Source: Tenacibaculum mesophilum (GTDB lineage: Bacteria; Bacteroidota; Bacteroidia; Flavobacteriales; Flavobacteriaceae). Taken from it: 64,000 nucleotides of DNA. Positions 1 through 64,000 of the stretch are shown piece by piece. Within the stretch, counting starts at the first letter, position 1, and each line of letters begins with the position of its first letter. Location: NCBI RefSeq assembly GCF_003867075.1, contig NZ_CP032544.1:2350001-2414000 (forward strand). The letters are read 5' to 3'. The position numbers and the translations under genes are program-made. Below the pieces are notes generated by a model. That model did no database searches. It was given only the letters and a program-made list of their open reading frames with translations, and had not been told where the DNA came from.

Positions 1-1
1 T

Positions 2-2131
2 AAGAATACCAAAAAATCGTTTTCGGAAACAATGACCGATTTGTACGAATATATCAATCCACGTACAGGAAATAAAGCTCCTTTACTAGCAGATGATGTG
101 TACAAAATTATCATGAATAATGCCGATAAATTAGATTCAACAATTATCTACAGTCGTGATTTTAATTACGATTATTTTGGTTTTAAAACATTAGAACGTT
201 CTTATTTATTAAAGTTAAACGGAAACATTGTTGAACGTCCACAACAAATGTTAATGCGTGTTGCGATAGGTATTCACAAAGAAGATATTGACGAGGCAAT
301 TGCTACATACGAATTGATGAGTAAAAAATATTTTACGCATGCAACACCAACATTATTTAACTCAGGTACGCCAAAACCACAAATGTCATCTTGTTTCTTG
401 CTACAAATGCAAGACGATAGTATTGATGGAATTTATGATACTTTAAAACAGACAGCTAAAATTTCACAATCTGCAGGAGGTATAGGTTTATCTATTCACA
501 ATATCCGTGCTACGGGAAGTTATATTGCAGGTACTAACGGAACATCAAATGGTATTGTACCAATGTTACGTGTATTTAACGATACAGCACGTTATGTAGA
601 TCAAGGAGGAGGAAAACGTAAAGGTTCTTTTGCAATGTATTTAGAGCCTTGGCATGCAGATATTTTTGACTTTTTAGACCTGAAGAAAAACCACGGTAAA
701 GAAGAAATGCGTGCGCGTGATTTATTCTATGCAATGTGGATTTCAGACTTATTCATGAAGCGTGTGCAAGAAGATGCTGACTGGACGTTAATGTGTCCAC
801 ATGAGTGCCCTCATTTATACGATACGTATGGTGAAGAGTTTGAGCGTTTGTATACAAGTTATGAAGCTGCTGGGAAAGGAAGAAAAACTATTAAAGCACG
901 TGATTTATGGGAGAAAATCTTAGAATCACAAATAGAAACAGGTACTCCGTACATGTTGTATAAAGATGCAGCAAACCGTAAGTCAAATCAAAAGAATTTA
1001 GGAACGATTCGTTCTTCAAATTTATGTACTGAGATTATGGAGTATACTGCAGAAGATGAAGTAGCAGTATGTAACTTAGCATCAATAGCAATACCAATGT
1101 TTGTTGCAGAAGATGAAAACGGAAATAAGTTCTTCGATCATCAAAAGTTATTTAAAGTAACGAAAAAAGTAATCCGTAATTTAGATACAGTAATTGATCG
1201 TAACTATTATCCTGTAAAAGAAGCAGAAAACTCTAATTTCCGTCACCGTCCAGTAGGATTAGGAATTCAAGGGTTAGCTGATGCTTTTATTATGTTACGT
1301 TTACCGTTTACTTCAGAAGAAGCGAAAAAGCTTAACCAAGAAATTTTTGAGACATTATATTTTGCAGCTGTAACCTCATCAATGGAAGTTGCTAAAACAA
1401 AAGGGGCCTATTCAACTTATGAAGGTTCCCCAATGTCACAAGGAGAATTCCAGCACAATATGTGGGGAATCAAAGACGATGAGTTGAGCGGTCGTTGGGA
1501 TTGGGAAAAACTACGAAAAAACGTAAAAAAACATGGAGTTCGTAACTCATTATTAGTAGCGCCAATGCCTACAGCATCTACCTCTCAAATATTAGGAAAC
1601 AATGAAGCTTTTGAACCATATACTTCTAATATCTACACACGTAGAGTATTATCAGGAGAGTTTATCGTAGTAAATAAACATTTATTAGAAGATTTAGTAG
1701 AGTTAGGTTTATGGGATAATGATATGAAGGAAGATATTATGCGTGCCAACGGATCAATTCAACATATTGATGCTATTCCACAAAACTTAAAAGATTTATA
1801 CAAAACCGTTTGGGAAATGAGTATGAAAGATATTATCGATATGGCACGTCATAGAGGATACTTTATCGATCAATCTCAATCGTTAAACTTATTTATGCAA
1901 GATCCTGATTATGCGAAGTTAACCTCAATGCACTTCTACGCATGGAAATCTGGATTAAAAACAGGAATGTACTATTTACGTACAAAATCTGCAGTAAATG
2001 CGAAGCAATTCACGTTAAATGTAGAAAAGAAGGAAGAAGACAAGCCAATGAGTACAGATGAATTCAAAGCGATGGTTGAAGCTTCTAAAAATGCAGAAGG
2101 ACCAGACGATTGTTTAATGTGTGGATCTTAA
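2..2131 (+). CDS. nrdA: Ribonucleoside-diphosphate reductase alpha subunit, 5' end cut by window
   Basis: Class Ia large subunit, which reduces ribonucleoside diphosphates to deoxy forms with a radical from NrdB. The frame is open to the left edge, and codons before the first ATG (position 32) still read [10 protein letters not shown], a normal NrdA segment, so that ATG is internal and the true start lies outside. Counting from it, the active-site residues are visible: C121 (SSCFLL), N330/C332/E334 (NLCTEI) and C347 (VCNLAS). Near the end are the tyrosine pair in MYYLRTKSA and the C-terminal shuttle CLMCGS. The ATP-cone domain would be in the missing part. A hairpin terminator follows. The family call is certain; only the start is missing. 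Confidence 0.97.
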
Positions 2132-2193
2132 GAATTAGTTTTAATTATTTATTAAAAACTGCTTAGCGTAATCGAAGCAAAATTAAAAGTGAT

Positions 2194-2222
2194 AAAGAGA
2201 GGTCGAAAGGCTTCTCTTTTTT
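2194..2222 (+). terminator. Rho-independent terminator after nrdA
   Basis: An 11-bp stem (two G-T pairs) runs from 2194-2204 to 2209-2219, capped by a GAAA tetraloop and followed by a T run. It separates nrdA from dgt. Confidence 0.75.
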
Positions 2223-2249
2223 AGTATTTTCGAAAAAAATTTTACTCTA

Positions 2250-3590
2250 ATGATGAACTGGGAACAACTCCTATCTTTAAAGCGTTTTGGTGATACCCAA
2301 AAACGTGAACGTGCAAAACAAGATGAAACTCGTTTAGGTTTTGAGGTAGATTTTGATAGAATTATATTTTCATCGGCTTTTCGTAGTTTGCAAGATAAAA
2401 CACAAGTAATTCCATTATCAAAAACCGATTTTGTTCATACACGTTTAACGCATAGTTTAGAAGTATCAGTTGTAGGGCGCACGTTGGGACGAAGAGTAGG
2501 TAAAGAATTACTAGAGCGCCACCCAAAATTAAAAGAACTAGGATACACTTTTAATGATTTTGGAGCTATTGTAGCTGCGGCATCAGTAATGCACGATATT
2601 GGGAATCCACCATTCGGACATTCAGGAGAGAAAGCCATTGGAGAGTATTTTAAAACAGGAAAAGGACTTCAGTATAAAGACCAATTAACCGATTTAGAAT
2701 ATCAAGATTTAATAGATTTTGAAGGAAATGCTAATGGGTTTAAAATTCTTACAGAAAATAGAGAAGGAATTCAAGGAGGGTTACGTTTATCATATGCAAC
2801 GCTAGGAGCTTTTTTAAAGTATCCTAAAGAGAGTTTACCGAAGAAGCCTACTAAGCATATAGTAGATAAGAAATATGGCTTTTTTCAATCAGAAAAAGAT
2901 GCTTTTTTAGATGTTGTGCAAGATTTAGGATTATTGAAAAAAGAATCTGAAGGTGTTTCTTATTATCGTCACCCATTAGCATACTTAGTTGAAGCAGCTG
3001 ATGATATTTGTTATACAATTATCGATTTTGAAGATGGAATCAATCTAGGTTTAATTGAAGAAGATTATGCCTTAGAATATATGATTAAGTTGGTAAAAGA
3101 TACGATTGATAGTAAAAAATACCATTCATTACAGCATACTAAAGATCGTGTAAGTTATTTACGTGCCTTAGCCATAGGAGTATTAATTAATGAAGCAGTA
3201 GCCATCTTTTTAGATAATGAAAAAGCTATTTTAAATGGAACCTTTGATAAAGGGTTATTAGATAAATGTAAATATGAAGCTCAGATTAATGATATTATTA
3301 AATTAAGTGTTGATAAAATTTACAGAAGTAAAGAGGTTGTTGAAAAAGAAGTTGCAGGATATAAAATCATAGCAGATCTTCTAGATGTTTTTGTAACTGC
3401 TTTAAATAATAAATTTGATGATAAACAATCTAATTATGATAAGTTAGTACTTAATCTAATTCCACAGGAATATCAACAAGATAAAGAAAGCTTATATGAT
3501 AGAATTATGCAAATTTCAAGCTATGTTGCAGGTTTATCTGATGGATATGCTATTCGTTTACATAGAAAAATAATGGGAAATATTAGTTAA
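2250..3590 (+). CDS. dgt: dGTPase (deoxyguanosinetriphosphate triphosphohydrolase)
   Basis: HD-superfamily enzyme that hydrolyses dGTP (and often other dNTPs) to the nucleoside and triphosphate. The N-terminus has the dGTPase signature around FSSAFRSLQDKTQV, the first metal histidine in RLTHSLEV (H68), the HD pair in VMHDIGNPPFGHSG (H115, D116), and a later metal aspartate in the EAADDICY region. At 446 residues it is full length for the family. Two adjacent ATGs (2250, 2253) are possible starts. It lies directly behind nrdA, which suits a dNTP-balance role, but a terminator stands between them, so it is probably transcribed separately. Confidence 0.93.
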   Translation: MMNWEQLLSLKRFGDTQKRERAKQDETRLGFEVDFDRIIFSSAFRSLQDKTQVIPLSKTDFVHTRLTHSLEVSVVGRTLGRRVGKELLERHPKLKELGYTFNDFGAIVAAASVMHDIGNPPFGHSGEKAIGEYFKTGKGLQYKDQLTDLEYQDLIDFEGNANGFKILTENREGIQGGLRLSYATLGAFLKYPKESLPKKPTKHIVDKKYGFFQSEKDAFLDVVQDLGLLKKESEGVSYYRHPLAYLVEAADDICYTIIDFEDGINLGLIEEDYALEYMIKLVKDTIDSKKYHSLQHTKDRVSYLRALAIGVLINEAVAIFLDNEKAILNGTFDKGLLDKCKYEAQINDIIKLSVDKIYRSKEVVEKEVAGYKIIADLLDVFVTALNNKFDDKQSNYDKLVLNLIPQEYQQDKESLYDRIMQISSYVAGLSDGYAIRLHRKIMGNIS

Positions 3591-3601
3591 GTATATATAC
3601 T

Positions 3602-3647
3602 AATAAGATAAAAAACGACGCTAAATAGCGTCGTTTTTTATCTTATT
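3602..3647. terminator. Bidirectional terminator between dgt and the DUF3109 gene
   Basis: A perfect 21-bp inverted repeat (3602-3622 with 3627-3647, loop aaat) has A and T runs on both sides. It serves dgt on the + strand and overlaps the last codons of the convergent DUF3109 gene. Confidence 0.9.
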
Positions 3648-4215
3648 TTTTTAAATATTTTTCTGCTGTTTTTTCAAGTTCATCATACCAGTTTTGGCCG
3701 AACTTTCTAATTAAAGCTTGTTTTACAAATTTGTATACAGGAACTTGTAATTCTTTACCTAAAGAACAAGCATCGTCGCAAATTTCCCATTTGTGGTAGT
3801 TTACGGCAGCAAATTCACTATAATCCTTTACACGAACAGGATACAAATGGCAAGAAACGGGTTTTTTCCAATCTACAATACCTTGGTTATATGCTTCTTC
3901 AATTGCACATAAGGCAGTGCCTTTATCATCAAAAATAACATAAGCACAATCGGCATCATTAATTAAAGGAGTTTCCAGTTCACCAAAATCACTAGTAATC
4001 CAAGTACCTTGTTTTTCAATAGCTTCAATTCCTTCTTTTCGTAAAAAAGGTTTAATTTTTGGGTATATTTCTTCTAAAATTATTGTTTCCTCTTTTTCAA
4101 GGGGTGCTCCCGCATCGCCATCTATACAACAAGCCCCTTTACATGCAGATAAGTTACAAACAAACTCTTTTTCTATAAGGTCTTCTGAAACGATGGTTTT
4201 TCCTAATTGAAACAT
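3643..4215 (-). CDS. DUF3109 family cysteine-rich protein
   Basis: A 190-residue soluble protein with nine conserved-looking cysteines: C20, C25, C29 and C30 in CNLSACKGACC, then C90, C103, C122, C146 and C150. This spacing is typical of DUF3109, a Bacteroidota family related in layout to the zinc- or iron-sulfur-binding YkgJ-type cysteine-cluster proteins. The biochemical role is not known. It has no signal peptide and no membrane segment. A TATTTTTG promoter element lies about 50 bases upstream. The family call is firm; metal binding is inference from the cysteines. Confidence 0.85.
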   Translation of the reverse strand: MFQLGKTIVSEDLIEKEFVCNLSACKGACCIDGDAGAPLEKEETIILEEIYPKIKPFLRKEGIEAIEKQGTWITSDFGELETPLINDADCAYVIFDDKGTALCAIEEAYNQGIVDWKKPVSCHLYPVRVKDYSEFAAVNYHKWEICDDACSLGKELQVPVYKFVKQALIRKFGQNWYDELEKTAEKYLKK

Positions 4216-4267
4216 AAAATGTCTTTAATATTGGGAAGTTTATATTAACTTCTTGTAAATTTAAATG

Positions 4268-4275
4268 CAAAAATA
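4268..4275 (-). promoter_or_regulatory. Promoter -7 element for the DUF3109 gene
   Basis: Reads TATTTTTG on the minus strand, an exact match to the Bacteroidota TAnnTTTG element, in the divergent spacer between DUF3109 and marC-like genes. Confidence 0.55.
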
Positions 4276-4297
4276 CTAGATTGTAACATTACTTATA

Positions 4298-4305
4298 TAA
4301 TTTTG
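4298..4305 (+). promoter_or_regulatory. Promoter -7 element for the MarC-family operon
   Basis: TAATTTTG, an exact TAnnTTTG match, lies 20 bases before the ATG, with a TTG (4281-4283) upstream at a plausible -33 distance. Confidence 0.65.
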
Positions 4306-4325
4306 CACGCGAAAATATAGCAACT

Positions 4326-4907
4326 ATGGACTTTAACTTCAAAGAAATCTTCACAGCCTTTATGGTATTATTTGCGGTAATTGATATTGTTGGAAACATT
4401 CCTATCATTATTGATTTACGTAAAAAAGTAGGACACATTCAATCAGAAAAAGCTTCTGTAATAGCAGGATTTATTATGATTCTGTTTTTATTCTTAGGAC
4501 AGAGACTATTAAATTTAATAGGTATAGATGTACACTCATTTGCGGTAGCAGGTGCTTTTATCTTGTTTTTCCTAGCATTAGAAATGATATTAGGAATTAC
4601 TCTTTACAAAGAAGATGATGAGGAAGCATTAAGTGCAACTGTTTTTCCTTTAGCTTTCCCATTAATAGCAGGTCCTGGTAGCTTAACAACACTACTTTCA
4701 TTACGTGCAGAGTTTAACCTTGAAAATATTATTGTAGCCGTTTTATTAAATGTAATTGTAATTTATATTGTGTTAAAAACGTCCAGAAAAATTGAAAAAG
4801 TAATTGGACCAAACGGAATAAAAATTATAAGAAAAATATTTGGTGTAATCTTGTTAGCTATTGCAGTTAAATTATTTGCGGCTAACTTTAAAATGTTAGT
4901 AGCTTAA
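4326..4907 (+). CDS. MarC family integral membrane protein
   Basis: A 193-residue protein with about six hydrophobic segments and the MarC/UPF0056 pattern: an N-terminal FAVIDIVGNIPI segment, a central ALEMILGI helix and FPLAFPLIAGPGSLTTLL. MarC proteins sit in the inner membrane. Their transport role is unproven, and the old link to multiple antibiotic resistance has been withdrawn. It is the first gene of an apparent operon: the next ORF begins two bases after its stop. Promoter TAATTTTG lies just upstream. Confidence 0.88.
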   Translation: MDFNFKEIFTAFMVLFAVIDIVGNIPIIIDLRKKVGHIQSEKASVIAGFIMILFLFLGQRLLNLIGIDVHSFAVAGAFILFFLALEMILGITLYKEDDEEALSATVFPLAFPLIAGPGSLTTLLSLRAEFNLENIIVAVLLNVIVIYIVLKTSRKIEKVIGPNGIKIIRKIFGVILLAIAVKLFAANFKMLVA

Positions 4908-4909
4908 CT

Positions 4910-5524
4910 ATGGTTTTTGATGTACTTATTGTTGGAGGAGGAGTATCAGGTATGCAATGCGCTTTAGTTTTAGGTTCTGCACTTACTAAAGAATATGCAA
5001 AAGGAAAAACAGTTGGAATTATAATGCATCAGCGTTCTTCTCACCTACAAGATGCTCTCTTTAATAATGTTCTAGGCTTAGCTCCAGAAACTTTAGGAAA
5101 AGATATTCTAGAAAGCGGTAGAAATCAGTTAAAAAATTTATATCCAGAAGTATCTCAAATTGAAAATGAAAAAGTGATAGCTGTTTTGGATGATAAAAAT
5201 GGATATAAGATAATCACTAATAAAAATGAATATTACAGTAAAACAGTTGTTATAGCCCTAAACTATTCAAAACCTTTTGAAATAGCTGGTTTAGAACAAT
5301 ATGTAGAGCGTCATATTAGAGCAAATGCTATGAAAGATAGAATTCAGTTACGTAATTTCAACCACTTAATAAAAGAAGGGTTATATGTTTGTGGAACCTT
5401 AGCTGGGTGGAGAAGTCAGTTTGCAATTGCAGCAGGAAGTGGAGCAAGTGTAGCGACAGATATTTTAACAGTATGGAATGATAATGTACCTACCAAAGTA
5501 CATGATAAACATAAAAAAGACTAA
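4910..5524 (+). CDS. Small FAD-dependent oxidoreductase (thioredoxin-reductase-like fold)
   Basis: A 204-residue flavoprotein with an N-terminal dinucleotide-binding GGGVSG (residues 9-14) and a C-terminal FAD motif around VCGTLAGWRSQFAIAAGSG. Compared with thioredoxin reductase it lacks the inserted NADPH domain and the CxxC redox pair, so it is a single-domain form whose electron donor and acceptor cannot be told from sequence. It starts 2 bases after the MarC-family gene and is probably translationally coupled to it. The fold is confident, the substrate unknown. Confidence 0.75.
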   Translation: MVFDVLIVGGGVSGMQCALVLGSALTKEYAKGKTVGIIMHQRSSHLQDALFNNVLGLAPETLGKDILESGRNQLKNLYPEVSQIENEKVIAVLDDKNGYKIITNKNEYYSKTVVIALNYSKPFEIAGLEQYVERHIRANAMKDRIQLRNFNHLIKEGLYVCGTLAGWRSQFAIAAGSGASVATDILTVWNDNVPTKVHDKHKKD

Positions 5525-5542
5525 GTTATTTAAGATAGAATC

Positions 5543-6673
5543 ATGAAGAAAATAATAGGAATAATAACAATTTTAATGTTGTTTATTAATTGTGGAGGAA
5601 GTGATAGTGATGTTGTACCAACAGAAGATAAAGTAGTAGCTGTTGATGATTCCTTTGAAGCTGAAGAAAATAAAGAGAATGTATTAGCTAGTTTTTTAGA
5701 GAATGATACTTATACTTCAGGAAATGTAAAAGTAACGTTTGAGACTAGTTCTGCAAGAAATGGAACTATAGTTAAGAGCAATAATGCTTTTATATACACG
5801 CCAGCACAAGATTTTGTAGGTACAGATTCTTTTAAGTATACTATTTGCAGTACAATTACGCCAAGTAATTGTTCTACTGCAACGGTAATCATTAATATAA
5901 ATGCTTCAGCCAATGGTAATCCAGGAAGTTTTAATATCCCTTCTGAATTATCAGAATATTATAAAGATGTAGACTTTACCTTAACAGGAAGTTCTTTAAA
6001 AGATATTTTAGCTACTGAAATTATTAATAGTCATACTACCTTCTTAGATTATACGCCAGATGTTTGGAATGTATTAAAACAATCAGATTTAGACCCTAAC
6101 GATAATAGCAAAGTAGTTTTAATTTATGGTCATGACGATACAGATGGTAATTATGTAACAGATAGAACTCGTAGTAAAGATGCCAATGGAGGAAATACAG
6201 GAGATTGGAATAGAGAGCATGTATACCCTAAGTCATTAGGAAATCCAAATTTAGGAACTTCAGGTCCAGGGGCAGATGCGCATCATTTAAGGCCTTCAGA
6301 TGTAACTTTTAATTCTCAAAGAGGGAATAAATTATTTGCTGCAGGTACAGGGAATGCCGGAGACGTTTCAGGGAACTGGTACCCTGGTAATGAATGGAAA
6401 GGAGATGTCGCTCGTATGATGATGTATATGTACTTGCGATATGGAGATAGATGTTTACCAAAGAATGTAGCTGTCGGTTCTGTTACAGCTTCTGATAGCA
6501 ATATGGTTACTTTATTGTTACAATGGAATGCTGAAGATCCTGTGTCTGATTTTGAAAAACAACGTAACAACGTAATTGCTAACGCGCAAGGAAATAGAAA
6601 TCCGTTTATTGATAATCCGTATTTAGCTACGGTTATTTGGAATGGTGATGCAGCTGAAAATACTTGGGAGTAG
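5543..6673 (+). CDS. Secreted endonuclease I family lipoprotein
   Basis: A 376-residue exported nuclease. A lipoprotein signal ends at C17 (LMLFINCGGS). Residues about 30-120 form a cadherin/Ig-like domain (FLENDTYTSGNV, FVGTDSFKYT) and the rest is an endonuclease I (PF04231-type) domain with the His-metal motif WNREHVYPKS (H226), followed by DAHHLRPSD and FNSQRGN. Such enzymes degrade extracellular DNA without sequence specificity for nutrient or phosphate gain. It follows the flavoprotein by 18 bases in the same direction and may be in the same operon. An 18-bp bidirectional hairpin follows. Confidence 0.88.
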   Translation: MKKIIGIITILMLFINCGGSDSDVVPTEDKVVAVDDSFEAEENKENVLASFLENDTYTSGNVKVTFETSSARNGTIVKSNNAFIYTPAQDFVGTDSFKYTICSTITPSNCSTATVIININASANGNPGSFNIPSELSEYYKDVDFTLTGSSLKDILATEIINSHTTFLDYTPDVWNVLKQSDLDPNDNSKVVLIYGHDDTDGNYVTDRTRSKDANGGNTGDWNREHVYPKSLGNPNLGTSGPGADAHHLRPSDVTFNSQRGNKLFAAGTGNAGDVSGNWYPGNEWKGDVARMMMYMYLRYGDRCLPKNVAVGSVTASDSNMVTLLLQWNAEDPVSDFEKQRNNVIANAQGNRNPFIDNPYLATVIWNGDAAENTWE

Positions 6674-6677
6674 TCCC

Positions 6678-6728
6678 AATAACCTATTGATTCTTAATTT
6701 TTAAAAGAGTCAATAGGTTATTTTTATA
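6678..6728. terminator. Bidirectional terminator overlapping the response-regulator 3' end
   Basis: Arms 6678-6695 and 6705-6722 form an 18-bp stem with one G-T pair, followed by T-rich sequence. Its right part lies inside the last codons of the convergent response-regulator gene, so the hairpin is partly protein coding. Confidence 0.8.
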
Positions 6729-7373
6729 AGTTCTACCAATAGGAATTTTGATGTTTTCTATATAAAGAAAAGTTCCTGTATATTTTTCAATCTTTTCTAA
6801 ATTTACAATATATGATTTGTGTATTTGTACAAATTTGTTTGAATTTAGAGTTTCCTTCCAGTTTTTTAATGAATCTATAATCGTCAATTTTTTTGATGAG
6901 GTGATAAAATGCACATAGTTTCGATCAGATTCTAAGTATAAAATATCGGCTAGATATACTTTATGTATAATTTTATCTATATTCAAATAAGTAGCTTCTT
7001 TTTCTGAAGTTTTTGATTTTAATAATTGACTTTCTACTTTACTAATTGCTTTTAAAAAGCGATCAAAAGAAAAGGGTTTTACCAAATAATCAACAATTGT
7101 TTCTAACTCAAAACTACTCACTGCATAATCAGGGTAAGCCGTCGTAATAACTATTTTAGGAGGGTTTTTAACTGTTTTTATAAAGTCTAATCCAGAAATA
7201 TCAGGTAAATTAATATCTAGAAAAATAACATCAACAGTATTATCTTTTAAAAACTCATTAGCTTCTATTGCTGTTTGAAAAGCATGTACAATTTCAGTAT
7301 CTGGAATTTTACCGATATACTTTTTCAAAATAGCTTGCGCAGGCAACTCATCTTCAATAATTATACATTTCAT
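6684..7373 (-). CDS. LytTR-family response regulator
   Basis: A 229-residue regulator: receiver domain (residues 1-120) with acidic pocket E7/D8, phospho-acceptor D53 in FLDINLP and the switch lysine K99 (VKPFS), then a LytTR DNA-binding domain (about 130-229) with YLESDRNYVHF and FVQIHKSYIVN. It partners the sensor kinase gene immediately upstream; the two ORFs overlap by four bases (ATGA type), implying translational coupling. Target genes cannot be told from the window. Confidence 0.92.
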   Translation of the reverse strand: MKCIIIEDELPAQAILKKYIGKIPDTEIVHAFQTAIEANEFLKDNTVDVIFLDINLPDISGLDFIKTVKNPPKIVITTAYPDYAVSSFELETIVDYLVKPFSFDRFLKAISKVESQLLKSKTSEKEATYLNIDKIIHKVYLADILYLESDRNYVHFITSSKKLTIIDSLKNWKETLNSNKFVQIHKSYIVNLEKIEKYTGTFLYIENIKIPIGRTYKNNLLTLLKIKNQ

Positions 7374-8422
7374 AATTGATCTATTTTCAGTTCTACAGTA
7401 AAAACATCTCCTTTTTGATGAATGTAAAGAGAATGGTTATCTGGATAAATTAACAGCAATCTCTTTTTTAAGTTTTCTAAGCCAATGGCTTTGGTATTTT
7501 TATTTGTGTTTATATTGAATTGATTACTACTTATTAAATGTAATTGATAGTTAGTAACGTTGATAGAAATACCAATCTTACTATGAGCAATACTATGTTT
7601 AAAAGCATTTTCAATAATGGTAATTAAAAGGAGTGGAGCAATTTGGTATTGATTACTATCGGTTTTATAATGATAATTAATTTCTTTCACTCCTTCAGTT
7701 CGAATTTTTTGAAAATCAATATAGTTTTGTATGAAAAGCAGTTCTTTTTCAAGAGAAACCTTTTCTGAATTTGTCTCATATAAGACATGTTTAAGGTTTT
7801 CTGAGAGTTTTAAGATTAAATCGGGGGTTTGATTAGGTTTGTCAATAGAATACGCGTAAATCGTGTTTAAATTATTTAAGAGCACATGCGGATTTATTTG
7901 TGATTTTAAAAACTTCAACTCCATTTCTGTTCGTTCTTGGGTTGTTTGTGCTAATTTTTCTTGTCCGTCTAAAAACTTAAACAACATCCATATAAAAGAG
8001 AAAAATAATAGAGGGACTAGAGTTTGCCATAAATAATCGCTTAAGCACTTCATAATGGAACATCCACAACGTGCAAAAACATTACAGTATAGTTGAGTTG
8101 CTAAAACAGAAATAAGAACAAAAGCAATTCCGTATAACACATACCATTTCTTTTTAACGAATAGCGGTAACAATAGTTGATTGTTAGTATATACGATAAT
8201 GATAAGAATAAAAAAGTACTGTAAAAAAGGGTTTTCTGCCCAATAATATTGGGTAAATACAAAAAGTGAGATAAAGATAAATAAAGCCCAAAAAAGTAAG
8301 TGGATTAAAATTTCAGCGCTATGTTTTTTTAAAAGGTTCATTGTGTATTTCAAAGTAAACAAAATATAAGCTGTAATCAAAGCAGAAAGTACCAACGACA
8401 TTTTTCTTTGTATCAATAACAT
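7370..8422 (-). CDS. LytS-type membrane sensor histidine kinase
   Basis: A 350-residue kinase with about four or five membrane segments in residues 10-150, then a HisKA-like box LKSQINPHVLLNNLN (phospho-acceptor H177; the usual form is NPHFLFNxLN), an N-box IENAFKHS and a G-box GLENLKKRL. The loop before the last membrane segment has four cysteines, C113, C119, C121 and C126, which could sense redox state or metal. M28 (position 8341) is where many family members begin and is an alternative start. It overlaps its response regulator by four bases. Confidence 0.88.
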   Translation of the reverse strand: MLLIQRKMSLVLSALITAYILFTLKYTMNLLKKHSAEILIHLLFWALFIFISLFVFTQYYWAENPFLQYFFILIIIVYTNNQLLLPLFVKKKWYVLYGIAFVLISVLATQLYCNVFARCGCSIMKCLSDYLWQTLVPLLFFSFIWMLFKFLDGQEKLAQTTQERTEMELKFLKSQINPHVLLNNLNTIYAYSIDKPNQTPDLILKLSENLKHVLYETNSEKVSLEKELLFIQNYIDFQKIRTEGVKEINYHYKTDSNQYQIAPLLLITIIENAFKHSIAHSKIGISINVTNYQLHLISSNQFNINTNKNTKAIGLENLKKRLLLIYPDNHSLYIHQKGDVFTVELKIDQL

Positions 8423-8539
8423 GTTATAAGTTGTTTGTACATGTTTTAAAGTAGTGTATACGATTAGTTTTTTTATGGGGATATATTAAGATAAATTCGA
8501 AGAAATAAAATATTTATTACTAACTAAAAAATATTAAAA

Positions 8540-8923
8540 ATGAGAAATACTGTATTATGTGTAATTGTAGGATTAATGGCAATTATGGCAAACGCTCAAG
8601 AGTTTCAATTTGAAACAGCATCAATCGATTACGGAAAAATTAAACAAGGCGCTGATGGGGTTCGTGTGTTTGAGTTTATAAATATTGGTACTGAACCGTT
8701 GATTATAAAAGATATTAAATCCACTTGTGGGTGTACAGTTCCTAAAAAACCAGAAAAACCAATTATGCCAGGTGAAAAAGGGCAAATAGAAGTATCATAT
8801 GATACAAGAAGAGTAGGAGGGTTTTCAAAAGCCATTACGATTATATCGAATGCTAAAGCATCTAGAAAAATGTTAAAAATAAAAGGGCATGTTGAAAAAG
8901 AGAAAGAAAAAGATAGAGTTTAA
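8540..8923 (+). CDS. DUF1573 domain exported protein
   Basis: A 127-residue protein with a signal peptide (cleavage near MANAQ) and one DUF1573 domain, an Ig-like beta-sandwich of the ASH/MSP type common in Bacteroidota. Signature parts are FEFINIGTEPLIIKDI, STCGCTVP and YDTRRVGGFSKAITI. It is presumably periplasmic or surface located; function unknown. A 7/8 match to the -7 element (TAAATTCG) lies about 50 bases upstream and a strong terminator follows. Confidence 0.85.
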   Translation: MRNTVLCVIVGLMAIMANAQEFQFETASIDYGKIKQGADGVRVFEFINIGTEPLIIKDIKSTCGCTVPKKPEKPIMPGEKGQIEVSYDTRRVGGFSKAITIISNAKASRKMLKIKGHVEKEKEKDRV

Positions 8924-8929
8924 TAATTT

Positions 8930-8962
8930 AAAAGCCTGAGTTTATAAGCTCAGGCTTTTTAT
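8930..8962 (+). terminator. Terminator after the DUF1573 gene
   Basis: An 11-bp stem (8930-8940 with 8949-8959) followed by T residues, seven bases after the stop codon. Confidence 0.85.
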
Positions 8963-8999
8963 CTCTAATTGGAGATATGATTGATTTAGTAATAGATAG

Positions 9000-9030
9000 C
9001 CCCCCCGGATTACCATATTGTAATCATCGG
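9000..9030. other. C-run and GATTAC/GTAATC hairpin of unknown role
   Basis: Seven consecutive C residues (9000-9006) are followed by a 6-bp perfect stem 9008-9013 with 9020-9025. On the minus strand a TACATTTG match (9034-9041) lies right before it, so a short minus-strand transcript could start here. Nothing codes here. It may be a small RNA start or a repeat remnant. Confidence 0.25.
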
Positions 9031-9110
9031 AGACAAATGTATATGCTTTTCATTTCTTTAAATTTAAAAAAGGCATAAGTGTGTAAATATTAAGTATAAA
9101 AGAAGGTATA

Positions 9111-9140
9111 AAAAAACCGAAGCATTAGCCTCGGTTTTTT
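9111..9140. terminator. Bidirectional terminator
   Basis: A 10-bp stem aaaaaaccga/tcggtttttt with an inner GC pair set serves the minus-strand gene that ends at 9166. It may also stop transcripts entering from the left. Confidence 0.8.
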
Positions 9141-9165
9141 AGAACCTATGATTTTTAAAAATCAA

Positions 9166-9657
9166 TTATGACATATCAAAATAATTGATTTTTGTAATTT
9201 TTTTAGTAGTTTGATCAAAATTAATATTAATAAAAACATCACAACTATCACATTCAGCATATAAAATACTCTTAGAGCCATTTCTACCAGTTGTTAAAGC
9301 AACTTCTCCTAACTTACTTATTGGATCTCCAACAGTAATTGTTATTCCTTTAATAGTAAAAGTAGCTTCATTACTTAAAACATCTAAAGACTCGATATAT
9401 GGTTTTCTTCCAGAAGTAGAAAAATCTAGTTTTAAACCATTAAACTTAAAATAGTAATAAAAACCATTATCTTCAAAAGAAACAGTTGCACCTAATAAAG
9501 ACTCTACTTTAGCTTGTTTACCTAAAGTTTTTTTTATATCAGTTAAGGCAATATTATTTATTTTAATATTATCAAAATCAGAGTTCGAAATAATATTAGT
9601 TTGACTTTTTGCTATAAACGCGGTTAATAGAAAAAATACTAGTATTAGTTGTTTCAT
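9166..9657 (-). CDS. Hypothetical exported protein
   Basis: A 163-residue protein with a clear signal peptide (MKQLILVFFLLTAFIAKSQ). The mature part looks beta-rich with no membrane segment; two cysteines in ECDSCDVF could form a disulfide or bind metal. I do not recognise a family. It has its own promoter (TATCTTTG on the minus strand at 9714-9721) and terminator, so it is a single-gene transcript. It is probably periplasmic. Confidence 0.75.
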   Translation of the reverse strand: MKQLILVFFLLTAFIAKSQTNIISNSDFDNIKINNIALTDIKKTLGKQAKVESLLGATVSFEDNGFYYYFKFNGLKLDFSTSGRKPYIESLDVLSNEATFTIKGITITVGDPISKLGEVALTTGRNGSKSILYAECDSCDVFININFDQTTKKITKINYFDMS

Positions 9658-9713
9658 ATTACTTAAAAATTAATTGTATAAACCCTTTCGAAGAACGAGG
9701 TTTTTGCAGTCGC

Positions 9714-9721
9714 CAAAGATA
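9714..9721 (-). promoter_or_regulatory. Promoter -7 element for the exported protein
   Basis: TATCTTTG on the minus strand, an exact TAnnTTTG match, 57 bases before the start codon. Confidence 0.55.
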
Positions 9722-9751
9722 TAATACTCGATTAATTTTCTATGTAAGAAA

Positions 9752-11398
9752 CTAGTTAAATTTTAAGGTTAAAGCTATTTTTTTATCCAATTCTTGTTGA
9801 TGTTTTAAAGTTGTATTTTCATCCCAATTAAAGCGGCTTGTAAATTCTTGAATAACAAAGTTTTTATAAAGATCAACACTAGGTTTATCAAAAAATAAAC
9901 GACCAGTTCTTCTCATAAAGAAGTCGGTAGGAGTACAGGTCATTTCATGCTTTATTACAAACCATATTTCAGCTTTTAATAAGCGCTCTTGTATATTTTC
10001 TTCATTAAGCTCATCAAACTTATCTAAAATAAGTTCGGTTTGTTTACCATAGTTATATACTAAATAACTGGCATCTTTTTCAGTAAAACCATGTAATTTT
10101 AGTTGTTTATAAATTTGATTAATGTATAGTTTTACTGATTTATAATTTTGAAAAGGCCCTCCTGATAAAACAATTTCTTCAGTTTGAATTGGATCAAATT
10201 CAACTTCAAAACGACGTTTCATTTTTTTCGCAACAATATCCACAATCCGTTCTGCCATTTTTCTATAACCTGTTAATTTTCCTCCAGCAATTGAAATTAA
10301 CTTGGTATCAGAAACAAAAATTTCATCTTTTCTAGATAATTCTGAAGCCGATTTTCCTTCTTCGTGAATTAACGGGCGTAATCCTGCCCATGATGATTGA
10401 ATATCATCTATGGTTAATTGAATATCAGGAAACATGTTATTTACTGCTTCAATTAAATACAAAGCATCCACCATTGAGGTTTCAACGGTGTCTTTATCTT
10501 CTTGATAATTGGTATCGGTAGTTCCAAAATAGGTTACTTTTCCACGAGGAATAGCAAACATCATACGACCGTCTGGAATATCGAAATACACAGATTGTTT
10601 TACAGGCAACTTTTCATGCGGAACAACTAAGTGAACTCCTTTGGTTAAATGCAAACGTTTTCCAATTTTAGAATTGTTAATTTGGCGTAATTCATCTACC
10701 CATGGTCCAGCTGCGTTTACTACATATTTAGCTCTAATATCATAACTTTCTTCAGTAAAAGCATCCGTTACTTTAGCACCTACCACACGCTTATTTTCGT
10801 AAATAAATTCGTCTGCACGCGTGTAGTTTAATATTTGTGCGTCGTATTGACTTGCTGTTTTTAAAACTTCTATAGTTAAACGAGCATCATCAGTACGATA
10901 TTCTGCATAAAAACCAGCGCCATTTAAAATACTTTTAGGTAATAAAGGTTCTTTTTCTAACGCTTCTTTTTTATCAAGCATTTTACGTTTATCATCTCCT
11001 TCAACAGAAGCTAACACATCGTATACTTTTAATCCGATAGATGTTAGCCATGAACCGTAAGTTCCGCCATCAATTAATGGTAAAATCATTTTTTCAGGAA
11101 TTACCAAATGTGGCGCTAGTTTATGAACAATAGCACGCTCAGTACCCACTTCTTTTACCAACCAAAAATCAAATTGTTTTAAGTAGCGTAAACCTCCATG
11201 AATTAGTTTGGTAGATTTACTAGAGGTTCCCGAAGCAAAGTCATTTTTTTCTATTAAAGCGACTTTCATTCCACGTGAGGCAGCATCTAAAGCAATACCA
11301 GCACCAGTAATACCACCACCAATTACTAGAATATCAAATTCGGTAGTTTGTAATTCTTGTTGAATGTTTTTTCTATTGAAAGAAGAGAAATTATTCAT
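9752..11398 (-). CDS. glpD: Aerobic glycerol-3-phosphate dehydrogenase
   Basis: FAD enzyme that oxidises glycerol 3-phosphate to dihydroxyacetone phosphate at the membrane and feeds electrons to quinone. It has the FAD fold VIGGGITGAGIALDAASRG at the N-terminus, the GlpD signature TKLIHGGLRYL, FGTTDTNYQ, and ISIAGGKLTGYRKMAERIVD before the C-terminal DAO_C domain. I place the start at the ATG at 11398 (MNNFSSF): the longer ORF uses a TTG at 11417-11419 that lies within a TATTTTTG promoter element. With gpsA (23.3 kb) the window holds both glycerol-3-phosphate dehydrogenases. Confidence 0.93.
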   Translation of the reverse strand: MNNFSSFNRKNIQQELQTTEFDILVIGGGITGAGIALDAASRGMKVALIEKNDFASGTSSKSTKLIHGGLRYLKQFDFWLVKEVGTERAIVHKLAPHLVIPEKMILPLIDGGTYGSWLTSIGLKVYDVLASVEGDDKRKMLDKKEALEKEPLLPKSILNGAGFYAEYRTDDARLTIEVLKTASQYDAQILNYTRADEFIYENKRVVGAKVTDAFTEESYDIRAKYVVNAAGPWVDELRQINNSKIGKRLHLTKGVHLVVPHEKLPVKQSVYFDIPDGRMMFAIPRGKVTYFGTTDTNYQEDKDTVETSMVDALYLIEAVNNMFPDIQLTIDDIQSSWAGLRPLIHEEGKSASELSRKDEIFVSDTKLISIAGGKLTGYRKMAERIVDIVAKKMKRRFEVEFDPIQTEEIVLSGGPFQNYKSVKLYINQIYKQLKLHGFTEKDASYLVYNYGKQTELILDKFDELNEENIQERLLKAEIWFVIKHEMTCTPTDFFMRRTGRLFFDKPSVDLYKNFVIQEFTSRFNWDENTTLKHQQELDKKIALTLKFN

Positions 11399-11416
11399 AG
11401 AGCTGTTTTTATCAAC

Positions 11417-11424
11417 CAAAAATA
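11417..11424 (-). promoter_or_regulatory. Promoter -7 element for glpD
   Basis: TATTTTTG on the minus strand, about 19 bases before the chosen ATG. It overlaps the TTG that would give a longer ORF and so argues against that start. Confidence 0.55.
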
Positions 11425-11450
11425 AGAATAAAAAGAAACGATAGACATAA

Positions 11451-11480
11451 AAAAAGAGCTGAAATTATCAGCCCTTTTAG
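11451..11480 (-). terminator. Terminator after the YHS gene pair
   Basis: Hairpin with GCTGA/TCAGC core and AAAAG/CTTTT outer arm (one A-C mismatch). In minus-strand direction it ends in a T run, between the YHS pair and glpD. Confidence 0.65.
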
Positions 11481-11510
11481 AAGTCGCCCCCACAACTATT
11501 AAATCTAAAA

Positions 11511-11945
11511 CTAACGATTCAATTTTTTCCAATTAGTATCTGCTTGTTTTTTGAGCTCTTCTGGATTTTCTTTTAACCACATTTTTAAAGTATTGGTTCC
11601 CCAAGAGTTATAAAATAAATACAGTTTACCATCTCGTATTTCAAAAGTTTTCGGATCAATATCCACCTTTTCACCAGTTTTTCCAATGGCATAGGCGCAG
11701 TACCCTCCATATTGTGGATTGTATTTTTGAGGATTTTTAAGGAAAGTAGCTAAATTTTCTTTTGACGAAAAACGAAAGGAAACGTTATTATATTTAGTTG
11801 TAATTTTTTTATTTCCTTTTTCGGCTTTATTATGAAAATAACTTACTACATCGTAACCTTTAGCAATAACTCCGTTTTTGGTATTGTATTCTTGTGAGAA
11901 GACAATACTTGAAAAAAATAGAAAGAAGATAAATATATGTTTCAT
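11511..11945 (-). CDS. YHS domain exported protein (second of a tandem pair)
   Basis: A 144-residue protein with a signal peptide (cleaved near VFSQ) and one YHS domain: GYDVVSYF, FRFSSKENLATFLKNP, YGGYCAYA (C83). YHS domains are found in metal-handling proteins such as copper ATPases and in some phenol hydroxylases; here the domain stands alone, so metal binding in the periplasm is inference. It begins one base after the stop of a closely similar gene and is clearly a tandem duplicate co-transcribed with it. Confidence 0.85.
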   Translation of the reverse strand: MKHIFIFFLFFSSIVFSQEYNTKNGVIAKGYDVVSYFHNKAEKGNKKITTKYNNVSFRFSSKENLATFLKNPQKYNPQYGGYCAYAIGKTGEKVDIDPKTFEIRDGKLYLFYNSWGTNTLKMWLKENPEELKKQADTNWKKLNR

Positions 11946-11946
11946 T

Positions 11947-12402
11947 TTATTTTTTTTTATGTTTTAGTTCTTCCCAGTTTATATCTCCCTGATTTTGTAA
12001 CTTTTTAGTATCACCATTTTTCCAATCATCAAGTTTGCTAGAAAGCCAAGAACTATAAAAAAGATATAATTTACCATCTCTAATTTCATAAGCTTCTGCA
12101 TCAATATACATTTTAGTTTTCTTAGCAGCTACAGCATATGCACAATATCCACCATATTGAGGAATGTATTTTATTGGATTTTCTTTGAAAAGGGATAAAT
12201 TTTCTTTTGAAGAAAACTTGAATTTAGCTCCATCATAAGTTGTTTGAAACTTCTTTATTCCTTCAACAGGTTCACTATTTGTAAAGTAAGAAACAACATC
12301 GTAACCTTCGGCTACATAACCTTTTTTTGTATTGTAGTCAGTTTTTTGAGCGTATAATGCAGTAGAGACTACTACTAAAAGTAGTGTAATAAAGTTTTTC
12401 AT
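11947..12402 (-). CDS. YHS domain exported protein (first of a tandem pair)
   Basis: A 151-residue paralogue of the next gene: signal peptide ending near LYAQ, then GYDVVSYF, KFSSKENLSLF and PQYGGYCAYA (C87). The two share layout from signal peptide to the C-terminal YLFY-SSW / YLFYNSW stretch and a terminal NWEELK/NWKKLN motif. The stop lies one base from the next ATG, so they form a two-gene unit closed by the hairpin near 11465. Role unknown beyond the YHS domain. Confidence 0.85.
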   Translation of the reverse strand: MKNFITLLLVVVSTALYAQKTDYNTKKGYVAEGYDVVSYFTNSEPVEGIKKFQTTYDGAKFKFSSKENLSLFKENPIKYIPQYGGYCAYAVAAKKTKMYIDAEAYEIRDGKLYLFYSSWLSSKLDDWKNGDTKKLQNQGDINWEELKHKKK

Positions 12403-12458
12403 TGTTTGTAGATTTTATGAGTAGTCGATGAAAAACAAAAAACATTACAATTGAATAA

Positions 12459-13637
12459 TTAAGAATTATTTAATAATTGCCAAGGCTGTTGAATTTTACC
12501 GTTTTTAATAGGCAAAATTTCTCCAAATTGTAAAAAAACAAACTCACTTTGGTGTGGTCTTAAAAAGACAAAATCATCTACTTGTAAAGATGCATTTTTA
12601 GGAATATTAATCATAGTTTGATTGGTAGATGCTCCAAACAAATTATTTTGTTTTACCCCTTTAGGGTAGTAATAATCTGCTTTCCAAAAACCACCATAGA
12701 TAAAAGCAGATTTTTTAGTAAAAAAGGGTCTTAGTTTTTCTAAACCAGGAAGTGTTGTATTAGAAAAAAATTTTAAAACAGGTGTTGCTATAAAAGCTGC
12801 TGGTTTATAACTTCTTAATGAAGAAATATCGAATGTTGTAGGTTTTACAAAGCATGAACCGATGGCAATATCGTTAATGGGAGAGGAAGGAGTTGTGTGT
12901 AAGTTTAAAGTAGGGCTTCCGGCTCCGTTAAAGGTTAAATTTTCATTCCATAGCTCTGGAAAATCATTTTTAACTAAGGTTTTACAGTCTTCATAATATT
13001 GATTCGCTAATCGTAGTGCTTTCTTTTGAGAACGAATAATCTTTGGAAGTTTTACTACATGTGGATCATAACCCATAAACCCAGAAAATTCAACAAAATT
13101 TTGATTGTTTTCAATAAGTGATAGTACTTTTGTTAAACTTTTTAAAGAAGAAAACCCACCGCGGTGTAAACCCACATCAATTTCAATATTCAATCGTAAT
13201 TTTTGATTGAGTTGTTTGGCTAAATTGATGTATTCTTCAATTCTTTTTTTGGTATCAACTAACCATTGAATTTGAGTAAATGGGTTAAATCCGTTGTACT
13301 CTTGAGGTAAGTTGTTGTAAAAATATTCCGCAGTTTTTATTGGCATGGGTTTACCCAATAAAATATCAGCTTTGTCCCCCAATCGAGCAACTAAATCAGT
13401 TAAAAAAGGTTGATGAAAAACCATCAACTTGCTTGAATGTGTTTTTTCTAATATATATTCAATTAATTGGACCGAAGGCAATGATTTTATCACAACTCTG
13501 AGTGATGCATCTTTTCTAAAATTAGAAAGTGCTTCTGCTATATTTTCATCTAGAATATCTAAATCTACTAACAAACAAGGAATGGCCCGTTGGTAGTTTT
13601 TAAGTTCTTTATTTAAGATTTTAAAATAAGCATCCAT
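12459..13637 (-). CDS. PLP-dependent alanine racemase / D-threonine aldolase-like enzyme
   Basis: A 392-residue fold-type III PLP protein: an alanine-racemase-type TIM barrel beginning AIPCLLVDLDILDENI, with the likely PLP lysine K51 (VVIKSLPS), NIEIDVGLHRGG, FNGAGSPTLNLHT and a DSD1-like C-terminal part with RPHQSEFVFLQFGE. The usual RPHxKTHK of D-threonine aldolases is altered to RVVIKSLPS, so the substrate may differ. It lies four bases behind the lactone oxidase gene and probably belongs to the same three-gene operon. Confidence 0.8.
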   Translation of the reverse strand: MDAYFKILNKELKNYQRAIPCLLVDLDILDENIAEALSNFRKDASLRVVIKSLPSVQLIEYILEKTHSSKLMVFHQPFLTDLVARLGDKADILLGKPMPIKTAEYFYNNLPQEYNGFNPFTQIQWLVDTKKRIEEYINLAKQLNQKLRLNIEIDVGLHRGGFSSLKSLTKVLSLIENNQNFVEFSGFMGYDPHVVKLPKIIRSQKKALRLANQYYEDCKTLVKNDFPELWNENLTFNGAGSPTLNLHTTPSSPINDIAIGSCFVKPTTFDISSLRSYKPAAFIATPVLKFFSNTTLPGLEKLRPFFTKKSAFIYGGFWKADYYYPKGVKQNNLFGASTNQTMINIPKNASLQVDDFVFLRPHQSEFVFLQFGEILPIKNGKIQQPWQLLNNS

Positions 13638-13641
13638 AATA

Positions 13642-14928
13642 TTAAATACCTAATAGTTTTTGAAGATACGGATTCACAAATATATTTTCTGGATCATGTT
13701 CTTTTCTGAAAGTCATAAAGTTGATGAATTTAGGGTACATTCTAGCAATATCATCCGAAGTAAATGTATTCATTTTACCCCAATGAGGCCTTCCGTTATA
13801 GACTTTAAAAACTTCTTCGAGAGCATTAAAATAGGTATGACTTTCTTTTTTGTTGTATACGTGACAAGCAATATATGCCGAATCCCTTCCGTAGGCAGGG
13901 CTCATAAAAACATCATCTCCTTTTACCCAGCGATTTTCAATAGGAAAATGAATATTGAACTTTTTTGAGTTGACAATTTTTTGCACATCCTTAAATACAT
14001 CTTGATAGGCTTCTGCAGGAATATTATACTCCATTTCATGAAACTTTACCATTCGCTGTGTTGCATATACTTTATGACTGTGATATACTTTTTTTACGTT
14101 ACTTATACTAGCAGCTGTAATGTTAGCAACTGTTTTGTTTTGTGAAGGAAAAACTTTTGCAAACTCGCACATCAACTTAAAAACATAGTTTTCGAGTACA
14201 TATTCTGTCCAATAATTAAAAAAGTTTACTTTATCAGGCTCAGAATATTCAACAATATTTGAAGTTTTTGTCCATGCTGTGTTTGTGTATGGAATCCAGT
14301 AAAACTCAAAATTACGGTTTTGAGAATTTCTTTGATCCAGAGTAGCCAACACATCGCTTAATTTCTCTTTTTTGTTTTGAAGTTTTAGTTTATAAGCAGG
14401 AATACATCGTAAAGTAACTTCAGTGATAATACCTAAACAACCTAATGATACTTGAGCAGCTTTGAATAACTCAATATTTTTTTCGGTAGAACACTCAATG
14501 ATTTCACCTTTTCCATTCACAAATTTTAATCCAACGACTTGGTTGCTGATAGATTTTAGACCAACACCTGTTCCATGTGTACCTGTACTTATGGCGCCTG
14601 CAATTGACTGAACGTTGATGTCTCCCATGTTTTCCATGGCTAATCCTTCTTTAAAAAGAAGTTCTCCTAACAAAGAAAGTTTCGTTCCTGCTTTTACAGT
14701 AGCTTGATTTTTTTCTTTATCAATTGAAATGAGCCCTTGAAAGTTATCTAGAGTTACCAATATTTCGTCAGTACTACATAAAGAAGTAAAAGAGTGACCA
14801 GAACCAATGACTCTAATTTTTTGATTAAATCGTATAGCTTTTAAAACAAGTTGTTGAATTTCATTTTCCGAATGAGGAAATGCAACTGCGGATGGATTCC
14901 ACTGTACATTTTCTGCCCAGTTTTTCAT
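13642..14928 (-). CDS. D-arabinono-1,4-lactone oxidase family FAD enzyme
   Basis: A 428-residue sugar-1,4-lactone or polyol oxidase of the VAO/PCMH flavoprotein class. The N-terminal FAD domain has IRVIGSGHSFTSL (H45 is the position that is often covalently linked to FAD), MGDINVQSIAGAISTGTHGTG and GCLGIITEVTL. The C-terminal ALO domain ends in HWGKMN and HDPENIFVNPYL. Electron acceptor is probably O2. It is flanked on the same strand by an AMP-ligase-like gene and a PLP enzyme, a set whose joint pathway I cannot name. Confidence 0.85.
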   Translation of the reverse strand: MKNWAENVQWNPSAVAFPHSENEIQQLVLKAIRFNQKIRVIGSGHSFTSLCSTDEILVTLDNFQGLISIDKEKNQATVKAGTKLSLLGELLFKEGLAMENMGDINVQSIAGAISTGTHGTGVGLKSISNQVVGLKFVNGKGEIIECSTEKNIELFKAAQVSLGCLGIITEVTLRCIPAYKLKLQNKKEKLSDVLATLDQRNSQNRNFEFYWIPYTNTAWTKTSNIVEYSEPDKVNFFNYWTEYVLENYVFKLMCEFAKVFPSQNKTVANITAASISNVKKVYHSHKVYATQRMVKFHEMEYNIPAEAYQDVFKDVQKIVNSKKFNIHFPIENRWVKGDDVFMSPAYGRDSAYIACHVYNKKESHTYFNALEEVFKVYNGRPHWGKMNTFTSDDIARMYPKFINFMTFRKEHDPENIFVNPYLQKLLGI

Positions 14929-14985
14929 AAAACATTGAAATAATAGAGGTTAATTGACTGGGAAGATAGTAAAAAATAAAAAGAA

Positions 14986-15960
14986 TTATAAAACCATTAA
15001 ATTACAACCGCGTATATCAGAGTTATCAAAACGTCCTATAATTTCAAAACTATTGTCTTGGTATACTTTTCCTAAATCTTGTGTCGCAATAAAAGAACAA
15101 GAATTGTAGTTTGCTAAATCAATTACATTAATTCCACCTGATTTTCCTTTAGGTAAAATAGTCAAAGCATCTTCAGTATCACGAGTTAAGACTTGCATCC
15201 AAGGCGGACAGTTAAAAACACCATTTCCTTTTGAATATCCTTGACTTAATAATTCTGTCATTCCATATTCAGAATGAATTTCATTTACTCCAAAACCATT
15301 GCTTAAAATCGCATGTAATTCGTTACGAATAAGTTCTTTTCTTCTTCCTTTCATTCCACCAGTTTCCATAATAATGGTATTAGAAAGATTGAATTCATAT
15401 TGTTCTACCAAATCTAATAAAGCAAAAGAAACGCCTATAAGTAATACTTTTTTTCCTTGTGAATCTAAATTTGTAAGCTTTTGAGCAAGTTCATCTAAAT
15501 TGTTGAGGTAAAATCCACTTTCAGGATGTTGAGAACGTTTAATTAAGTCTTCAACCATATAAATCAAAGAAGATCCTTTACGTTCTAAATAATTGGGTAA
15601 CAAAGCTAGTACAACATAGTCTTCAATATTACCGTAAAAATGTTCAAAACCTTTTAAATAGCTGGTTTCGTACCAAGATAAATCGGTAACTAAATGCTTA
15701 CTGGTTGTACTTCCTGTAGTACCAGAACTTGTAAAGGTTTCTTGAATTTCATTTGTAGACGAAAGTACTTCTCGAGTTTTAAAAAACTGAATAGGTAAAA
15801 ACGGAATTTGTTCAATAGTATGTACATCAGAAGGATGAACGTATATCAAATCACAAAAAGAACGATACACTTTATTATTTGTAAACTGATGTTTAAAAAC
15901 TTGTAGTGCAGTTTTATTAAAATCTTCTGTAGACTGTATGTTAAAAATGGTGTTCTTCAT
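14986..15960 (-). CDS. LuxE/PaaK-like acyl-adenylate-forming protein
   Basis: A 324-residue protein related to the LuxE acyl-protein synthetase and phenylacetate-CoA ligase group: residues 77-83 TSSGTTG are the AMP-binding P-loop, followed later by EYGMTELLSQGY (A5-like motif) and a C-terminal GRFDNSDIRGCN that resembles the GRxDD hinge. It is shorter than full CoA ligases. It heads the run of three minus-strand genes and has a TACTTTTG promoter element just in front. The acyl substrate is unknown. Confidence 0.78.
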   Translation of the reverse strand: MKNTIFNIQSTEDFNKTALQVFKHQFTNNKVYRSFCDLIYVHPSDVHTIEQIPFLPIQFFKTREVLSSTNEIQETFTSSGTTGSTTSKHLVTDLSWYETSYLKGFEHFYGNIEDYVVLALLPNYLERKGSSLIYMVEDLIKRSQHPESGFYLNNLDELAQKLTNLDSQGKKVLLIGVSFALLDLVEQYEFNLSNTIIMETGGMKGRRKELIRNELHAILSNGFGVNEIHSEYGMTELLSQGYSKGNGVFNCPPWMQVLTRDTEDALTILPKGKSGGINVIDLANYNSCSFIATQDLGKVYQDNSFEIIGRFDNSDIRGCNLMVL

Positions 15961-15969
15961 AAACTTTTA

Positions 15970-15977
15970 CAAAAGTA
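15970..15977 (-). promoter_or_regulatory. Promoter -7 element for the acyl-adenylate operon
   Basis: TACTTTTG on the minus strand, an exact TAnnTTTG match, only about 10 bases before the start codon, implying a very short leader. Confidence 0.45.
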
Positions 15978-16064
15978 AGAGTATTCGACGCAACCTTTTT
16001 AATTTTTTTTCATCTACTACATAAACCATGGAAAGTTAAAATAATAACCCTAATTATATATGTC

Positions 16065-16469
16065 ATGAAAAAAATTTTAATCCTTTTTTTAAGTGTATTT
16101 ACGTTTTATTCTTGTTTAGATGATGACAGCCCTAATGTTAGATATGAGTTTTTAAAGGTTGATAGTGCTACAACTCCTGAAAGTTTTACATTCGGAGAAG
16201 TTGATACAATTAAGATAAAGTATACACTACCCAATAGTTGTTACTCTTTTAATGGATTGTATTATCAAAAAGTAGATACAACTAGAATTGTAGCTGGTAC
16301 AGCAATAGTAGCTCTTGATGTTGCTTGCACTCAAGATGTAAGACAAGAAGAATATGCTTTTCCTGTTGAGGCAACACAAGAAGAAGATTATGTTTTTAAG
16401 TTTTGGAAAGGTAAAAATGATGAAGGAGAAGATGTATACGAAGAAGTGGTAATTCCAGTAAATTTGTAA
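16065..16469 (+). CDS. Hypothetical lipoprotein
   Basis: A 134-residue protein with a lipoprotein signal (lipobox ending at C17, TFYSCLDDD); the acidic residues after the cysteine fit surface-exported Bacteroidota lipoproteins. The mature part is beta-rich with two cysteines and no recognised domain. Its stop codon lies one base before the ATC at which the sigma-factor homology begins, so the two genes are tightly linked and may be co-translated. Confidence 0.78.
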   Translation: MKKILILFLSVFTFYSCLDDDSPNVRYEFLKVDSATTPESFTFGEVDTIKIKYTLPNSCYSFNGLYYQKVDTTRIVAGTAIVALDVACTQDVRQEEYAFPVEATQEEDYVFKFWKGKNDEGEDVYEEVVIPVNL

Positions 16470-16470
16470 C

Positions 16471-17013
16471 ATCAATTTAGAAAAACTCATACAAGGATGC
16501 TGTCATCAAAATATCACAGCGCAAGCGCAAGTTTACCAGTTGTTTTCTGGTAAACTTTTTGCGCTGTGTTTAAAGTATTCACGTAATTATCAAGATGCAG
16601 AAGATACATTACAAGATAGTTTTTTAACTATTTTTAAAAAGATGCCTCAATATCAGCATAAAGGTTCTTTTGAAGGATGGATGAAGAGAATAACTATAAA
16701 TACAGCATTACAAAAGTATAGAGAAAAATCACCTTTACAGTTAGTTTCAGAAGCTCCTGATGAGGAAATAGTAGAAGAAATAGAGCTTGAAACTGAAAAT
16801 GTGAATATTGATGTTTTATTAGAGCTCATTCAAAGTTTACCAGATAGGTATCGCTTAGTTTTTAACTTGTATGTATTAGATAATTATTCACATAAAGAAA
16901 TAGCAGAATTATTAAATATTTCTGTAGGAACATCAAAATCAAACTTATCACGAGCAAGACAGATATTGAAAAAAGAAATGGAATTGTATCAAGCAAAAGA
17001 GGCAAAAGCATAA
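16471..17013 (+). CDS. ECF RNA polymerase sigma factor with a non-canonical start
   Basis: Sigma-70 region 2 (SRNYQDAEDTLQDSFLTIFKK, then GWMKRITIN) and region 4 (LPDRYRLVFNLYVLDNYSHKE, VGTSKSNLSRARQILK). The first standard start in frame is a TTG at 16540, which would remove part of region 2.1. The frame stays open upstream to 16462 and codes for a normal ECF N-terminus (INLEKLIQGCC, then AQAQVYQLFSGK). Codons available there are ATT (16462), ATC (16471) and ATA (16489) only. I use ATC, where relatives have Met. The next gene follows after three bases and looks like its anti-sigma partner. Confidence 0.85.
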   Translation: MNLEKLIQGCCHQNITAQAQVYQLFSGKLFALCLKYSRNYQDAEDTLQDSFLTIFKKMPQYQHKGSFEGWMKRITINTALQKYREKSPLQLVSEAPDEEIVEEIELETENVNIDVLLELIQSLPDRYRLVFNLYVLDNYSHKEIAELLNISVGTSKSNLSRARQILKKEMELYQAKEAKA

Positions 17014-17016
17014 CTG

Positions 17017-18399
17017 ATGGAAGAAAAAAATATCGATAGACTATTTCAAGAAAAACTTAAAGATTTGGAGGTAACTCCAAATGAAAATGTATGGAATGCT
17101 ATTGAAGAAAAGCTCCAAAAAAAGAAAAAACAGCGTGTTTTTCCTATTTGGTGGTTTTCTGGAGGGGTTGCAGCTATGCTTGTTTTAGGTTTTTTGTTTT
17201 ATCCATTTACTTATGAAAAGGGAAATATAGATGATACAGATGTAATTATAGTTGAATCACCAAAACCAGCAACTAAAGAGCAAGAAAATAAAAATGAAGA
17301 ATTAAAAGATAATTTATTAATAAAACCAACAAAAGAAAATATAAGGGAAATACTTGTTGTAAAAGAAGTAACGAAAAAGAAAAATAATTTGAAAGAAAAA
17401 CATCGTAAAAACGAAGTTTTAACCGCTAATCATGTTGTGAAGGTTAGTAAAAAAGAATTGCAAGAAAAAGATAGCAATAACGTGTCAAGTAGAGTAGTTG
17501 AAGGGGCTTTACTGGCTAAAAATGATGTTGTGAAAGAAGAAAATTCTGCTGGCAAGCTTGAAAATAGCTTGCCAGTTCTTAAAAAAGAAGAAATAAGTTT
17601 TTTCAAAAAAAACAATGATACAATTCGTAAGATTATAAAACCAAAAAAAGATTTTTTAGCGGTTGTAAATGCTGAAAAGGATAAAAAAGAAGAGGATAAG
17701 ATAAAGAAACTTTGGACCGTTTCTCCAACAGTAGCAGTATTAAACTCAAATTCTTTTTCTAAATCATCTCCAATAGATGCAAGTTTATCAAACTCTACAA
17801 AAGGAAGTACAAGTTATTCTTATGGTGTTCAAATTGCTTATCAATTAAGTAAAAAATGGTCTATTCAGTCAGGAGTACACCTCCAAGAAATGGAGTATTC
17901 TAATACCAACGTAGCTGTTAATCCTGCAAATTCAAGTAGTGCAAGTGTAGCTTTTAGTTCAGGAGAAAGTTATGAGTTAAATGATACTTCTCAAATAAAT
18001 TTTAGTACAAATTCAGTATCCATTAGCTCAGGTAGTCTAGATGGTAAGTTGAATCAAAGTTATGGATATATTGAAGTTCCAGTAGAAGTTAAGTATAGTG
18101 TATTAGAAGGAAAAAAGCTAAAAACACAATTAGTTATGGGTTTTAGTTCTTTGTTTTTAAATAAGAATGATGTAAACTTAAAAACTACAGATTTTTCAAC
18201 ATCAGGAGAAGCAAACAACTTAAATAGCGTTAACTTTAGTGGAAATTTAGGGGTAGATTTTAGTTATAAGTTCAGTAAAAAATGGTCTCTAAATATTAAT
18301 CCAATGCTAAAAACCCAGTTAAATACATTTAAAAACGATTCAAATGGGTTTCAGCCATACTTTATTGGTATTTATACAGGTTTAAATTATCAGTTTTAA
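17017..18399 (+). CDS. Anti-sigma-like protein with C-terminal outer-membrane-type beta-barrel domain
   Basis: A 460-residue protein: cytoplasmic N-terminus (MEEKNIDRLFQEKL) with the NVWNAIEEKL motif seen in Bacteroidota sigma-linked proteins, one membrane helix at about 42-64, a long charged lysine/glutamate-rich linker (70-235) and a C-terminal PorT-like beta-barrel region (about 245-460, GVQIAYQLSKKWSIQSGVH and a final aromatic QF). Starting 3 bases after the sigma gene, it is the likely regulator of that sigma factor. Its stop codon overlaps that of the convergent asparaginase gene by four bases. Confidence 0.75.
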   Translation: MEEKNIDRLFQEKLKDLEVTPNENVWNAIEEKLQKKKKQRVFPIWWFSGGVAAMLVLGFLFYPFTYEKGNIDDTDVIIVESPKPATKEQENKNEELKDNLLIKPTKENIREILVVKEVTKKKNNLKEKHRKNEVLTANHVVKVSKKELQEKDSNNVSSRVVEGALLAKNDVVKEENSAGKLENSLPVLKKEEISFFKKNNDTIRKIIKPKKDFLAVVNAEKDKKEEDKIKKLWTVSPTVAVLNSNSFSKSSPIDASLSNSTKGSTSYSYGVQIAYQLSKKWSIQSGVHLQEMEYSNTNVAVNPANSSSASVAFSSGESYELNDTSQINFSTNSVSISSGSLDGKLNQSYGYIEVPVEVKYSVLEGKKLKTQLVMGFSSLFLNKNDVNLKTTDFSTSGEANNLNSVNFSGNLGVDFSYKFSKKWSLNINPMLKTQLNTFKNDSNGFQPYFIGIYTGLNYQF

Positions 18400-19448
18400 T
18401 CGTTGTAAATTTTAATTACTAAATTACCTTTATCATCCATTGAAGCTCTGTACATTCCTGCAGTATTAAACTCAAAAGACATATTTCCATTTTTATCAAG
18501 TGCAACAACACCACCAGTTCCACCAAGCTTGGTTAATTTATTTTGAATCACATCTTTGGTAGCTTCTTTTAATGATTTTTGTTGATATTCCATTTGAGCA
18601 GAAATATCATACGCTACTTGAGATCTTATAAAGTATTCACCCCAACCAGTTGAAGAAACACCACAGGTTTTATTATTTGCATAAGTACCTGAACCAATAA
18701 TAGGAGAATCTCCAATTCGTCCCCAACGTTTGTTAGTCATACCTCCAGTAGAAGTTCCTGCAGAAATGTTTCCTTTTTTATCCAGAGCAACGCAACCTAC
18801 TGTACCGAATTTACTATTTTTAATGTCAATATCATAAAAAGCAGCTTCTTTATCATCATGATCTAACTCCGTTTTTTCTTTGTCTTTAATTCGTTGTAAA
18901 GATTTAAAGCGATTTTCAGTATAAAAATAACTCGGGTCTACAATTTTCAACCCTTGTTCTTTAGCAAATTTGGAAGCTCCACTTCCAGAAAGCAGCACAT
19001 GATCAGAGTTTGTCATCACCGTTCTAGCAGCTTCAATAGGGCTTTTTATATCTTTTACCCCAGCTACAGCACCTGCATTCAATGTTTTTCCATCCATAAA
19101 AGAAGCATCTAATTCATTAGTTTCTTCATGTGTAAATACAGCTCCTTTTCCAGCATTGAAAAGAGGAGATTCTTCCATAACCTGAATAGTTTTTACAACA
19201 GCATCGTTACTAGATCCTCCATTCTTTAATATCTCATATCCTGTTTTTATAGCTTCCTTTAGCTTAGTTTTATAAGCAGTTTCTTTTTCGGGAGTCATAT
19301 TCTCTTTTAAAATGGTACCAGCACCCCCATGAATAATAATAGCGAACTCATTAGTAGGAGTATTATTTAGCTCTTTGGAAGTTACTTTAGATTGATTGCA
19401 AGAAAATAGTAACAAAATTAAAGCAAGGTAGTTGTAAATATTTTTCAT
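18396..19448 (-). CDS. Isoaspartyl peptidase / L-asparaginase (Ntn hydrolase) lipoprotein
   Basis: A 350-residue member of the N-terminal-nucleophile asparaginase family. Lipoprotein signal with C17 (LLFSCNQS). The precursor is expected to self-cleave before T216 in KFGTVGCVALD, with the second-subunit signature STGGMTNKRWGRIGDSPIIG. It would hydrolyse isoaspartyl dipeptides and asparagine outside the cytoplasm. The first-subunit motifs IIHGGAG, NAGKGAVF and LDASFMDG are present. The last codons overlap the convergent barrel gene (shared TTAA). Confidence 0.9.
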   Translation of the reverse strand: MKNIYNYLALILLLFSCNQSKVTSKELNNTPTNEFAIIIHGGAGTILKENMTPEKETAYKTKLKEAIKTGYEILKNGGSSNDAVVKTIQVMEESPLFNAGKGAVFTHEETNELDASFMDGKTLNAGAVAGVKDIKSPIEAARTVMTNSDHVLLSGSGASKFAKEQGLKIVDPSYFYTENRFKSLQRIKDKEKTELDHDDKEAAFYDIDIKNSKFGTVGCVALDKKGNISAGTSTGGMTNKRWGRIGDSPIIGSGTYANNKTCGVSSTGWGEYFIRSQVAYDISAQMEYQQKSLKEATKDVIQNKLTKLGGTGGVVALDKNGNMSFEFNTAGMYRASMDDKGNLVIKIYND

Positions 19449-19513
19449 TATTTTGTTAATTTTTAAACAAACTAAGTTGTTTTTGTTTAATTTATTAATT
19501 GTAAAATTATTCG

Positions 19514-19521
19514 TAGTTTTG
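19514..19521 (+). promoter_or_regulatory. Promoter -7 element for the aldehyde dehydrogenase
   Basis: TAGTTTTG, an exact TAnnTTTG match, 38 bases before the ATG, with a TTG (19499-19501) upstream as a possible -33 element. Confidence 0.6.
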
Positions 19522-19558
19522 AGTTTTAAATATAAAAACTAAAATTACAATATAAAAC

Positions 19559-21100
19559 ATGGCAGATTTTGGTATTAAAGAAGCTTTAGCTCAATTAGGC
19601 TTAAAAGATATAAACAACGGAACTTCTACAGGTTCAGTAAACTTTGCAAATGGAGAAGTTATTGAAAGTTATTCACCTGTTGATGGTAAGTTAATTGGTA
19701 AAGTAGTAGCAAGTACTCGTGAAGATTATAATAAGGTGATGGATGTAGCTACAACTGCTTTTAAAGAGTGGAGAGCAATGCCTGCACCTCAACGTGGAGA
19801 AATTGTTCGTCAATTTGGAAACAAGTTAAGAGAATTAAAAGAACCATTAGGTAAGTTAGTTTCTTACGAAATGGGAAAATCTTACCAAGAAGGTTTAGGT
19901 GAGGTTCAAGAAATGATTGATATCTGTGATTTTGCTGTAGGTTTATCTCGTCAGTTAAACGGACAAGTAATTCCATCAGAAAGACCAGGACACGTAATGA
20001 GAGAGCAATGGCACCCATTAGGAGTGGTTGGTATTATATCAGCATTTAATTTCCCTGTGGCTGTTTGGTCTTGGAATACAGCATTAGCTTGGATTTGTGG
20101 TAACGTATGTGTATGGAAAGGTTCAGAAAAAGCTCCTTTATGTTCAGTAGCTTGCCAAAATATTATAGCTGAGGTTTTAAAAGCTAACGATTTACCAGAA
20201 GGAATTTCTTGTATTGTTAATGGAGATTACAAGGTTGGTGAATACATTACTGAAGATACTCGTATTCCTTTAGTATCAGCTACTGGTTCTACAAGAATGG
20301 GACGTATTGTTGGTGCTAAAGTTGCTGAGCGTTTCGGTAAATCATTATTAGAATTAGGAGGAAACAATGCAATTATTATTACTCCAACTGCTGATTTAAA
20401 AGTAGTAGTTCCTGGAGCTGTATTTGGTGCTGTAGGTACTTGTGGTCAGCGTTGTACATCAACACGTCGTTTAATCATCCACGAATCTGTATATGATAAA
20501 GTAAGAGATGCGATTGTTGGAGCTTACGGTCAAATTAAGATTGGAAACCCATTAGATGAAAACAATCACGTTGGACCATTAATTGATAAAGACTCTGTAA
20601 ATACGTATTTAGCTGCTATTGAAAAAGCAAAAGCTGAAGGAGGTAAGGTATTAGTTGAAGGAGGCGTTTTAGAAGGAGAAGGTTATGAAAGCGGTTGTTA
20701 CGTTAAACCAGCAATTATTGAAGCTGAAAACCATTATGAAATTGTTCAACATGAAACATTTGCTCCAATTTTATACTTGATGAAGTATTCAGGAGATGTT
20801 GAAAACGCTATTGAATTACAAAATGGAGTAGCGCAAGGATTATCTTCTTCAATTATGACAAGTGAAATGAAAGAAGCTGAAAAATTCTTATCATTTGCAG
20901 GGTCTGATTGTGGAATTGCAAATGTAAATATAGGAACTTCTGGTGCTGAGATCGGAGGTGCTTTCGGAGGTGAAAAAGAAACAGGTGGTGGACGTGAGTC
21001 TGGATCTGATGCTTGGAAAGTATACATGCGTCGTCAAACAAACACAGTAAACTATTCTGATGAATTACCTTTAGCACAGGGAATTAAGTTTGATTTATAA
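19559..21100 (+). CDS. ALDH7-type aldehyde dehydrogenase (alpha-aminoadipic semialdehyde dehydrogenase-like)
   Basis: A 513-residue NAD-dependent aldehyde dehydrogenase. Catalytic residues are in place: N164 (FNFPVAVW), E265 (LLELGGNN) and the nucleophile C299 (GQRCTSTRR). The ELGGNNAII and TCGQRCTSTRRL stretches are typical of the ALDH7A1/antiquitin group, which oxidises alpha-aminoadipate semialdehyde in lysine breakdown. No other lysine-catabolic gene is next to it, so the substrate is an inference from family. Single-gene unit with its own promoter and terminator. Confidence 0.9.
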   Translation: MADFGIKEALAQLGLKDINNGTSTGSVNFANGEVIESYSPVDGKLIGKVVASTREDYNKVMDVATTAFKEWRAMPAPQRGEIVRQFGNKLRELKEPLGKLVSYEMGKSYQEGLGEVQEMIDICDFAVGLSRQLNGQVIPSERPGHVMREQWHPLGVVGIISAFNFPVAVWSWNTALAWICGNVCVWKGSEKAPLCSVACQNIIAEVLKANDLPEGISCIVNGDYKVGEYITEDTRIPLVSATGSTRMGRIVGAKVAERFGKSLLELGGNNAIIITPTADLKVVVPGAVFGAVGTCGQRCTSTRRLIIHESVYDKVRDAIVGAYGQIKIGNPLDENNHVGPLIDKDSVNTYLAAIEKAKAEGGKVLVEGGVLEGEGYESGCYVKPAIIEAENHYEIVQHETFAPILYLMKYSGDVENAIELQNGVAQGLSSSIMTSEMKEAEKFLSFAGSDCGIANVNIGTSGAEIGGAFGGEKETGGGRESGSDAWKVYMRRQTNTVNYSDELPLAQGIKFDL

Positions 21101-21123
21101 GAAAATATAATTTTCAAAACATA

Positions 21124-21160
21124 AAAAAAGCCCAGAAACAAAGTTTTTGGGCTTTTTTAT
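21124..21160. terminator. Bidirectional terminator between ALDH and MFS genes
   Basis: An 11-bp outer stem (21124-21134 with 21148-21158) with an inner five-pair extension and runs of A and T on either side serves both convergent genes. Confidence 0.88.
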
Positions 21161-21179
21161 GTCTGTATAATTAATCTTA

Positions 21180-22448
21180 TTATTCTTCCTTCTCATGCTC
21201 TTCCAAATCTTTAGTTAAATCTAACTTTCTAAGCGTTGGATTTAAAACTCCAGTAGTAATAACGGTAATTAAAGTCATAGTACCACCAAAAACCACTGCT
21301 GTTACTGTTCCCATTAACTTTGCTGTTACCCCACTTTCAAAAGCTCCTAATTCGTTAGAAGAACCTACAAACATAGAATTTACTGAAGCTACTCTACCAC
21401 GCATATGATCAGGTGTTTTTAACTGTAAAATGGTTTGACGAATTACCATAGAAACACCATCGGTTACACCACTAAAAAATAGGGCTACAATAGAAATCCA
21501 AAAAACGGTTGATAAACCAAATACTATAATACAAATTCCGAAACCAAATATAGCTGTTAAAAGCTTCATTCCTGCATTTCTACTTATAGGTATATATGCA
21601 GTAACTAACATCGTTAAAAAGGCTCCTATGGCTGGTGCTGCACGCAATGCACCAAACCCTTCTGGTCCAACTTTTAAAATATCTTGAGCATATACTGGTA
21701 ATAATGCTACTGCTCCACCAAATAATACCGAAATCATATCTAATGTAAGTGCTCCTAAAATAGCTTTTGTTTTATATACAAAACGTACTCCTTCTTTTAA
21801 ACTTTTCATTACGGGTTCTCCAATTTTTGGATTTAGAATTGGTTTCTTTTTGATAAAAAATACCGTAAAAAATGATATTGAAACTAAACCAAATACAACA
21901 CATAAAGACCAATGTACTCCAATCCAAGAAATAGTAAACCCTGCAAAAGCTGGTCCTAATACTGAAGCTATTTGCCAAGTTGAACTACTCCATGTTGCAG
22001 CGTTAGGATATAATTTTTTAGGTACAATTAAAGCAATTAATGAAAAAATCGTAGGTCCGAAAAAAGAACGTAATAATCCACCAAAAAAGACCAGAGCATA
22101 AATAGCATATAGCACAGTATTTTTATTCCAATCTTCAATGAAACTAGGCAATGTTAAAAAGAATAGTCCTAAACTTATGAGTGAAAATAGGCCAATACAC
22201 AAGGCTAGTAGATTTCTTTTTTCTTTTTGATCTACAATATGACCAGCAAACAACGCCATGGATACTGCAGGAATTACTTCCATTAGTCCAATAATTCCTA
22301 ATGATAATGGATTTTTAGTGATACTGTAAACCTGCCATTCGATAATAATAAATTGCATAGACCATGCAAATACTAAGGCAAAACGTACTAAAAGAAAAAT
22401 ATTAAATTCTTTAATTCTTAAGGAAGCATAGGGGTCTTTTTTTTCCAT
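21180..22448 (-). CDS. MFS transporter, EntS/MFS_3-like exporter
   Basis: A 422-residue permease with about 12 hydrophobic helices, the loop AGHIVDQKEKRNLL between helices 2 and 3 (a form of the MFS motif A) and the DHMRGRVASVNSMF segment typical of the MFS_3 (enterobactin-exporter EntS-like) group. Substrate unknown. It starts three bases after the stop of the ACT-domain gene and is the second gene of that operon. The C-terminus is charged and cytoplasmic. Confidence 0.87.
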   Translation of the reverse strand: MEKKDPYASLRIKEFNIFLLVRFALVFAWSMQFIIIEWQVYSITKNPLSLGIIGLMEVIPAVSMALFAGHIVDQKEKRNLLALCIGLFSLISLGLFFLTLPSFIEDWNKNTVLYAIYALVFFGGLLRSFFGPTIFSLIALIVPKKLYPNAATWSSSTWQIASVLGPAFAGFTISWIGVHWSLCVVFGLVSISFFTVFFIKKKPILNPKIGEPVMKSLKEGVRFVYKTKAILGALTLDMISVLFGGAVALLPVYAQDILKVGPEGFGALRAAPAIGAFLTMLVTAYIPISRNAGMKLLTAIFGFGICIIVFGLSTVFWISIVALFFSGVTDGVSMVIRQTILQLKTPDHMRGRVASVNSMFVGSSNELGAFESGVTAKLMGTVTAVVFGGTMTLITVITTGVLNPTLRKLDLTKDLEEHEKEE

Positions 22449-22451
22449 AAA

Positions 22452-23111
22452 TTAATTTAATTTCAAATCCATTAAAATTGCAAATGTTTCATTTACATCT
22501 CTTTCCTTTACTACTATAGTCATTTCATGTGTTGTAGAAATTACTTCTTGTACCGCTATATTTGCCCAAGCAAATTGTTTTAAAATAAAATAGTATATAC
22601 CTGATTGATCTAAGTTTCCTTTTGGTAGTTTTATAGTTATAGAAGCTAAATCGTTTACATTATTAATTAATGCTTCTTTCTTAAAAATTTCTTCAACAAA
22701 AGGTTGTAAGTTTTTACTTGTTACAATATTTGTTTCAAAAATACCTTGTGAAACCGTTAAGAAATAATCTTTACTATCTGCTGATTTACTTAAAATTTTA
22801 GCAATTTCTTTTAATAAAGACGTTGTATTTTTGAATGTAAAATCACATAAATCAGAACGGACAATCACGTCACCCAAATTTAAAGCAAGTCTTTTAATAT
22901 TTTTTCTAACTCTCAATTCATTTGCTGGAGATAATCTGTTAATAGCCATCATTACAGCACCTACTTTTACTTCTTTTTTTAAAAGTTTAGAAACTTCAGG
23001 TAAAATTTCTCTTGCTAACGATGACACATTAATTAACTTTTCATTAAGAGCCTCCTCTATGAAAGGAGTTTTTCTGATAGTTATTTCAACAGCTTCTTGA
23101 ATTGTTTTCAT
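22452..23111 (-). CDS. ACT-domain-like regulatory protein
   Basis: A 219-residue soluble protein starting MKTIQEAVEITIRKTP. The C-terminal half looks like tandem ACT modules (DYFLTVSQGIFETNIV; LASITIKLPKGNLDQSGIYYF; STTHEMTIVVKERD), as in aspartate kinase, which suggests amino-acid binding. The N-terminal part has a helix-rich segment (LAREILPEVSKLLKKEVKVGAVMMAI cut short here as LKKEVKVGAVMMAI) that could bind DNA. The longer ORF begins at a TTG inside a promoter -7 element, so ATG 23111 is preferred. Function unknown. Confidence 0.75.
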   Translation of the reverse strand: MKTIQEAVEITIRKTPFIEEALNEKLINVSSLAREILPEVSKLLKKEVKVGAVMMAINRLSPANELRVRKNIKRLALNLGDVIVRSDLCDFTFKNTTSLLKEIAKILSKSADSKDYFLTVSQGIFETNIVTSKNLQPFVEEIFKKEALINNVNDLASITIKLPKGNLDQSGIYYFILKQFAWANIAVQEVISTTHEMTIVVKERDVNETFAILMDLKLN

Positions 23112-23138
23112 TTTTTGTTTAATTTTAAACCAAAGAAA

Positions 23139-23146
23139 CAAAAATA
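23139..23146 (-). promoter_or_regulatory. Promoter -7 element for the ACT/MFS operon
   Basis: TATTTTTG on the minus strand, 28 bases before the chosen ATG. The upstream TTG of the longer ORF falls within this element. Confidence 0.55.
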
Positions 23147-23224
23147 AAACTTATAGTAAAATTATTTCATAATTAAAATATCTAATATTTTTAATTAAAA
23201 ACTTTGTTAATCAGAATTTTAATC

Positions 23225-23316
23225 TAAATTTGTTACTATTGTATCTTGTATACAAGACCTATACACAACTAAATATAGGAGCGATTGATGGGGCTTCTTA
23301 ATTTTTATTAAGAAGG
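23225..23316 (+). ncRNA. Candidate structured small RNA
   Basis: A -7 element TAAATTTG (23225-23232) with TTTG 21 bases upstream (23203-23206) points right, but no plus-strand gene follows before dut. Downstream lie a 12-bp perfect palindrome (23245-23256), a CCTATA/TATAGG hairpin near 23258-23279, an unpaired GATTGATGGGG stretch and a 9-bp hairpin 23295-23316. This looks like a transcribed, folded RNA of roughly 80-100 bases. There is no strong T run after the last hairpin, so the 3' end is uncertain. No Rfam family recognised by eye. Confidence 0.35.
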
Positions 23317-23339
23317 ATTATTTGTACAAATGCAAACAA

Positions 23340-24335
23340 CTAATCTAATCTATTTGTTAACTTTAAAAACTCATCTTTCGCTTCTTTTTTGTCGTATAAA
23401 ACGTTGTAAACAGCGTCTATTATTGGAGTTTTAGCTTTGTTTTTTTGATTAATTTTATAGGCGCTTTTTGTTGCATAGTATCCTTCAGCAACCATACTCA
23501 TTTCTAACATTGCAGATTTTACAGTGTAGCCTTTTCCTATCATATTTCCAAACATTCTATTTCTACTAAATGTAGAATATCCAGTAACTAATAAATCACC
23601 TAGGTATGCTGAATTGTTAATATTGCGCTTCATTTTATGAATCTTTTTAATAAAGCGTTTCATTTCTCTAATACCATTACTCATTAATACCGCTTGAAAA
23701 TTATCTCCATAGCCTAAACCATGAGCAATTCCTGCAGCTATAGCATAAATATTTTTTAACATCGCTGCATATTCAGTACCAATAATATCATCAGAAATTT
23801 TAGTTTTAATATAGCGTCCTGCAATAGCTTCACTAAGTTTTTTTGCTTTTTCTTCATCTTGACAAGCAAGTGTTAAATACGATAAGCGTTCCATGGCTAC
23901 TTCTTCTGCATGACATGGTCCAGATATTACCCCTATATTTTCATATGGTATATTGTATTTTTCATGAAAATGTTCACCAACAATTAATCCTGATTCTGGT
24001 ACAATTCCTTTAATGGCTGAAAAAATAACTTTATTCTCTAAAGAAGCAGTAAGTTTTTCTAATTCTCCGTTTAAAAAAGCAGAAGGAACGGCAAAAATTA
24101 ACACGTCATAATTTTCTACAATGTAATTTATATTTTCAGACAAATCTAACTGTTCAGGATGTAACTCTGCAGAACTTAAATAACTAGGATTATGTTTGTT
24201 ACGTTTAATATGTTCAATAGCATATATGCTGCGCATATACCAACCAATAGTTTCTAAGTTTTCAGATAACATTTTAACAATAGCTGTTGCCCAACTTCCA
24301 CCTCCTAAAACGGCTATTTTAGTTTGATTGTTCAT
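23340..24335 (-). CDS. gpsA: NAD(P)-dependent glycerol-3-phosphate dehydrogenase
   Basis: A 331-residue enzyme that reduces dihydroxyacetone phosphate to sn-glycerol 3-phosphate for phospholipid synthesis. N-terminal Rossmann motif IAVLGGGSWATA, then the catalytic region with FSAIKGIVPESG, SGPCHAEEVA and the lysine-containing AAMLKNIYAIAAGIAHGLGYGDN. Divergent from dut, with a promoter element CAAAATTA (TAATTTTG on the minus strand) at 24357-24364. It runs opposite in metabolic direction to glpD in this window. Confidence 0.94.
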   Translation of the reverse strand: MNNQTKIAVLGGGSWATAIVKMLSENLETIGWYMRSIYAIEHIKRNKHNPSYLSSAELHPEQLDLSENINYIVENYDVLIFAVPSAFLNGELEKLTASLENKVIFSAIKGIVPESGLIVGEHFHEKYNIPYENIGVISGPCHAEEVAMERLSYLTLACQDEEKAKKLSEAIAGRYIKTKISDDIIGTEYAAMLKNIYAIAAGIAHGLGYGDNFQAVLMSNGIREMKRFIKKIHKMKRNINNSAYLGDLLVTGYSTFSRNRMFGNMIGKGYTVKSAMLEMSMVAEGYYATKSAYKINQKNKAKTPIIDAVYNVLYDKKEAKDEFLKLTNRLD

Positions 24336-24356
24336 AAGTAGTATTTGTTTGTATTA

Positions 24357-24364
24357 CAAAATTA
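24357..24364 (-). promoter_or_regulatory. Promoter -7 element for gpsA
   Basis: TAATTTTG on the minus strand, an exact TAnnTTTG match, 22 bases before the gpsA start. Confidence 0.6.
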
Positions 24365-24401
24365 AGAAATCTATAATCGACTCTCTAAACTTAAAGCTTA
24401 T

Positions 24402-24409
24402 TATATTTG
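24402..24409 (+). promoter_or_regulatory. Promoter -7 element for dut
   Basis: TATATTTG, an exact match. It contains the TTG (24407) that opens the longest ORF, which shows that translation must start downstream at 24425 or 24434. Confidence 0.65.
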
Positions 24410-24433
24410 AATTTTAAAAACTATATGAAACAT

Positions 24434-24865
24434 ATGAACGTACAAATCATAAACAAATCCAAACATCAAACACCAGCTTATGAAACCGAGGGATCTGCAG
24501 GAATGGATTTACGTGCAAATATAGATGCTGCTATTATTTTAAAACCTTTAGAGAGAGCTATTATTAAAACAGGTTTATTTATTGCGCTTCCTGTTGGGTA
24601 TGAAGCTCAAGTTCGTCCACGTAGTGGACTCGCAGCCAAAAAAGGGATTACCGTATTAAATTCTCCTGGTACAGTTGATGCTGATTATCGTGGAGAAATT
24701 GGGGTGATTTTAGTAAATTTATCTAACGAAGATTTTACAGTTAACGATGGTGAGCGAATTGCGCAATTAGTTATTACAAAACACGAACGTGTAAACTGGC
24801 AAGAAGTAGAAGTTTTAAACGGAACTGAACGTGGTACTGGTGGTTTTGGTAGTACTGGAATTTAA
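24434..24865 (+). CDS. dut: Deoxyuridine 5'-triphosphate nucleotidohydrolase
   Basis: Trimeric dUTPase, 143 residues from this start: hydrolyses dUTP to dUMP, limiting uracil in DNA and supplying thymidylate synthesis. All five motifs are present: AGMDLRA (22-28), RPRSGLA (61-67), [11 protein letters not shown] (79-89), RIAQLVI (108-114) and [10 protein letters not shown] (133-142). ATG 24425 adds three residues and is equally possible; the TTG at 24407 is inside the promoter. Confidence 0.93.
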
Positions 24866-24891
24866 ACACATATCTTATTCTTTCTAAAGAA

Positions 24892-24924
24892 AAAAAGCTG
24901 TTGAAGTTTTCAACAGCTTTTTAG
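24892..24924. terminator. Bidirectional terminator between dut and recA
   Basis: A 14-bp stem (24892-24905 with 24909-24922) with flanking A and T runs lies between convergent dut and recA. Confidence 0.9.
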
Positions 24925-24952
24925 TAATAGTTAGAACTTTTAAATTTAAAAC

Positions 24953-25960
24953 TTAATCTTGATTTTCAATAGCATCTTTTATTTTATTTTCTAACTCTTC
25001 CATTAATTCAGGGTTGTCTTTAATAACACCTTTTACAGCATCTCTACCCTGACCTAATTTAGTGTCTCCATAACTAAACCATGAACCACTTTTCTTTATA
25101 ATTCCGTATTCTACTCCAATATCCAAAACTTCACCAACTTTTGATATTCCTGCACCATACATAATATCAAATTCTGCTTGTTGGAATGGTGGAGCTACTT
25201 TATTCTTTACAATCTTAACTTTAGTACTGTTACCAATTACTTTATCGCCATCTTTAATTTGTGTTCTACGACGAATATCTAAACGAACAGATGCATAAAA
25301 CTTTAAAGCGTTACCTCCTGTTGTAGTTTCTGGGTTACCAAACATAACTCCAATCTTTTCACGTAATTGGTTAATAAATATAACTGTACAGTTTGTTTTA
25401 CTAATTGTACCTGTTAATTTACGTAGAGCTTGTGACATTAAACGTGCATGTAATCCCATTTTAGAATCACCCATTTCACCTTCAATTTCAGATTTTGGTG
25501 TTAAGGCTGCAACCGAATCAATAACTACAATGTCAATAGCTCCCGAACGAATTAAATTATCAGCAATTTCTAATGCTTGTTCTCCATGATCTGGTTGGGA
25601 AATAATTAAATTATCAACATCTACACCTAAACTTTCAGCATAAAAACGATCAAAAGCATGTTCCGCATCAATAAAAGCAGCAATACCTCCTGCTTTTTGA
25701 GCTTCTGCAATTGCATGTATTGTTAAAGTTGTTTTACCTGATGATTCTGGTCCGTAAATTTCTATAATTCTTCCACGAGGATACCCTCCTACTCCTAAGG
25801 CTAAATCTAATCCTAAAGAACCTGACGATATTGCATCTACATCTTCTACTTGGCTATCTCCTAACTTCATTACGGTTCCTTTACCGTAAGTTTTATCTAA
25901 CTTATCTAGTGTAAGTTGAAGCGCTTTTAATTTCGCTTCTTTTTCTTTATCTGCTGCCAT
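24953..25960 (-). CDS. recA: Recombinase RecA
   Basis: A 335-residue DNA strand-exchange ATPase and co-protease. Walker A GPESSGKT at 70-77, Walker B region [12 protein letters not shown], the L1/L2 DNA-binding loops ([38 protein letters not shown]) and [15 protein letters not shown] C-terminal core ([11 protein letters not shown]). Full length. No LexA-type operator was recognised in the upstream 116 bases, so regulation is not evident from sequence. Confidence 0.98.
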
Positions 25961-26076
25961 AAATCGTGCTAATTATTTTAAGTAATAAGAACGGCTAAGT
26001 TATGAAAAACTAGCTTTAATATCCTATCTTTTTATGTTACATTTTGTAATATTGTGCTTCTTAAAAAAAAGAAAAG

Positions 26077-26652
26077 ATGTCAAACCATCGTCACTTCATG
26101 ATTTATAAACCTTATGGTTTTTTATCACAATTTATTACGAATCAAAAAAAAGGAGGTAAACACAAATTGTTAGGTGAATTATACAATTTTCCTGAAAAAA
26201 CAATGGCTGTTGGTAGATTGGATGTAAAATCTGAAGGTTTATTATTACTTACAACCGACGGAAAAGTAAGTGATTTTATTACTACCAGAGGTGGAGTTGA
26301 AAAAGAATATTATGTCCAGTTAGACGGAGCAATTACTTCAGAAGCTATTGATCAATTAAAAAATGGGGTTGAAATTGGTTTTGACGGAAAGAAATATATA
26401 ACTAAAGCTTGCAAAGTCAGAGCAATGGATACGCCAGATTTACCTGAACGTTCTAAAAAAATTAGAGATGCTCGTCACGGTCCTACTCCCTGGATATCAA
26501 TTACCTTAACCGAAGGAAAATTCAGGCAAGTACGTAAAATGACCTCAGCTGTTGGTTTTCCTACACTTCGTTTAGTACGTGTTCGTGTGGGTAATATTTT
26601 ATTAGGTAATATGCAAGTTGGTGAAGTTAAAGAAGTTGAGGAATTGATTTAG
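26077..26652 (+). CDS. RNA pseudouridine synthase, RsuA/RluE group
   Basis: A 191-residue protein of the RsuA/RluB/E/F type, catalytic aspartate D49 in AVGRLDVKSEGLLLLTTDG, plus EKEYYVQLDG and the C-terminal EGKFRQVRKMTSAVGFPTLRLVRVRVG. It lacks an N-terminal S4 domain, and this compact form resembles RluE (23S rRNA U2457 in E. coli numbering), but the exact site is not certain. A near-match promoter (TAATATTG) lies just before the gene. Confidence 0.88.
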   Translation: MSNHRHFMIYKPYGFLSQFITNQKKGGKHKLLGELYNFPEKTMAVGRLDVKSEGLLLLTTDGKVSDFITTRGGVEKEYYVQLDGAITSEAIDQLKNGVEIGFDGKKYITKACKVRAMDTPDLPERSKKIRDARHGPTPWISITLTEGKFRQVRKMTSAVGFPTLRLVRVRVGNILLGNMQVGEVKEVEELI

Positions 26653-26683
26653 TTTGTTACTTTTACAGCTTTATAAAAAAGCC

Positions 26684-28273
26684 ATGAAAAAATATATAAC
26701 TCTTTTACTTTTCTTTTTTACTTTATTTTCTTACTCACAAAATACTTATGTACCCGATGATAATTTTGAACAATTTTTAATTGATTCAGGCTATGATTCT
26801 GGTCCTTTGGATAATTATGTTTTGACTAGTAATATTGAAACAATAAAAAAATTAGATCTAGAAAATAAGAATATTAGTGATATGACAGGTATTCAAGATT
26901 TTGTTTCTTTAACATACTTAGATTGTTCTGATAATTTTTTTACCAATATTGATGTTAGTCAACTTATTAAATTAGAAACCTTAATTTGTGGTGCAGGTAA
27001 TCTAAATACATTAGATGTAACAAATAACACTTTAATAAAGTTTCTTTCTGTTAATGATTCAAAACTTTCTAGTATAAATGTTACCAAGAATATTAAATTA
27101 GAGCACTTTGTTATTTATGGTAATGATCTTAGTGACCTAGATATTTCAAATAATCTTAAATTAAGGTTTTTAAGTTGTTCAAGTAATAATCTTACTCAAC
27201 TAAATACTTCTAACAATCCCGATTTATATTGGTTGGATATTTATTTTAATAAAATATCAAGTTTAGATTTAAGTAATAATTTAAAATTAGCAAGATTAGA
27301 TTGTTTTAATAACTCCATTAAAGAGTTAAATTTAATTAATAATAAAGAACTAACATTTTTAAACTGTAGATACAATCAATTAACTAATCTTGATATAAGA
27401 AACAATAACAACACTAATATTTTATCAAATAGTTTCGATTTAAGATATAATCCTAACCTTACATGTGTTTTAGTTGATAATGTAAACTATAGTATAACAA
27501 ACTGGACTCAAATAGATGATAATACTGTTTTTAAAGAAAATACAAATGAATGTAACCAAACTACATGTACTATTACAGTAGATACTTTAAATGATGTTAT
27601 CACCTGTGATAATTACTCTTTACCTAGTTTATCTGATGGAAAATACTATACTGAATCTAATGGAAATGGAAATCGATTGAACCCTGGAGATATTATAAAT
27701 AAATCTCAAACAATTTTTATTTATAACGAAGATTCAAGTAATCCTTCTTGTTCAATTGAATCTTCATTTATGGTTACTATAAACAATTCACCTGATGTTG
27801 ATATTTTAAATGATGTTTTTGCTATTAATGAATTTACTTTACCTAATCTAATAAATGGAAATTATTATACTGAATCTGGAGGAAATGGAAATCAATTAAA
27901 TTCTGGAGATATTATTACTGATTCTCAAACAATTTTTATTTATAATGTAAACCCTATAAATACTAATTGTAATAATGAAAGTAGTTTTACCATTCTTATA
28001 GAGGAAGAAAGAGATGTTACCATTCCAAACTTTTTTACTCCAAATAACGATGGTAACAATGATACTTGGATTGTAAACGCTAATAACAATCTTATTAAAG
28101 AAATTTATATTACTGATAGATTTGGAAAGATAGTAGGTAAAATTAAACCAAACACTATTGGTTGGAATGGTTTATACAATGGAAAACCACTTCCAAGTAC
28201 TACATACTGGTATCAAATAATTTTTACAAACGGAGAGGCTAAAAATGGTGCTTTTGCTTTAATTAGAAACTAA
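26684..28273 (+). CDS. Leucine-rich-repeat surface protein with type-B T9SS sorting domain
   Basis: A 529-residue exported protein. Signal peptide MKKYITLLLFFFTLFSYSQ; residues about 25-270 hold leucine-rich repeats of about 21 residues (LxxLDCSxNxLxxLDxSNN pattern); then two tandem related segments with YYTESNGNGN / YYTESGGNGN and SQTIFIYN; finally the type-B sorting domain (TIPNFFTPNNDGNNDTW, ITDRFGK, LPSTTYWYQI) that directs secretion by the type IX system. The longest ORF starts at a TTG (26654); the ATG at 26684 precedes the signal peptide directly. Ligand unknown. Its stop overlaps the convergent GNAT gene. Confidence 0.88.
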   Translation: MKKYITLLLFFFTLFSYSQNTYVPDDNFEQFLIDSGYDSGPLDNYVLTSNIETIKKLDLENKNISDMTGIQDFVSLTYLDCSDNFFTNIDVSQLIKLETLICGAGNLNTLDVTNNTLIKFLSVNDSKLSSINVTKNIKLEHFVIYGNDLSDLDISNNLKLRFLSCSSNNLTQLNTSNNPDLYWLDIYFNKISSLDLSNNLKLARLDCFNNSIKELNLINNKELTFLNCRYNQLTNLDIRNNNNTNILSNSFDLRYNPNLTCVLVDNVNYSITNWTQIDDNTVFKENTNECNQTTCTITVDTLNDVITCDNYSLPSLSDGKYYTESNGNGNRLNPGDIINKSQTIFIYNEDSSNPSCSIESSFMVTINNSPDVDILNDVFAINEFTLPNLINGNYYTESGGNGNQLNSGDIITDSQTIFIYNVNPINTNCNNESSFTILIEEERDVTIPNFFTPNNDGNNDTWIVNANNNLIKEIYITDRFGKIVGKIKPNTIGWNGLYNGKPLPSTTYWYQIIFTNGEAKNGAFALIRN

Positions 28274-28710
28274 TTTCTAACCATTCTTATATGCGGAATA
28301 CCATCTTCTAAATAACCTTCACCTATTTGTTTAAATCCGTGAGATTCGTAGAATTTTTGCAAATAGGTTTGTGCAGAAATCGTTATGGTAGTTTCATTGT
28401 AGTTATCAACAATAGCTTTTATGGATGCTTTAATCAAATCGTGTCCGTAACCATATTTACGTTCCGTTTCTTTAACTACTACCCTACCAATACTTGGTGT
28501 ATCAAAATATTCACCACTATTAAATAATCGTGTATAAGCTACTATTTTACCTTCTTTAACTCCTATAACGTGTAAAGCCTTTTGATCTTTACCATCAATA
28601 TCTTGATAGACACAATCTTGTTCAACAACAAAAACTTCAGAACGTAATTGCAAAAGCTCATACAGTTCTGAAGTTGTTAATTCTTGAAATCTTTTTACTA
28701 TAAAATTCAT
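28270..28710 (-). CDS. GNAT family N-acetyltransferase, ElaA-like
   Basis: A 146-residue acetyltransferase of the ElaA group: LLQLRSEVFVVEQDCVYQDIDGKD near the N-terminus, acetyl-CoA-binding motif A around IGRVVVKETERKYGYGHDLI and the C-terminal FYESHGFKQIGEGYLEDGIPHIRM. Substrate not known. ATG 28710 overlaps the rpiB stop by one base (TAATG arrangement), so it is translationally coupled to rpiB; the longer ORF uses a TTG at 28719. Confidence 0.87.
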   Translation of the reverse strand: MNFIVKRFQELTTSELYELLQLRSEVFVVEQDCVYQDIDGKDQKALHVIGVKEGKIVAYTRLFNSGEYFDTPSIGRVVVKETERKYGYGHDLIKASIKAIVDNYNETTITISAQTYLQKFYESHGFKQIGEGYLEDGIPHIRMVRN

Positions 28711-29141
28711 TAACAGCAAGCTATTTTATTTACTCTATTCGCGTGACGACCTCCTTCAAATTCGGTAGATAAGAAAATCTTTACAAAACCTAAGGCTTGT
28801 TGTAACGAAACAAAACGAGCTGGAATTGTTAAAATGTTAGCATCATTATGCTGACGTGTTAATTCCACCAATTCATTGTTCCAACACAAAGCTGCACGAA
28901 CTCCCTGGTGTTTGTTAGCGGTCATTTGCGCTCCATTACCACTTCCACATAAAATAATTCCCATTTCTGCTTGTCCTGTCTCCACAGCTTCAGCAGCTGG
29001 ATGAATTGTATCTGGGTAATCCATACTATCGGTTTCATTCGTACCAAAGTTGATTACTTTATGTCCTAATTCTTCTAAAAGCTTAACTATTTCAAATTTG
29101 TATTCGGTGCCTGCGTGATCGTTTCCTACAGCGATTGTCAT
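28710..29141 (-). CDS. rpiB: Ribose 5-phosphate isomerase B
   Basis: A 143-residue RpiB/LacAB family enzyme interconverting ribose 5-phosphate and ribulose 5-phosphate in the pentose phosphate pathway. Signature MTIAVGNDHAGTEYK at the N-terminus and the active-site loop ILCGSGNGAQMTANKHQGVRAAL with the catalytic cysteine, then RQHNDANILTIPAR. It is the first gene of a two-gene unit with the ElaA-like gene. Its promoter (TATTTTTG, 29173-29180) borders the candidate origin region. Confidence 0.93.
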   Translation of the reverse strand: MTIAVGNDHAGTEYKFEIVKLLEELGHKVINFGTNETDSMDYPDTIHPAAEAVETGQAEMGIILCGSGNGAQMTANKHQGVRAALCWNNELVELTRQHNDANILTIPARFVSLQQALGFVKIFLSTEFEGGRHANRVNKIACC

Positions 29142-29826
29142 AATTTGTTGATTTTAATTCAGTTGTGAATTACAAAAATACAGTTATTCACGGTTATCAA
29201 CAGTAATTAACAATGCTTTTTTTAGCATTCTTAATAACCTATTTAAAATTAATAAGTTAAGCTATATTATCAAATTGTTAAGAAGTAATAGTATGTTCTG
29301 AAAAGAAAATTTGATTTTCTAGATATTTTTTACAATACAAGAACAAGAATTAATTATGCAACTTTTTTTTTGAGATTTTAATGAACATTTATCAACATTA
29401 AATTAACCCTTTTTTTACATTGAAAAAAAAATTAACTATTCAAAATTTTCAGTGAATTGCTGTTTATAACTTTTGTTAATAACTCTATTTTATAGTTGAT
29501 TTTTAAAGTTTTATTTAACTAATAACTTGTTTATTTATTTTAATAAGTCACTTCACCAAAAATAAAATATACTTTTTATGCTACATATTAACACACTATA
29601 ATAACAATCATTTCTTTTTTTAAATTTTTAAAATCTCTTTTATTAATAATATAATATGTTAATAACAGTTTTTTTGAAGTTTTGAGTTTTACAAATTCTT
29701 CTACTAATCATTTACTGAGTTTAAAAAACTAGTGTAACCTCTTTGTCTTCTTTTAGGGCAAATTGCAAAAAATAAGGCGTAAATACCACGTTTGTTGAAA
29801 AGTGATAATAAGTGAGAGAAAAAGAC
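29142..29826. other. AT-rich gene-free region with DnaA-box-like sites; candidate oriC
   Basis: 685 bases with no supportable gene and very high AT. It holds the rpiB promoter (29173-29180) and five 9-mers one mismatch from TTATNCACA: TTATTCACG (29184-29192), TTATCAACA (29194-29202, 29389-29397) and TGTTAATAA, the reverse complement of TTATTAACA (29474-29482, 29657-29665). Long T and A runs could be unwinding elements. Together with parS-like sites 8-19 kb away and mnmG nearby this suggests an origin, but no dnaA gene is in the window and the boxes are not perfect. Confidence 0.4.
29173..29180 (-). promoter_or_regulatory. Promoter -7 element for rpiB
   Basis: TATTTTTG on the minus strand, 32 bases before the rpiB start and directly beside two DnaA-box-like 9-mers. 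Confidence 0.55.
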
Positions 29827-29991
29827 TTAAACAGCTTTTTTAGATGCTTTAATAAGGTAAATAGTATCTTTAGTTACTACTTCTGAAGGAGTTTTTTTGT
29901 TTAAAGTTGTATTTATACTCACTACTGTTACGATAATTCCTGTAATGAATATGAAAATAAACAGTGCTATTATTTTGCGTAAGTTTTTCAT
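29827..29991 (-). CDS. Small single-span membrane protein, 54 residues
   Basis: ATG at 29991, stop at 29827. The product begins MKNLRKIIALFIFIFITGII, with one membrane helix (about 7-26) after a positive N-terminus, then a short polar tail rich in Lys and Thr ending in KASKKAV. Composition and layout are those of a real small membrane protein, and it fills an otherwise empty stretch. No family recognised. It lies downstream of the lipid-kinase-like gene on the same strand with a 75-base gap. Confidence 0.5.
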   Translation of the reverse strand: MKNLRKIIALFIFIFITGIIVTVVSINTTLNKKTPSEVVTKDTIYLIKASKKAV

Positions 29992-30066
29992 TTATAACGA
30001 CTTTCTTACTATAAAGACGTATGAATTTAAGAAACGTTACAATTTTATTAAGTTTTTTTTAACTTT

Positions 30067-30978
30067 TTAAGGAATAACTATTTGAATAGCACTTTTTAGA
30101 ATACTAACTTTAACTTGTCCTCTACCTATTAACTCACCATCTGCTTGAATATAAGGAAGTTCATCATTGTTTTTAGGAGTTATTAACAATGAGTTAGCCA
30201 AATGCGTTTCTACTTTTTTATGCTGAAGAATTTTTCCGTTGTATAATTTTTTAATTGAAAATAGTAAGTCCCAAAAGGACAGATTTTTAGCTATTGTTAT
30301 ATCAAATAAACCATTATTAGAATCTTTATAATCAGTTAATTGCATACCTCCTGCTGAATATTTACAAATACCAAACAAAGTCATTAAACACTTTGTTTCA
30401 ACAGATTTATTGTTAATAGTTATGTTAAAAGTAGTTTTTTTATAGAGTAATAAACCCGCTATCCCACTCAATAAGTAGGCTATAGATCCAAATCTCTTTA
30501 ATTTATTCAACTTATTAACAACATATCCGTCATAACCAATACCAGCTACATTATTAAAATAGGAAGAAGTATCAGGTAATTCTAAGTAACCGATGTCTTG
30601 AAAAATAGTTTTTCCGTGTTTTATTAAACTAACGGTAGCTTTTATATTCTTAGGTATATTATAAGTTTTAATCCAGTCATTACCAGTACCTAATGGAATA
30701 ACAGCAATAGTTATTTCTTCAGGTTTTATAGTATTTTGAGTCATAATTCCGTTAATAATATGATGTAAAGTACCATCACCCCCAACAGAAATTATTTTCT
30801 TATAACCTTTGTTAATAGCTTGTTGAACAATAATTTTTTCGTGATTAGAATATTCAGTTTTTGCATATTCATAGGTTATATTATTAAATTTTAATTCCTG
30901 TTGAATATCAAACCAATATTTATTGAACTTACCGTTACCAGCTATAGGATTAACAATAACAAACCAAGAATTATTCAT
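30067..30978 (-). CDS. Diacylglycerol/lipid kinase family protein
   Basis: A 303-residue DAGK-catalytic-domain protein of the YegS/LCB5/DgkB group. N-terminal VIVNPIAGNGKF, nucleotide-binding ISVGGDGTLHHIINGI, AVIPLGTGNDWIKTY, then the C-terminal beta-sandwich with YSAGGMQLTDYKDSNNGLFDI and IQADGELIGRG. It phosphorylates a lipid; which one (diacylglycerol or another) is not decided by sequence. Divergent from rnr. Confidence 0.9.
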   Translation of the reverse strand: MNNSWFVIVNPIAGNGKFNKYWFDIQQELKFNNITYEYAKTEYSNHEKIIVQQAINKGYKKIISVGGDGTLHHIINGIMTQNTIKPEEITIAVIPLGTGNDWIKTYNIPKNIKATVSLIKHGKTIFQDIGYLELPDTSSYFNNVAGIGYDGYVVNKLNKLKRFGSIAYLLSGIAGLLLYKKTTFNITINNKSVETKCLMTLFGICKYSAGGMQLTDYKDSNNGLFDITIAKNLSFWDLLFSIKKLYNGKILQHKKVETHLANSLLITPKNNDELPYIQADGELIGRGQVKVSILKSAIQIVIP

Positions 30979-31094
30979 ACCATCACTTTAAATAAAGACT
31001 GGAAAAGTACGAAATCAATTTATAACAGTTATTTAAATTACTAGCATTAATTTTATTCGTACTTTGGTTGAAAATTAAATAAGACGAAAGATTA

Positions 31095-33290
31095 ATGACT
31101 AGAAAGAAAAAAATCTACAAAAAAAAGGGTAAAGTTATCAAAGATCTTACCCGTAACATTTTCAAAATACTTAACGAAGACAGTAATAAATATTACAATT
31201 ACAAACAGATTGCTTCTAAATTGAAAGTTTCTGATACTGATGGTAAAAATCAGATTATAAAAAAATTAGCAGAATTAACAGCTAATAAGAAAATTAAAGA
31301 AGTTGATAGAGGTAAATATCAAATAAATGAAGACCGTAAATACCATGTTGGTACTTTAGATGCTACCTCTAATGGCAATGCTTATTTTATTTGTGATGAT
31401 TTTGAACACGATATTTTTGTACCTTCAGTAAACTTAGGTAAAGGCTTACATAATGATACTGTAAAAGCCTATGTGTATAAAAAGCGTAGAAGTAATAAAC
31501 ATGAAGCCGATGTTGTAGAAATTATTGAGAGAGCAAAAACTGAATTTGTTGGTGTATTACAAATGAATAAAAATTTCGGATTTGTTATACCAGATAGCAC
31601 TAAAATGTATGCAGACATTTTTATTTCTCAAAGTAAACTTAATGGCGCAAAAGATGGTGATAAGGTTGTTGCTACAATGACTGATTGGCCAGAGAATTCT
31701 AAAAATCCGTTTGGAAAAATTACTCAAGTTTTAGGAAGACCAGGAGATCACGATACAGAAATCCATTCTATTTTATTAGAATATGGTTTACCTTATGAAT
31801 TTCCTACTGAAGTAGAGAAAGAAGCATCTGAATTACCTATTGAAATTACTAAGGAGGAAATAGCTAAGCGTAGAGATATGCGAGGAGATTTAACATTTAC
31901 CATAGATCCTAAAGATGCTAAAGATTTTGACGATGCTTTATCATTTACAAAACTTGAAAATGGTAATTATGAAATAGGTATTCATATTGCTGATGTTTCT
32001 CATTATTTACAACCAAAAACTGTTTTAGATGATGAAGCTTATGATCGTGCTACATCAGTATATTTAGTTGATAGAGTGGTACCAATGCTACCTGAAATGT
32101 TAAGTAACGGAGTTTGTTCTTTACGACCAAATGAAGAAAAATTAACTTTTTCAGCAGTATTTGAAATAAACGAGAAAGCACATGTTATTAACCAATGGTT
32201 TGGAAGAACTGTTACTTATTCTGATAAACGCTTTGCTTATGAAGAAGCACAAGCAATCATTGAGAATAAAAATAATATAATTCCTGCTGATGTTTCTTTA
32301 ACTGGAGAAGTATATGAAGTTGATGAAACTATTGTTGAAGCTACATTAAAACTTGATGAACTAGCTAAAAAAATGCGTAAAAAACGTATGAAATCAGGAG
32401 CTATTTCTTTTGATAGAGTTGAAGTTAAATTTCATTTAGATGAAAATGCTAACCCTACAGGAGTTTTCTTTAAAGAAGCTAAAGACGCTAATAAACTGAT
32501 TGAAGAATTTATGTTATTAGCAAACAAAAAAGTAGCTGAATTTATAGGGCTTTCTGCAGGGAGACCAAGTAAGAAAACTTTTGTTTATCGTGTACACGAT
32601 GAACCAGATGTAGAAAAACTAGCATCGTTACAAAATATTGTTAGTAAATTTGGATATAAAATCAATACAGAAACACGCCAAAAAACATCTGATAGTTTAA
32701 ATAAATTATTATCAGACGTTCATGGCAAGGGAGAAGCCAACATGGTAGAAACCTTAGCCATTCGTTCAATGAGTAAAGCTGAATATACTACACAAAATAT
32801 AGGTCACTATGGTTTAGCTTTTGATTATTACAGCCACTTTACTTCACCAATACGTCGTTATCCTGATGTGATGACACATCGTTTATTACAACACTATTTA
32901 GATGGCGGAAACTCACCAAAAGCCGAAATTTATGAAGAAAAGTGTAAACATTCTTCTAAAATGGAAGAATTAGCTTCAAAAGCTGAAAGAGATTCCATTA
33001 AATATATGCAGGTTAAATACATGCAAGATCATAAAGATCAAGAATTTGAGGGAGTAATTTCAGGTGTTACAGAATGGGGAATTTATGTTGAAATAAAATC
33101 CAATAAATGCGAAGGTATGGTACGTATTAAAGACATTAAGGATGATTATTATATCTTTGATGAAAAACAATATGCTGTGGTTGGACAGTCAACTAAAAAT
33201 ATTATTCAATTAGGGGATGAAGTTGTTGTAAAAGTAAAACATACCGATTTAGAACGCAAACATTTAGATTTTAACTTAATATCACATTAA
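31095..33290 (+). CDS. rnr: Ribonuclease R
   Basis: A 731-residue 3'-5' exoribonuclease of the RNB family that digests structured RNA. Basic N-terminus and winged-helix segment (1-75), cold-shock-type OB domains (about 80-230), the RNB core with the metal aspartates in DPKDAKDFDDALS (D271, D277, D279, D280), later SPIRRYPDVMTHRLLQHY, and an S1 domain at about 650-731 (EGVISGVTEWGIYVEI). A 7-base variant of the promoter element (TACTTTG) is found about 40 bases before the ATG. Confidence 0.95.
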   Translation: MTRKKKIYKKKGKVIKDLTRNIFKILNEDSNKYYNYKQIASKLKVSDTDGKNQIIKKLAELTANKKIKEVDRGKYQINEDRKYHVGTLDATSNGNAYFICDDFEHDIFVPSVNLGKGLHNDTVKAYVYKKRRSNKHEADVVEIIERAKTEFVGVLQMNKNFGFVIPDSTKMYADIFISQSKLNGAKDGDKVVATMTDWPENSKNPFGKITQVLGRPGDHDTEIHSILLEYGLPYEFPTEVEKEASELPIEITKEEIAKRRDMRGDLTFTIDPKDAKDFDDALSFTKLENGNYEIGIHIADVSHYLQPKTVLDDEAYDRATSVYLVDRVVPMLPEMLSNGVCSLRPNEEKLTFSAVFEINEKAHVINQWFGRTVTYSDKRFAYEEAQAIIENKNNIIPADVSLTGEVYEVDETIVEATLKLDELAKKMRKKRMKSGAISFDRVEVKFHLDENANPTGVFFKEAKDANKLIEEFMLLANKKVAEFIGLSAGRPSKKTFVYRVHDEPDVEKLASLQNIVSKFGYKINTETRQKTSDSLNKLLSDVHGKGEANMVETLAIRSMSKAEYTTQNIGHYGLAFDYYSHFTSPIRRYPDVMTHRLLQHYLDGGNSPKAEIYEEKCKHSSKMEELASKAERDSIKYMQVKYMQDHKDQEFEGVISGVTEWGIYVEIKSNKCEGMVRIKDIKDDYYIFDEKQYAVVGQSTKNIIQLGDEVVVKVKHTDLERKHLDFNLISH

Positions 33291-33309
33291 AAATTATATA
33301 TAAAAAACT

Positions 33310-33930
33310 ATGAAAATTTGGATTACTACTGAAGAAGAAAAAAATAATATTTATCTAATTGCTAATAAGAAATCCCTGTGGATAACAGAACAACCTGTTG
33401 AAGTTGATGTTAGTAATCTAATTTCAGAACAGAAGTTAACAAATACTACTATTATAAGATTTGAAGAAATAAAAGAAATTTTATTAAATGATACAGATCA
33501 GATTATAACAATTAACTTAAAAGATGATAAGGAAAATGAAATTGAAATAATAATTAATTCAGCTACTTATTCAGAAATTAAAACATATTTATTAAATAAT
33601 TTAAAAGGTATAGCAGTAAAAAATTATTCACTTTTCAAACAAATTAAATCTTATATATTTGGTTTATTATTATTTGGAGTTGTTACCTGGATCCTACATA
33701 ACACTGCTCTAAGTTTACAAAATGGTGAAACATTAAACACAAGTGGCAGAAGAGGTTTAATAAAAAAAATATTTGTAGGAGTAGCAGACTTTTTGGGACC
33801 AACTGGAGTATTAATAATTGGAGGAATTTTTATACTTATTTTTATAGTAGGCCTTGTTAATACAATTAAGAAACCTAAAGTAGGAGAAATTATAAAATTT
33901 AAGAATAATACAGAATTAATATTCAGTTAA
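33310..33930 (+). CDS. Hypothetical protein with two C-terminal membrane helices
   Basis: A 206-residue protein: a cytoplasmic, mixed alpha/beta N-terminal part (1-110) rich in Ile, Glu and Lys, then two predicted membrane helices at about 114-133 and 164-184 and a short polar tail. No motif I recognise. It starts 19 bases after rnr and has no promoter of its own, so it is probably co-transcribed with rnr. The N-terminal part might be PH-like, which is a guess. Confidence 0.65.
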   Translation: MKIWITTEEEKNNIYLIANKKSLWITEQPVEVDVSNLISEQKLTNTTIIRFEEIKEILLNDTDQIITINLKDDKENEIEIIINSATYSEIKTYLLNNLKGIAVKNYSLFKQIKSYIFGLLLFGVVTWILHNTALSLQNGETLNTSGRRGLIKKIFVGVADFLGPTGVLIIGGIFILIFIVGLVNTIKKPKVGEIIKFKNNTELIFS

Positions 33931-34008
33931 AAACAATATTTTTAAGTATTTACCTTTATAGTATTGGTATAATTATTGGTTATACTCAATTAACTAATGG
34001 AATTTATT

Positions 34009-34686
34009 ATGAAGAAGTTAGCAATATTAAGTTTGTTCTTGATGACCGTTTTAGCATCAGCTCAAACAACCATAACTAAGAATTTAGGAGACTTTTCAAT
34101 AGTAAAAGTGTACAATGGTATAGATTTAAAACTAGTAAAATCTGATGAATCTAAAATAATAGTTACTGGCGAAAAAACAGACAAAGTTAAAATTAAGTTG
34201 GATGGAACGACCTTAAAAGTATTATTAAGGTTCCCAGAAACTACTGCTGATGGTAAAGTTAAAGCAACGTTATATTACAATAAAACTTTATCAATTATTG
34301 ATGCAAATGAAGGAGCAACGATTACAGGTAAAGACATTAACCAACAAAAAGTCGAAATTAGAGCTCAAGAAGGAGCTTTTATCAACCTTGTGGTGAATGT
34401 TAAGCATTTGAATGTAAAAAGTTCTTCAGGAGCGGTTATTAGGCTTTCTGGAGCAACAAAGAATCAAAATGTTAATGCTGATCTAGGAGGAATGTATCAC
34501 GGTTACAAATTATCGGTAGAAGAAATGACAGCTGTAAAAGCAGGATCTGGTTCTAAGGTTGAAGTACAAGCTGGAGAAACCTTAGATGCTAAAGTATCGT
34601 TTGGAGGCTCTATTTTTTATAAAGGAAAACCAGAAGTATTTAGAGACAAAAAAGTAATTGGCGGAGTAATAGAACACCGAAGTTAA
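34009..34686 (+). CDS. GIN domain (DUF2807) exported protein
   Basis: A 225-residue protein with a signal peptide (MKKLAILSLFLMTVLASAQ) and a DUF2807/GIN right-handed beta-helix-like domain: FSIVKVYNGIDLKLVKSDES, VKIKLDGTTLKVLL, then GA/AS-rich turns (SSSGAVIRLSGATKNQNVNADLGG; KAGSGSKVEVQAGE). This family is frequent in Bacteroidota as a periplasmic or surface head domain of unknown role. ATG 33997 would add four residues; the chosen ATG directly precedes the signal peptide. Confidence 0.83.
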   Translation: MKKLAILSLFLMTVLASAQTTITKNLGDFSIVKVYNGIDLKLVKSDESKIIVTGEKTDKVKIKLDGTTLKVLLRFPETTADGKVKATLYYNKTLSIIDANEGATITGKDINQQKVEIRAQEGAFINLVVNVKHLNVKSSSGAVIRLSGATKNQNVNADLGGMYHGYKLSVEEMTAVKAGSGSKVEVQAGETLDAKVSFGGSIFYKGKPEVFRDKKVIGGVIEHRS

Positions 34687-34691
34687 TTTTG

Positions 34692-34699
34692 TATCTTTG
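34692..34699 (+). promoter_or_regulatory. Promoter -7 element for tatA
   Basis: TATCTTTG, an exact TAnnTTTG match, six bases after the stop codon of the GIN gene and 21 bases before the tatA ATG. Confidence 0.6.
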
Positions 34700-34719
34700 T
34701 AGCGCAAAATTTAATAAAA

Positions 34720-34911
34720 ATGAATTTACTTACTATATTTTTAGGAATTATTGGGCCATGGCAAATAGCTATAGTCGTTGCATTAGTACTATTATTATTC
34801 GGAGGAAAAAAAATTCCTGAATTAATGAGAGGTTTAGGTACTGGTATTAAAGAATTCAAAGATGCCACTAAAGATGAAGAGAATACTGATAAAGTAGAAG
34901 AAAAGAAATAA
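34720..34911 (+). CDS. tatA: Twin-arginine translocase subunit TatA/E
   Basis: A 63-residue protein with the TatA plan: N-terminal membrane helix (about 10-26, WQIAIVVALVLLLFGGKK), the FGGKKIPELMRGLG hinge and amphipathic helix (IKEFKDATKDEE) and a charged tail. It forms the pore of the Tat pathway for folded proteins together with TatC, which is not in the window. Own promoter and terminator indicate a single-gene unit. Confidence 0.93.
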   Translation: MNLLTIFLGIIGPWQIAIVVALVLLLFGGKKIPELMRGLGTGIKEFKDATKDEENTDKVEEKK

Positions 34912-34938
34912 GATCATTATCTTATTAACAATAAAAAG

Positions 34939-34969
34939 AAAACCGAAACATTTAATGTTTCGGTTTTTT
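34939..34969. terminator. Bidirectional terminator after tatA
   Basis: A 13-bp stem (34939-34951 with 34955-34967, loop tta) with A and T runs on either side, between tatA and the convergent YbjQ-family gene. Confidence 0.9.
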
Positions 34970-34975
34970 ATTTAA

Positions 34976-35293
34976 TTAAAGTTTTACCGCTGTTCCAGAA
35001 GCAGTAACCATTAGCATACCTCCATTGGCGCCAACGGTTTCATAATCTAAGTCGATTCCTATAACTGCATCAGCTCCTAATTTTAGAGCTCTCTCTTCCA
35101 TCTCTTTTAAAGCTATTTCTTTAGCTTCTCTTAGAACTTTTTCATAAGAACCAGACCTACCTCCTACTATATCTCTAATACCGGCAAAGAAGTCCTTAAA
35201 AATGTTTGCACCTATAATTGTTTCACCAGTAACAATACCTAGATATTCTTTAGCTGGTTTATTTTCTATTGAAGGTGTAGTTGATAGTATCAT
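34976..35293 (-). CDS. YbjQ family (heavy-metal-binding domain) protein
   Basis: A 105-residue YbjQ/UPF0145 protein: [59 protein letters not shown] and a final [11 protein letters not shown]. Members form ring-like pentamers; metal binding is named in databases but poorly proven. It starts two bases after the SPFH gene stop, an arrangement that suggests joint function at the membrane. Confidence 0.88.
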
Positions 35294-35295
35294 AA

Positions 35296-36222
35296 TTATT
35301 CTTTGTCTTTATTTTCTTGTGCTTTCTTCATTGCCTCACCTATTTGATTACTTGCTGTAAAGCTAGCTACCATATCATTTAACATATTACTACCTGCTTG
35401 TGGTGAATTTGGTAGTAAAATTAAGTTACTGTTAGTTTCTTCACCAATTGATTGTAAAGTATCGTAGTGTTGTGTAACAACAATTAAAGCTGATGCTTCT
35501 TGACTGTTAATTCCTACTTTATTTAAAACTTCAACAGATTCTTCTAAACCACGAGCAATTTCTCTACGTTGATCAGCTATACCTTGTCCTTGCAAACGTT
35601 TGCTTTCAGCTTCTGCTTTAGCTTTTTCAACAATTAAAATACGTTGTGCGTCTCCTTCAAATTGAGCTGCGATTTTTTCACGTTCAGAAGCATTAATACG
35701 GTTCATTGCTGCTTTTACTTGTGCATCTGGATCAATATCAGTTACTAAAGTTTTTATAATATCATAACCATAATCAGCCATGGCATCGTTTAATTCAGTT
35801 TTAACGGCGATTGCAATATCATCTTTTTTAACAAATACATCATCTAACTTCATTTTAGGTACTTCTGCACGTACTACATCAAATACATAAGATGTAATTT
35901 GATCGTGCGGATAATCTAGCTTATAAAAAGCATCGTACACCTTATCACGAATTACTTTGTATTGTACAGAAACTTTTAACTTAACAAATACATCGTCTAA
36001 GGTTTTTGTTTCCACAATTACATCTAGTTGTTGAATTTTTAAACTCAACTTACCAGCAATTCTATCCACAATAGGAATTTTTAATTGTAAACCAGAATGA
36101 CGAATGCTTTGAAAGCGACCAAAACGCTCAATAATAGCTGCTGTTTGTTGCTTAACAATAAAGAATAATGATAAAAATACTAGAATTCCGATAACAATAA
36201 CCGGATACATATAAATTGACAT
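35296..36222 (-). CDS. SPFH/stomatin-like membrane protein
   Basis: A 308-residue band-7 protein: N-terminal membrane helix (about 5-23), then [46 protein letters not shown], and a helical coiled region [20 protein letters not shown] leading to a [20 protein letters not shown] segment. These proteins assemble into membrane microdomain scaffolds, often linked to proteases (HflK/QmcA types). It is the first gene of the two-gene unit with the YbjQ protein. Confidence 0.92.
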
Positions 36223-36330
36223 AGTTTTTAATTTTTAAATGTTAGTAATTTTTTTGATAAAGATACTATTTAATAGTAGATAATTATTAGACGAATTTTA
36301 TTTGAATTGTTACAATTCTTATTTAAAATT

Positions 36331-36338
36331 TATATTTG
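36331..36338 (+). promoter_or_regulatory. Promoter -7 element for the DoxX-family gene
   Basis: TATATTTG, an exact TAnnTTTG match, 15 bases before the ATG, with TTG 36307-36309 upstream. Confidence 0.6.
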
Positions 36339-36353
36339 TAAAAAATCAATTAT

Positions 36354-36752
36354 ATGGAACTTATACAACAAAGCATAACAGAAATCTTACTTTTACTTTT
36401 TTTAATCGTTACTTTTTTACAATCCGGAATAGATAAGGTAACAGACTGGAAAGGAAATTTATCTTTTATCAGAGGGCACTTTAAAGACTCTCCCTTAAAA
36501 AATTCGGTACCTCTTTTACTTGCTATAATTTTAGTAATGGAATTATTAGCTGGTGCATTAATGTTTGTTGGAATTTTTCATTTATCAACAACAGGTAACC
36601 ACAATATAGCTTTAATTGGTGCTGAGTTATCAGCAGTAACTTTAATCTTTTTATTAGTTGGTCAGCGATTAGCAAAAGACTATGCAGGAGCTATGACATT
36701 AGCAGTTTACTTTATAATTGCAATTTTAGCTGTTTATTTATTAAATAGATAA
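36354..36752 (+). CDS. DoxX-like membrane protein
   Basis: A 132-residue protein with four hydrophobic helices and the DoxX-family layout: a short N-terminus, FLQSGIDKVTDWKGNLSFIRGHF after helix 1, then ILVMELLAGALMFVGI and LIFLLVGQRLAKDYAGAMTLAVYF. The function of these small quinone-oxidase-associated proteins is uncertain. Single-gene unit with own promoter and a strong terminator. Confidence 0.8.
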   Translation: MELIQQSITEILLLLFLIVTFLQSGIDKVTDWKGNLSFIRGHFKDSPLKNSVPLLLAIILVMELLAGALMFVGIFHLSTTGNHNIALIGAELSAVTLIFLLVGQRLAKDYAGAMTLAVYFIIAILAVYLLNR

Positions 36753-36792
36753 AAATTATATATATTCATATTTAATATAATTTTTGATTATT

Positions 36793-36830
36793 TAAAAACC
36801 TCTTAAAAAGTACTTTTTAAGAGGTTTTTA
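36793..36830. terminator. Terminator after the DoxX-family gene
   Basis: An 18-bp perfect palindromic stem (36793-36810 with 36813-36830) centred on GTAC, with T-rich flank; may act on both strands. Confidence 0.82.
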
Positions 36831-36895
36831 AATTTTAGTAAGGTATTTGTATATTTTATTTTTAAAAGTAGTTAAAAACAATGTTAAATTAAGTT

Positions 36896-37789
36896 TTACT
36901 TGTTTTTTAAGATGTAAATCAAAGAAGAATACTCACCAGAACGATTTGCTTTAAAATTTGATTTCAATCCAGTTAAAAAAGCACGAATTGGTCTTGATTT
37001 TTTTGTTTTATATTTTTCAGATAATAAAGAAACATAAAAAGAATCAAATTTCATTGGAAGTGTTTTTTCTACTTTCATTTCAACCAATGAAAATATTTTT
37101 GATATTGATATTCTTGAAAAATGCCACAAGTGTCTTGGAACATCATAAGCTGCCCAAAATTCTTTGTAGTGTTTTGCATCAAAGCTTTTATGATTAGGAA
37201 CAGCAATAATTAAAACACCATTTGTTTTTAAAAGTGATTTTAATTGTTGTATGTATTCTGTTAAATTAGGAATATGTTCTAAGACATGCCAAAGAGTAAT
37301 AACATCAAATTGTTTGCCTTCTATTTTTGAAAGATCTTTTAAAAGATTTATGTTTTTATTTTTAGCAAAACTTCTTGCTTTTTCAGAAGGTTCAACACCA
37401 GCAATTTTCCAACCACCATTTTCACATACTTTTAAAAAATCACCAGTACCAGCACCAACATCTAAAATTAATTTATCTTCTGTGTTAAAAGAGTTAATTA
37501 ATTTTAGTTTCTTTTTTAAAGTATAGTTTTTTACAAACTGATATGTTTTATCAAAAAGAGATGTTTTACTATCTGTATGTGAAATATAATCTTCACTAGC
37601 ATAATATTTATCTAAATTATTAGGTACAGGTGAAGTTACTAATATATCGTATTCTTCATTTTTCATTACCTCATAACTTTCTTTAGATACTGTATGATCG
37701 ATACAATTTAAAAAAGGTTTTAAGTCTTTATATAACTTTTTTTCTGTAATCAAATTAATATGTTGTGTTGAGTGTTCCTTGTGGAACAT
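36896..37789 (-). CDS. Class I SAM-dependent methyltransferase
   Basis: A 297-residue protein. SAM motif I LILDVGAGTGDFLK (LDVGAGTG at 109-116), acidic loop GVEPSEKARSFA and post-motif VITLWHVLEHIP. Relatives of this type in Bacteroidota, as I recall, have an N-terminal zinc ribbon with cysteines before the DHTVSKESYE segment; here that segment has a single cysteine (C29). The GTG at 37903 that opens the longest ORF lies inside mnmG and before a terminator, so ATG 37789 is chosen; it overlaps a parS-like palindrome. Substrate unknown. Confidence 0.8.
   Translation of the reverse strand: MFHKEHSTQHINLITEKKLYKDLKPFLNCIDHTVSKESYEVMKNEEYDILVTSPVPNNLDKYYASEDYISHTDSKTSLFDKTYQFVKNYTLKKKLKLINSFNTEDKLILDVGAGTGDFLKVCENGGWKIAGVEPSEKARSFAKNKNINLLKDLSKIEGKQFDVITLWHVLEHIPNLTEYIQQLKSLLKTNGVLIIAVPNHKSFDAKHYKEFWAAYDVPRHLWHFSRISISKIFSLVEMKVEKTLPMKFDSFYVSLLSEKYKTKKSRPIRAFLTGLKSNFKANRSGEYSSLIYILKNK
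37773..37788. promoter_or_regulatory. parS-like site (imperfect)
   Basis: TGTTCCTTGTGGAACA differs from the ParB site TGTTCCACGTGGAACA at two central bases. It covers the methyltransferase start codon region. The identical 16-mer recurs at 42618-42633. Confidence 0.5.
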
Positions 37790-37816
37790 TAGTTTTAATG
37801 GAACAATTATACATAA

Positions 37817-37852
37817 AAAAATAAAACGTTCCACATGGAACGTTTTATTTTT
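37817..37852. terminator. Terminator of mnmG containing a parS-like palindrome
   Basis: A 17-bp inverted repeat (37817-37833 with 37836-37852) with A and T runs. Its core is CGTTCCACATGGAACG (37827-37842), one base off the GTTCCACGTGGAAC palindrome, so one element may serve as both terminator and ParB site. Confidence 0.7.
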
Positions 37853-39728
37853 ATCTACCCATATATACAAGTAATACAGATATATCACTTGGTGATACTC
37901 CACTTATTCTACTTGCTTGTGATATTGAAGTAGGTTGTATTTTAGATAATTTTTCTCTAGCTTCATATGATAAAGATTTCACTTTACTATAATCAAAAGT
38001 AGCGGGAATAGGCACGTTTTCTAATCTATTTAATTTGTCTGCATTATTCTTTTCTTTTTCAATATAACCAGAGTATTTTAAGTGGATTTCAACTTGCTCT
38101 ATAATTTCATTATCAATTTCGTTTTCCTGAATATAATTTTCAAGCTTATCAATCGATCTAAAATCTGAAAACGTTAATTGAGGTCTCGCAGCAATTTTAT
38201 ACAATTTCATAGATTGATTAATAGTTGCTAAATTTTTCTCTTCTAGAATAGGGTTGATATCCTCTTTTGTTACACTTAATCCTTTAATATAATCGATTAA
38301 GTTTTGAGTCTTGTTTTTCTTCTCTTCTACTCTATCCATTCTTTCTTGAGAAGCTAATCCTAATTTATAAGATTTTTCTGTTAAGCGTAAATCTGCATTA
38401 TCTTGTCGTAAAAGAGTTCTATATTCAGCACGAGAAGTAAACATACGATACGGTTCCTCTGTCCCTTTTGTGATTAAATCATCAATTAAAACACCTATAT
38501 AGGCTTCGCTTCTTTTTAGAATAAAAGGCTCTTTATTTTGAGTTTTTAACGCAGCATTTACACCTGCCATTAAACCTTGAGCAGCTGCTTCTTCATAACC
38601 TGTTGTACCATTAATTTGACCAGCAAAAAATAAGTTCTCAATTAACTTAGTTTCTAAGTTGTGTTTTAATTGTGTTGGTGGAAAATAATCGTACTCAATT
38701 GCATAACCGTATCTAAAGAATTTTACGTTTTCAAATCCAGGAATAGAACGGATAGCTTTGTCTTGAATGTCTTCAGGAAGTGATGTTGAGAATCCATTTA
38801 CATAAATCTCAACAGTGTTCCACCCTTCTGGTTCAACAAAAATTTGATGACGTTCTTTCTCTGCAAAACGATTGATTTTGTCTTCTACAGATGGACAATA
38901 ACGTGGTCCTGTAGATTTAATTCTACCATTAAACATTGGTGAGCGTTCAAAACCCTCACGAAGTAAATTGTGTACTTCAGGATTGGTGTAAGTAAGATAA
39001 CAAGAACGTTGTTTTGTTAATGTTTTTGTTATTGGTAAATAAGAGAATTTTTCTGGAGCATCGTCACCAGGTTGTTCGGTCATTTTAGAGTAATCCAAAG
39101 AGCGTCCGTCTACACGAGGAGGAGTTCCTGTTTTCATTCTACCAGCTTCAAAACCTTTAGCTACTAAATCTTCAGTAATACCAGTTGAAGCTCCTTCTCC
39201 TGCTCTACCACCACCAAACGTTTTTTCACCAATATGAATCAATCCGTTTAAAAAAGTACCTGCTGTAACAATTACTGTTTTAGCTTTTATTTCTAAACCT
39301 AAGGCAGTTTTAACACCAATAATTGTATCGCCATCAAATAATAATCCATTAACAGAATCTTGATAAAAATCCAAATTATCAGTTTGCTCTAACATGGTTC
39401 TCCAGCACTCTGCGAATTGCATTCTGTCCGATTGAGCTCTAGGGCTCCACATAGCTGGTCCTTTAGATTTATTTAGCATTTTAAATTGAATCGCGGTCTT
39501 GTCAGTTACAATACCACTGTAACCACCAAGTGCATCAATTTCACGAACTATTTGCCCTTTTGCAATTCCACCCATAGCAGGATTGCAACTCATTTGAGCA
39601 ATGTTTTGTAAGTTCATTGTAATTAACAAAGTGTGTGCTCCCATGTTTGCACTTGCTGCAGCTGCTTCGCTACCAGCATGTCCACCTCCTACTACAATTA
39701 CATCGTATGTTGTATTAAATAAACTCAT
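37851..39728 (-). CDS. mnmG: tRNA uridine-5-carboxymethylaminomethyl modification enzyme MnmG (GidA)
   Basis: A 625-residue FAD protein that with MnmE modifies the wobble uridine of several tRNAs. GGGHAG at residues 14-19, SCNPAMGGIAKGQIVREIDALGG region (quoted in part: CNPAMGGIAKGQ), KTGTPPRVDGRS, CPSVEDKI, GQINGTTGYEEAAAQGL and the C-terminal helical domain ending SGVSPSDISVLLVYMGR. Full length. Genes of this family often lie near the replication origin; here parS-like sites flank it on both sides. Confidence 0.97.
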   Translation of the reverse strand: MSLFNTTYDVIVVGGGHAGSEAAAASANMGAHTLLITMNLQNIAQMSCNPAMGGIAKGQIVREIDALGGYSGIVTDKTAIQFKMLNKSKGPAMWSPRAQSDRMQFAECWRTMLEQTDNLDFYQDSVNGLLFDGDTIIGVKTALGLEIKAKTVIVTAGTFLNGLIHIGEKTFGGGRAGEGASTGITEDLVAKGFEAGRMKTGTPPRVDGRSLDYSKMTEQPGDDAPEKFSYLPITKTLTKQRSCYLTYTNPEVHNLLREGFERSPMFNGRIKSTGPRYCPSVEDKINRFAEKERHQIFVEPEGWNTVEIYVNGFSTSLPEDIQDKAIRSIPGFENVKFFRYGYAIEYDYFPPTQLKHNLETKLIENLFFAGQINGTTGYEEAAAQGLMAGVNAALKTQNKEPFILKRSEAYIGVLIDDLITKGTEEPYRMFTSRAEYRTLLRQDNADLRLTEKSYKLGLASQERMDRVEEKKNKTQNLIDYIKGLSVTKEDINPILEEKNLATINQSMKLYKIAARPQLTFSDFRSIDKLENYIQENEIDNEIIEQVEIHLKYSGYIEKEKNNADKLNRLENVPIPATFDYSKVKSLSYEAREKLSKIQPTSISQASRISGVSPSDISVLLVYMGR

Positions 39729-39740
39729 TTTTTATAATCA

Positions 39741-39754
39741 GTTCCACGTGGAAC
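39741..39754. promoter_or_regulatory. parS site (perfect palindrome)
   Basis: GTTCCACGTGGAAC, a perfect 14-bp palindrome identical to the core of known ParB-binding parS sites, in the short spacer between ybeY and mnmG. Confidence 0.75.
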
Positions 39755-39758
39755 TCTT

Positions 39759-40175
39759 TTATTTTTTATCTAAAATTTCTAAACATTCATTTTCTTTAGA
39801 GCGCATAATTTGCTTCTCTTCATCAGTCTTATCTTTGTATTTCATGTAATGTAAAATACCATGAATTATTACGCGGTGTAATTCATTTTCAAAAGAAGTA
39901 TTAAACTCCTTTGCATTCTCTTCTACTCTTTCTACTGAAATAAAAATATCACCTCCAACTAACTTACCTAACGTATAATCAAAACTAATAATATCAGTTA
40001 ATGTATCGTGTTGTAAAAACTCTATATTTATTTTATGTAAATAAGCGTCATCACAAAAAATATAGTTGATTTCTCCCAATTCAAAACCTTCTCTTTCGAT
40101 ACATTCTTGTATCCATTTAGAAGTGTTTTCTTCATTGTTTAATTGAAACTTGGTTTCGTAATTAAATGCGATCAT
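39759..40175 (-). CDS. ybeY: Endoribonuclease YbeY
   Basis: A 138-residue UPF0054/YbeY protein acting in 16S rRNA 3'-end maturation and ribosome quality control. The metal site normally reads HGxLHxxGYDH; here it is HGILHYMKYKD, with H105, H109 and D115 in place of the third histidine, a change I believe is common in Bacteroidota. N-terminal ISFDY and GDIFISVERV segments fit the family. It precedes mnmG on the same strand; spacing holds a parS site. Confidence 0.9.
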   Translation of the reverse strand: MIAFNYETKFQLNNEENTSKWIQECIEREGFELGEINYIFCDDAYLHKINIEFLQHDTLTDIISFDYTLGKLVGGDIFISVERVEENAKEFNTSFENELHRVIIHGILHYMKYKDKTDEEKQIMRSKENECLEILDKK

Positions 40176-40186
40176 TTTTTTATATC

Positions 40187-40235
40187 AAATACTATTGTTA
40201 TTATTTAAAAACTTAATTAAAAAGCAATAGTATTT
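40187..40235. repeat. 11-bp perfect inverted repeat upstream of ybeY
   Basis: aaatactattg (40187-40197) is repeated in inverse at 40225-40235 with a 27-base AT-rich spacer, in the gap between the DUF4175 gene and ybeY. No T run follows, so it is not a standard terminator. Role unknown. Confidence 0.4.
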
Positions 40236-40262
40236 TGTGTAATCTAAAGGCTTTTTAATACG

Positions 40263-43200
40263 TTATTTTCTATCCTTTGGAAGGCTAAAGTACTCTTGCA
40301 CCTTCTTTTTGTAATTTTGGCGCAAAGGTAGTGATTGTCTGTTTAATATCTCAGTTTGGTTATAAAACAACTTTTTAAACTTCAATTCCTTAGTTGTATT
40401 GTTATTAAACTCTTGTAAATTGGTGTTTGATTTACGTTGTTTATCTCTGTTTTGTTCGAATGTAGCTTTGTCTAATTTAAGTAGCTCGTAGTTTAATTGC
40501 TGCATTCTATTAATACTCTCTTGTGTAAAACCTTTTTCCAAAATTTGATTTTCTAACTCCTCCATCTTTTTTAAAGCTTTTTTAGCTTCTTTATTTCCTG
40601 CATTTCCTTCGTTAATAGCATTTTTTAACTGTTCTCTAAGTTGTGATTGTTCTTTGTAAATTTGATATAATTCACCATCTAAATCATCACTTTGTTCACC
40701 GTTTTGCCCTTCTTTTTCACCTTTATTTTTACCGTCTTTTCCATCTTTTGGGTTTCCTTGATTTTTCTTTTGCATGCCTTGTTTCATCTTTTCCATTAAT
40801 TCACTTTGCTTTTGAATGATGTCTGGCAAGCTAAACGATTTACCTTTCCCCTTCCCTTTTCCATTTCCAGGTTTAGGATTTTGCATAGCATCTAAAGTAT
40901 TACTCAACATATCCGCTAATGTATTTGCTGAAGTCATTACATACTGTTGATTAGAGATTCCGTTTTGAAAATAATTATCTGCAAAATTTTCTAAAGATTG
41001 ATCTAAGTTATAATGTGCTTGTGCTAAGTGATCTTGAATTTTTGAAGATATACTAGGAACTCGCATTGAAAGCACAAATAAGCTATCATCAATATGTTCA
41101 AAATAGGTTTTAAGTTGGTGTTGTTTCTGAAGGTTTTTACCAAAGTTAGGATGTGATGAATTTGAGGAAGAAAATTCATTCATTAAAGCTTCTTGATCAA
41201 ATGAAAAAGTAATAAGGTTTTCTAATATTTGACGTAAACCTTCCATGTTTTCTTCTTCCATTTCTGCACTCATCGATTGCATTGATTGTTGCATCTTCTG
41301 ACTCATTTCCTGCATCTTTTTAGCAACTTTTTTTTGATTTTTCTTTGTTTCAGAAGCGTTATTTTTATCTAAATTTTCTTCAGCTTTATTCAGTTCTTCT
41401 TGAGTTTGCTTTTCTAAATTTTCCATAGAAGGCATTTCCATGGGTTGTTTTAATGCTTCATTATCTTTCTTTAAGTCATCTAACTCTTTCTTTGCCTTTT
41501 GAAATTCTTCATTAATTTGTTGCTGTTCTTCTTTACTAGATTCTTTGTTACTTAACTCTTCTTGTTTTTTTGACAAATCTTCTAGTTTGTTTGCTAATTG
41601 ATTCATCTTTTGTTCTACATAAAAGCGCTTAGTCATTTCTAAAATACGTTCCAAACTACGTTCTTGTTGTTTGTTTTGTTCAGCTAGTTCTTTTGTCTTT
41701 TTAATTAAATCTTCTTTTTTAAGTTTATCTGCTAGCTTGTGTAATTCATCTAATAATTTTTGTTGCTTTTCTAACTTTTTAAGTTCTTCAATACGTTTTT
41801 TTAGGTTTTCTTTTTTCTGCTCAAGAGTTTCATTTTCCTCTTTCTTTTCAGAAAAATTCTCTTGTAATTTTTGTGTTTGACGTTGCATCATTTGCTTGTA
41901 TTGTTCCTGACGCTTTATTAAATTCTGAATTTTCTTTTGATCGTTCCAGTTAATATTCTTTTTGTTTTGTAAATCAAACTGTATTTTCTCTAAATCTTTC
42001 TTACTTTTTTGTTGTTGATCTAGTGAGTTAGTTATGTTTTCTATGTAGTTTTTTTGTTCTTGTAATAGCTCTTCCTCTATTTCTTCTTTTGTTTTTTGTT
42101 GGTATCTAAACTTTCTACTCATGGCTTTTTTACTACCATTTACAAGATCATTATCGTATACTTGAAAGTACATTTCATAGTCTATTCCCTCTTTTAAATC
42201 CAAACTTCCAGGAAATTCAAAATAAAAGGTTTGAATGTTCTCTTTATTTATTTTAATTACTTGATTATTAGTATTTTGATTATTTTCTTTATCGTAATAA
42301 ACCAATTCTAACCTCTTAAAACCATAATCATCAGCAATTTGACCAACAAACTGGGCATTTCCACGAGAAATACTATCAATATTTGAATTTACATTGATAG
42401 TTGGATATTCATCTTTAGTTACATTAATAGAAAACTGTAGCTGCTCGTAATCTGTTAGGTTTTTGTTTGATGTTGTAATTTGATAATTAGTATTGTTCAG
42501 TACACGTTTAGAAAACTCAAATTCGTTATTTTCTTTTTGTTTAAAAATTGTTCTTTTTTCTTTTTCTAAAAATGTAACTGTATCGGTTTCAGAAGTTTTA
42601 ATATCCCATTTTATAATTGTTCCTTGTGGAACATTTAAGTTTCCGGTGTTGTTGATTGTTTCAGAAGCTTTCCCTATGTATGATGGATAGGTTAGATTTA
42701 ATGAAATATTTTGAATCGATGGAGTTTTAATAATCGTTATAGTATACTCATTAGATTCAATTCCGTTGGCACTTGCATAAAATAAGATAGGATTTTGAAC
42801 TTCAGAGAAGGTGTATGAAAACAAACCATTTCCTTCATTTTCCATAAAATATTGTTGACCATTAAAATGAATTTTGGTTTCTTGTGGTATCACCTCCCCT
42901 TCTGTTTGTATATATACAGTTATATCTTTTCCTTTAATAACACGTAAATCTTTTGAGGTTAAATTAAAATAAAAAGGAGCTGGAGGATTATATGCTACTG
43001 AATGATTTACTACACGATTAAAACTTTGTGAGAGCTTTTTAGAGGTTCCTGTAAGTAATGAAATTCCCCAAATTAAGAAAGGAATTAAAACATATTTTAC
43101 ATACTTTCTATTTCTACTAAAGTCAATGGCCTTATTAAAAGAAACAGGTTGTAATTCTTTCGATTTTTGTTCAATACTAGCAGCTAATAAATCAGACTGC

Positions 43201-43556
43201 TGATTGTTTTGTTGTAGCTGTAAAACATTTAATAATTTATCTTTTACTTTAGGAAAGTGATTTCCGATAATTTTAGAAGCTTCTTCAAAAGAAATTCCTT
43301 TTTGTAAACCTGCAATTTTAAAAATAGGAAAACAAATAAAACGGAAAAATAAGAACACTTCTACTATAATAAATAACCAAAATAAAAAAGTTCTGGCGGT
43401 TGGTTTTAACCACAAAAAGTATTCAATAAACAGAGTAAAGAGCAAATAAATTAATCCTAAAGAAACAAATAAAATGCTTCCTTTTATCAATTCATTTGTA
43501 TAAAACTTCTTACTAAACTGCTTTAGCTTTTGCTGTATTTTATTAAAATCTTCCAT
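40263..43556 (-). CDS. DUF4175 family large coiled-coil membrane protein
   Basis: A 1097-residue protein. Two N-terminal membrane helices (about 25-75), a third near 155, then Ig/beta-type segments (about 190-480), and a very long lysine/glutamate/glutamine-rich coiled coil (about 490-760) followed by helical parts (LADMLSNTLDAMQNP) and a Gly-Lys-rich linker. This is the layout of DUF4175 proteins, conserved in Bacteroidota and of unknown function, probably envelope associated. It carries a parS-like 16-mer inside the coding sequence (42618-42633). Confidence 0.85.
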   Translation of the reverse strand: MEDFNKIQQKLKQFSKKFYTNELIKGSILFVSLGLIYLLFTLFIEYFLWLKPTARTFLFWLFIIVEVFLFFRFICFPIFKIAGLQKGISFEEASKIIGNHFPKVKDKLLNVLQLQQNNQQSDLLAASIEQKSKELQPVSFNKAIDFSRNRKYVKYVLIPFLIWGISLLTGTSKKLSQSFNRVVNHSVAYNPPAPFYFNLTSKDLRVIKGKDITVYIQTEGEVIPQETKIHFNGQQYFMENEGNGLFSYTFSEVQNPILFYASANGIESNEYTITIIKTPSIQNISLNLTYPSYIGKASETINNTGNLNVPQGTIIKWDIKTSETDTVTFLEKEKRTIFKQKENNEFEFSKRVLNNTNYQITTSNKNLTDYEQLQFSINVTKDEYPTINVNSNIDSISRGNAQFVGQIADDYGFKRLELVYYDKENNQNTNNQVIKINKENIQTFYFEFPGSLDLKEGIDYEMYFQVYDNDLVNGSKKAMSRKFRYQQKTKEEIEEELLQEQKNYIENITNSLDQQQKSKKDLEKIQFDLQNKKNINWNDQKKIQNLIKRQEQYKQMMQRQTQKLQENFSEKKEENETLEQKKENLKKRIEELKKLEKQQKLLDELHKLADKLKKEDLIKKTKELAEQNKQQERSLERILEMTKRFYVEQKMNQLANKLEDLSKKQEELSNKESSKEEQQQINEEFQKAKKELDDLKKDNEALKQPMEMPSMENLEKQTQEELNKAEENLDKNNASETKKNQKKVAKKMQEMSQKMQQSMQSMSAEMEEENMEGLRQILENLITFSFDQEALMNEFSSSNSSHPNFGKNLQKQHQLKTYFEHIDDSLFVLSMRVPSISSKIQDHLAQAHYNLDQSLENFADNYFQNGISNQQYVMTSANTLADMLSNTLDAMQNPKPGNGKGKGKGKSFSLPDIIQKQSELMEKMKQGMQKKNQGNPKDGKDGKNKGEKEGQNGEQSDDLDGELYQIYKEQSQLREQLKNAINEGNAGNKEAKKALKKMEELENQILEKGFTQESINRMQQLNYELLKLDKATFEQNRDKQRKSNTNLQEFNNNTTKELKFKKLFYNQTEILNRQSLPLRQNYKKKVQEYFSLPKDRK
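42618..42633. promoter_or_regulatory. parS-like site (imperfect) inside the DUF4175 gene
   Basis: TGTTCCTTGTGGAACA, identical over 16 bases to the site at 37773-37788 and two central bases off the parS consensus. Confidence 0.45.
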
Positions 43557-43679
43557 ATCTAAGTATAAAAATACGTGTTTTAAGAGAGAATTTTAGTTAA
43601 AGATTTATTTAAACCCCTATTTTTCATTAATAATCCCCTTTAAATATGTTATTTGAAGAAAAAATAAGGATTTACCATA

Positions 43680-43756
43680 CCTTTTATAAGGGAAAAAAGA
43701 CGAAGAGTTTTTAAAGTTGAATTAAATTGCTGGTACTAATTTTAAAAACTTTAAAG
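43680..43756 (+). promoter_or_regulatory. Conserved 5' region of peptide gene 1
   Basis: Starts with CCTTTTATAAGG (43680-43691), followed by ACGAAGA (43700-43706) and an AT-rich leader. The last 57 bases match the 5' region of peptide gene 2 at 53 of 57 positions without gaps, and the distance from AAGG to ATG is 66 bases in both. No clear TAnnTTTG element, so a different promoter type or processing signal is possible. Confidence 0.5.
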
Positions 43757-43990
43757 ATGTTAAAAAACATTTCAAGCTTAGGTGTTTTACTTAATAAGGT
43801 AGCACAAAAAAACATAAAAGGAGGTTTCTTTTCAGGAAATAATGGATGTGATATTACAGGTTGTCATGAAAGGTATCCGGGAGGAAATGGATATGTAGGT
43901 TTTGGAGAAGGTAATCCATGTGCGTTTGATACACCGACAGGAATAAGTTGTACAGGGATTATACAAAATCATTTATGTTGTATAAGCTAA
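43757..43990 (+). CDS. Double-glycine-leader cysteine-rich peptide 1 (bacteriocin-like)
   Basis: 77 residues from ATG 43757. A 23-residue leader MLKNISSLGVLLNKVAQKNI ends in KGG, the cleavage signal used by C39-peptidase ABC exporters. The 54-residue core starts FFSGNN, is rich in glycine and has six cysteines (core positions 8, 13, 32, 42, 51, 52; the last two adjacent), enough for three disulfides. The leader matches that of peptide 2 at 15 of 23 positions. No exporter or immunity gene is recognised in the window. The longer ORF (43727) reads into the conserved leader RNA and is unlikely. Confidence 0.7.
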   Translation: MLKNISSLGVLLNKVAQKNIKGGFFSGNNGCDITGCHERYPGGNGYVGFGEGNPCAFDTPTGISCTGIIQNHLCCIS

Positions 43991-44007
43991 GATCCAGAAA
44001 ATGTATG

Positions 44008-44043
44008 AAAGTAGTGTTAATTAAAATACTACTTTATTTTTTA
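44008..44043 (+). terminator. Probable terminator after peptide gene 1
   Basis: AAAGTAGT (44008-44015) pairs with ACTACTTT (44028-44035) and is followed by a T-rich run. Confidence 0.6.
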
Positions 44044-44066
44044 GAAAGGTATTATAAAAAATAATA

Positions 44067-44080
44067 TCCTTTTGTAAGGA
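44067..44080 (+). promoter_or_regulatory. TCCTT/AAGGA hairpin upstream of the barrel gene
   Basis: TCCTTTTGTAAGGA, a 5-bp stem. The same TTTTGTAAGG string occurs before peptide gene 2 and a related CCTT/AAGG form before peptide gene 1. Confidence 0.35.
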
Positions 44081-44119
44081 ATGAAAGCTTTTGTAAACTA
44101 ATTATAAAATCTTTTAAGC

Positions 44120-44965
44120 ATGAAACAACTAATTTTACCAGCATTATTTTTAATTACATTTAATGCTTTTTCTCAAAGTCCATGGACAAAAAATAAAAAT
44201 GAAGGATATCTTCAAGCTTCATTTACTACTATTGGAAGTTATGATAAAATCTATGGTAATCCAGACTACAAACCCCAACGAGAAATCACCGACAATACAG
44301 TACAACTGTACGGAGAATATGGTGTAACAGACAAAACAACACTATTTGCTAACATTCCTTTGAAAATGGTTAAAACAGGTGACTTTACTGAAGATATGTC
44401 TGTAATTTTTCCTTCTTTTACTATTGAAGAAACTTCTGAAACCTTATTAGGAAATATTCAATTAGGAATAAAACACAACTTTTCTAATAACAAATGGTTG
44501 TTATCAGGACAACTTTCTATTGAAGCGAATACAAGCAGTTATAAAGAAAATTCAGGAATACGAAGTGGCTATGATGCGTGGACATTCACACCGTTGTTTT
44601 TAACAGGAAGAGGTTTTGATTCATGGTATATACAAGCATTTACAGGATTTGATATTAGAACAAACGACTATAGCTCTAACTATAAATTAGGAGGAGAAGT
44701 TGGTTACAAAGCACTAAATTGGTTATGGGTAGCAGGATTTTTAGACGGTGTTGCCTCTTTAAAAAATGGAGACGTTATATTGCCTCAAGAAAATTTGGCT
44801 ACAGGTTTGTATGTAAACGATCAAAGCTATGCTGCCTTTGGATTAAAACTTATAGGTGAGTTCAATAAATCTTTTGGAGCTAATGTTGGTTTCGGAGGTG
44901 CTTTTGCGGGAAGAAATGTAGCTAAAGCTCCAGCATTGAGTTTTGGATTGTATCATAAGTTTTAA
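44120..44965 (+). CDS. Outer-membrane beta-barrel protein between the peptide genes
   Basis: A 281-residue protein with signal peptide (MKQLILPALFLITFNAFSQ), repeated amphipathic beta strands (DNTVQLYGEYGVTDKTTLFA; LLGNIQLGIKHNF; YKLGGEVGYKALNWLWVAGF) and a terminal aromatic residue (LYHKF), the usual mark of an outer-membrane barrel. It resembles the phenol-degradation MetA/transporter type of barrels; no substrate known. A TCCTTTTGTAAGGA hairpin (44067-44080) 40 bases upstream resembles elements before both peptide genes, so the three genes may share control. Confidence 0.75.
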   Translation: MKQLILPALFLITFNAFSQSPWTKNKNEGYLQASFTTIGSYDKIYGNPDYKPQREITDNTVQLYGEYGVTDKTTLFANIPLKMVKTGDFTEDMSVIFPSFTIEETSETLLGNIQLGIKHNFSNNKWLLSGQLSIEANTSSYKENSGIRSGYDAWTFTPLFLTGRGFDSWYIQAFTGFDIRTNDYSSNYKLGGEVGYKALNWLWVAGFLDGVASLKNGDVILPQENLATGLYVNDQSYAAFGLKLIGEFNKSFGANVGFGGAFAGRNVAKAPALSFGLYHKF

Positions 44966-44969
44966 AAAA

Positions 44970-45062
44970 GTAAGGCTTTTCCTTACATTTTGTAAGGTAA
45001 AATAAACGAAGAATTTTTAAAGTTAAATTAAATTGCTACTACTAATTTTAAAAACTTTAAAG
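44970..45062 (+). promoter_or_regulatory. Alternative hairpins and conserved 5' region of peptide gene 2
   Basis: GTAAGG (44970-44975), CCTTAC (44981-44986) and GTAAGG (44992-44997) can form either of two mutually exclusive hairpins. The first, ending in a T run, could terminate the barrel gene transcript; the second (7-bp stem 44981-44997) lies at the same distance from the ATG as the CCTT/AAGG element of peptide gene 1. ACGAAGA follows at 45006-45012 as in the other copy. Confidence 0.45.
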
Positions 45063-45215
45063 ATGTTAAAACACATTTCAAATTTAGGTACTACCTTAAA
45101 AAAGACAGAGCAGAAAAATATTAATGGAGGTTTCGGACTTACCAGGTGTAAATATGATCAAGACTGTCCAAGAAGAGATATGTATTGTTTTCATGGCTAC
45201 TGCCAGTATAAATAA
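45063..45215 (+). CDS. Double-glycine-leader cysteine-rich peptide 2 (bacteriocin-like)
   Basis: 50 residues from ATG 45063. Leader MLKHISNLGTTLKKTEQKNI ends in NGG; the 27-residue core begins FGLTRCKYDQDC and has four cysteines at core positions 6, 12, 19 and 24 (C-x5-C-x6-C-x4-C), a small disulfide-rich, basic peptide. The leader and 57 upstream bases are duplicated from peptide gene 1 while the cores are unrelated. A good terminator follows. Likely an exported antimicrobial or signalling peptide by analogy with GG-leader families; activity is inference. Confidence 0.7.
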   Translation: MLKHISNLGTTLKKTEQKNINGGFGLTRCKYDQDCPRRDMYCFHGYCQYK

Positions 45216-45221
45216 AATTTT

Positions 45222-45247
45222 AAAAGCGAGTTTAACTCGCTTTTTTC
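45222..45247 (+). terminator. Terminator after peptide gene 2
   Basis: A 9-bp stem AAAAGCGAG/CTCGCTTTT (45222-45230 with 45236-45244) followed by a T run. Confidence 0.85.
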
Positions 45248-45290
45248 TTTTTTTCTCTTACCTCCCTTTTCTTTTCTATTAACATAAAAC

Positions 45291-45298
45291 TATCTTTG
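45291..45298 (+). promoter_or_regulatory. Promoter -7 element for gltX
   Basis: TATCTTTG, an exact TAnnTTTG match. The TTG that opens the longest gltX ORF (45296) lies within it, so translation starts at ATG 45320. Confidence 0.65.
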
Positions 45299-45319
45299 CG
45301 CTTTCAAATCAATAAAAAA

Positions 45320-46837
45320 ATGACTGAGAACGTAAGAGTACGCTTTGCTCCGAGTCCGACAGGACCATTACACATAGGTGGTGTAAGAACTGCTTTATTC
45401 AATTATTTATTTGCTAAAAAACATAACGGAACCTTTGTTTTACGTATTGAAGATACCGATCAAACACGTTATGTAGCTAATGCAGAAAAATACATAATCG
45501 ATTCTTTAGAATGGTGTAACATTCCGTTTGATGAAGGTCCAGGTAAAAACGAAAAATTCGGACCCTATCGTCAGTCAGAACGTAAAGATTTGTATAAAAA
45601 ATACGCAGATCAGTTAATTGAATCTGGTTGGGCATATTATGCTTTTGATACAGCTGAAGAATTAGATGCACACCGTAAAGATCATGAAGAAAAAGGAAAA
45701 ACCTTTATTTATAATTGGCATAATCGTTTAAAGTTAAACAATTCGTTGGCTCTTTCTGCTAATGAAGTTTCAGAAAAAATAAATGCAGGAGAAAAGTATG
45801 TGATCCGTTTTAAAACTCCACAAGACGAGACCTTAATTTTACAAGATGAAATCCGTGGTACGATTAAAGTGGAAACAAACACCTTAGATGATAAAGTATT
45901 GTTTAAATCTGATGGTATGCCAACATATCATTTAGCAAATATTGTAGATGACCATTTAATGGAAATTTCACATGTAATTCGTGGTGAAGAGTGGTTACCT
46001 TCTCTCCCACTTCATGAGTTATTATATCGTGCATTTGATTGGAAAGCACCAAAATTTGCACACTTACCATTAATTTTAAAACCAGTAGGAAAAGGAAAAT
46101 TAAGTAAGCGTGATGGCGATAAACTAGGTTTTCCAGTATTTCCGTTAGAATATACCAATGAGCAAACAGGTGATGTTTCACGTGGATACAAAGAAGACGG
46201 TTATTTTGCTGATGCATTTATAAATATGTTAGCATTCTTAGGATGGAACCCAGGAACAGAACAAGAAATTTTTAGTTTAGAGGAATTAACAGAAGCGTTC
46301 GATTTAGCGCGTGTAAGTAAATCAGGAGCTAAGTTTAGTCCAGATAAAACAAAATGGTTTAACCAACAGTATTTACAACAAAAGTCTAACAAAGAGCTTA
46401 CAGCCTTATTTATACCTATTCTTGAAGAAAAAGGCATAACAAAAGATAAAGATCAGGCAGAAAAAGTAGTTTCTTTAATAAAAGAGCGTGCGACGTTTGT
46501 AGCTGATTTTTGGGAGTTATCTAACTTTTTCTTTGAAAACCCTTCAGAATACGATGAAAAAGCGGTTAAAAAACAATGGAAAGATACTACGAGTGAATTA
46601 ATGCAAGAATTAGTAGAAGTAATTTCTAAAATAGAAGATTTTTCAATTGAAAATACTCAAACAGAAATCAAAGGATGGATTACTTCTAAAGAAATAGGAT
46701 TTGGTAAAGTAATGCAACCACTTCGTTTAAGTTTGGTAGGAAAACTAGCAGGTCCAGATTTGTTTGATATCATGACAATGATAGGCAAAGAAACTACTAT
46801 TACCAGAATACAAAACGCGATTAACGCGTTATCATAA
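45320..46837 (+). CDS. gltX: Glutamyl-tRNA synthetase
   Basis: A 505-residue class I aminoacyl-tRNA synthetase. HIGH motif in APSPTGPLHIGGVRTALFN (PLHIGG 16-21), KMSKS motif KLSKR at 260-264, plus LRIEDTDQTR and FKSDGMPTYHLANIVDDHLM. The C-terminal anticodon-binding part ends TITRIQNAINAL. Whether it is a discriminating (GluRS only) or non-discriminating form cannot be told here. Own promoter and terminator. Confidence 0.96.
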   Translation: MTENVRVRFAPSPTGPLHIGGVRTALFNYLFAKKHNGTFVLRIEDTDQTRYVANAEKYIIDSLEWCNIPFDEGPGKNEKFGPYRQSERKDLYKKYADQLIESGWAYYAFDTAEELDAHRKDHEEKGKTFIYNWHNRLKLNNSLALSANEVSEKINAGEKYVIRFKTPQDETLILQDEIRGTIKVETNTLDDKVLFKSDGMPTYHLANIVDDHLMEISHVIRGEEWLPSLPLHELLYRAFDWKAPKFAHLPLILKPVGKGKLSKRDGDKLGFPVFPLEYTNEQTGDVSRGYKEDGYFADAFINMLAFLGWNPGTEQEIFSLEELTEAFDLARVSKSGAKFSPDKTKWFNQQYLQQKSNKELTALFIPILEEKGITKDKDQAEKVVSLIKERATFVADFWELSNFFFENPSEYDEKAVKKQWKDTTSELMQELVEVISKIEDFSIENTQTEIKGWITSKEIGFGKVMQPLRLSLVGKLAGPDLFDIMTMIGKETTITRIQNAINALS

Positions 46838-46842
46838 AGCAA

Positions 46843-46872
46843 AAAAAAGCCGCTTTTAAAGCGGCTTTTTTG
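46843..46872. terminator. Bidirectional terminator after gltX
   Basis: Palindromic AAAAAAGCCGCTTT/AAAGCGGCTTTTTT hairpin between gltX and a convergent barrel gene. Confidence 0.9.
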
Positions 46873-46889
46873 TATATTAAATTAGAAGA

Positions 46890-47483
46890 TTAAAACATAC
46901 AACCTCCTAAATGTTTTGCAGCATTACGAGCATTGTTATCACCTCCATTGTTCCAATTTAGTTTAAATACAACACCTAGAGTTCCTTGAATATGTGAACG
47001 CATACTTTCATAACCTTCAAAAGAATGTTTGTAGTATAGTTGTGGGTTAATACCAATATTATCACTAACCCAATAAATTCCACCAGCACCAACATTAAGT
47101 GTAGGTGTCATTTTACGTTCAGAATCTACTACACTACCTCCTATAAAAACATACGGAGCAAACTTGTTAAAAATAGCATTTAAGTTATAACGAAATGAAG
47201 CATCCATAGAAAAATACTTTGCAGAGTTTTTGATAAAACCAACGTCATCAATAGTATTAAAAGATACAGCACCATCTAAAGAAAAACGATCGCCAATAGG
47301 CATGGTTAAACTTACAGTAGGCACTTGAAATAAATATTGATCACCAATAAAAGCGGCGTCACTTTCACTAAATTTTGTTATTCCAAAACCTACACCTATT
47401 TGCCAAGAGTCGTTTAAATTTTGTGAAAAAACAGACGTTGTTAAACAGGTAAGTATTGCTATGAATAAAATTTTATGTTTCAT
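46890..47483 (-). CDS. Small outer-membrane beta-barrel (porin-like) protein
   Basis: A 197-residue exported protein: signal peptide ending near VFSQ, then eight-strand-type OmpW/OmpA-like barrel segments (WQIGVGFGITKF; RFSLDGAVSFNTI; FSMDASFRYNLNAIF; YVFIGGSVVD; LNVGAGGIYWVSDNIGINPQLYYKHSF; GTLGVVFKLNW). The C-terminus is extended past the usual aromatic end by an Asn-rich tail ending GGCMF. Role unknown. Confidence 0.78.
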   Translation of the reverse strand: MKHKILFIAILTCLTTSVFSQNLNDSWQIGVGFGITKFSESDAAFIGDQYLFQVPTVSLTMPIGDRFSLDGAVSFNTIDDVGFIKNSAKYFSMDASFRYNLNAIFNKFAPYVFIGGSVVDSERKMTPTLNVGAGGIYWVSDNIGINPQLYYKHSFEGYESMRSHIQGTLGVVFKLNWNNGGDNNARNAAKHLGGCMF

Positions 47484-47539
47484 CGGGAGATAAGTGTTTA
47501 GAGTAATAACTGGTTTAATAAGTTTTTAGTATAATTATT

Positions 47540-47974
47540 TTAATTGGCATTTACCTTTTTAATAGCTTCGGTAAAATTATCTAAGTCGTTATTGTTTAAA
47601 ACTAAATGAACGGCTTCATCGCAAACTTTCTCAGCATTATCAGTAGAGAAATGTAAAGCTATAGCTATTTTACGTAGTATACCAACTTCTTCTTTGGCTA
47701 CATTTTCATCAGCAAAAATCATTTTTGTTAAATGAAATAAACGTTCAATACGCTCTTCGTAACTAATAGGTGCATTTATTGGATACTTCTCAGGATTTTT
47801 TAAAATACCTTTATATTCTTCCTCGTTAATATTTAATTTTTTTGCAGCTCTGTCCAATAGTAATTGTTCTCCTTCAGAAATTACTCCATCAGTTTTAGCA
47901 ATTTTAACTATACTAGCAAAGTGTCCTATTTCTTGTTTATGTTTTCCACTTGAATATAAATCTGATATTGACAT
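47540..47974 (-). CDS. TerB-like (tellurite resistance TerB family) protein
   Basis: A 144-residue all-helical protein: FASIVKIAKTDGVISEGEQLLLDRAAKKLNI and MIFADENVAKEEVGILRKIAIALHF are the two EF-hand-like repeats with acidic residues typical of the TerB/DjlA-N fold. Isolated TerB proteins are probably regulatory or membrane-stress related; tellurite resistance should not be assumed. Promoter TATTTTTG at 48044-48051. It is followed on the same strand by the barrel gene after a 56-base gap. Confidence 0.8.
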   Translation of the reverse strand: MSISDLYSSGKHKQEIGHFASIVKIAKTDGVISEGEQLLLDRAAKKLNINEEEYKGILKNPEKYPINAPISYEERIERLFHLTKMIFADENVAKEEVGILRKIAIALHFSTDNAEKVCDEAVHLVLNNNDLDNFTEAIKKVNAN

Positions 47975-48379
47975 AATTTTTTTTAAATTTTTTTAATTGA
48001 AAGTAAAGTGTATTTATTTAAAAACAAGTTTTAAATAAAGTCACAAAAATATCGCCGAAAGTTAACAATTCTAGTCAAAAACGAAGTATTATTTTTTCTT
48101 ATCGTAATTTATAAATACATAAGGTATGTTAATTTAAAACAGTGTTTTTTTATCTGATTTAAAGGCTTTTTATTTTTAGCTAATACAAATCCTTAGGGCA
48201 GCTTTTTTAAACCCTTTAAAACACCGATTACGTTAGTTTAAATAAAAAAAGATAGAGAAAAAATAAAAGAATAAATAATACTTATAAAACTAAAAATAAC
48301 AATTGATAAAACTTAAAGTAGTTTTTACTCTTTAAAAATCACTAACTTGTTAACAAATGAAATTCTAATCTTATCAAAA
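47975..48379. other. Gene-free AT-rich spacer
   Basis: About 400 bases between divergent TerB and the NTF2-like pseudogene. It holds a minus-strand promoter element (48044-48051, CAAAAATA on the plus strand) for TerB. I see no further gene, hairpin or repeat. Confidence 0.6.
48044..48051 (-). promoter_or_regulatory. Promoter -7 element for the TerB-like gene
   Basis: TATTTTTG on the minus strand, an exact TAnnTTTG match, 70 bases before the start codon. Confidence 0.5.
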
Positions 48380-48877
48380 ATGAAAACGGTATATACTATT
48401 TTAATTTTATTAGTTTCGGTTGCGTTGAGTTTTTCACAAAACAATGGAATAATAGAAAAAGAGGTTAATCAACAAATATGGTAACCATTTAAAAAATCTT
48501 TTGAAGCTAGAGATTGGGAATCATTTAATAATTTACATACTAACGATGTGTTAAGAGTAAATAAGTACGGAATACGCAAAGGAGAAGAATACAAGAATTC
48601 AATACAAACATCCTATCAAAAACCAACAACAAAAAAAAGACAAATAGATTTTTGTTTTAATCAAAGAATCTATAAAGAAAACACAGGTTATGAAGTAGGG
48701 TATTATCGGGTCACATATACTGAAAAATATAAAGAACCTCGCACAGTATATGGTAGGTTCCACGTGGTACTAAAAAAAAAGGAAAATACTTGGTTAATTA
48801 CACAAGATTGGGATACTGACACTATAAAAGGAAAATCAATTACCAAAGAAGATTTTGAGTCAGGTAAATGTTTGTGA
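48380..48877 (+). pseudogene. NTF2-like/DUF4440-type exported protein, interrupted by one stop codon
   Basis: ATG 48380 opens a signal peptide (MKTVYTILILLVSVALSFSQ) and NNGIIEKEVNQQIW, then TAA at 48482-48484, and the same frame continues PFKKSFEARDWESFNNLHTN through ENTWLITQDWDTDT to the stop at 48875-48877. Relatives have Trp-Lys-Pro at this point, so a single AAA-to-TAA change explains the stop. The fold resembles small SnoaL/NTF2-like secreted proteins. The 109-residue ORF at 48548 is only the tail of this gene. A one-mismatch parS-like palindrome lies inside. Confidence 0.75.
48757..48770. promoter_or_regulatory. parS-like site (one mismatch) inside the pseudogene
   Basis: GTTCCACGTGGTAC, one base from the perfect GTTCCACGTGGAAC palindrome. 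Confidence 0.45.
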
Positions 48878-49232
48878 ATTAGATAATAACTTTTAAGTTC
48901 TCTTATTCTACATTTTTTATTTCGACTTTAAAGAGAAGTCTGTTTTAATTTTTAGTAGCAAACATCCTATGAAAACTGAAGCTGGCTTAAAAAAATGTAT
49001 CTAATTCAAAACTAAATAACTAAGAAAAACACCTTTTTTTCATCTGTTAAAGTATTGTAAAATTTGAATTTTATTAAGTGTAAAACCTGAACGAAAACGT
49101 AAATTTGCGCAGAGTTCCCCACGATTGTTAATTACTTCAGCTTAAAAAAAGAATAGCAAAAACATTGCTGTAGTTTCTATTCAGTCACTCTTCTCAAAAA
49201 AATTGAAAAGAAAACTAAAAATTTTATTGTAA
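48878..49232. other. Spacer with the promoter of the 1189-residue protein gene
   Basis: 355 bases without a gene. A -7 element TAAATTTG lies at 49100-49107, giving a leader of about 120 bases before ATG 49233. The leader has no obvious stable hairpin. Nothing else recognised. Confidence 0.55.
49100..49107 (+). promoter_or_regulatory. Promoter -7 element for the 1189-residue protein gene
   Basis: TAAATTTG, an exact TAnnTTTG match, about 125 bases before the start codon. Confidence 0.5.
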
Positions 49233-52200
49233 ATGAATCAATTTGATAAGCATCAAATCATTCCTTTTTATTTAGGAAACGAAACCTCTATTAAAGAAGC
49301 TCTAGTAAAGTACAAAGAACTATTAGACAGCAATAAAGCAGTCGTAAACCAGGTGTTTGATGTAGAGTTTAAAATTATTGAAAACGATACTCAACGTCGT
49401 ATTCAAGTAGCAGATACCAACAATCAAAAGTTGGTAAAAAATGCACTGAACATGGGACCAGATGGAGGTCCAAGCTATTACCCAAACCATATTGGAGATA
49501 CTGATGAAATTTATATTTCAGAAGTACTCTTTTTTGCCATTGCACTAGAGTATCCTTCATTAAAAGAAGCGGTAGTTACCACCGCAAAAGCAATAGTAGC
49601 ACACAGTAGGCGTTTTAATGATACTTGGAATTTATGGATAGACGATATGCGTGTTTTTGGTATCGAGGCGTTGTATATGCTAGCGCTAACAGATGCTAAT
49701 TATACCTACTTATTATCGCAATTTTTAATTCCTTATTGGGATGATGAACACGCTGTAGGTTACGAAGAGTATTTACGCGATTTATTCCAAAAAAATGGAT
49801 GGAATAGACCTATGATTAAAGCTTTTATTTGGTGTGATAATAGTTATTTTAGACAAGCAATTGTAACATCACAAGAAAAATCATTAGGAAATTATTTAAA
49901 AGCAAATCCAGAAGAATATACCTATTTTAAACGAGCGCTTCAAGAGCGATTTGTAGAAGAACCAGTACTATTACCTTACGGTGATGATGACCCAGAAGAA
50001 ACGCATCCTGTATTAGATATTTACTTCAGTTTAGTAGTTGTTGCTGAAGAATGGGCTGAGTCGATAGAGGATAATGAAGAGGTATTACAAGAACATTTTA
50101 TTGAAGACACCTTAGAAAATGAGGCATTTGATTTAGAAAAAAAGATTAAAAATACACTTCAAAAACCTTTAAGTAAAATTAATGAAGAGGCGCAAAGAGA
50201 AAAGGACGAAGACGAAGAAAGAGAAGCCTATTTTGATAATTATGAATATGGAGACGGTTTAAAAAGTGTAAAAGAGTTAATCTTACATTTACATCGTGGT
50301 GCAGATCTTTGGAAATATGTACAAACAGGTCAACATAAAGAAGCTTTAAACGATTTACCACAGACAGATTTATTACCCTTAGCTAAAGAGCATGCTCGTG
50401 TTATGTACTTACGAATGCTGTATTTCACAGGTGGTTATCGTGATGAAAATGAAGTTCGTGAATCTCTAGAAAATATTATTAGTGATGTTACAGCAGAATT
50501 GCTGTCATTAGAAGAAGATGATGTTGAAAAAATCTATCAAAACGGTCTAATTCTTACCATTAAAACACGACCTACAGGTACACCAGAAGATACAGAAGTA
50601 GCACAAAGACAACAAGAACGTAACGCTATGTATTTACGTATACTAGATGTGTTTTATTACGCCTTTGGTAAAAAACCGTTTGATGACGATATTAAAGATG
50701 TTGTAACTAAAAACGATCCTTTATTAAGTGTTGAAGAATATCAGCAACGTTATCATCCGCAGCTTTCAAAAGAAGCAACACCAGAAGAGAAAGAAAAGCA
50801 TGAAAAAAATATCATAATAGAAGTATTACGAGAGTTTGCAGATCTTGATACAAAACTTTCTAAAAAGAATTTTGACGATGCAGCTTTTGTTTTTGAAGAA
50901 AAAAGAGAACGACGCGATTGCTCTTGGTGGCCAAAAGACAATTTAGGATGTTGTGCTTTAGCAACGCACCTACTTTTTCAAGACTTTCAACAACGTGTTG
51001 GAGATGATTATACACAAAGACTTTTTAACTACGTTAATGAAAATGTTTGGACGTTGATAGCTAAAATGGTAGAAGAATCATTGGTAAATCCTATTGATGA
51101 AAAAAATAAAGACTTAGATCCTATTAAGGAGCAAGCTTTAGGATATATCACTGAGGCAAATACCACGTTAACAGAAGAAGAAGCGTTAGAAGCTTTTAGT
51201 AGAATACTTTTGGTAGAAGAAGGAAAAGAAGCAAGTACTAAACAAAAAAAGTACGATTTATTCGATAATGCCTACGAAGACAATCAACGTACAGTACTTA
51301 TTTGTTATTGGTTATCACAAATGCCATTACCAAGTCAGCATCAAGCAAAGCGATTGTGGAAACTATGGGTTGCTTTAGCTCCACAAAAAGTAATACAATT
51401 ATTAGCAAAAATAACAGCAGACGATGAATACGACTATTCATTTGAAAATCCATTAAAAGAAATTGATTTTTACGACAGAATTGAAAAAAATGGAGTACCA
51501 AAATCACAAAGTATTGCTTTTCAAATGGTAGTAGCTCAAAAAATGTTTCATAATAGTTGGGAAGGAGATAAAGCCCCATATTTAGTATGGTTAGATAAAT
51601 ATAATGAAATAGACAGTACCGCAACAGGTATGTTTGATGTAATAGATAAAAAGCGTGCACTAGCCTTAGATGAAGGAATGCACTACATTGATGCGCATAG
51701 ACGAATTGAATATTTTATCGATTTATCGTTACAAAATGAACGTTTTCCTTTCAATCAACCAGAAGCATTTAAAGAAACAGTAAGTAAATTATTTCAAGAA
51801 AACTTAGTACCGTGGTATAAAAGATTGGCTACATACAATGACACCATTTGCAAAAGTTTTTATAATTACTATAACGATGAAAATAAAGAAACCTCTGCTT
51901 TAGAAAAATTGCCAATATCATTTCATCCAAACGCAGTTACCAACCTTTCCACAAAAATTAACGACTATAACCAAGTTCAATTACTTCAAAAGAAAGGAGA
52001 AGAACTCGTTATTTTACAGTTAGATAAATCGTATAATGACCATAGGCTTGAAGACTCACAAATAACATCAAAAAAAGTATCATTACCATACGGTCAGTTT
52101 GTGTTATTTCCAGAAGAAATAGATACAGAAGCAATTTTAAACGCCATTCGTAACCAAACTACCGATGCAGAAGATGTTGAAATGTTAGTTACCAAATTAC

Positions 52201-52802
52201 AAGAATATTTAGATGATGAGGTGAGTTATGCAGATATGGCATCATTATGTAATAAAATGCTCAAAAAAGAAGATTTCAACGCCTATGATAGAAATTATTC
52301 AGCGATGACAATTCAGCAATTTATTTGGATGCTATCTGAGGAAAAACAACATCGTTTTATCAAACTTTTTGCAAATCACAGCCTCGAAGGAACCAAAATG
52401 TTGACGAGAGACTTTACCAAAGCATTTTTACGAATGAAAGTACGTGAAAAAGAAGTTAGTTTAGAAGAAATAAGAGAAAAATCAGAAGAAGAAGAGTACA
52501 AAGAAGCAGCATTTACATACCTACTAAACCTTTTGGATAGTTTAGAAGTTAATCCATTATACATTGCAGATATAGCACTTGATGAATATAATGAAGCCTC
52601 AAAACATTGGTTTATTGCTTTAGGAGCAGAAAAACTGTTTGATTTATCACAAAACTTTTCAGTTGACAAACGTGTAGAACTAATAGAAATGCTTTCCGAA
52701 TCTGAAGAAGCTACAAATGTTTTAAAACCTTTTTTAGAAGATGTATCCAGAATGGTAAGAGATGCTGCAGAAAGTGTCTTAAACACTTCAGAAACGATGT
52801 AA
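49233..52802 (+). CDS. Very large soluble acidic protein of unknown function
   Basis: 1189 residues, no signal peptide and no membrane helix. It is rich in Glu, Asp, Leu and Tyr and looks almost wholly helical, with a central acidic stretch (KINEEAQREKDEDEEREAYF) and a C-terminal end (LEDVSRMVRDAAESVLN) that looks like a HEAT repeat. A cysteine pair occurs in NLGCCALATHLLFQDF near the middle. I do not recognise a family. Own promoter and terminator, so it is a single-gene unit; the JmjC-like gene lies 244 bases downstream on the same strand. Confidence 0.75.
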   Translation: MNQFDKHQIIPFYLGNETSIKEALVKYKELLDSNKAVVNQVFDVEFKIIENDTQRRIQVADTNNQKLVKNALNMGPDGGPSYYPNHIGDTDEIYISEVLFFAIALEYPSLKEAVVTTAKAIVAHSRRFNDTWNLWIDDMRVFGIEALYMLALTDANYTYLLSQFLIPYWDDEHAVGYEEYLRDLFQKNGWNRPMIKAFIWCDNSYFRQAIVTSQEKSLGNYLKANPEEYTYFKRALQERFVEEPVLLPYGDDDPEETHPVLDIYFSLVVVAEEWAESIEDNEEVLQEHFIEDTLENEAFDLEKKIKNTLQKPLSKINEEAQREKDEDEEREAYFDNYEYGDGLKSVKELILHLHRGADLWKYVQTGQHKEALNDLPQTDLLPLAKEHARVMYLRMLYFTGGYRDENEVRESLENIISDVTAELLSLEEDDVEKIYQNGLILTIKTRPTGTPEDTEVAQRQQERNAMYLRILDVFYYAFGKKPFDDDIKDVVTKNDPLLSVEEYQQRYHPQLSKEATPEEKEKHEKNIIIEVLREFADLDTKLSKKNFDDAAFVFEEKRERRDCSWWPKDNLGCCALATHLLFQDFQQRVGDDYTQRLFNYVNENVWTLIAKMVEESLVNPIDEKNKDLDPIKEQALGYITEANTTLTEEEALEAFSRILLVEEGKEASTKQKKYDLFDNAYEDNQRTVLICYWLSQMPLPSQHQAKRLWKLWVALAPQKVIQLLAKITADDEYDYSFENPLKEIDFYDRIEKNGVPKSQSIAFQMVVAQKMFHNSWEGDKAPYLVWLDKYNEIDSTATGMFDVIDKKRALALDEGMHYIDAHRRIEYFIDLSLQNERFPFNQPEAFKETVSKLFQENLVPWYKRLATYNDTICKSFYNYYNDENKETSALEKLPISFHPNAVTNLSTKINDYNQVQLLQKKGEELVILQLDKSYNDHRLEDSQITSKKVSLPYGQFVLFPEEIDTEAILNAIRNQTTDAEDVEMLVTKLQEYLDDEVSYADMASLCNKMLKKEDFNAYDRNYSAMTIQQFIWMLSEEKQHRFIKLFANHSLEGTKMLTRDFTKAFLRMKVREKEVSLEEIREKSEEEEYKEAAFTYLLNLLDSLEVNPLYIADIALDEYNEASKHWFIALGAEKLFDLSQNFSVDKRVELIEMLSESEEATNVLKPFLEDVSRMVRDAAESVLNTSETM

Positions 52803-52806
52803 AAAC

Positions 52807-52837
52807 AAAAAGCTGTCTATTTTAGACAGCTTTTTTA
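52807..52837 (+). terminator. Terminator after the 1189-residue protein gene
   Basis: A 13-bp stem (52807-52819 with 52823-52835) and a T run. Confidence 0.88.
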
Positions 52838-52862
52838 TTCATACCTTTATTGTCATTTAAAC

Positions 52863-52891
52863 CGTCATTGCGAGTGCTAACGAAGCAATCT
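52863..52891 (+). repeat. Family C dispersed repeat, left half
   Basis: CGTCATTGCGAG then GAAGCAATCT. An inverse copy of the same ends (AGATTGCTTC and CGCAATGACG) is found at 60619-60669. Confidence 0.55.
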
Positions 52892-53046
52892 TTCAGTCGT
52901 TTGTTCCCAACAAACAAATTACTTCACCCCTCACCTACATCATAATAACATAGAGCAGGTATAACTGATTAAAATAAAGGAATAAAAGCGTAAAAATAAT
53001 TTTCAAAATACCTTATTTTTATCAACATAAGCTTTAAAACCAACCT

Positions 53047-54276
53047 ATGAACAACGAGAAGAATTCTGAAACTTGGAAAAAACTCTATCAAAACTCACAA
53101 GAACTCACCAAACCAACCTCTGTAGATAACATACTTTCTGATGACGATGTAATCTTTTTAAAACAAGAATTAAAAAACATAATCAATCGGTTTTTAGACA
53201 AAGGAGAATTGCACAAAGGCATTAAAGTATACATAAACCACGAACTGCAAAACGGAATAGCAGAAGAAATGGTAGCCAATAGACCAAAAGAAGAGGAAAC
53301 TATTGAACAATGGTGTATAAAGCTTTTCAGAGATCAAAAATTCGGAGTTGTTTTCAATAGTTTAGAAAGCTTTAGTAATGAATTTACCGAGAAAATGTGT
53401 CAGATTGTTGCTCCATTACTTCAAAAAGCAGGAATGCCCTTGGGCGGACTCTCTTTTTTATTTTTTATGGGAAACTATGGCTTTACCCCTTTCGGAATTC
53501 ATAAAGAAGCCAAAGGAGAAGAAGGTTTCTTGTTTCATTTAGGCCCAAACTCTAAAGACTTTTATACTTGGGATATTGAAGAATACAATCAAATAGAACA
53601 TAATACGCAAGTGTTCCACGAGGTAGATGCAATGTTACCAACATCTACAACATATCCGTTAAAGGCAAAATCGGCGATGTTTATTCCGCATCATCTATAT
53701 CATATTGCAAAAACCGATGAGTTTTCGTTGAGTGTGGTAATGGATTATATAAATCCGTCGAGAGACTATTTAGAAAAAACAATTGCCACACAAATAGCCT
53801 CAAAAGAGCTACAAAAAAATCCGAATGTAGGGTATTTACCACCAGTAGATGTAACCACCGACGAATTGGATTGGAATAGCTTATTAAACCGTAAAACGTG
53901 GGAACAGCAATACAAAAAAACACTTTCAAAATATATTACTAGGCTAAAAAGTAACGCAGGAGTTTTACAACCTTCAATAGTTGAGAACAAAGAAAGTTTA
54001 CCCAACCCGCCATTTCAAATTAAGGGAAAGACAATTTTTCCGTTGTTAATACATACAGAAAACACAGAGAAAACCTGTATAATGGCAAGAGGAAATGAAG
54101 TTGTTGTTAGTAATAACTCACAACTAAACACAATTATAGAAAAGCTAAACATAGGAGAAACCATAAGCTTTGAAGAATTACAAAATCACCTCACTCCTAC
54201 TTGGGAATTAATGGATGTATTTGATTTTGTAAGTCAGTTAGCACGGGTTGAAGCGATTGTTATTCATAAGGGATAA
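53047..54276 (+). CDS. JmjC/cupin-like protein with C-terminal winged-helix region
   Basis: A 409-residue protein. The central part (about 125-240) resembles a JmjC/Cupin_4 barrel: FTPFGIHKEAKGEEGFLFHL gives a possible His-x-Glu metal pair and FIPHHLYHIAKTDEFSLSVV a distal histidine, as in Fe(II)/2-oxoglutarate ribosomal oxygenases. The C-terminus (about 340-409, ISFEELQNHLTPTWELMDVF) looks like a winged helix, also seen in that group. The HxE in place of HxD is unusual. Substrate unknown; the call is by motif and layout. Confidence 0.55.
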   Translation: MNNEKNSETWKKLYQNSQELTKPTSVDNILSDDDVIFLKQELKNIINRFLDKGELHKGIKVYINHELQNGIAEEMVANRPKEEETIEQWCIKLFRDQKFGVVFNSLESFSNEFTEKMCQIVAPLLQKAGMPLGGLSFLFFMGNYGFTPFGIHKEAKGEEGFLFHLGPNSKDFYTWDIEEYNQIEHNTQVFHEVDAMLPTSTTYPLKAKSAMFIPHHLYHIAKTDEFSLSVVMDYINPSRDYLEKTIATQIASKELQKNPNVGYLPPVDVTTDELDWNSLLNRKTWEQQYKKTLSKYITRLKSNAGVLQPSIVENKESLPNPPFQIKGKTIFPLLIHTENTEKTCIMARGNEVVVSNNSQLNTIIEKLNIGETISFEELQNHLTPTWELMDVFDFVSQLARVEAIVIHKG

Positions 54277-54283
54277 CCTTACT

Positions 54284-54393
54284 GTCATTTCGAGCGATAG
54301 CGAGAAATCTCTCTCAAGGGAGTCAGAAATACCTGTGAAAGTACCTAACACGCAATTTTAAGATTTCTCAGTCGTCACCTCCTTCGAAATGAC
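54284..54393. repeat. Family A palindromic repeat, copy 1
   Basis: 110 bases bounded by GTCATTTCGA and TCGAAATGAC (10-bp terminal inverted repeat) with inner GAGAAATCT and AGATTTCTC arms. It lies immediately upstream of the first GIY-YIG gene. Confidence 0.8.
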
Positions 54394-54425
54394 ACTAAAA
54401 AAATTATTCTATCTTTAAAAGAAAA

Positions 54426-54725
54426 ATGCTAAACAAATACGTTGTATACATCATTACAAACAAGAATAAAACTACATTGTATATTGGTGTTACCAACAAT
54501 CTTCAAAAACGATTATCTCAACATTATTTTGATAGCGAGCATGCTAAAAAATCATTTGCAGGAAAATATAATTGCTATTATTTGATTTATTATGAAGCTT
54601 TTGAAACGATAAACGAAGCAATTCACAGAGAAAAAGAATTAAAAAAATGGAGTAGAGAAAAGAAAGAAAACTTAATTAACAGTTTCAATCCTGAGTGGCG
54701 TTTTTTGAATAATGAAGTGTTTTAA
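54426..54725 (+). CDS. Single-domain GIY-YIG nuclease 1
   Basis: A 99-residue UvrC-N-type GIY-YIG domain protein with nothing else attached. Motifs: VYI at 7-9, YIG at 19-21, catalytic arginine R29 (GVTNNLQKRL), H33 and the metal glutamate E69 (AIHREKELKKW). It nicks DNA by family analogy. It is flanked on both sides by family A palindromic repeats in the same orientation (copies 1 and 2), with a further two copies after that. It could process or spread these repeats, which is an inference from position. Confidence 0.88.
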   Translation: MLNKYVVYIITNKNKTTLYIGVTNNLQKRLSQHYFDSEHAKKSFAGKYNCYYLIYYEAFETINEAIHREKELKKWSREKKENLINSFNPEWRFLNNEVF

Positions 54726-54733
54726 TTAATACT

Positions 54734-54842
54734 GTCATTTCGACCGAAGGGAGAAATCTCACTCACGAGAGTCAGAAACACTCTTGAAAGTACCCAACAC
54801 ACATCCATAAGATTTCTCAGTCGTCACCTTCTTCGAAATGAC
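54734..54842. repeat. Family A palindromic repeat, copy 2
   Basis: 109 bases with the same GTCATTTCGA/TCGAAATGAC ends, starting 8 bases after the GIY-YIG stop codon. Confidence 0.8.
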
Positions 54843-54851
54843 GTGTAAGTT

Positions 54852-54965
54852 GTCATTTCGACCGCAGGGAGAAATCTCACTCACGGGAGTTACAAATACA
54901 CTTGAAAGTGCTCAATACACAATTATAAGATTTCTCACTTCCGTTGCACTCCAGTTCGAAATGAC
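54852..54965. repeat. Family A palindromic repeat, copy 3
   Basis: 114 bases with the same ends, nine bases after copy 2. The spacer between the arms differs in sequence. Confidence 0.8.
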
Positions 54966-54986
54966 GTTGAAGTTGCATGGTGTCCT

Positions 54987-55057
54987 GTCATTTCGACCGC
55001 AGGGAGAAATCTTTTTAAAGAGAGTTACAAATACTCTTAAAAGCTACAAACACCCTT
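54987..55057. repeat. Family A repeat, copy 4, right end lost
   Basis: Has the left arm GTCATTTCGACCGCAGGGAG and the middle (agttacaaatac) but no right inverted arm. Confidence 0.6.
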
Positions 55058-55230
55058 ACAAACTCACACACAAATAAATAACCCTTGCCTCTCTCCTCTT
55101 TTTTTACTATGTTTAACACGCTAAAAAGTAAAAAGTAGTACTACCCCTTATCTCAACTATTTTTTTATTTAAAAAGTAATAACAAACACTTCTTTATGGA
55201 TTGCCGTAAAGAATAGTGATTGTTTATGTA

Positions 55231-55238
55231 TAAGTTTG
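55231..55238 (+). promoter_or_regulatory. Promoter -7 element for the AT-rich orphan gene
   Basis: TAAGTTTG, an exact TAnnTTTG match, 26 bases before the TTG start. The 55058-55230 stretch before it shows no gene. Confidence 0.55.
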
Positions 55239-55263
55239 ACTAAAACATAAAATAAATAATAAA

Positions 55264-56487
55264 TTGGGTATTGTTAAAAGAATAAGTGTTAGAGAAATTG
55301 ACGATTTAGATAAAGGAGTTGATTTAAAAGAGGCTTTTAAGTTAGTAGAGAACTTTGAACTTAAAGAAGAACTGATTAATAAGTTTGATATAGATTTAAA
55401 TGAAAACCCTTTTTTAAAAATAAAAGGAGCAAAGACTCTAGTTAATGCTTTATTAAGACTTGAAAAAAAAGTTTATAAATTTGATGTTGATACTGAAATA
55501 AGTAGCATTCATATAGGCAAGTATTATGACAAAAAAAGCATAGAAATTGAGTTGTTAAATTTAGCAGATGAGGACTTACTTAAAAGATATCAAGTAGATA
55601 GATTAACTTCTAAATCCTTTTATACCGTAAGAACAGATTTATTAGATGGTTTATATAAAGCAGATAAATTTCTTACCCACTTGAAATCAATTGAATTTGA
55701 GGAATTAATAGAGTCTACAATTGATAAACTAGAAGAGTTGAATAAAAATAATTCTAAGAAAATAAAATTGAGATTTTTGGAAGATGAAGAAGGAGAACTT
55801 TTTACTAGAGCTATAACATCAACTAGTGTATATAAAGATTATAACAATAATTTTTCTGTTTTTATGGCCTTGTTTCAACTTAATGCTCTAAATAAGTTAG
55901 GTTATTCTTTTGAAGTAGAACAATTTAGTTTTGACGATTCTGAAATTTATGTACTTTTTAGGCAAACAAACTCAACTCAAAAGATAGAAAAGGATGTCAC
56001 ACTTACATTTGCTTTAGAATTAACAAATAGTGAGATAAAAAGTAAAGCAGTTAAGCTTAACGGTAACTTTATAATTAACACTAAAAGAGGTGCTGTTTAT
56101 ACTAAAAACAATGTCAAAACTTCAGTTTTAAGTATAAGGCATGGGTACACAATAAGAAAGGCAAAGGATTATATAAATAGCTTACCTGATAACATAAGTC
56201 AGTATATTGCTGATTCAATAGATAATTATAAAAACATTAATAAACTTAAGAAGTTTGAAGATATTCAGAGTTTTTTATCCAAAAAAATTGATAAGTCAAA
56301 TAATGAGGAAATAAAAAAATATAAAACTAAACTTAAAAATACCTTAAAAGGTAGAGTTAATTCTTTAGTTGACTTATTAGAAAAAATGGATAAATTAGAA
56401 TCAATAATAGCTCATGAAGATATTAAGGCAATTGATTTCTTAAGAGAAAAAATTTATGATTCTTTAATAAAAAGAGGAAAGAATTAA
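55264..56487 (+). CDS. AT-rich orphan gene of unknown function, TTG start
   Basis: 407 residues, soluble, rich in Lys, Asn, Ile and Asp. Segments such as KSKAVKLNGNFIINTKRGA and VLSIRHGYTIRKAKDYI distantly recall DUF932-type proteins of mobile elements, but I would not assign that family. The C-terminus is coiled coil (KTKLKNTLKGRVNSLVDLLEK). Base composition is clearly more AT-rich than the next gene, mfd, and it lies directly after a repeat cluster, both consistent with acquisition by transfer. The only nearby start is TTG. Confidence 0.7.
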   Translation: MGIVKRISVREIDDLDKGVDLKEAFKLVENFELKEELINKFDIDLNENPFLKIKGAKTLVNALLRLEKKVYKFDVDTEISSIHIGKYYDKKSIEIELLNLADEDLLKRYQVDRLTSKSFYTVRTDLLDGLYKADKFLTHLKSIEFEELIESTIDKLEELNKNNSKKIKLRFLEDEEGELFTRAITSTSVYKDYNNNFSVFMALFQLNALNKLGYSFEVEQFSFDDSEIYVLFRQTNSTQKIEKDVTLTFALELTNSEIKSKAVKLNGNFIINTKRGAVYTKNNVKTSVLSIRHGYTIRKAKDYINSLPDNISQYIADSIDNYKNINKLKKFEDIQSFLSKKIDKSNNEEIKKYKTKLKNTLKGRVNSLVDLLEKMDKLESIIAHEDIKAIDFLREKIYDSLIKRGKN

Positions 56488-56526
56488 GTTAGCAGTATAG
56501 AACTTTAACCGTTACCCCCAATATAT

Positions 56527-56534
56527 TATCTTTG
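56527..56534 (+). promoter_or_regulatory. Promoter -7 element for mfd
   Basis: TATCTTTG, an exact TAnnTTTG match, 18 bases before the TTG start. Confidence 0.6.
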
Positions 56535-56551
56535 CTCAAAATTTTTGTACG

Positions 56552-59500
56552 TTGAGCAAGCAAGCAATTGTAAATCACTATCAACAATCTGAAAATGTAA
56601 AACAGATTGTTCATCAGCTTCAACAAGATCCACACCATTTTCAACTAACGAATTTGGTCGGTTCTTCGTTGTCTTTTGTCATTTCCGAAACTTTTAAACA
56701 AGCCGATAAACCCTACTTGTTAATTTTTAACGACAAGGAAGAAGCTGCTTATTATCTAAACGATTTAGAGCAGTTATTGGGCGATAAAAACGTGCTGTTT
56801 TATCCGGGTTCGTATCGCAGACCGTACCAGATTGAAGAAACCGACAATGCCAATGTACTGCTACGTTCAGAGGTGTTAAACCGTATCAATTCTCGTAAAA
56901 AACCTGCGATTATTGTTACTTACCCTACTGCCCTGTTCGAAAAAGTAGTCACCAAAAAAGAACTGGAAAAAAACACGCTAAAAGTGGTGGTGGGCGAGCA
57001 AGTATCGCTCGATTTTGTCAACGAAGTATTATTCGAATACCATTTTAAACGTGTCGATTTTGTAACCGAACCAGGAGAGTTTTCGGTACGTGGTGGAATT
57101 ATCGACGTGTTTTCGTTTTCACACGACGAACCCTATCGTATTGAGTTTTTTGGTGATGAGGTAGACAGCATCCGAACTTTTGATGTAGAAACGCAACTTT
57201 CTAAAGAAAAACTGAAGAAAGTGAGCATTATGCCCAATGTAGAAAACAAAACACTACAAGAAAGCAGAGAAAGCTTTTTAAAATACATATCAGCAAAAAC
57301 CGCTGTTTTCGTTAAGAATTTAGATTTACTAAGTGATTCACTAGATAAATTCTATCGAAAAGCAGAACTATCGTTTAACGAATTATCTACCGAAATCAAA
57401 CACGCAAAACCAGAAGAATTGTTTTGCAACGGAGAACTCATACGTAATCAACTACAAGATTTTACAACGGTTGACATTGGTAAAAACCGTCATTCTGAAC
57501 GAAGTGAGAAACCGCAAGGTTCAGCGGAGCTAAATCTCACTAACGTAAGCATCAACTTCGATACCCACCCACAACCGTCTTTCAACAAAAAATTCGACCT
57601 GTTAATTCAGAATTTCAATGAGTTTTCGGCCAAAGGATTTACCAATTATATTTTATGTTCTAACGAACAGCAAGCACAACGTTTCCACGATATTTTTGAC
57701 GACCATGAAGAAGAGGTTTCTTATGAAACCATTGTGTTTCCGTTGTATCAAGGATTTGTGGATATTGATAGCAAAATTGTTTGTTATACTGATCATCAAA
57801 TCTTTGAGCGTTATTACAAATTCCGACTCAAAAACGGATACGCGAAAAAGCAATCCATCACCCTACAAGAGCTCACCAAATTAGACGTAGGCGACTATGT
57901 AACACATATCGACCACGGTATTGGAAAGTTTGGCGGACTTCAAAAAATAGATGTAGAAGGCAAAAAACAAGAGGCCATTAAGTTAATTTATGGCGATCGC
58001 GATATTTTATACGTGAGTATTCACTCGCTACACAAAATTTCCAAATTCAACGGAAAAGACGGAAAACCGCCTAAAGTATATAAACTAGGGTCGAATGCTT
58101 GGAAAAAAGTCAAGCAAAAAACCAAAGCCCGTGTAAAACATATTGCGTTCAACTTAATTCAGTTATACGCAAAACGAAAACTACAAAAAGGATTTGCTTT
58201 CGGACCCGACACGCATATGCAACACGAGTTGGAAGCGAGTTTCTTATACGAAGACACACCCGATCAGTTCTCTTCTACCCAAGAAGTAAAAGCTGATATG
58301 GAAAAAGAACAACCGATGGATCGTTTGGTGTGTGGTGATGTTGGTTTTGGAAAAACAGAAATTGCCATTAGAGCGGCTTTTAAAGCGGTAGATAACGGAA
58401 AACAGGTTGCGGTGCTTGTACCAACTACAGTTTTAGCATTTCAGCACTTTAAAACCTTTTCTAAGCGATTAAAAGACTTTCCGGTTACGATTGACTACCT
58501 AAACCGTTTTAGAACCACAAAACAGCGCAAAGGCGTGTTAGAAGGGGTTGCTGATGGAAGTGTAGATATTGTGATAGGAACACACCAGTTAACCAATAAA
58601 GCAGTTCAGTTTAAAGATTTGGGATTATTGGTTATTGATGAGGAACAAAAATTCGGGGTAGCAGCGAAAGATAAGCTAAAAACGATTAAGGAAAATGTAG
58701 ATACATTGACCTTAACAGCAACACCAATCCCGCGTACTTTACAGTTTAGTTTGATGGCGGCGCGTGATTTATCGGTAATTAAAACACCACCACCCAACCG
58801 TCACCCCATAGAAACCAACGTGATTCGCTTTAGTGAAGAAACCATTCGCGATGCGATTTCGTACGAGATTTCTCGTGGTGGACAGGTGTTTTTTATCCAT
58901 AACCGTATTGAAAACATCAAAGAAGTAGCAGGATTGTTACAACGTTTGGTGCCAAGTGCAAAAATTGGCATTGGACACGGACAAATGGAAGGAAAAAAGT
59001 TAGAAGAACTCATGCTTGGTTTTATGAACAATGAGTTTGATGTGTTGGTGTCTACCACGATTATTGAAAGTGGATTGGATGTACCGAATGCGAATACGAT
59101 TTTCATCAACAATGCGAATAATTTCGGACTGTCGGATTTACACCAAATGCGTGGTCGTGTAGGGCGTTCAAACAAAAAAGCCTTCTGTTATTTTATCACA
59201 CCACCGTATCATCATATGACCGATGATGCACGTAAACGAATTCAGGCATTAGAGTTGTTTTCTGATTTAGGAAGCGGATTGAACATTGCCATGAAGGACT
59301 TAGAGATTCGTGGTGCTGGAGATTTATTAGGTGGAGAACAAAGCGGATTTATCAACGATATTGGTTTTGATACCTATCAGAAAATCTTACATGAAGCCAT
59401 TGAAGAACTCAAGGAAAATGAATTCAAAGACTTATATCCTACGGATGAAAATGCGCCAAAAGAGTATGTAAAAGAGGTACAAATTGATACCGATTTTGAA

Positions 59501-59926
59501 ATTCTATTCCCAGATGATTATGTGAATTCAGTTACCGAACGTTTGAGTTTATACAACAAATTAGGAACTTTAACTACGGAAGAGGAATTACAAACCTTTG
59601 AGACTGAAATTATCGACCGTTTTGGAGAATATCCAACCCAAGTTGCCGATTTATTAGACAGTGTTCGTATTAAATGGTTGGCAAAAGAATTAGGTTTAGA
59701 AAAGGTGATTTTAAAGCAAAAACGCATGTTAGGGTATTTTGTATCCGATCAGCAAAGTGCTTTTTATCAAACTGAATCATTTACCAAAATGTTGAGGTAT
59801 GTACAGCAAAATCCGAAGAGTTGTGTAATGAAAGAAAAGAAAACCAAAAACGGATTGCGCTTACTCATCACGTTTATTAAAATTGATAGTGTACACAAGG
59901 CGTTAGAAACCTTACAGAAAGTATAA
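56552..59926 (+). CDS. mfd: Transcription-repair coupling factor Mfd, with a repeat-derived insert
   Basis: A 1124-residue DNA translocase that removes stalled RNA polymerase and recruits UvrA. N-terminal UvrB-homology part, RNA-polymerase-interaction region (DVGDYVTHIDHGIGKFGGLQ), Walker A GDVGFGKT at 595-602, DEEQ at 696-699 and the TRG region, then a C-terminal D7. The start is TTG: the N-terminal homology begins there and no ATG is near. Residues 313 to about 335 (RHSERSEKPQGSAEL onwards) look like a translated palindromic repeat inserted in frame into the N-terminal half. Confidence 0.94.
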   Translation: MSKQAIVNHYQQSENVKQIVHQLQQDPHHFQLTNLVGSSLSFVISETFKQADKPYLLIFNDKEEAAYYLNDLEQLLGDKNVLFYPGSYRRPYQIEETDNANVLLRSEVLNRINSRKKPAIIVTYPTALFEKVVTKKELEKNTLKVVVGEQVSLDFVNEVLFEYHFKRVDFVTEPGEFSVRGGIIDVFSFSHDEPYRIEFFGDEVDSIRTFDVETQLSKEKLKKVSIMPNVENKTLQESRESFLKYISAKTAVFVKNLDLLSDSLDKFYRKAELSFNELSTEIKHAKPEELFCNGELIRNQLQDFTTVDIGKNRHSERSEKPQGSAELNLTNVSINFDTHPQPSFNKKFDLLIQNFNEFSAKGFTNYILCSNEQQAQRFHDIFDDHEEEVSYETIVFPLYQGFVDIDSKIVCYTDHQIFERYYKFRLKNGYAKKQSITLQELTKLDVGDYVTHIDHGIGKFGGLQKIDVEGKKQEAIKLIYGDRDILYVSIHSLHKISKFNGKDGKPPKVYKLGSNAWKKVKQKTKARVKHIAFNLIQLYAKRKLQKGFAFGPDTHMQHELEASFLYEDTPDQFSSTQEVKADMEKEQPMDRLVCGDVGFGKTEIAIRAAFKAVDNGKQVAVLVPTTVLAFQHFKTFSKRLKDFPVTIDYLNRFRTTKQRKGVLEGVADGSVDIVIGTHQLTNKAVQFKDLGLLVIDEEQKFGVAAKDKLKTIKENVDTLTLTATPIPRTLQFSLMAARDLSVIKTPPPNRHPIETNVIRFSEETIRDAISYEISRGGQVFFIHNRIENIKEVAGLLQRLVPSAKIGIGHGQMEGKKLEELMLGFMNNEFDVLVSTTIIESGLDVPNANTIFINNANNFGLSDLHQMRGRVGRSNKKAFCYFITPPYHHMTDDARKRIQALELFSDLGSGLNIAMKDLEIRGAGDLLGGEQSGFINDIGFDTYQKILHEAIEELKENEFKDLYPTDENAPKEYVKEVQIDTDFEILFPDDYVNSVTERLSLYNKLGTLTTEEELQTFETEIIDRFGEYPTQVADLLDSVRIKWLAKELGLEKVILKQKRMLGYFVSDQQSAFYQTESFTKMLRYVQQNPKSCVMKEKKTKNGLRLLITFIKIDSVHKALETLQKV
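57488..57545. repeat. Palindromic-type repeat inside mfd
   Basis: CGTCATTCTGAACGAAGTGA followed by GAAACC and later CTAAATCTCAC resembles the dispersed GTCATT repeats of this region and of related genomes. It is 57-58 bases and keeps the reading frame. Confidence 0.6.
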
Positions 59927-59928
59927 AA

Positions 59929-59952
59929 CGTCATTTCTCGCTCGCAATGACG
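59929..59952. repeat. Short CGTCATT/AATGACG hairpin after mfd
   Basis: CGTCATT and AATGACG surround a 10-base loop, three bases after the mfd stop. It looks like a collapsed repeat and may also terminate transcription. Confidence 0.45.
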
Positions 59953-59963
59953 GTACAAAGAAG

Positions 59964-60084
59964 TTGTCAGTTCGAGTGGTTTTCACGATTGGAATGAGTG
60001 AAAATTGTATCGAGAACTAGTTTGTATACATCTCGATACAAATTTCTTCCTTCTATCGAAAAAGAAATTCACTCGATGTGACAA
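59964..60084. repeat. Family B palindromic repeat, copy 1
   Basis: 121 bases bounded by TTGTCAGTTCGAGTG and CACTCGATGTGACAA (imperfect inverted ends, 13 of 15), with an inner TTGTATCGAG/CTCGATACAA stem. It lies upstream of the second GIY-YIG gene. Confidence 0.8.
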
Positions 60085-60185
60085 TGTAAACTCATAACCA
60101 AAATATGGGCACGCTACTTCAGCAATAAAGGAATAAAGAATTGTCATTTTTGTAAAAAGTAACTAGTTTGTTGAAAAATTTTAAA

Positions 60186-60479
60186 ATGAAAATATACTTT
60201 GTTTACATATTACAATGTTCAGATAAAAGTTATTATACAGGAGTAACTTCCAACCTTTCTCAACGAATATTTCAGCACCAAAACGGAACTTTTAAAGATA
60301 GTTACACTTCAAAAAGAAGACCTGTTGAATTGGTTTTTTATTGTGAGTTTACTAATGTAGAAATGGCTATTGAAAAAGAAAAACAAATTAAAAAATGGTC
60401 AAGATCAAAAAAAGAAGCTCTTATAAATAACGAGTTTGAAAAACTACCGAACTTAGCAAAGAAGAAGTTTAATAATTAA
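60186..60479 (+). CDS. Single-domain GIY-YIG nuclease 2
   Basis: 97 residues from ATG 60186 (a TTG at 60168 would add six). Motifs VYI 6-8, YTG 17-19 (the YIG position), R27, H31, E63 and the same C-terminal KKWSRSKKEALI as in nuclease 1. Overall sequence differs from the first copy, so these are paralogues, not a recent duplication. It is flanked by two nearly identical same-direction copies of family B repeats, about 100 bases upstream and 3 bases downstream of the gene. Confidence 0.88.
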   Translation: MKIYFVYILQCSDKSYYTGVTSNLSQRIFQHQNGTFKDSYTSKRRPVELVFYCEFTNVEMAIEKEKQIKKWSRSKKEALINNEFEKLPNLAKKKFNN

Positions 60480-60482
60480 GCT

Positions 60483-60601
60483 TTGTCAGTTCGAGTGGTT
60501 TTCACGATTGGAATGAGTGAAAATTGTATCGAGAACTAGTCTATACATCTCGATACAAATTTCTTTCCTCTATCGAAAAAGAAATTCACTCGATGTGACA
60601 A
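60483..60601. repeat. Family B palindromic repeat, copy 2
   Basis: 119 bases, nearly identical to copy 1 (a 2-base indel and a few substitutions in the middle), same orientation, starting three bases after the GIY-YIG stop. Confidence 0.8.
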
Positions 60602-60618
60602 TTAAATTCACAACTGGA

Positions 60619-60669
60619 AGATTGCTTCATTTCCACTTCGATTCCGCTCAGTGTCCATTCGCAATGACG
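60619..60669 (-). repeat. Family C dispersed repeat, inverse copy
   Basis: AGATTGCTTC at the left and CGCAATGACG at the right, the reverse of the ends at 52863-52891. Confidence 0.5.
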
Positions 60670-60683
60670 AGAACAAACAAAAC

Positions 60684-60763
60684 GTCATTTTGAGCGGTAG
60701 CGAGAAATCTCATTCAATTGAGTAACTCATCTTCTTAAGATTTCTTCCTCTGGTTGAAATGAC
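60684..60763. repeat. Family A palindromic repeat, short divergent copy
   Basis: 80 bases with GTCATTTTGA and TTGAAATGAC ends and AGAAATCT/AGATTTCT arms; a shorter family A copy 15 bases before the EamA gene. Confidence 0.65.
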
Positions 60764-60777
60764 ATACATTTACCCTT

Positions 60778-61638
60778 ATGCAAACTAACCATATAAAAAA
60801 CCTTTCAGGGCTATTATTAGCTACCTTATTCATCAGTACATCGGGTGTGTTAGGTAAGTATATTGCAATGCCTTCAGAAGTTATTGTGTGGTTTCGTTCG
60901 GCATTTGCTATGGTGATTTTGTATGTCTTTTGCCGATTCAAAAAGATTGATTTAACCATACAATCAAGAAGGCACTTGTTCCCTTTTTTAATGGGGGGAA
61001 TTTTTATGGGTGCACATTGGATTACTTATTTCTATGCGTTAAAACTGTCCAATGTAGCTATTGGAATGTTGTCATTGTACACGTTTCCAGTAATGATTTC
61101 CTTTTTAGAACCCCTGTTTTTAAAAATAAAATTCAACCCGATTCATATTGTTTTAGGGTTGATGGTGTTGCTAGGTTTATACATTCTAGCCCCTGATTTT
61201 GATATTAAAAACACACAAGTACAAGGCGTGTTATTTGGCTTGCTTTCTGCATTGTGTTATTCTGTTAGAATTTTGATTTTAAAGCAGTACGTACAACAAT
61301 ACAACGGAGTAATGTTGATGTTTTATCAAGTGGTAATAATTACCATAACTTTAGTTCCCGTTTTATTTTTTATGGATGTTTCAGGATTTCAAGAGCAACT
61401 CCCCTATTTACTATTATTAGCCTTGTTAACTACGGCTATCGGACATAGTTTAATGGTACATTCACTACAGTTTTTTTCGGCATCAACCGCAAGTATAATT
61501 AGTAGCATTCAACCTGTTTTCGGAATTTTGTTAGCGTTTATTTTCTTAAACGAAATTCCTACGTGGAACACGTTTATTGGTGGAAGCTTAATTTTAGCAA
61601 CAGTGATTATTGAAAGTATTCGAAGTAGAAAAGGCTAG
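60778..61638 (+). CDS. EamA/DMT family transporter
   Basis: A 286-residue membrane protein with ten hydrophobic helices in two EamA repeats: first half with SGVLGKYIAMPSEVIVWFRS, second half with LLSALCYSVRILILKQYVQQ and SSIQPVFGILLAFIFLNEIPTW. RhaT/YdcZ-like exporters of metabolites; the substrate cannot be told. Its TAG stop overlaps the stop of the convergent gene through a shared CTAG. Confidence 0.88.
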   Translation: MQTNHIKNLSGLLLATLFISTSGVLGKYIAMPSEVIVWFRSAFAMVILYVFCRFKKIDLTIQSRRHLFPFLMGGIFMGAHWITYFYALKLSNVAIGMLSLYTFPVMISFLEPLFLKIKFNPIHIVLGLMVLLGLYILAPDFDIKNTQVQGVLFGLLSALCYSVRILILKQYVQQYNGVMLMFYQVVIITITLVPVLFFMDVSGFQEQLPYLLLLALLTTAIGHSLMVHSLQFFSASTASIISSIQPVFGILLAFIFLNEIPTWNTFIGGSLILATVIIESIRSRKG

Positions 61639-62720
61639 TGTAATCTTTGCTGTTGTTGAATAATGGTTTTCATACTCACATCTTCGTAATTTCTACGAAC
61701 AAAAGTTAGTGCACTGTCTAAAACTTCACCCATACCATCACTATCTCTAAAATTAATATCTCCTGTAAATTCAAAAATTTCTGATTTTAATTGTTCGATA
61801 TTTTTTGGTATAGAAATATTATCTGATTTCATAGCGGAAAGCAAACGATTCAATCGAGAACGAGAACCTAAAATTCTTTTAGCAACAATTGATCGCTCTT
61901 CTATTTGATATTGCTCAATAGATTCTGAAGTAAGCTTATCTCCTACCAGTTGAACGAGCTTTAAATTTTCTTTAAAAAACTGTGGATAATACACTTTAAA
62001 TTTACCTTCGTAACATTGCTGGTCAAAATCTATCGGACGAATTTTATACACAACATTTTCAAAATCGTGTGTAGGTACTACTACGTAGTTATACGAACGC
62101 ATATCGCCCAACAAACGAATCATACAACGCTCGTTAAATTTAACAAACTCTTTAGCTAGTTGTGCTTTTTCAATGTCTAAACAATCATCTAAATAATCAT
62201 TGATAAAAACATCACCAGGAATTCCTGATATATGCTCTTCTATCAACGTGTCTTCATATACCAAAAAGTTTAGGTTGTAAGGAGATAAAATATCCTCTAA
62301 CTCTAGTCCGTAAATACGAGAAGCATCGGTTTTCTTTACGTAAAAATAGGTGTAGTTATCATTTAAAATATTTCGAATTTTTATACGAAAAGGTTTAGAG
62401 TTACCAAACGTACAAAAATCGATAGCATCAACATTCAAATGCTTAATACTGGCGTCAGAACCGTTAGAGTGTAAGATATTATATACTTTTTTTAGGTATA
62501 AATCAATTTCAGCCCGCTCAAACTCATTATAAAAAACGCGTATCCATAAGGTATCATTATCGTGTTTATCATACACAGCAACCGAACCTTGAAAACGCAA
62601 CAAATCATCATAAAAAATAGGAATTTTTATAGTTCTGTTATGTCTTTTTAAGTAGTTTCCTAGTTTTTTGGTAACAGGAAAAGCTGGTTTTTTTTGTGAT
62701 ATGAGTTTATATTCTGACAT
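61635..62720 (-). CDS. Conserved protein with kinase-like motifs
   Basis: A 361-residue soluble protein. Features: YFYVKKTDASRIYGLELEDIL with a possible ATP lysine, then RLLGDMRSYNYVVVPTHDFE and YKIRPIDFDQQCYEGK, which resemble the catalytic GDxHxxN and IDFD loops of phosphotransferase/APH-like folds (here with Arg-Ser-Tyr-Asn in place of His-x-x-Asn). The C-terminus is helical. I do not know the family name. It precedes no operon partner except dprA, 12 bases upstream on the same strand, which suggests co-transcription. Confidence 0.65.
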   Translation of the reverse strand: MSEYKLISQKKPAFPVTKKLGNYLKRHNRTIKIPIFYDDLLRFQGSVAVYDKHDNDTLWIRVFYNEFERAEIDLYLKKVYNILHSNGSDASIKHLNVDAIDFCTFGNSKPFRIKIRNILNDNYTYFYVKKTDASRIYGLELEDILSPYNLNFLVYEDTLIEEHISGIPGDVFINDYLDDCLDIEKAQLAKEFVKFNERCMIRLLGDMRSYNYVVVPTHDFENVVYKIRPIDFDQQCYEGKFKVYYPQFFKENLKLVQLVGDKLTSESIEQYQIEERSIVAKRILGSRSRLNRLLSAMKSDNISIPKNIEQLKSEIFEFTGDINFRDSDGMGEVLDSALTFVRRNYEDVSMKTIIQQQQRLH

Positions 62721-62732
62721 GCTTCAAAGGTA

Positions 62733-63830
62733 CTAAACTTCAAACATTTTTCCGGGTAAAGGTTTTATAACCCCTTTTAATTCCATTTGAACCAAAATAG
62801 AGGATAGTTGATAAGTAGGAAGATTACAATCTAACGCAATAACATCTAACAACTGTTTACCATTTTGTTGTAAGTAATTGTGTATTTTTTGTTCGGTTTC
62901 ATTCAAATCAACAAAAAGCTTGTTTTGAATAGGTGCCGAGGCTCTCGGCAGATCCCAATTAAGCATTTTTACAATATCTTCAGAAGAGGTTAATAAATGT
63001 GCTTGATTGTTTTTAATGAGGTTGTTACAACCTTTGCTATATATATCGGTTGCTCTACCCGGTAGCGCAAACACATCACGATTGTACGAATTGGCAATAT
63101 CAGCAGTAACTAACGACCCTCCTTTTTTAGCAGATTCAATAATAATGGTTGCTTTAGATAGCCCAGCTACAATACGATTTCGTTTTAAAAAATTTTCTCT
63201 CATAGGTTGCTCATGGTGCCAAAACTCGGTAATAAAACCACCATTCTCATTTACTTGATGAATATATTTTTTATGTGTTTTTGGGTATACTTCATCCAAT
63301 CCGTGTGCTAAGACAGCAATAGTTTGCAGGTTGTTTTTTATTGCAGCTTTGTGTGCGCAAATATCTACTCCATAAGCAAAACCACTTACAATTATAGGAT
63401 TGTATTCTTTTAAGTCTTTAATAAGTTGATTGCAGAAATCGCGTCCGTACGAACTCATTTTCCGAGTTCCTACAATCGAAATAATTTTATCATTGTTTAA
63501 GTTGAGGTTGCCGTCTTTAAAAAGTAAGATTGGAGCATCAATACAATGTTTTAGCTGTTGCGGATAATTGTCATCTAAAAAATAAGAAAAAGTAGTGTTG
63601 TTTTGTTGAATATAATACAGCTCCTCCTCTGCTCTTTTCAGGTTACTTTCATCAAAAAGATATTGAGTTACATGAGTTCCTATTCCGTTAATTTTATGGA
63701 GTACATTTTTCTTCTCTAAAAATACTTGTTCAACACTTCCTATAGAGGTAATTAGCCTTTTTGCCAAAATATCACCTATGTTTTTAGTTGCTTGTAAACG
63801 TAAAATAGCAAGTAATTTTTCTGTATTCAT
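62733..63830 (-). CDS. dprA: DNA-processing protein DprA (Smf)
   Basis: A 365-residue protein of natural transformation that loads RecA on incoming single-stranded DNA. N-terminal SAM/HhH-like part (KNIGDILAKRLITSIGSVEQ), the Rossmann-like core with KIISIVGTRKMSSYGRDFC, VSGFAYGVDICAHKAAI, AVLAHGLDEVYPKTHKKY and KATIIIESAKKGGSLVTADIA, and a C-terminal winged-helix DML1-type domain. The start is ATG 63830; the longer ORF begins with a TTG. Confidence 0.94.
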   Translation of the reverse strand: MNTEKLLAILRLQATKNIGDILAKRLITSIGSVEQVFLEKKNVLHKINGIGTHVTQYLFDESNLKRAEEELYYIQQNNTTFSYFLDDNYPQQLKHCIDAPILLFKDGNLNLNNDKIISIVGTRKMSSYGRDFCNQLIKDLKEYNPIIVSGFAYGVDICAHKAAIKNNLQTIAVLAHGLDEVYPKTHKKYIHQVNENGGFITEFWHHEQPMRENFLKRNRIVAGLSKATIIIESAKKGGSLVTADIANSYNRDVFALPGRATDIYSKGCNNLIKNNQAHLLTSSEDIVKMLNWDLPRASAPIQNKLFVDLNETEQKIHNYLQQNGKQLLDVIALDCNLPTYQLSSILVQMELKGVIKPLPGKMFEV

Positions 63831-63912
63831 GATAGCAATAATTTGAGTATCAATATACAAAAAACTGTTGATAAAAATTACAAGATTACTTGAAAGTAAT
63901 TCACTAAAAAAC

Positions 63913-63920
63913 TATATTTG
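63913..63920 (+). promoter_or_regulatory. Promoter -7 element for the last gene
   Basis: TATATTTG, an exact TAnnTTTG match. It ends only 5 bases before the ATG, so the transcript is likely leaderless or almost so. Confidence 0.5.
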
Positions 63921-63925
63921 TTATT

Positions 63926-64000
63926 ATGACATTAGCCAACTACATTAACGATTTATTATATAGATACGATTGCGTAATTGTTCCTAATTTTGGAGGATTT
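63926..64000 (+). CDS. HU/CCDC81-type, probably SPOR-domain protein, 3' end cut by window
   Basis: The first 25 residues, MTLANYINDLLYRYDCVIVP then NFGGF, match the N-terminus of Bacteroidota proteins that join a CCDC81-like HU domain to a membrane anchor and a C-terminal SPOR domain (peptidoglycan binding). The gene continues outside the window. The call is from this short piece, so moderate. Confidence 0.65.
   Translation, partial: MTLANYINDLLYRYDCVIVPNFGGF

Follow-up and report, generated by a model that had tools for sequence, protein, structure and literature searches.

Single-domain GIY-YIG nucleases and YGTC-tagged palindromic repeats as candidate cognate mobile pairs

Why does each of the two single-domain GIY-YIG nuclease genes in the window (the 64,000-nucleotide stretch of the Tenacibaculum mesophilum genome analysed here) lie between copies of a palindrome family of its own? 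The original prediction had placed two such genes and four repeat copies in this region, and all six were found at the positions it gave (Table 1). Its claim that family A brackets nuclease 1 holds as well, but the family is not limited there to two copies, since the array goes on with a third palindrome and a partial fourth one. We propose, with a probability of roughly 0.6, that nucleases of this single-domain GIY-YIG kind are mobile together with YGTC-tagged palindromic repeats, each nuclease paired with its cognate repeat family. The best reading of such a pair is that it may be functionally like the RAYT/REPIN systems while using an unrelated enzyme.

Table 1. Nuclease genes and repeats in the window
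Feature	Position	Strand	Description
Family A palindrome A1	54284..54393	.	ends TGTCATTTCGA...TCGAAATGACA; 110 bp
Nuclease 1	54426..54725	+	99 aa, single-domain GIY-YIG, type A
Family A palindrome A2	54734..54842	.	109 bp
Family A palindrome A3	54852..54965	.	array goes on
Family A partial copy A4	54987..55043	.	end approximate
CGTC-tagged REP-like insertion in mfd	57488..57550	+	RHSERSEKPQGSAE, read in frame; end approximate
Family B palindrome B1	59964..60084	.	TTGTCAGTTCGAGTG...CACTCGATGTGACAA; 121 bp
Nuclease 2	60186..60479	+	97 aa, single-domain GIY-YIG, type B
Family B palindrome B2	60483..60601	.	119 bp
Further GTCA-type palindrome	60684..60763	.	GTCATTTTGAGCGG...GAAATGAC

The nucleases and palindromes of the window

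Both proteins match the GIY-YIG profile PF01541 (1.1e-18 for nuclease 1 and 7.6e-18 for nuclease 2; 67.7 and 65.0 bits, with a cut-off of 22.6). Residues Y7, Y17, G19, R27, H31 and E65 are invariant in 28 aligned proteins including these two, and the conserved Tyr, Tyr-x-Gly, Arg, His and Glu positions of GIY-YIG are those that we take to be catalytic. GIY nucleases are under strong purifying selection, with dN/dS values of 0.06-0.08 for nuclease 1 (compared with three relatives), 0.02 and 0.06 for nuclease 2 (two relatives) and 0.02-0.11 in nine chosen nuclease pairs. No intron, intein or further domain was found with these proteins of 97-99 aa. The folds closest to the nuclease model are predicted to be UPF0213 structures, followed by Slx1, a branched-DNA nuclease, in a comparison based on one model (mean pLDDT 78.5, poor at the C-terminus) that gave only one PDB match with E <= 0.001. 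UPF0213 single-domain GIY-YIG proteins (PDB 1ywl and 1zg2) are similar in size and fold, but they are listed as hypothetical, whereas proteins of the window type are tied to repeats. Publicly, the 100-aa family is annotated as 'GIY-YIG nuclease family protein' or 'excinuclease ABC subunit C'. The 3.34-Mb genome contains one other PF01541 match, in a 607-aa frame that is presumably UvrC, and no match to the Y1/RAYT transposase profile (PF01797).

A1 and A2 each fold into one long hairpin (-28.0 and -32.7 kcal/mol) and B1 and B2 have fold energies of -45.9 and -44.1 kcal/mol, all calculated with RNA parameters; between B1 and B2, both aligned halves are 97% alike. The left half of A1 is a TGTC-tagged hairpin with a 5-bp stem (ATTTC/GAAAT) followed by GA opposite GA, and both window families combine an outer stem of 5 bp with GA opposite GA and with a longer interior. 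The tag in the window families is TGTC or CGTC, and YGTCA ends are found nearly throughout the aligned families. The further GTCA-type palindrome has no intact copy at the corresponding place in genome G027. The genome-wide repeat search called for by the original prediction gave counts above chance, namely 35 matches to GTCATTTCGA (15 for the reversed control) and 17 to GTCANNTCGAGTGNNTTT (0 for the control). Only 0.43% and 0.24% of the genome, respectively, lie within 300 bp of these matches, and both single-domain GIY genes fall inside, each with its own family.

Association of repeats with nuclease genes and their subtypes

The repeats are far from equally frequent beside random genes. Within the genus sample, same-family palindrome ends are present on both sides of 55/117 GIY genes, compared with 17/2314 control segments (random and mostly coding), and across phyla tagged hairpins are found on both sides of 26/80 GIY genes and 2/160 ORF flanks. 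A GTC-tagged hairpin lies within 200 bp of 51 of the 80 cross-phylum genes, against 19 of 160 neighbouring ORFs, and the arrangement hairpin>gene<hairpin occurs at 20/80 and 1/160, respectively. Flank-to-flank direct-repeat scores exceed the 90th percentile (19) of 2776 control segments for 72/115 genus GIY genes, and the 99th percentile (93.25) for only 32/115 of those tested, presumably because some controls sit in repeat arrays or other duplications. None of the defined motif families was found within 300 bp of 47/117 genus genes, nor a tagged hairpin by the strict rule at 29/80 cross-phylum genes.

That the repeat type differs with the enzyme, as originally claimed, is borne out by three analyses. 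Repeat labels require 14 changes on the nuclease tree (shuffled mean 63.3; 0/200 shuffles as low), the nearest nuclease from a different genomic context shares the repeat family in 59 of 70 cases (shuffled mean 13.2), and in a hold-out of 16 loci, 14 of them with a motif, the prediction matched in 10/14, or in 8/10 where the nearest labelled nuclease was at least 70% identical. Label G does not cluster, its 7 rows needing 5 changes on the tree. Subtype and repeat family are thus associated, and the GIY loci share with RAYT/REP systems the feature that repeat type follows enzyme subtype.

Repeat abundance also varies with the nuclease. The type-B nuclease is patchy, being present in 21/97 genomes, and two of the 21 genes (in G011 and G078) carry stops in the match. 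The median number of B motifs per Mb is 7.78 in genomes with a type-B nuclease (n=21) and 0.93 in those without (n=76; p=3.5e-10), and the contrast persists when only genomes that lack Y1_Tnp and are at least 90% complete are counted (6 vs 26 genomes, p=0.002), although these p-values take no account of genome kinship.

Locus architecture and competing explanations

Where both flanks carry a family motif within 160 bp of the gene (53 loci), 19 loci have the gene in the palindrome loop, 16 have it between two complete palindromes and 18 are mixed. Inverted pairs with the tags outside are the common form. Alleles with and without the gene exist at the same site. At one Sphingobium site, the gene-in-palindrome form is present in three loci (L228, L317 and L318) and a solo tagged hairpin without the gene in two others (L313 and L315), while at the B site genome G055 carries a single B copy and no gene in place of B1-gene-B2. 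In Azospirillum lipoferum a palindrome-gene-palindrome unit between sufB and sufC is missing from the four relatives examined. The GIY gene and its repeats are tandemly duplicated at L146 and L083. Among relatives, L078, L082 and L106 are syntenic with the window, as are L098 and L113 in part, and the window differs from G055 and G027 by presence or absence, with decayed flanks.

No consistent target-site duplication was found among 191 palindromes defined by motif rules (30+33+34+91+3). A 4-mer matches across the element in 3.7% (shuffled mean 1.1%, maximum 3.1%) and a 7-mer in 1.0% (shuffled maximum 0.5%), and by family, a 3-mer matches in 17% of A and a 4-mer in 8% of C; these flank matches, which may stem from tandem arrays, are too few for a general target-site duplication, which was rejected. 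Clean insertion junctions were found neither in three Sphingobium 50-kb stretches (two pairs) nor by an automatic empty-site search over the sampled loci (131 palindromes), and one possible empty-site case, L051 versus L064, is ambiguous.

Solo palindromes alternating with palindromes that carry a gene at one site resemble homing into an existing repeat. Free-standing GIY-YIG homing endonucleases of the phage Seg type likewise have small genes, with alleles that carry or lack the gene at one site; they differ from the genes described here in being associated with a unique site instead of a dispersed palindrome family. The palindromes could be spread by other means, a homing nuclease matched to its target merely cutting them and inserting beside or into them, and genomes rich in B motifs but without a type-B nuclease (57 in G008, 53 in G036), as well as arrays lacking a GIY gene in the T. 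mesophilum genome, where only one of 18 family-A motif clusters contains such a gene, would fit this scenario. We nevertheless regard it as unlikely. Motif density follows the cognate nuclease, and Y1_Tnp as the known REP enzyme is not found in this genome or many others. Moreover, because the gene is present in G027, which is more distant than G055, the latter may have lost it by B1/B2 recombination.

A domesticated enzyme that processes hairpins or cruciforms and so limits palindrome damage, and that lies near repeats only through a common regulatory or local role, is less probable still; whereas the strong purifying selection and the predicted proximity to the Slx1 fold would suit it, the patchy presence of type B, the tandem duplication of gene and repeats together, the location of the gene inside palindromes and the subtype specificity argue otherwise.

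It is very improbable that the GIY genes are passengers on palindromes moved by RAYT (Y1) or another transposase, for which RAYT/REP pairs are a known precedent. Y1_Tnp (PF01797, E <= 0.001) has matches in 46/97 genomes, and among those at least 90% complete B-motif density is higher with it (4.8 vs 2.0 per Mb, p=0.012, again irrespective of kinship). However, it was not found in 51/97 genomes, including that of T. mesophilum, nor in five other type-B genomes with 8-41 motifs, so that RAYT as sole mover was rejected. Repeat type also matches nuclease subtype, and the 2013 survey (PMC3733652) reports no association of transposase genes with the CGTC repeats. Finally, joint inheritance of a few old gene-and-repeat loci can scarcely account for the association, even though many loci are syntenic among relatives and the 117 genes represent 34 genomic contexts (the 18 type-D genes only 4), since the match persists when only different contexts are compared and the pairing is found again in other phyla, where the repeat sequences are different.

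A candidate enzyme for tagged palindromes

The proposed nuclease/palindrome pair resembles RAYT (TnpA-REP) and its GTAG REPs or REPINs in that the enzyme gene has tagged palindromic repeats of its own on both sides, inverted pairs are dispersed in the genome and repeat type matches enzyme subtype. It differs in its enzyme, GIY-YIG (PF01541) instead of Y1/HUH (PF01797), and in its tag, YGTC (TGTC or CGTC) instead of GTAG. CGTC-type palindromes range from Rickettsia and Neisseria to Bacteroidetes, and include Neisseria dRS3 and Rickettsia RPE-4 and RPE-6 (Di Nocera 2013, PMC3733652). That defining survey reports no dedicated enzyme for them, CGTC REPs being said to 'apparently lack a dedicated transposase', and describes them as mostly head-to-head dimers. 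Outside the genus, many repeats agree with CGTC REPs, with many GIY loci there combining CGTC or TGTC with a stem of at least 8 bp and a short loop, the stems mostly starting with AT or AC and often forming inverted pairs. The window families carry at one end TGTC or CGTC, two of the tags of CGTC REPs (CGTC, TGTC or CCTC), but lack their 8-9 bp stem, 4-5 nt loop and AT first pairs, features that are present in type-D examples of the genus and at many cross-phylum loci. No GIY-YIG/REP link was found in the literature searched, which covered few subscription journals and no preprints: GIY-YIG together with 'repetitive extragenic palindromic', 'Rickettsia palindromic' or 'REP sequences' gave no papers, papers combining it with REPIN or RAYT concern, to judge by their titles, restriction enzymes, mitogenomes and similar subjects, and among the matches listed REP papers contain 0 occurrences of GIY-YIG. 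With that coverage, this is no proof of novelty.

Because the genes often lie inside or between the repeats and nuclease subtype predicts repeat type, tiny stand-alone GIY-YIG enzymes probably supply the partner enzyme that has long been missing for a class of palindromes widespread in bacteria. We infer recognition, structure preference, cleavage position and copying route as follows. The nuclease would recognise its own family's tagged hairpin, probably on a palindrome extruded as a hairpin or cruciform, and would cut near the tag. DNA hydrolysis by GIY-YIG enzymes involves no covalent intermediate, so the enzyme would not rejoin the break; the host would mend it using another copy as template, and this repair would duplicate both the palindromes and the nuclease gene, through gene conversion or template switching. 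The autonomous form would be tagged hairpin-gene-inverted tagged hairpin or palindrome-gene-palindrome, with gene-less palindromes as non-autonomous passengers.

Whether, throughout bacteria, GIY-YIG enzymes supply the mobility enzyme missing from the CGTC REP superfamily seems to us evenly balanced, as does the idea that about 400 bp, with a nuclease gene of some 100 codons set between a tagged hairpin and its inverted counterpart, make up a complete element that copies itself by means of a purely hydrolytic nuclease and host repair, and no transposase. If self-copying, it would to our knowledge rank with the smallest autonomous mobile elements. Now that there is a candidate enzyme whose subtypes match the repeats, the question of the CGTC-repeat enzyme is directly testable in vitro. 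If the reading is true, a large family of proteins of 100 aa would gain a suggested function, and REP-type selfish elements would have arisen at least twice, on unrelated enzymes.

Architecture of the two loci and of the repeats

The window covers positions 2350001-2414000 of a single-contig chromosome of 3,344,078 bp, and its genes suggest a Flavobacteriaceae-like member of the Bacteroidota. Each of the window's two single-domain GIY-YIG genes is bracketed by its own repeat family, as originally noted. Nuclease 1 does lie between family A copies, but not merely between two of them: A1 precedes the gene, and A2, A3 and an incomplete A4 come after it. A PF01541 profile search (E ≤ 0.01) of the chromosome returned one further match, which scores 52 bits and lies in a 607-aa frame taken to be UvrC; a search for Y1_Tnp, the RAYT domain, gave no match in this genome. 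The family A pattern GTCATTTCGA has 35 matches genome-wide versus 15 for the reversed pattern, and the family B pattern 17 versus 0. The matches form 18 and 10 clusters, respectively, with nuclease 1 in one of the former and nuclease 2 in one of the latter. Elsewhere on the chromosome, two clusters combine motifs of families A and B, and no GIY match is listed at either.

Coordinates of genes, repeats and neighbouring features
Feature	Sequence	Position	Strand
Nuclease 1, type A	window	54426-54725	+
A1	window	54284-54393	
A2	window	54734-54842	
A3	window	54852-54965	
A4, partial	window	from 54987	
Nuclease 2, type B	window	60186-60479	+
B1	window	59964-60084	
B2	window	60483-60601	
REP within mfd	window	57488-57550	
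Stretch with 407-aa ORF	window	55237-56531	
Direct repeat	window	43659-43828, 44965-45134	
Mixed A/B clusters	chromosome (G000)	1421468-1422880, 1435272-1436692	
Tandem B array	G068:C1	1730925-1731619	
Tandem B array	G077:C1	913662-914637	

Each palindrome copy in families A and B consists of two inverted halves, each opening with a TGTC (or CGTC) tag ahead of a hairpin. The left half of A has an outer stem (ATTTC/GAAAT), then GA opposite GA and a short inner stem, while B has AGTTC/GAACT or ACATC/GATGT and the same GA/GA step; these stems were read by eye, and an energy model pairs some bases differently. The right half of A, taken alone, folds differently. Among 180 distinct tagged hairpins with 5-bp stems found less than 350 bp from GIY genes of the genus, GA faces GA in 69 and AA in 66. 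The density of GA/GA hairpins is 0.85 per kb within 350 bp of these genes but falls to 0.06 per kb beyond 600 bp at these loci.

The stretch that separates the family A array from mfd, with a 407-aa ORF lacking any Pfam match, is unalignable in the related genomes G055 and G027 and is a variable cargo slot next to the array. Within mfd, a CGTC-tagged REP is read in frame (RHSERSEKPQGSAE). Of 30 loci (own included), 17 could be read with a search pattern; several hold other REP-like peptides (e.g. RHAELDSASH, RHSELVSESQ) in this loop, and some, by eye, have none. The loop is apparently a recurrent insertion point for REP-like sequences. The window also carries a 170-nt direct repeat (copies 81% alike), near which G055 has extra small peptide genes with similar start sequences. 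In G068 and G077, family B motifs form regular tandem arrays with periods of about 171-176 and 195 bp, which suggests expansion by repair or unequal recombination.

Association with repeats within and outside the genus

PF01541 matches were obtained in 96 of 97 genus genomes (own included). The GIY genes studied are a sample among the matches listed, weighted to better scores, with long frames and several contig-end or fragmentary matches omitted by eye. The first analysis comprised the window and 109 loci (L051-L079, 29 loci taken from the search, plus 80 stretches), with 118 GIY frames, of which 115 were distinct genes with enough flank for the repeat test and 117 were labelled by family. 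The median flank-to-flank direct-repeat score was 40, versus 14 for 2776 random control segments, and it exceeded the control 90th percentile in 72/115 genes and the 99th in 32/115. With end-motif families derived from the GIY flanks themselves, the predicted excess of same-family copies was borne out, copies lying on both sides of 55/117 GIY genes versus 17/2314 control segments. Any family motif was present at 70/117 versus 299/2314, where controls are random, hence mostly coding, whereas GIY flanks are mostly intergenic; the remaining 47 labelled genes of the genus sample had none. Among 53 loci flanked on either side, at no more than 160 bp, by their own motif, the gene lies inside the palindrome, between two inverted tagged hairpins, in 19; 16 resemble the window in having it between complete palindromes, and 18 are mixed. 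Tandem duplicates of the gene together with its repeats occur at L146 and L083.

Outside the genus, a type-D nuclease used as tblastn query matched 33 plasmid records. The flanks of ten, picked for variety, were read by eye and with no control. Nine of these genes are flanked by tagged palindromes on both sides, Aeromonas L219 having a decayed tag, and Photobacterium L223 has them on a single side. Two inverted hairpins enclose the gene in Rhizobium L224, Shinella L226, Novosphingobium L225 and Sphingobium L228. In a Planktothrix plasmid (L220), the gene and palindromes have a type IIL restriction enzyme gene on one side and DISARM drmA on the other. A cross-phylum set was formed by the best 80 of 554 relatives confirmed in a genome-contig scan, many of them Alphaproteobacteria by record title and many metagenome bins, together with Gamma-/Deltaproteobacteria, Patescibacteria, Anaerolineae, Scalindua, Omnitrophota, Nitrospirae and Ignavibacteria. 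Under a fixed rule (GTC followed by a stem ≥ 8 bp with a loop of 3-10, no more than 200 bp away), and with the flanks of 160 further ORFs at these loci as controls, hairpins occurred at 51/80 GIY genes versus 19/160 ORFs, on both sides at 26/80 versus 2/160, and as an inverted pair enclosing the gene at 20/80 versus 1/160; in four of the 80 loci a flank is shorter than 150 bp. The repeats are thus not equally common beside other genes.

Cognate pairing, alternative alleles and selection

That nuclease subfamily predicts repeat family was upheld on a maximum-likelihood tree of 116 rows, built on a short alignment and with many unresolved forks: 14 label changes were needed versus a shuffled mean of 63.3 (0/200 shuffles as low). 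Type C (19 rows) required one change, D (17) two, B (12) two and A (9) three, and label G (7 rows, 5 changes) is scattered. Because locus kinship could mimic such agreement, loci were grouped into 34 contexts by homologous flanking ORFs; the nearest labelled nuclease from a different context had the same family in 59/70 cases (shuffled mean 13.2, maximum 25, 500 shuffles). Since the families had been defined from the flanks tested, 16 later-fetched loci served as a hold-out (no context filter), of which 14 had a motif and 10 were predicted correctly; the four misses were E vs A at 56% identity, C vs E at 82%, G vs E at 78% and B vs G at 48%. We place the probability that the nuclease-repeat association and its specificity are real and general at about 0.93.

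G055, 90-96% identical to the window in every aligned block except the A array, has a single B palindrome and no gene where the window has B1-gene-B2. The gene is present, with 98% protein identity, in the more distant G027, so loss in G055 by B1 x B2 recombination is as likely as gain. One site of Sphingobium plasmids holds the gene within a palindrome in L228, L317 and L318, and a solitary tagged hairpin whose sequence is of the same type in L313 and L315; L314 and L316 have neither, each with another, untagged hairpin at the site. The gap separating sufB from sufC in Azospirillum lipoferum harbours a palindrome-gene-palindrome unit; neither gene nor tagged palindrome occurs there in A. oryzae, A. 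ramasamyi, strain B510 and A. argentinense, which suggests gain. A dN/dS of 0.02-0.11 in nine chosen ortholog or near-ortholog pairs indicates that the protein is under purifying selection.

Proposed mobility and relation to known repeat systems

A type-B nuclease (E ≤ 1e-33) occurs in 21/97 genomes, with stops within the match in two. Median B-motif density is 7.78 per Mb in these versus 0.93 in the other 76 (p=3.5e-10, kinship ignored), with a minimum of 3.20 with the nuclease and a maximum of 21.9 without. Among genomes at least 90% complete and without Y1_Tnp, density is also higher with type B (6 versus 26 genomes, p=0.002). Genomes at least 90% complete also have denser B motifs where Y1_Tnp is present (4.8 versus 2.0 per Mb, p=0.012), an association inseparable from lineage. 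One could presume that the GIY nuclease is a homing parasite exploiting repeats that spread independently, but we consider this rather unlikely.

We lean towards mobility by the nuclease and host repair. The nuclease would bind the tagged hairpin and cut at or near it. Its structure model resembles UPF0213 proteins most (E 5.5e-6 and 2.6e-3), followed by Slx1, a branched-DNA nuclease (E from 9.9e-3), which fits a hairpin or cruciform substrate. GIY-YIG enzymes cut DNA by hydrolysis, so copying must use host repair, which could lead to homing into palindromes or conversion between them, and to occasional copies at new sites. No target-site rule and no general duplication were found at the palindromes examined.

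Many palindromes at GIY loci outside the genus match the CGTC repeats described by Di Nocera and colleagues (PMC3733652): a CGTC tag, often TGTC or CCTC, 8-9 bp stems beginning AT, 4-5 nt loops, tails like CCA and mostly dimeric organization, in Proteobacteria, Chlorobi, Bacteroidetes, Spirochaetes and Thermotogae, some being dRS3 and RPE-6/RPE-4. According to these authors, CGTC repeats seem to have no transposase of their own. The repeat of A. lipoferum, a species on their list, exemplifies this form (CGTC-ATCCCCGC-GAAG-GCGGGGAT-CCA). Families A and B of the window represent a TGTC variant whose stem is interrupted. Although enzyme and tag both differ from those that define RAYT systems, we regard the nuclease and its palindromes as an enzyme-REP pair.
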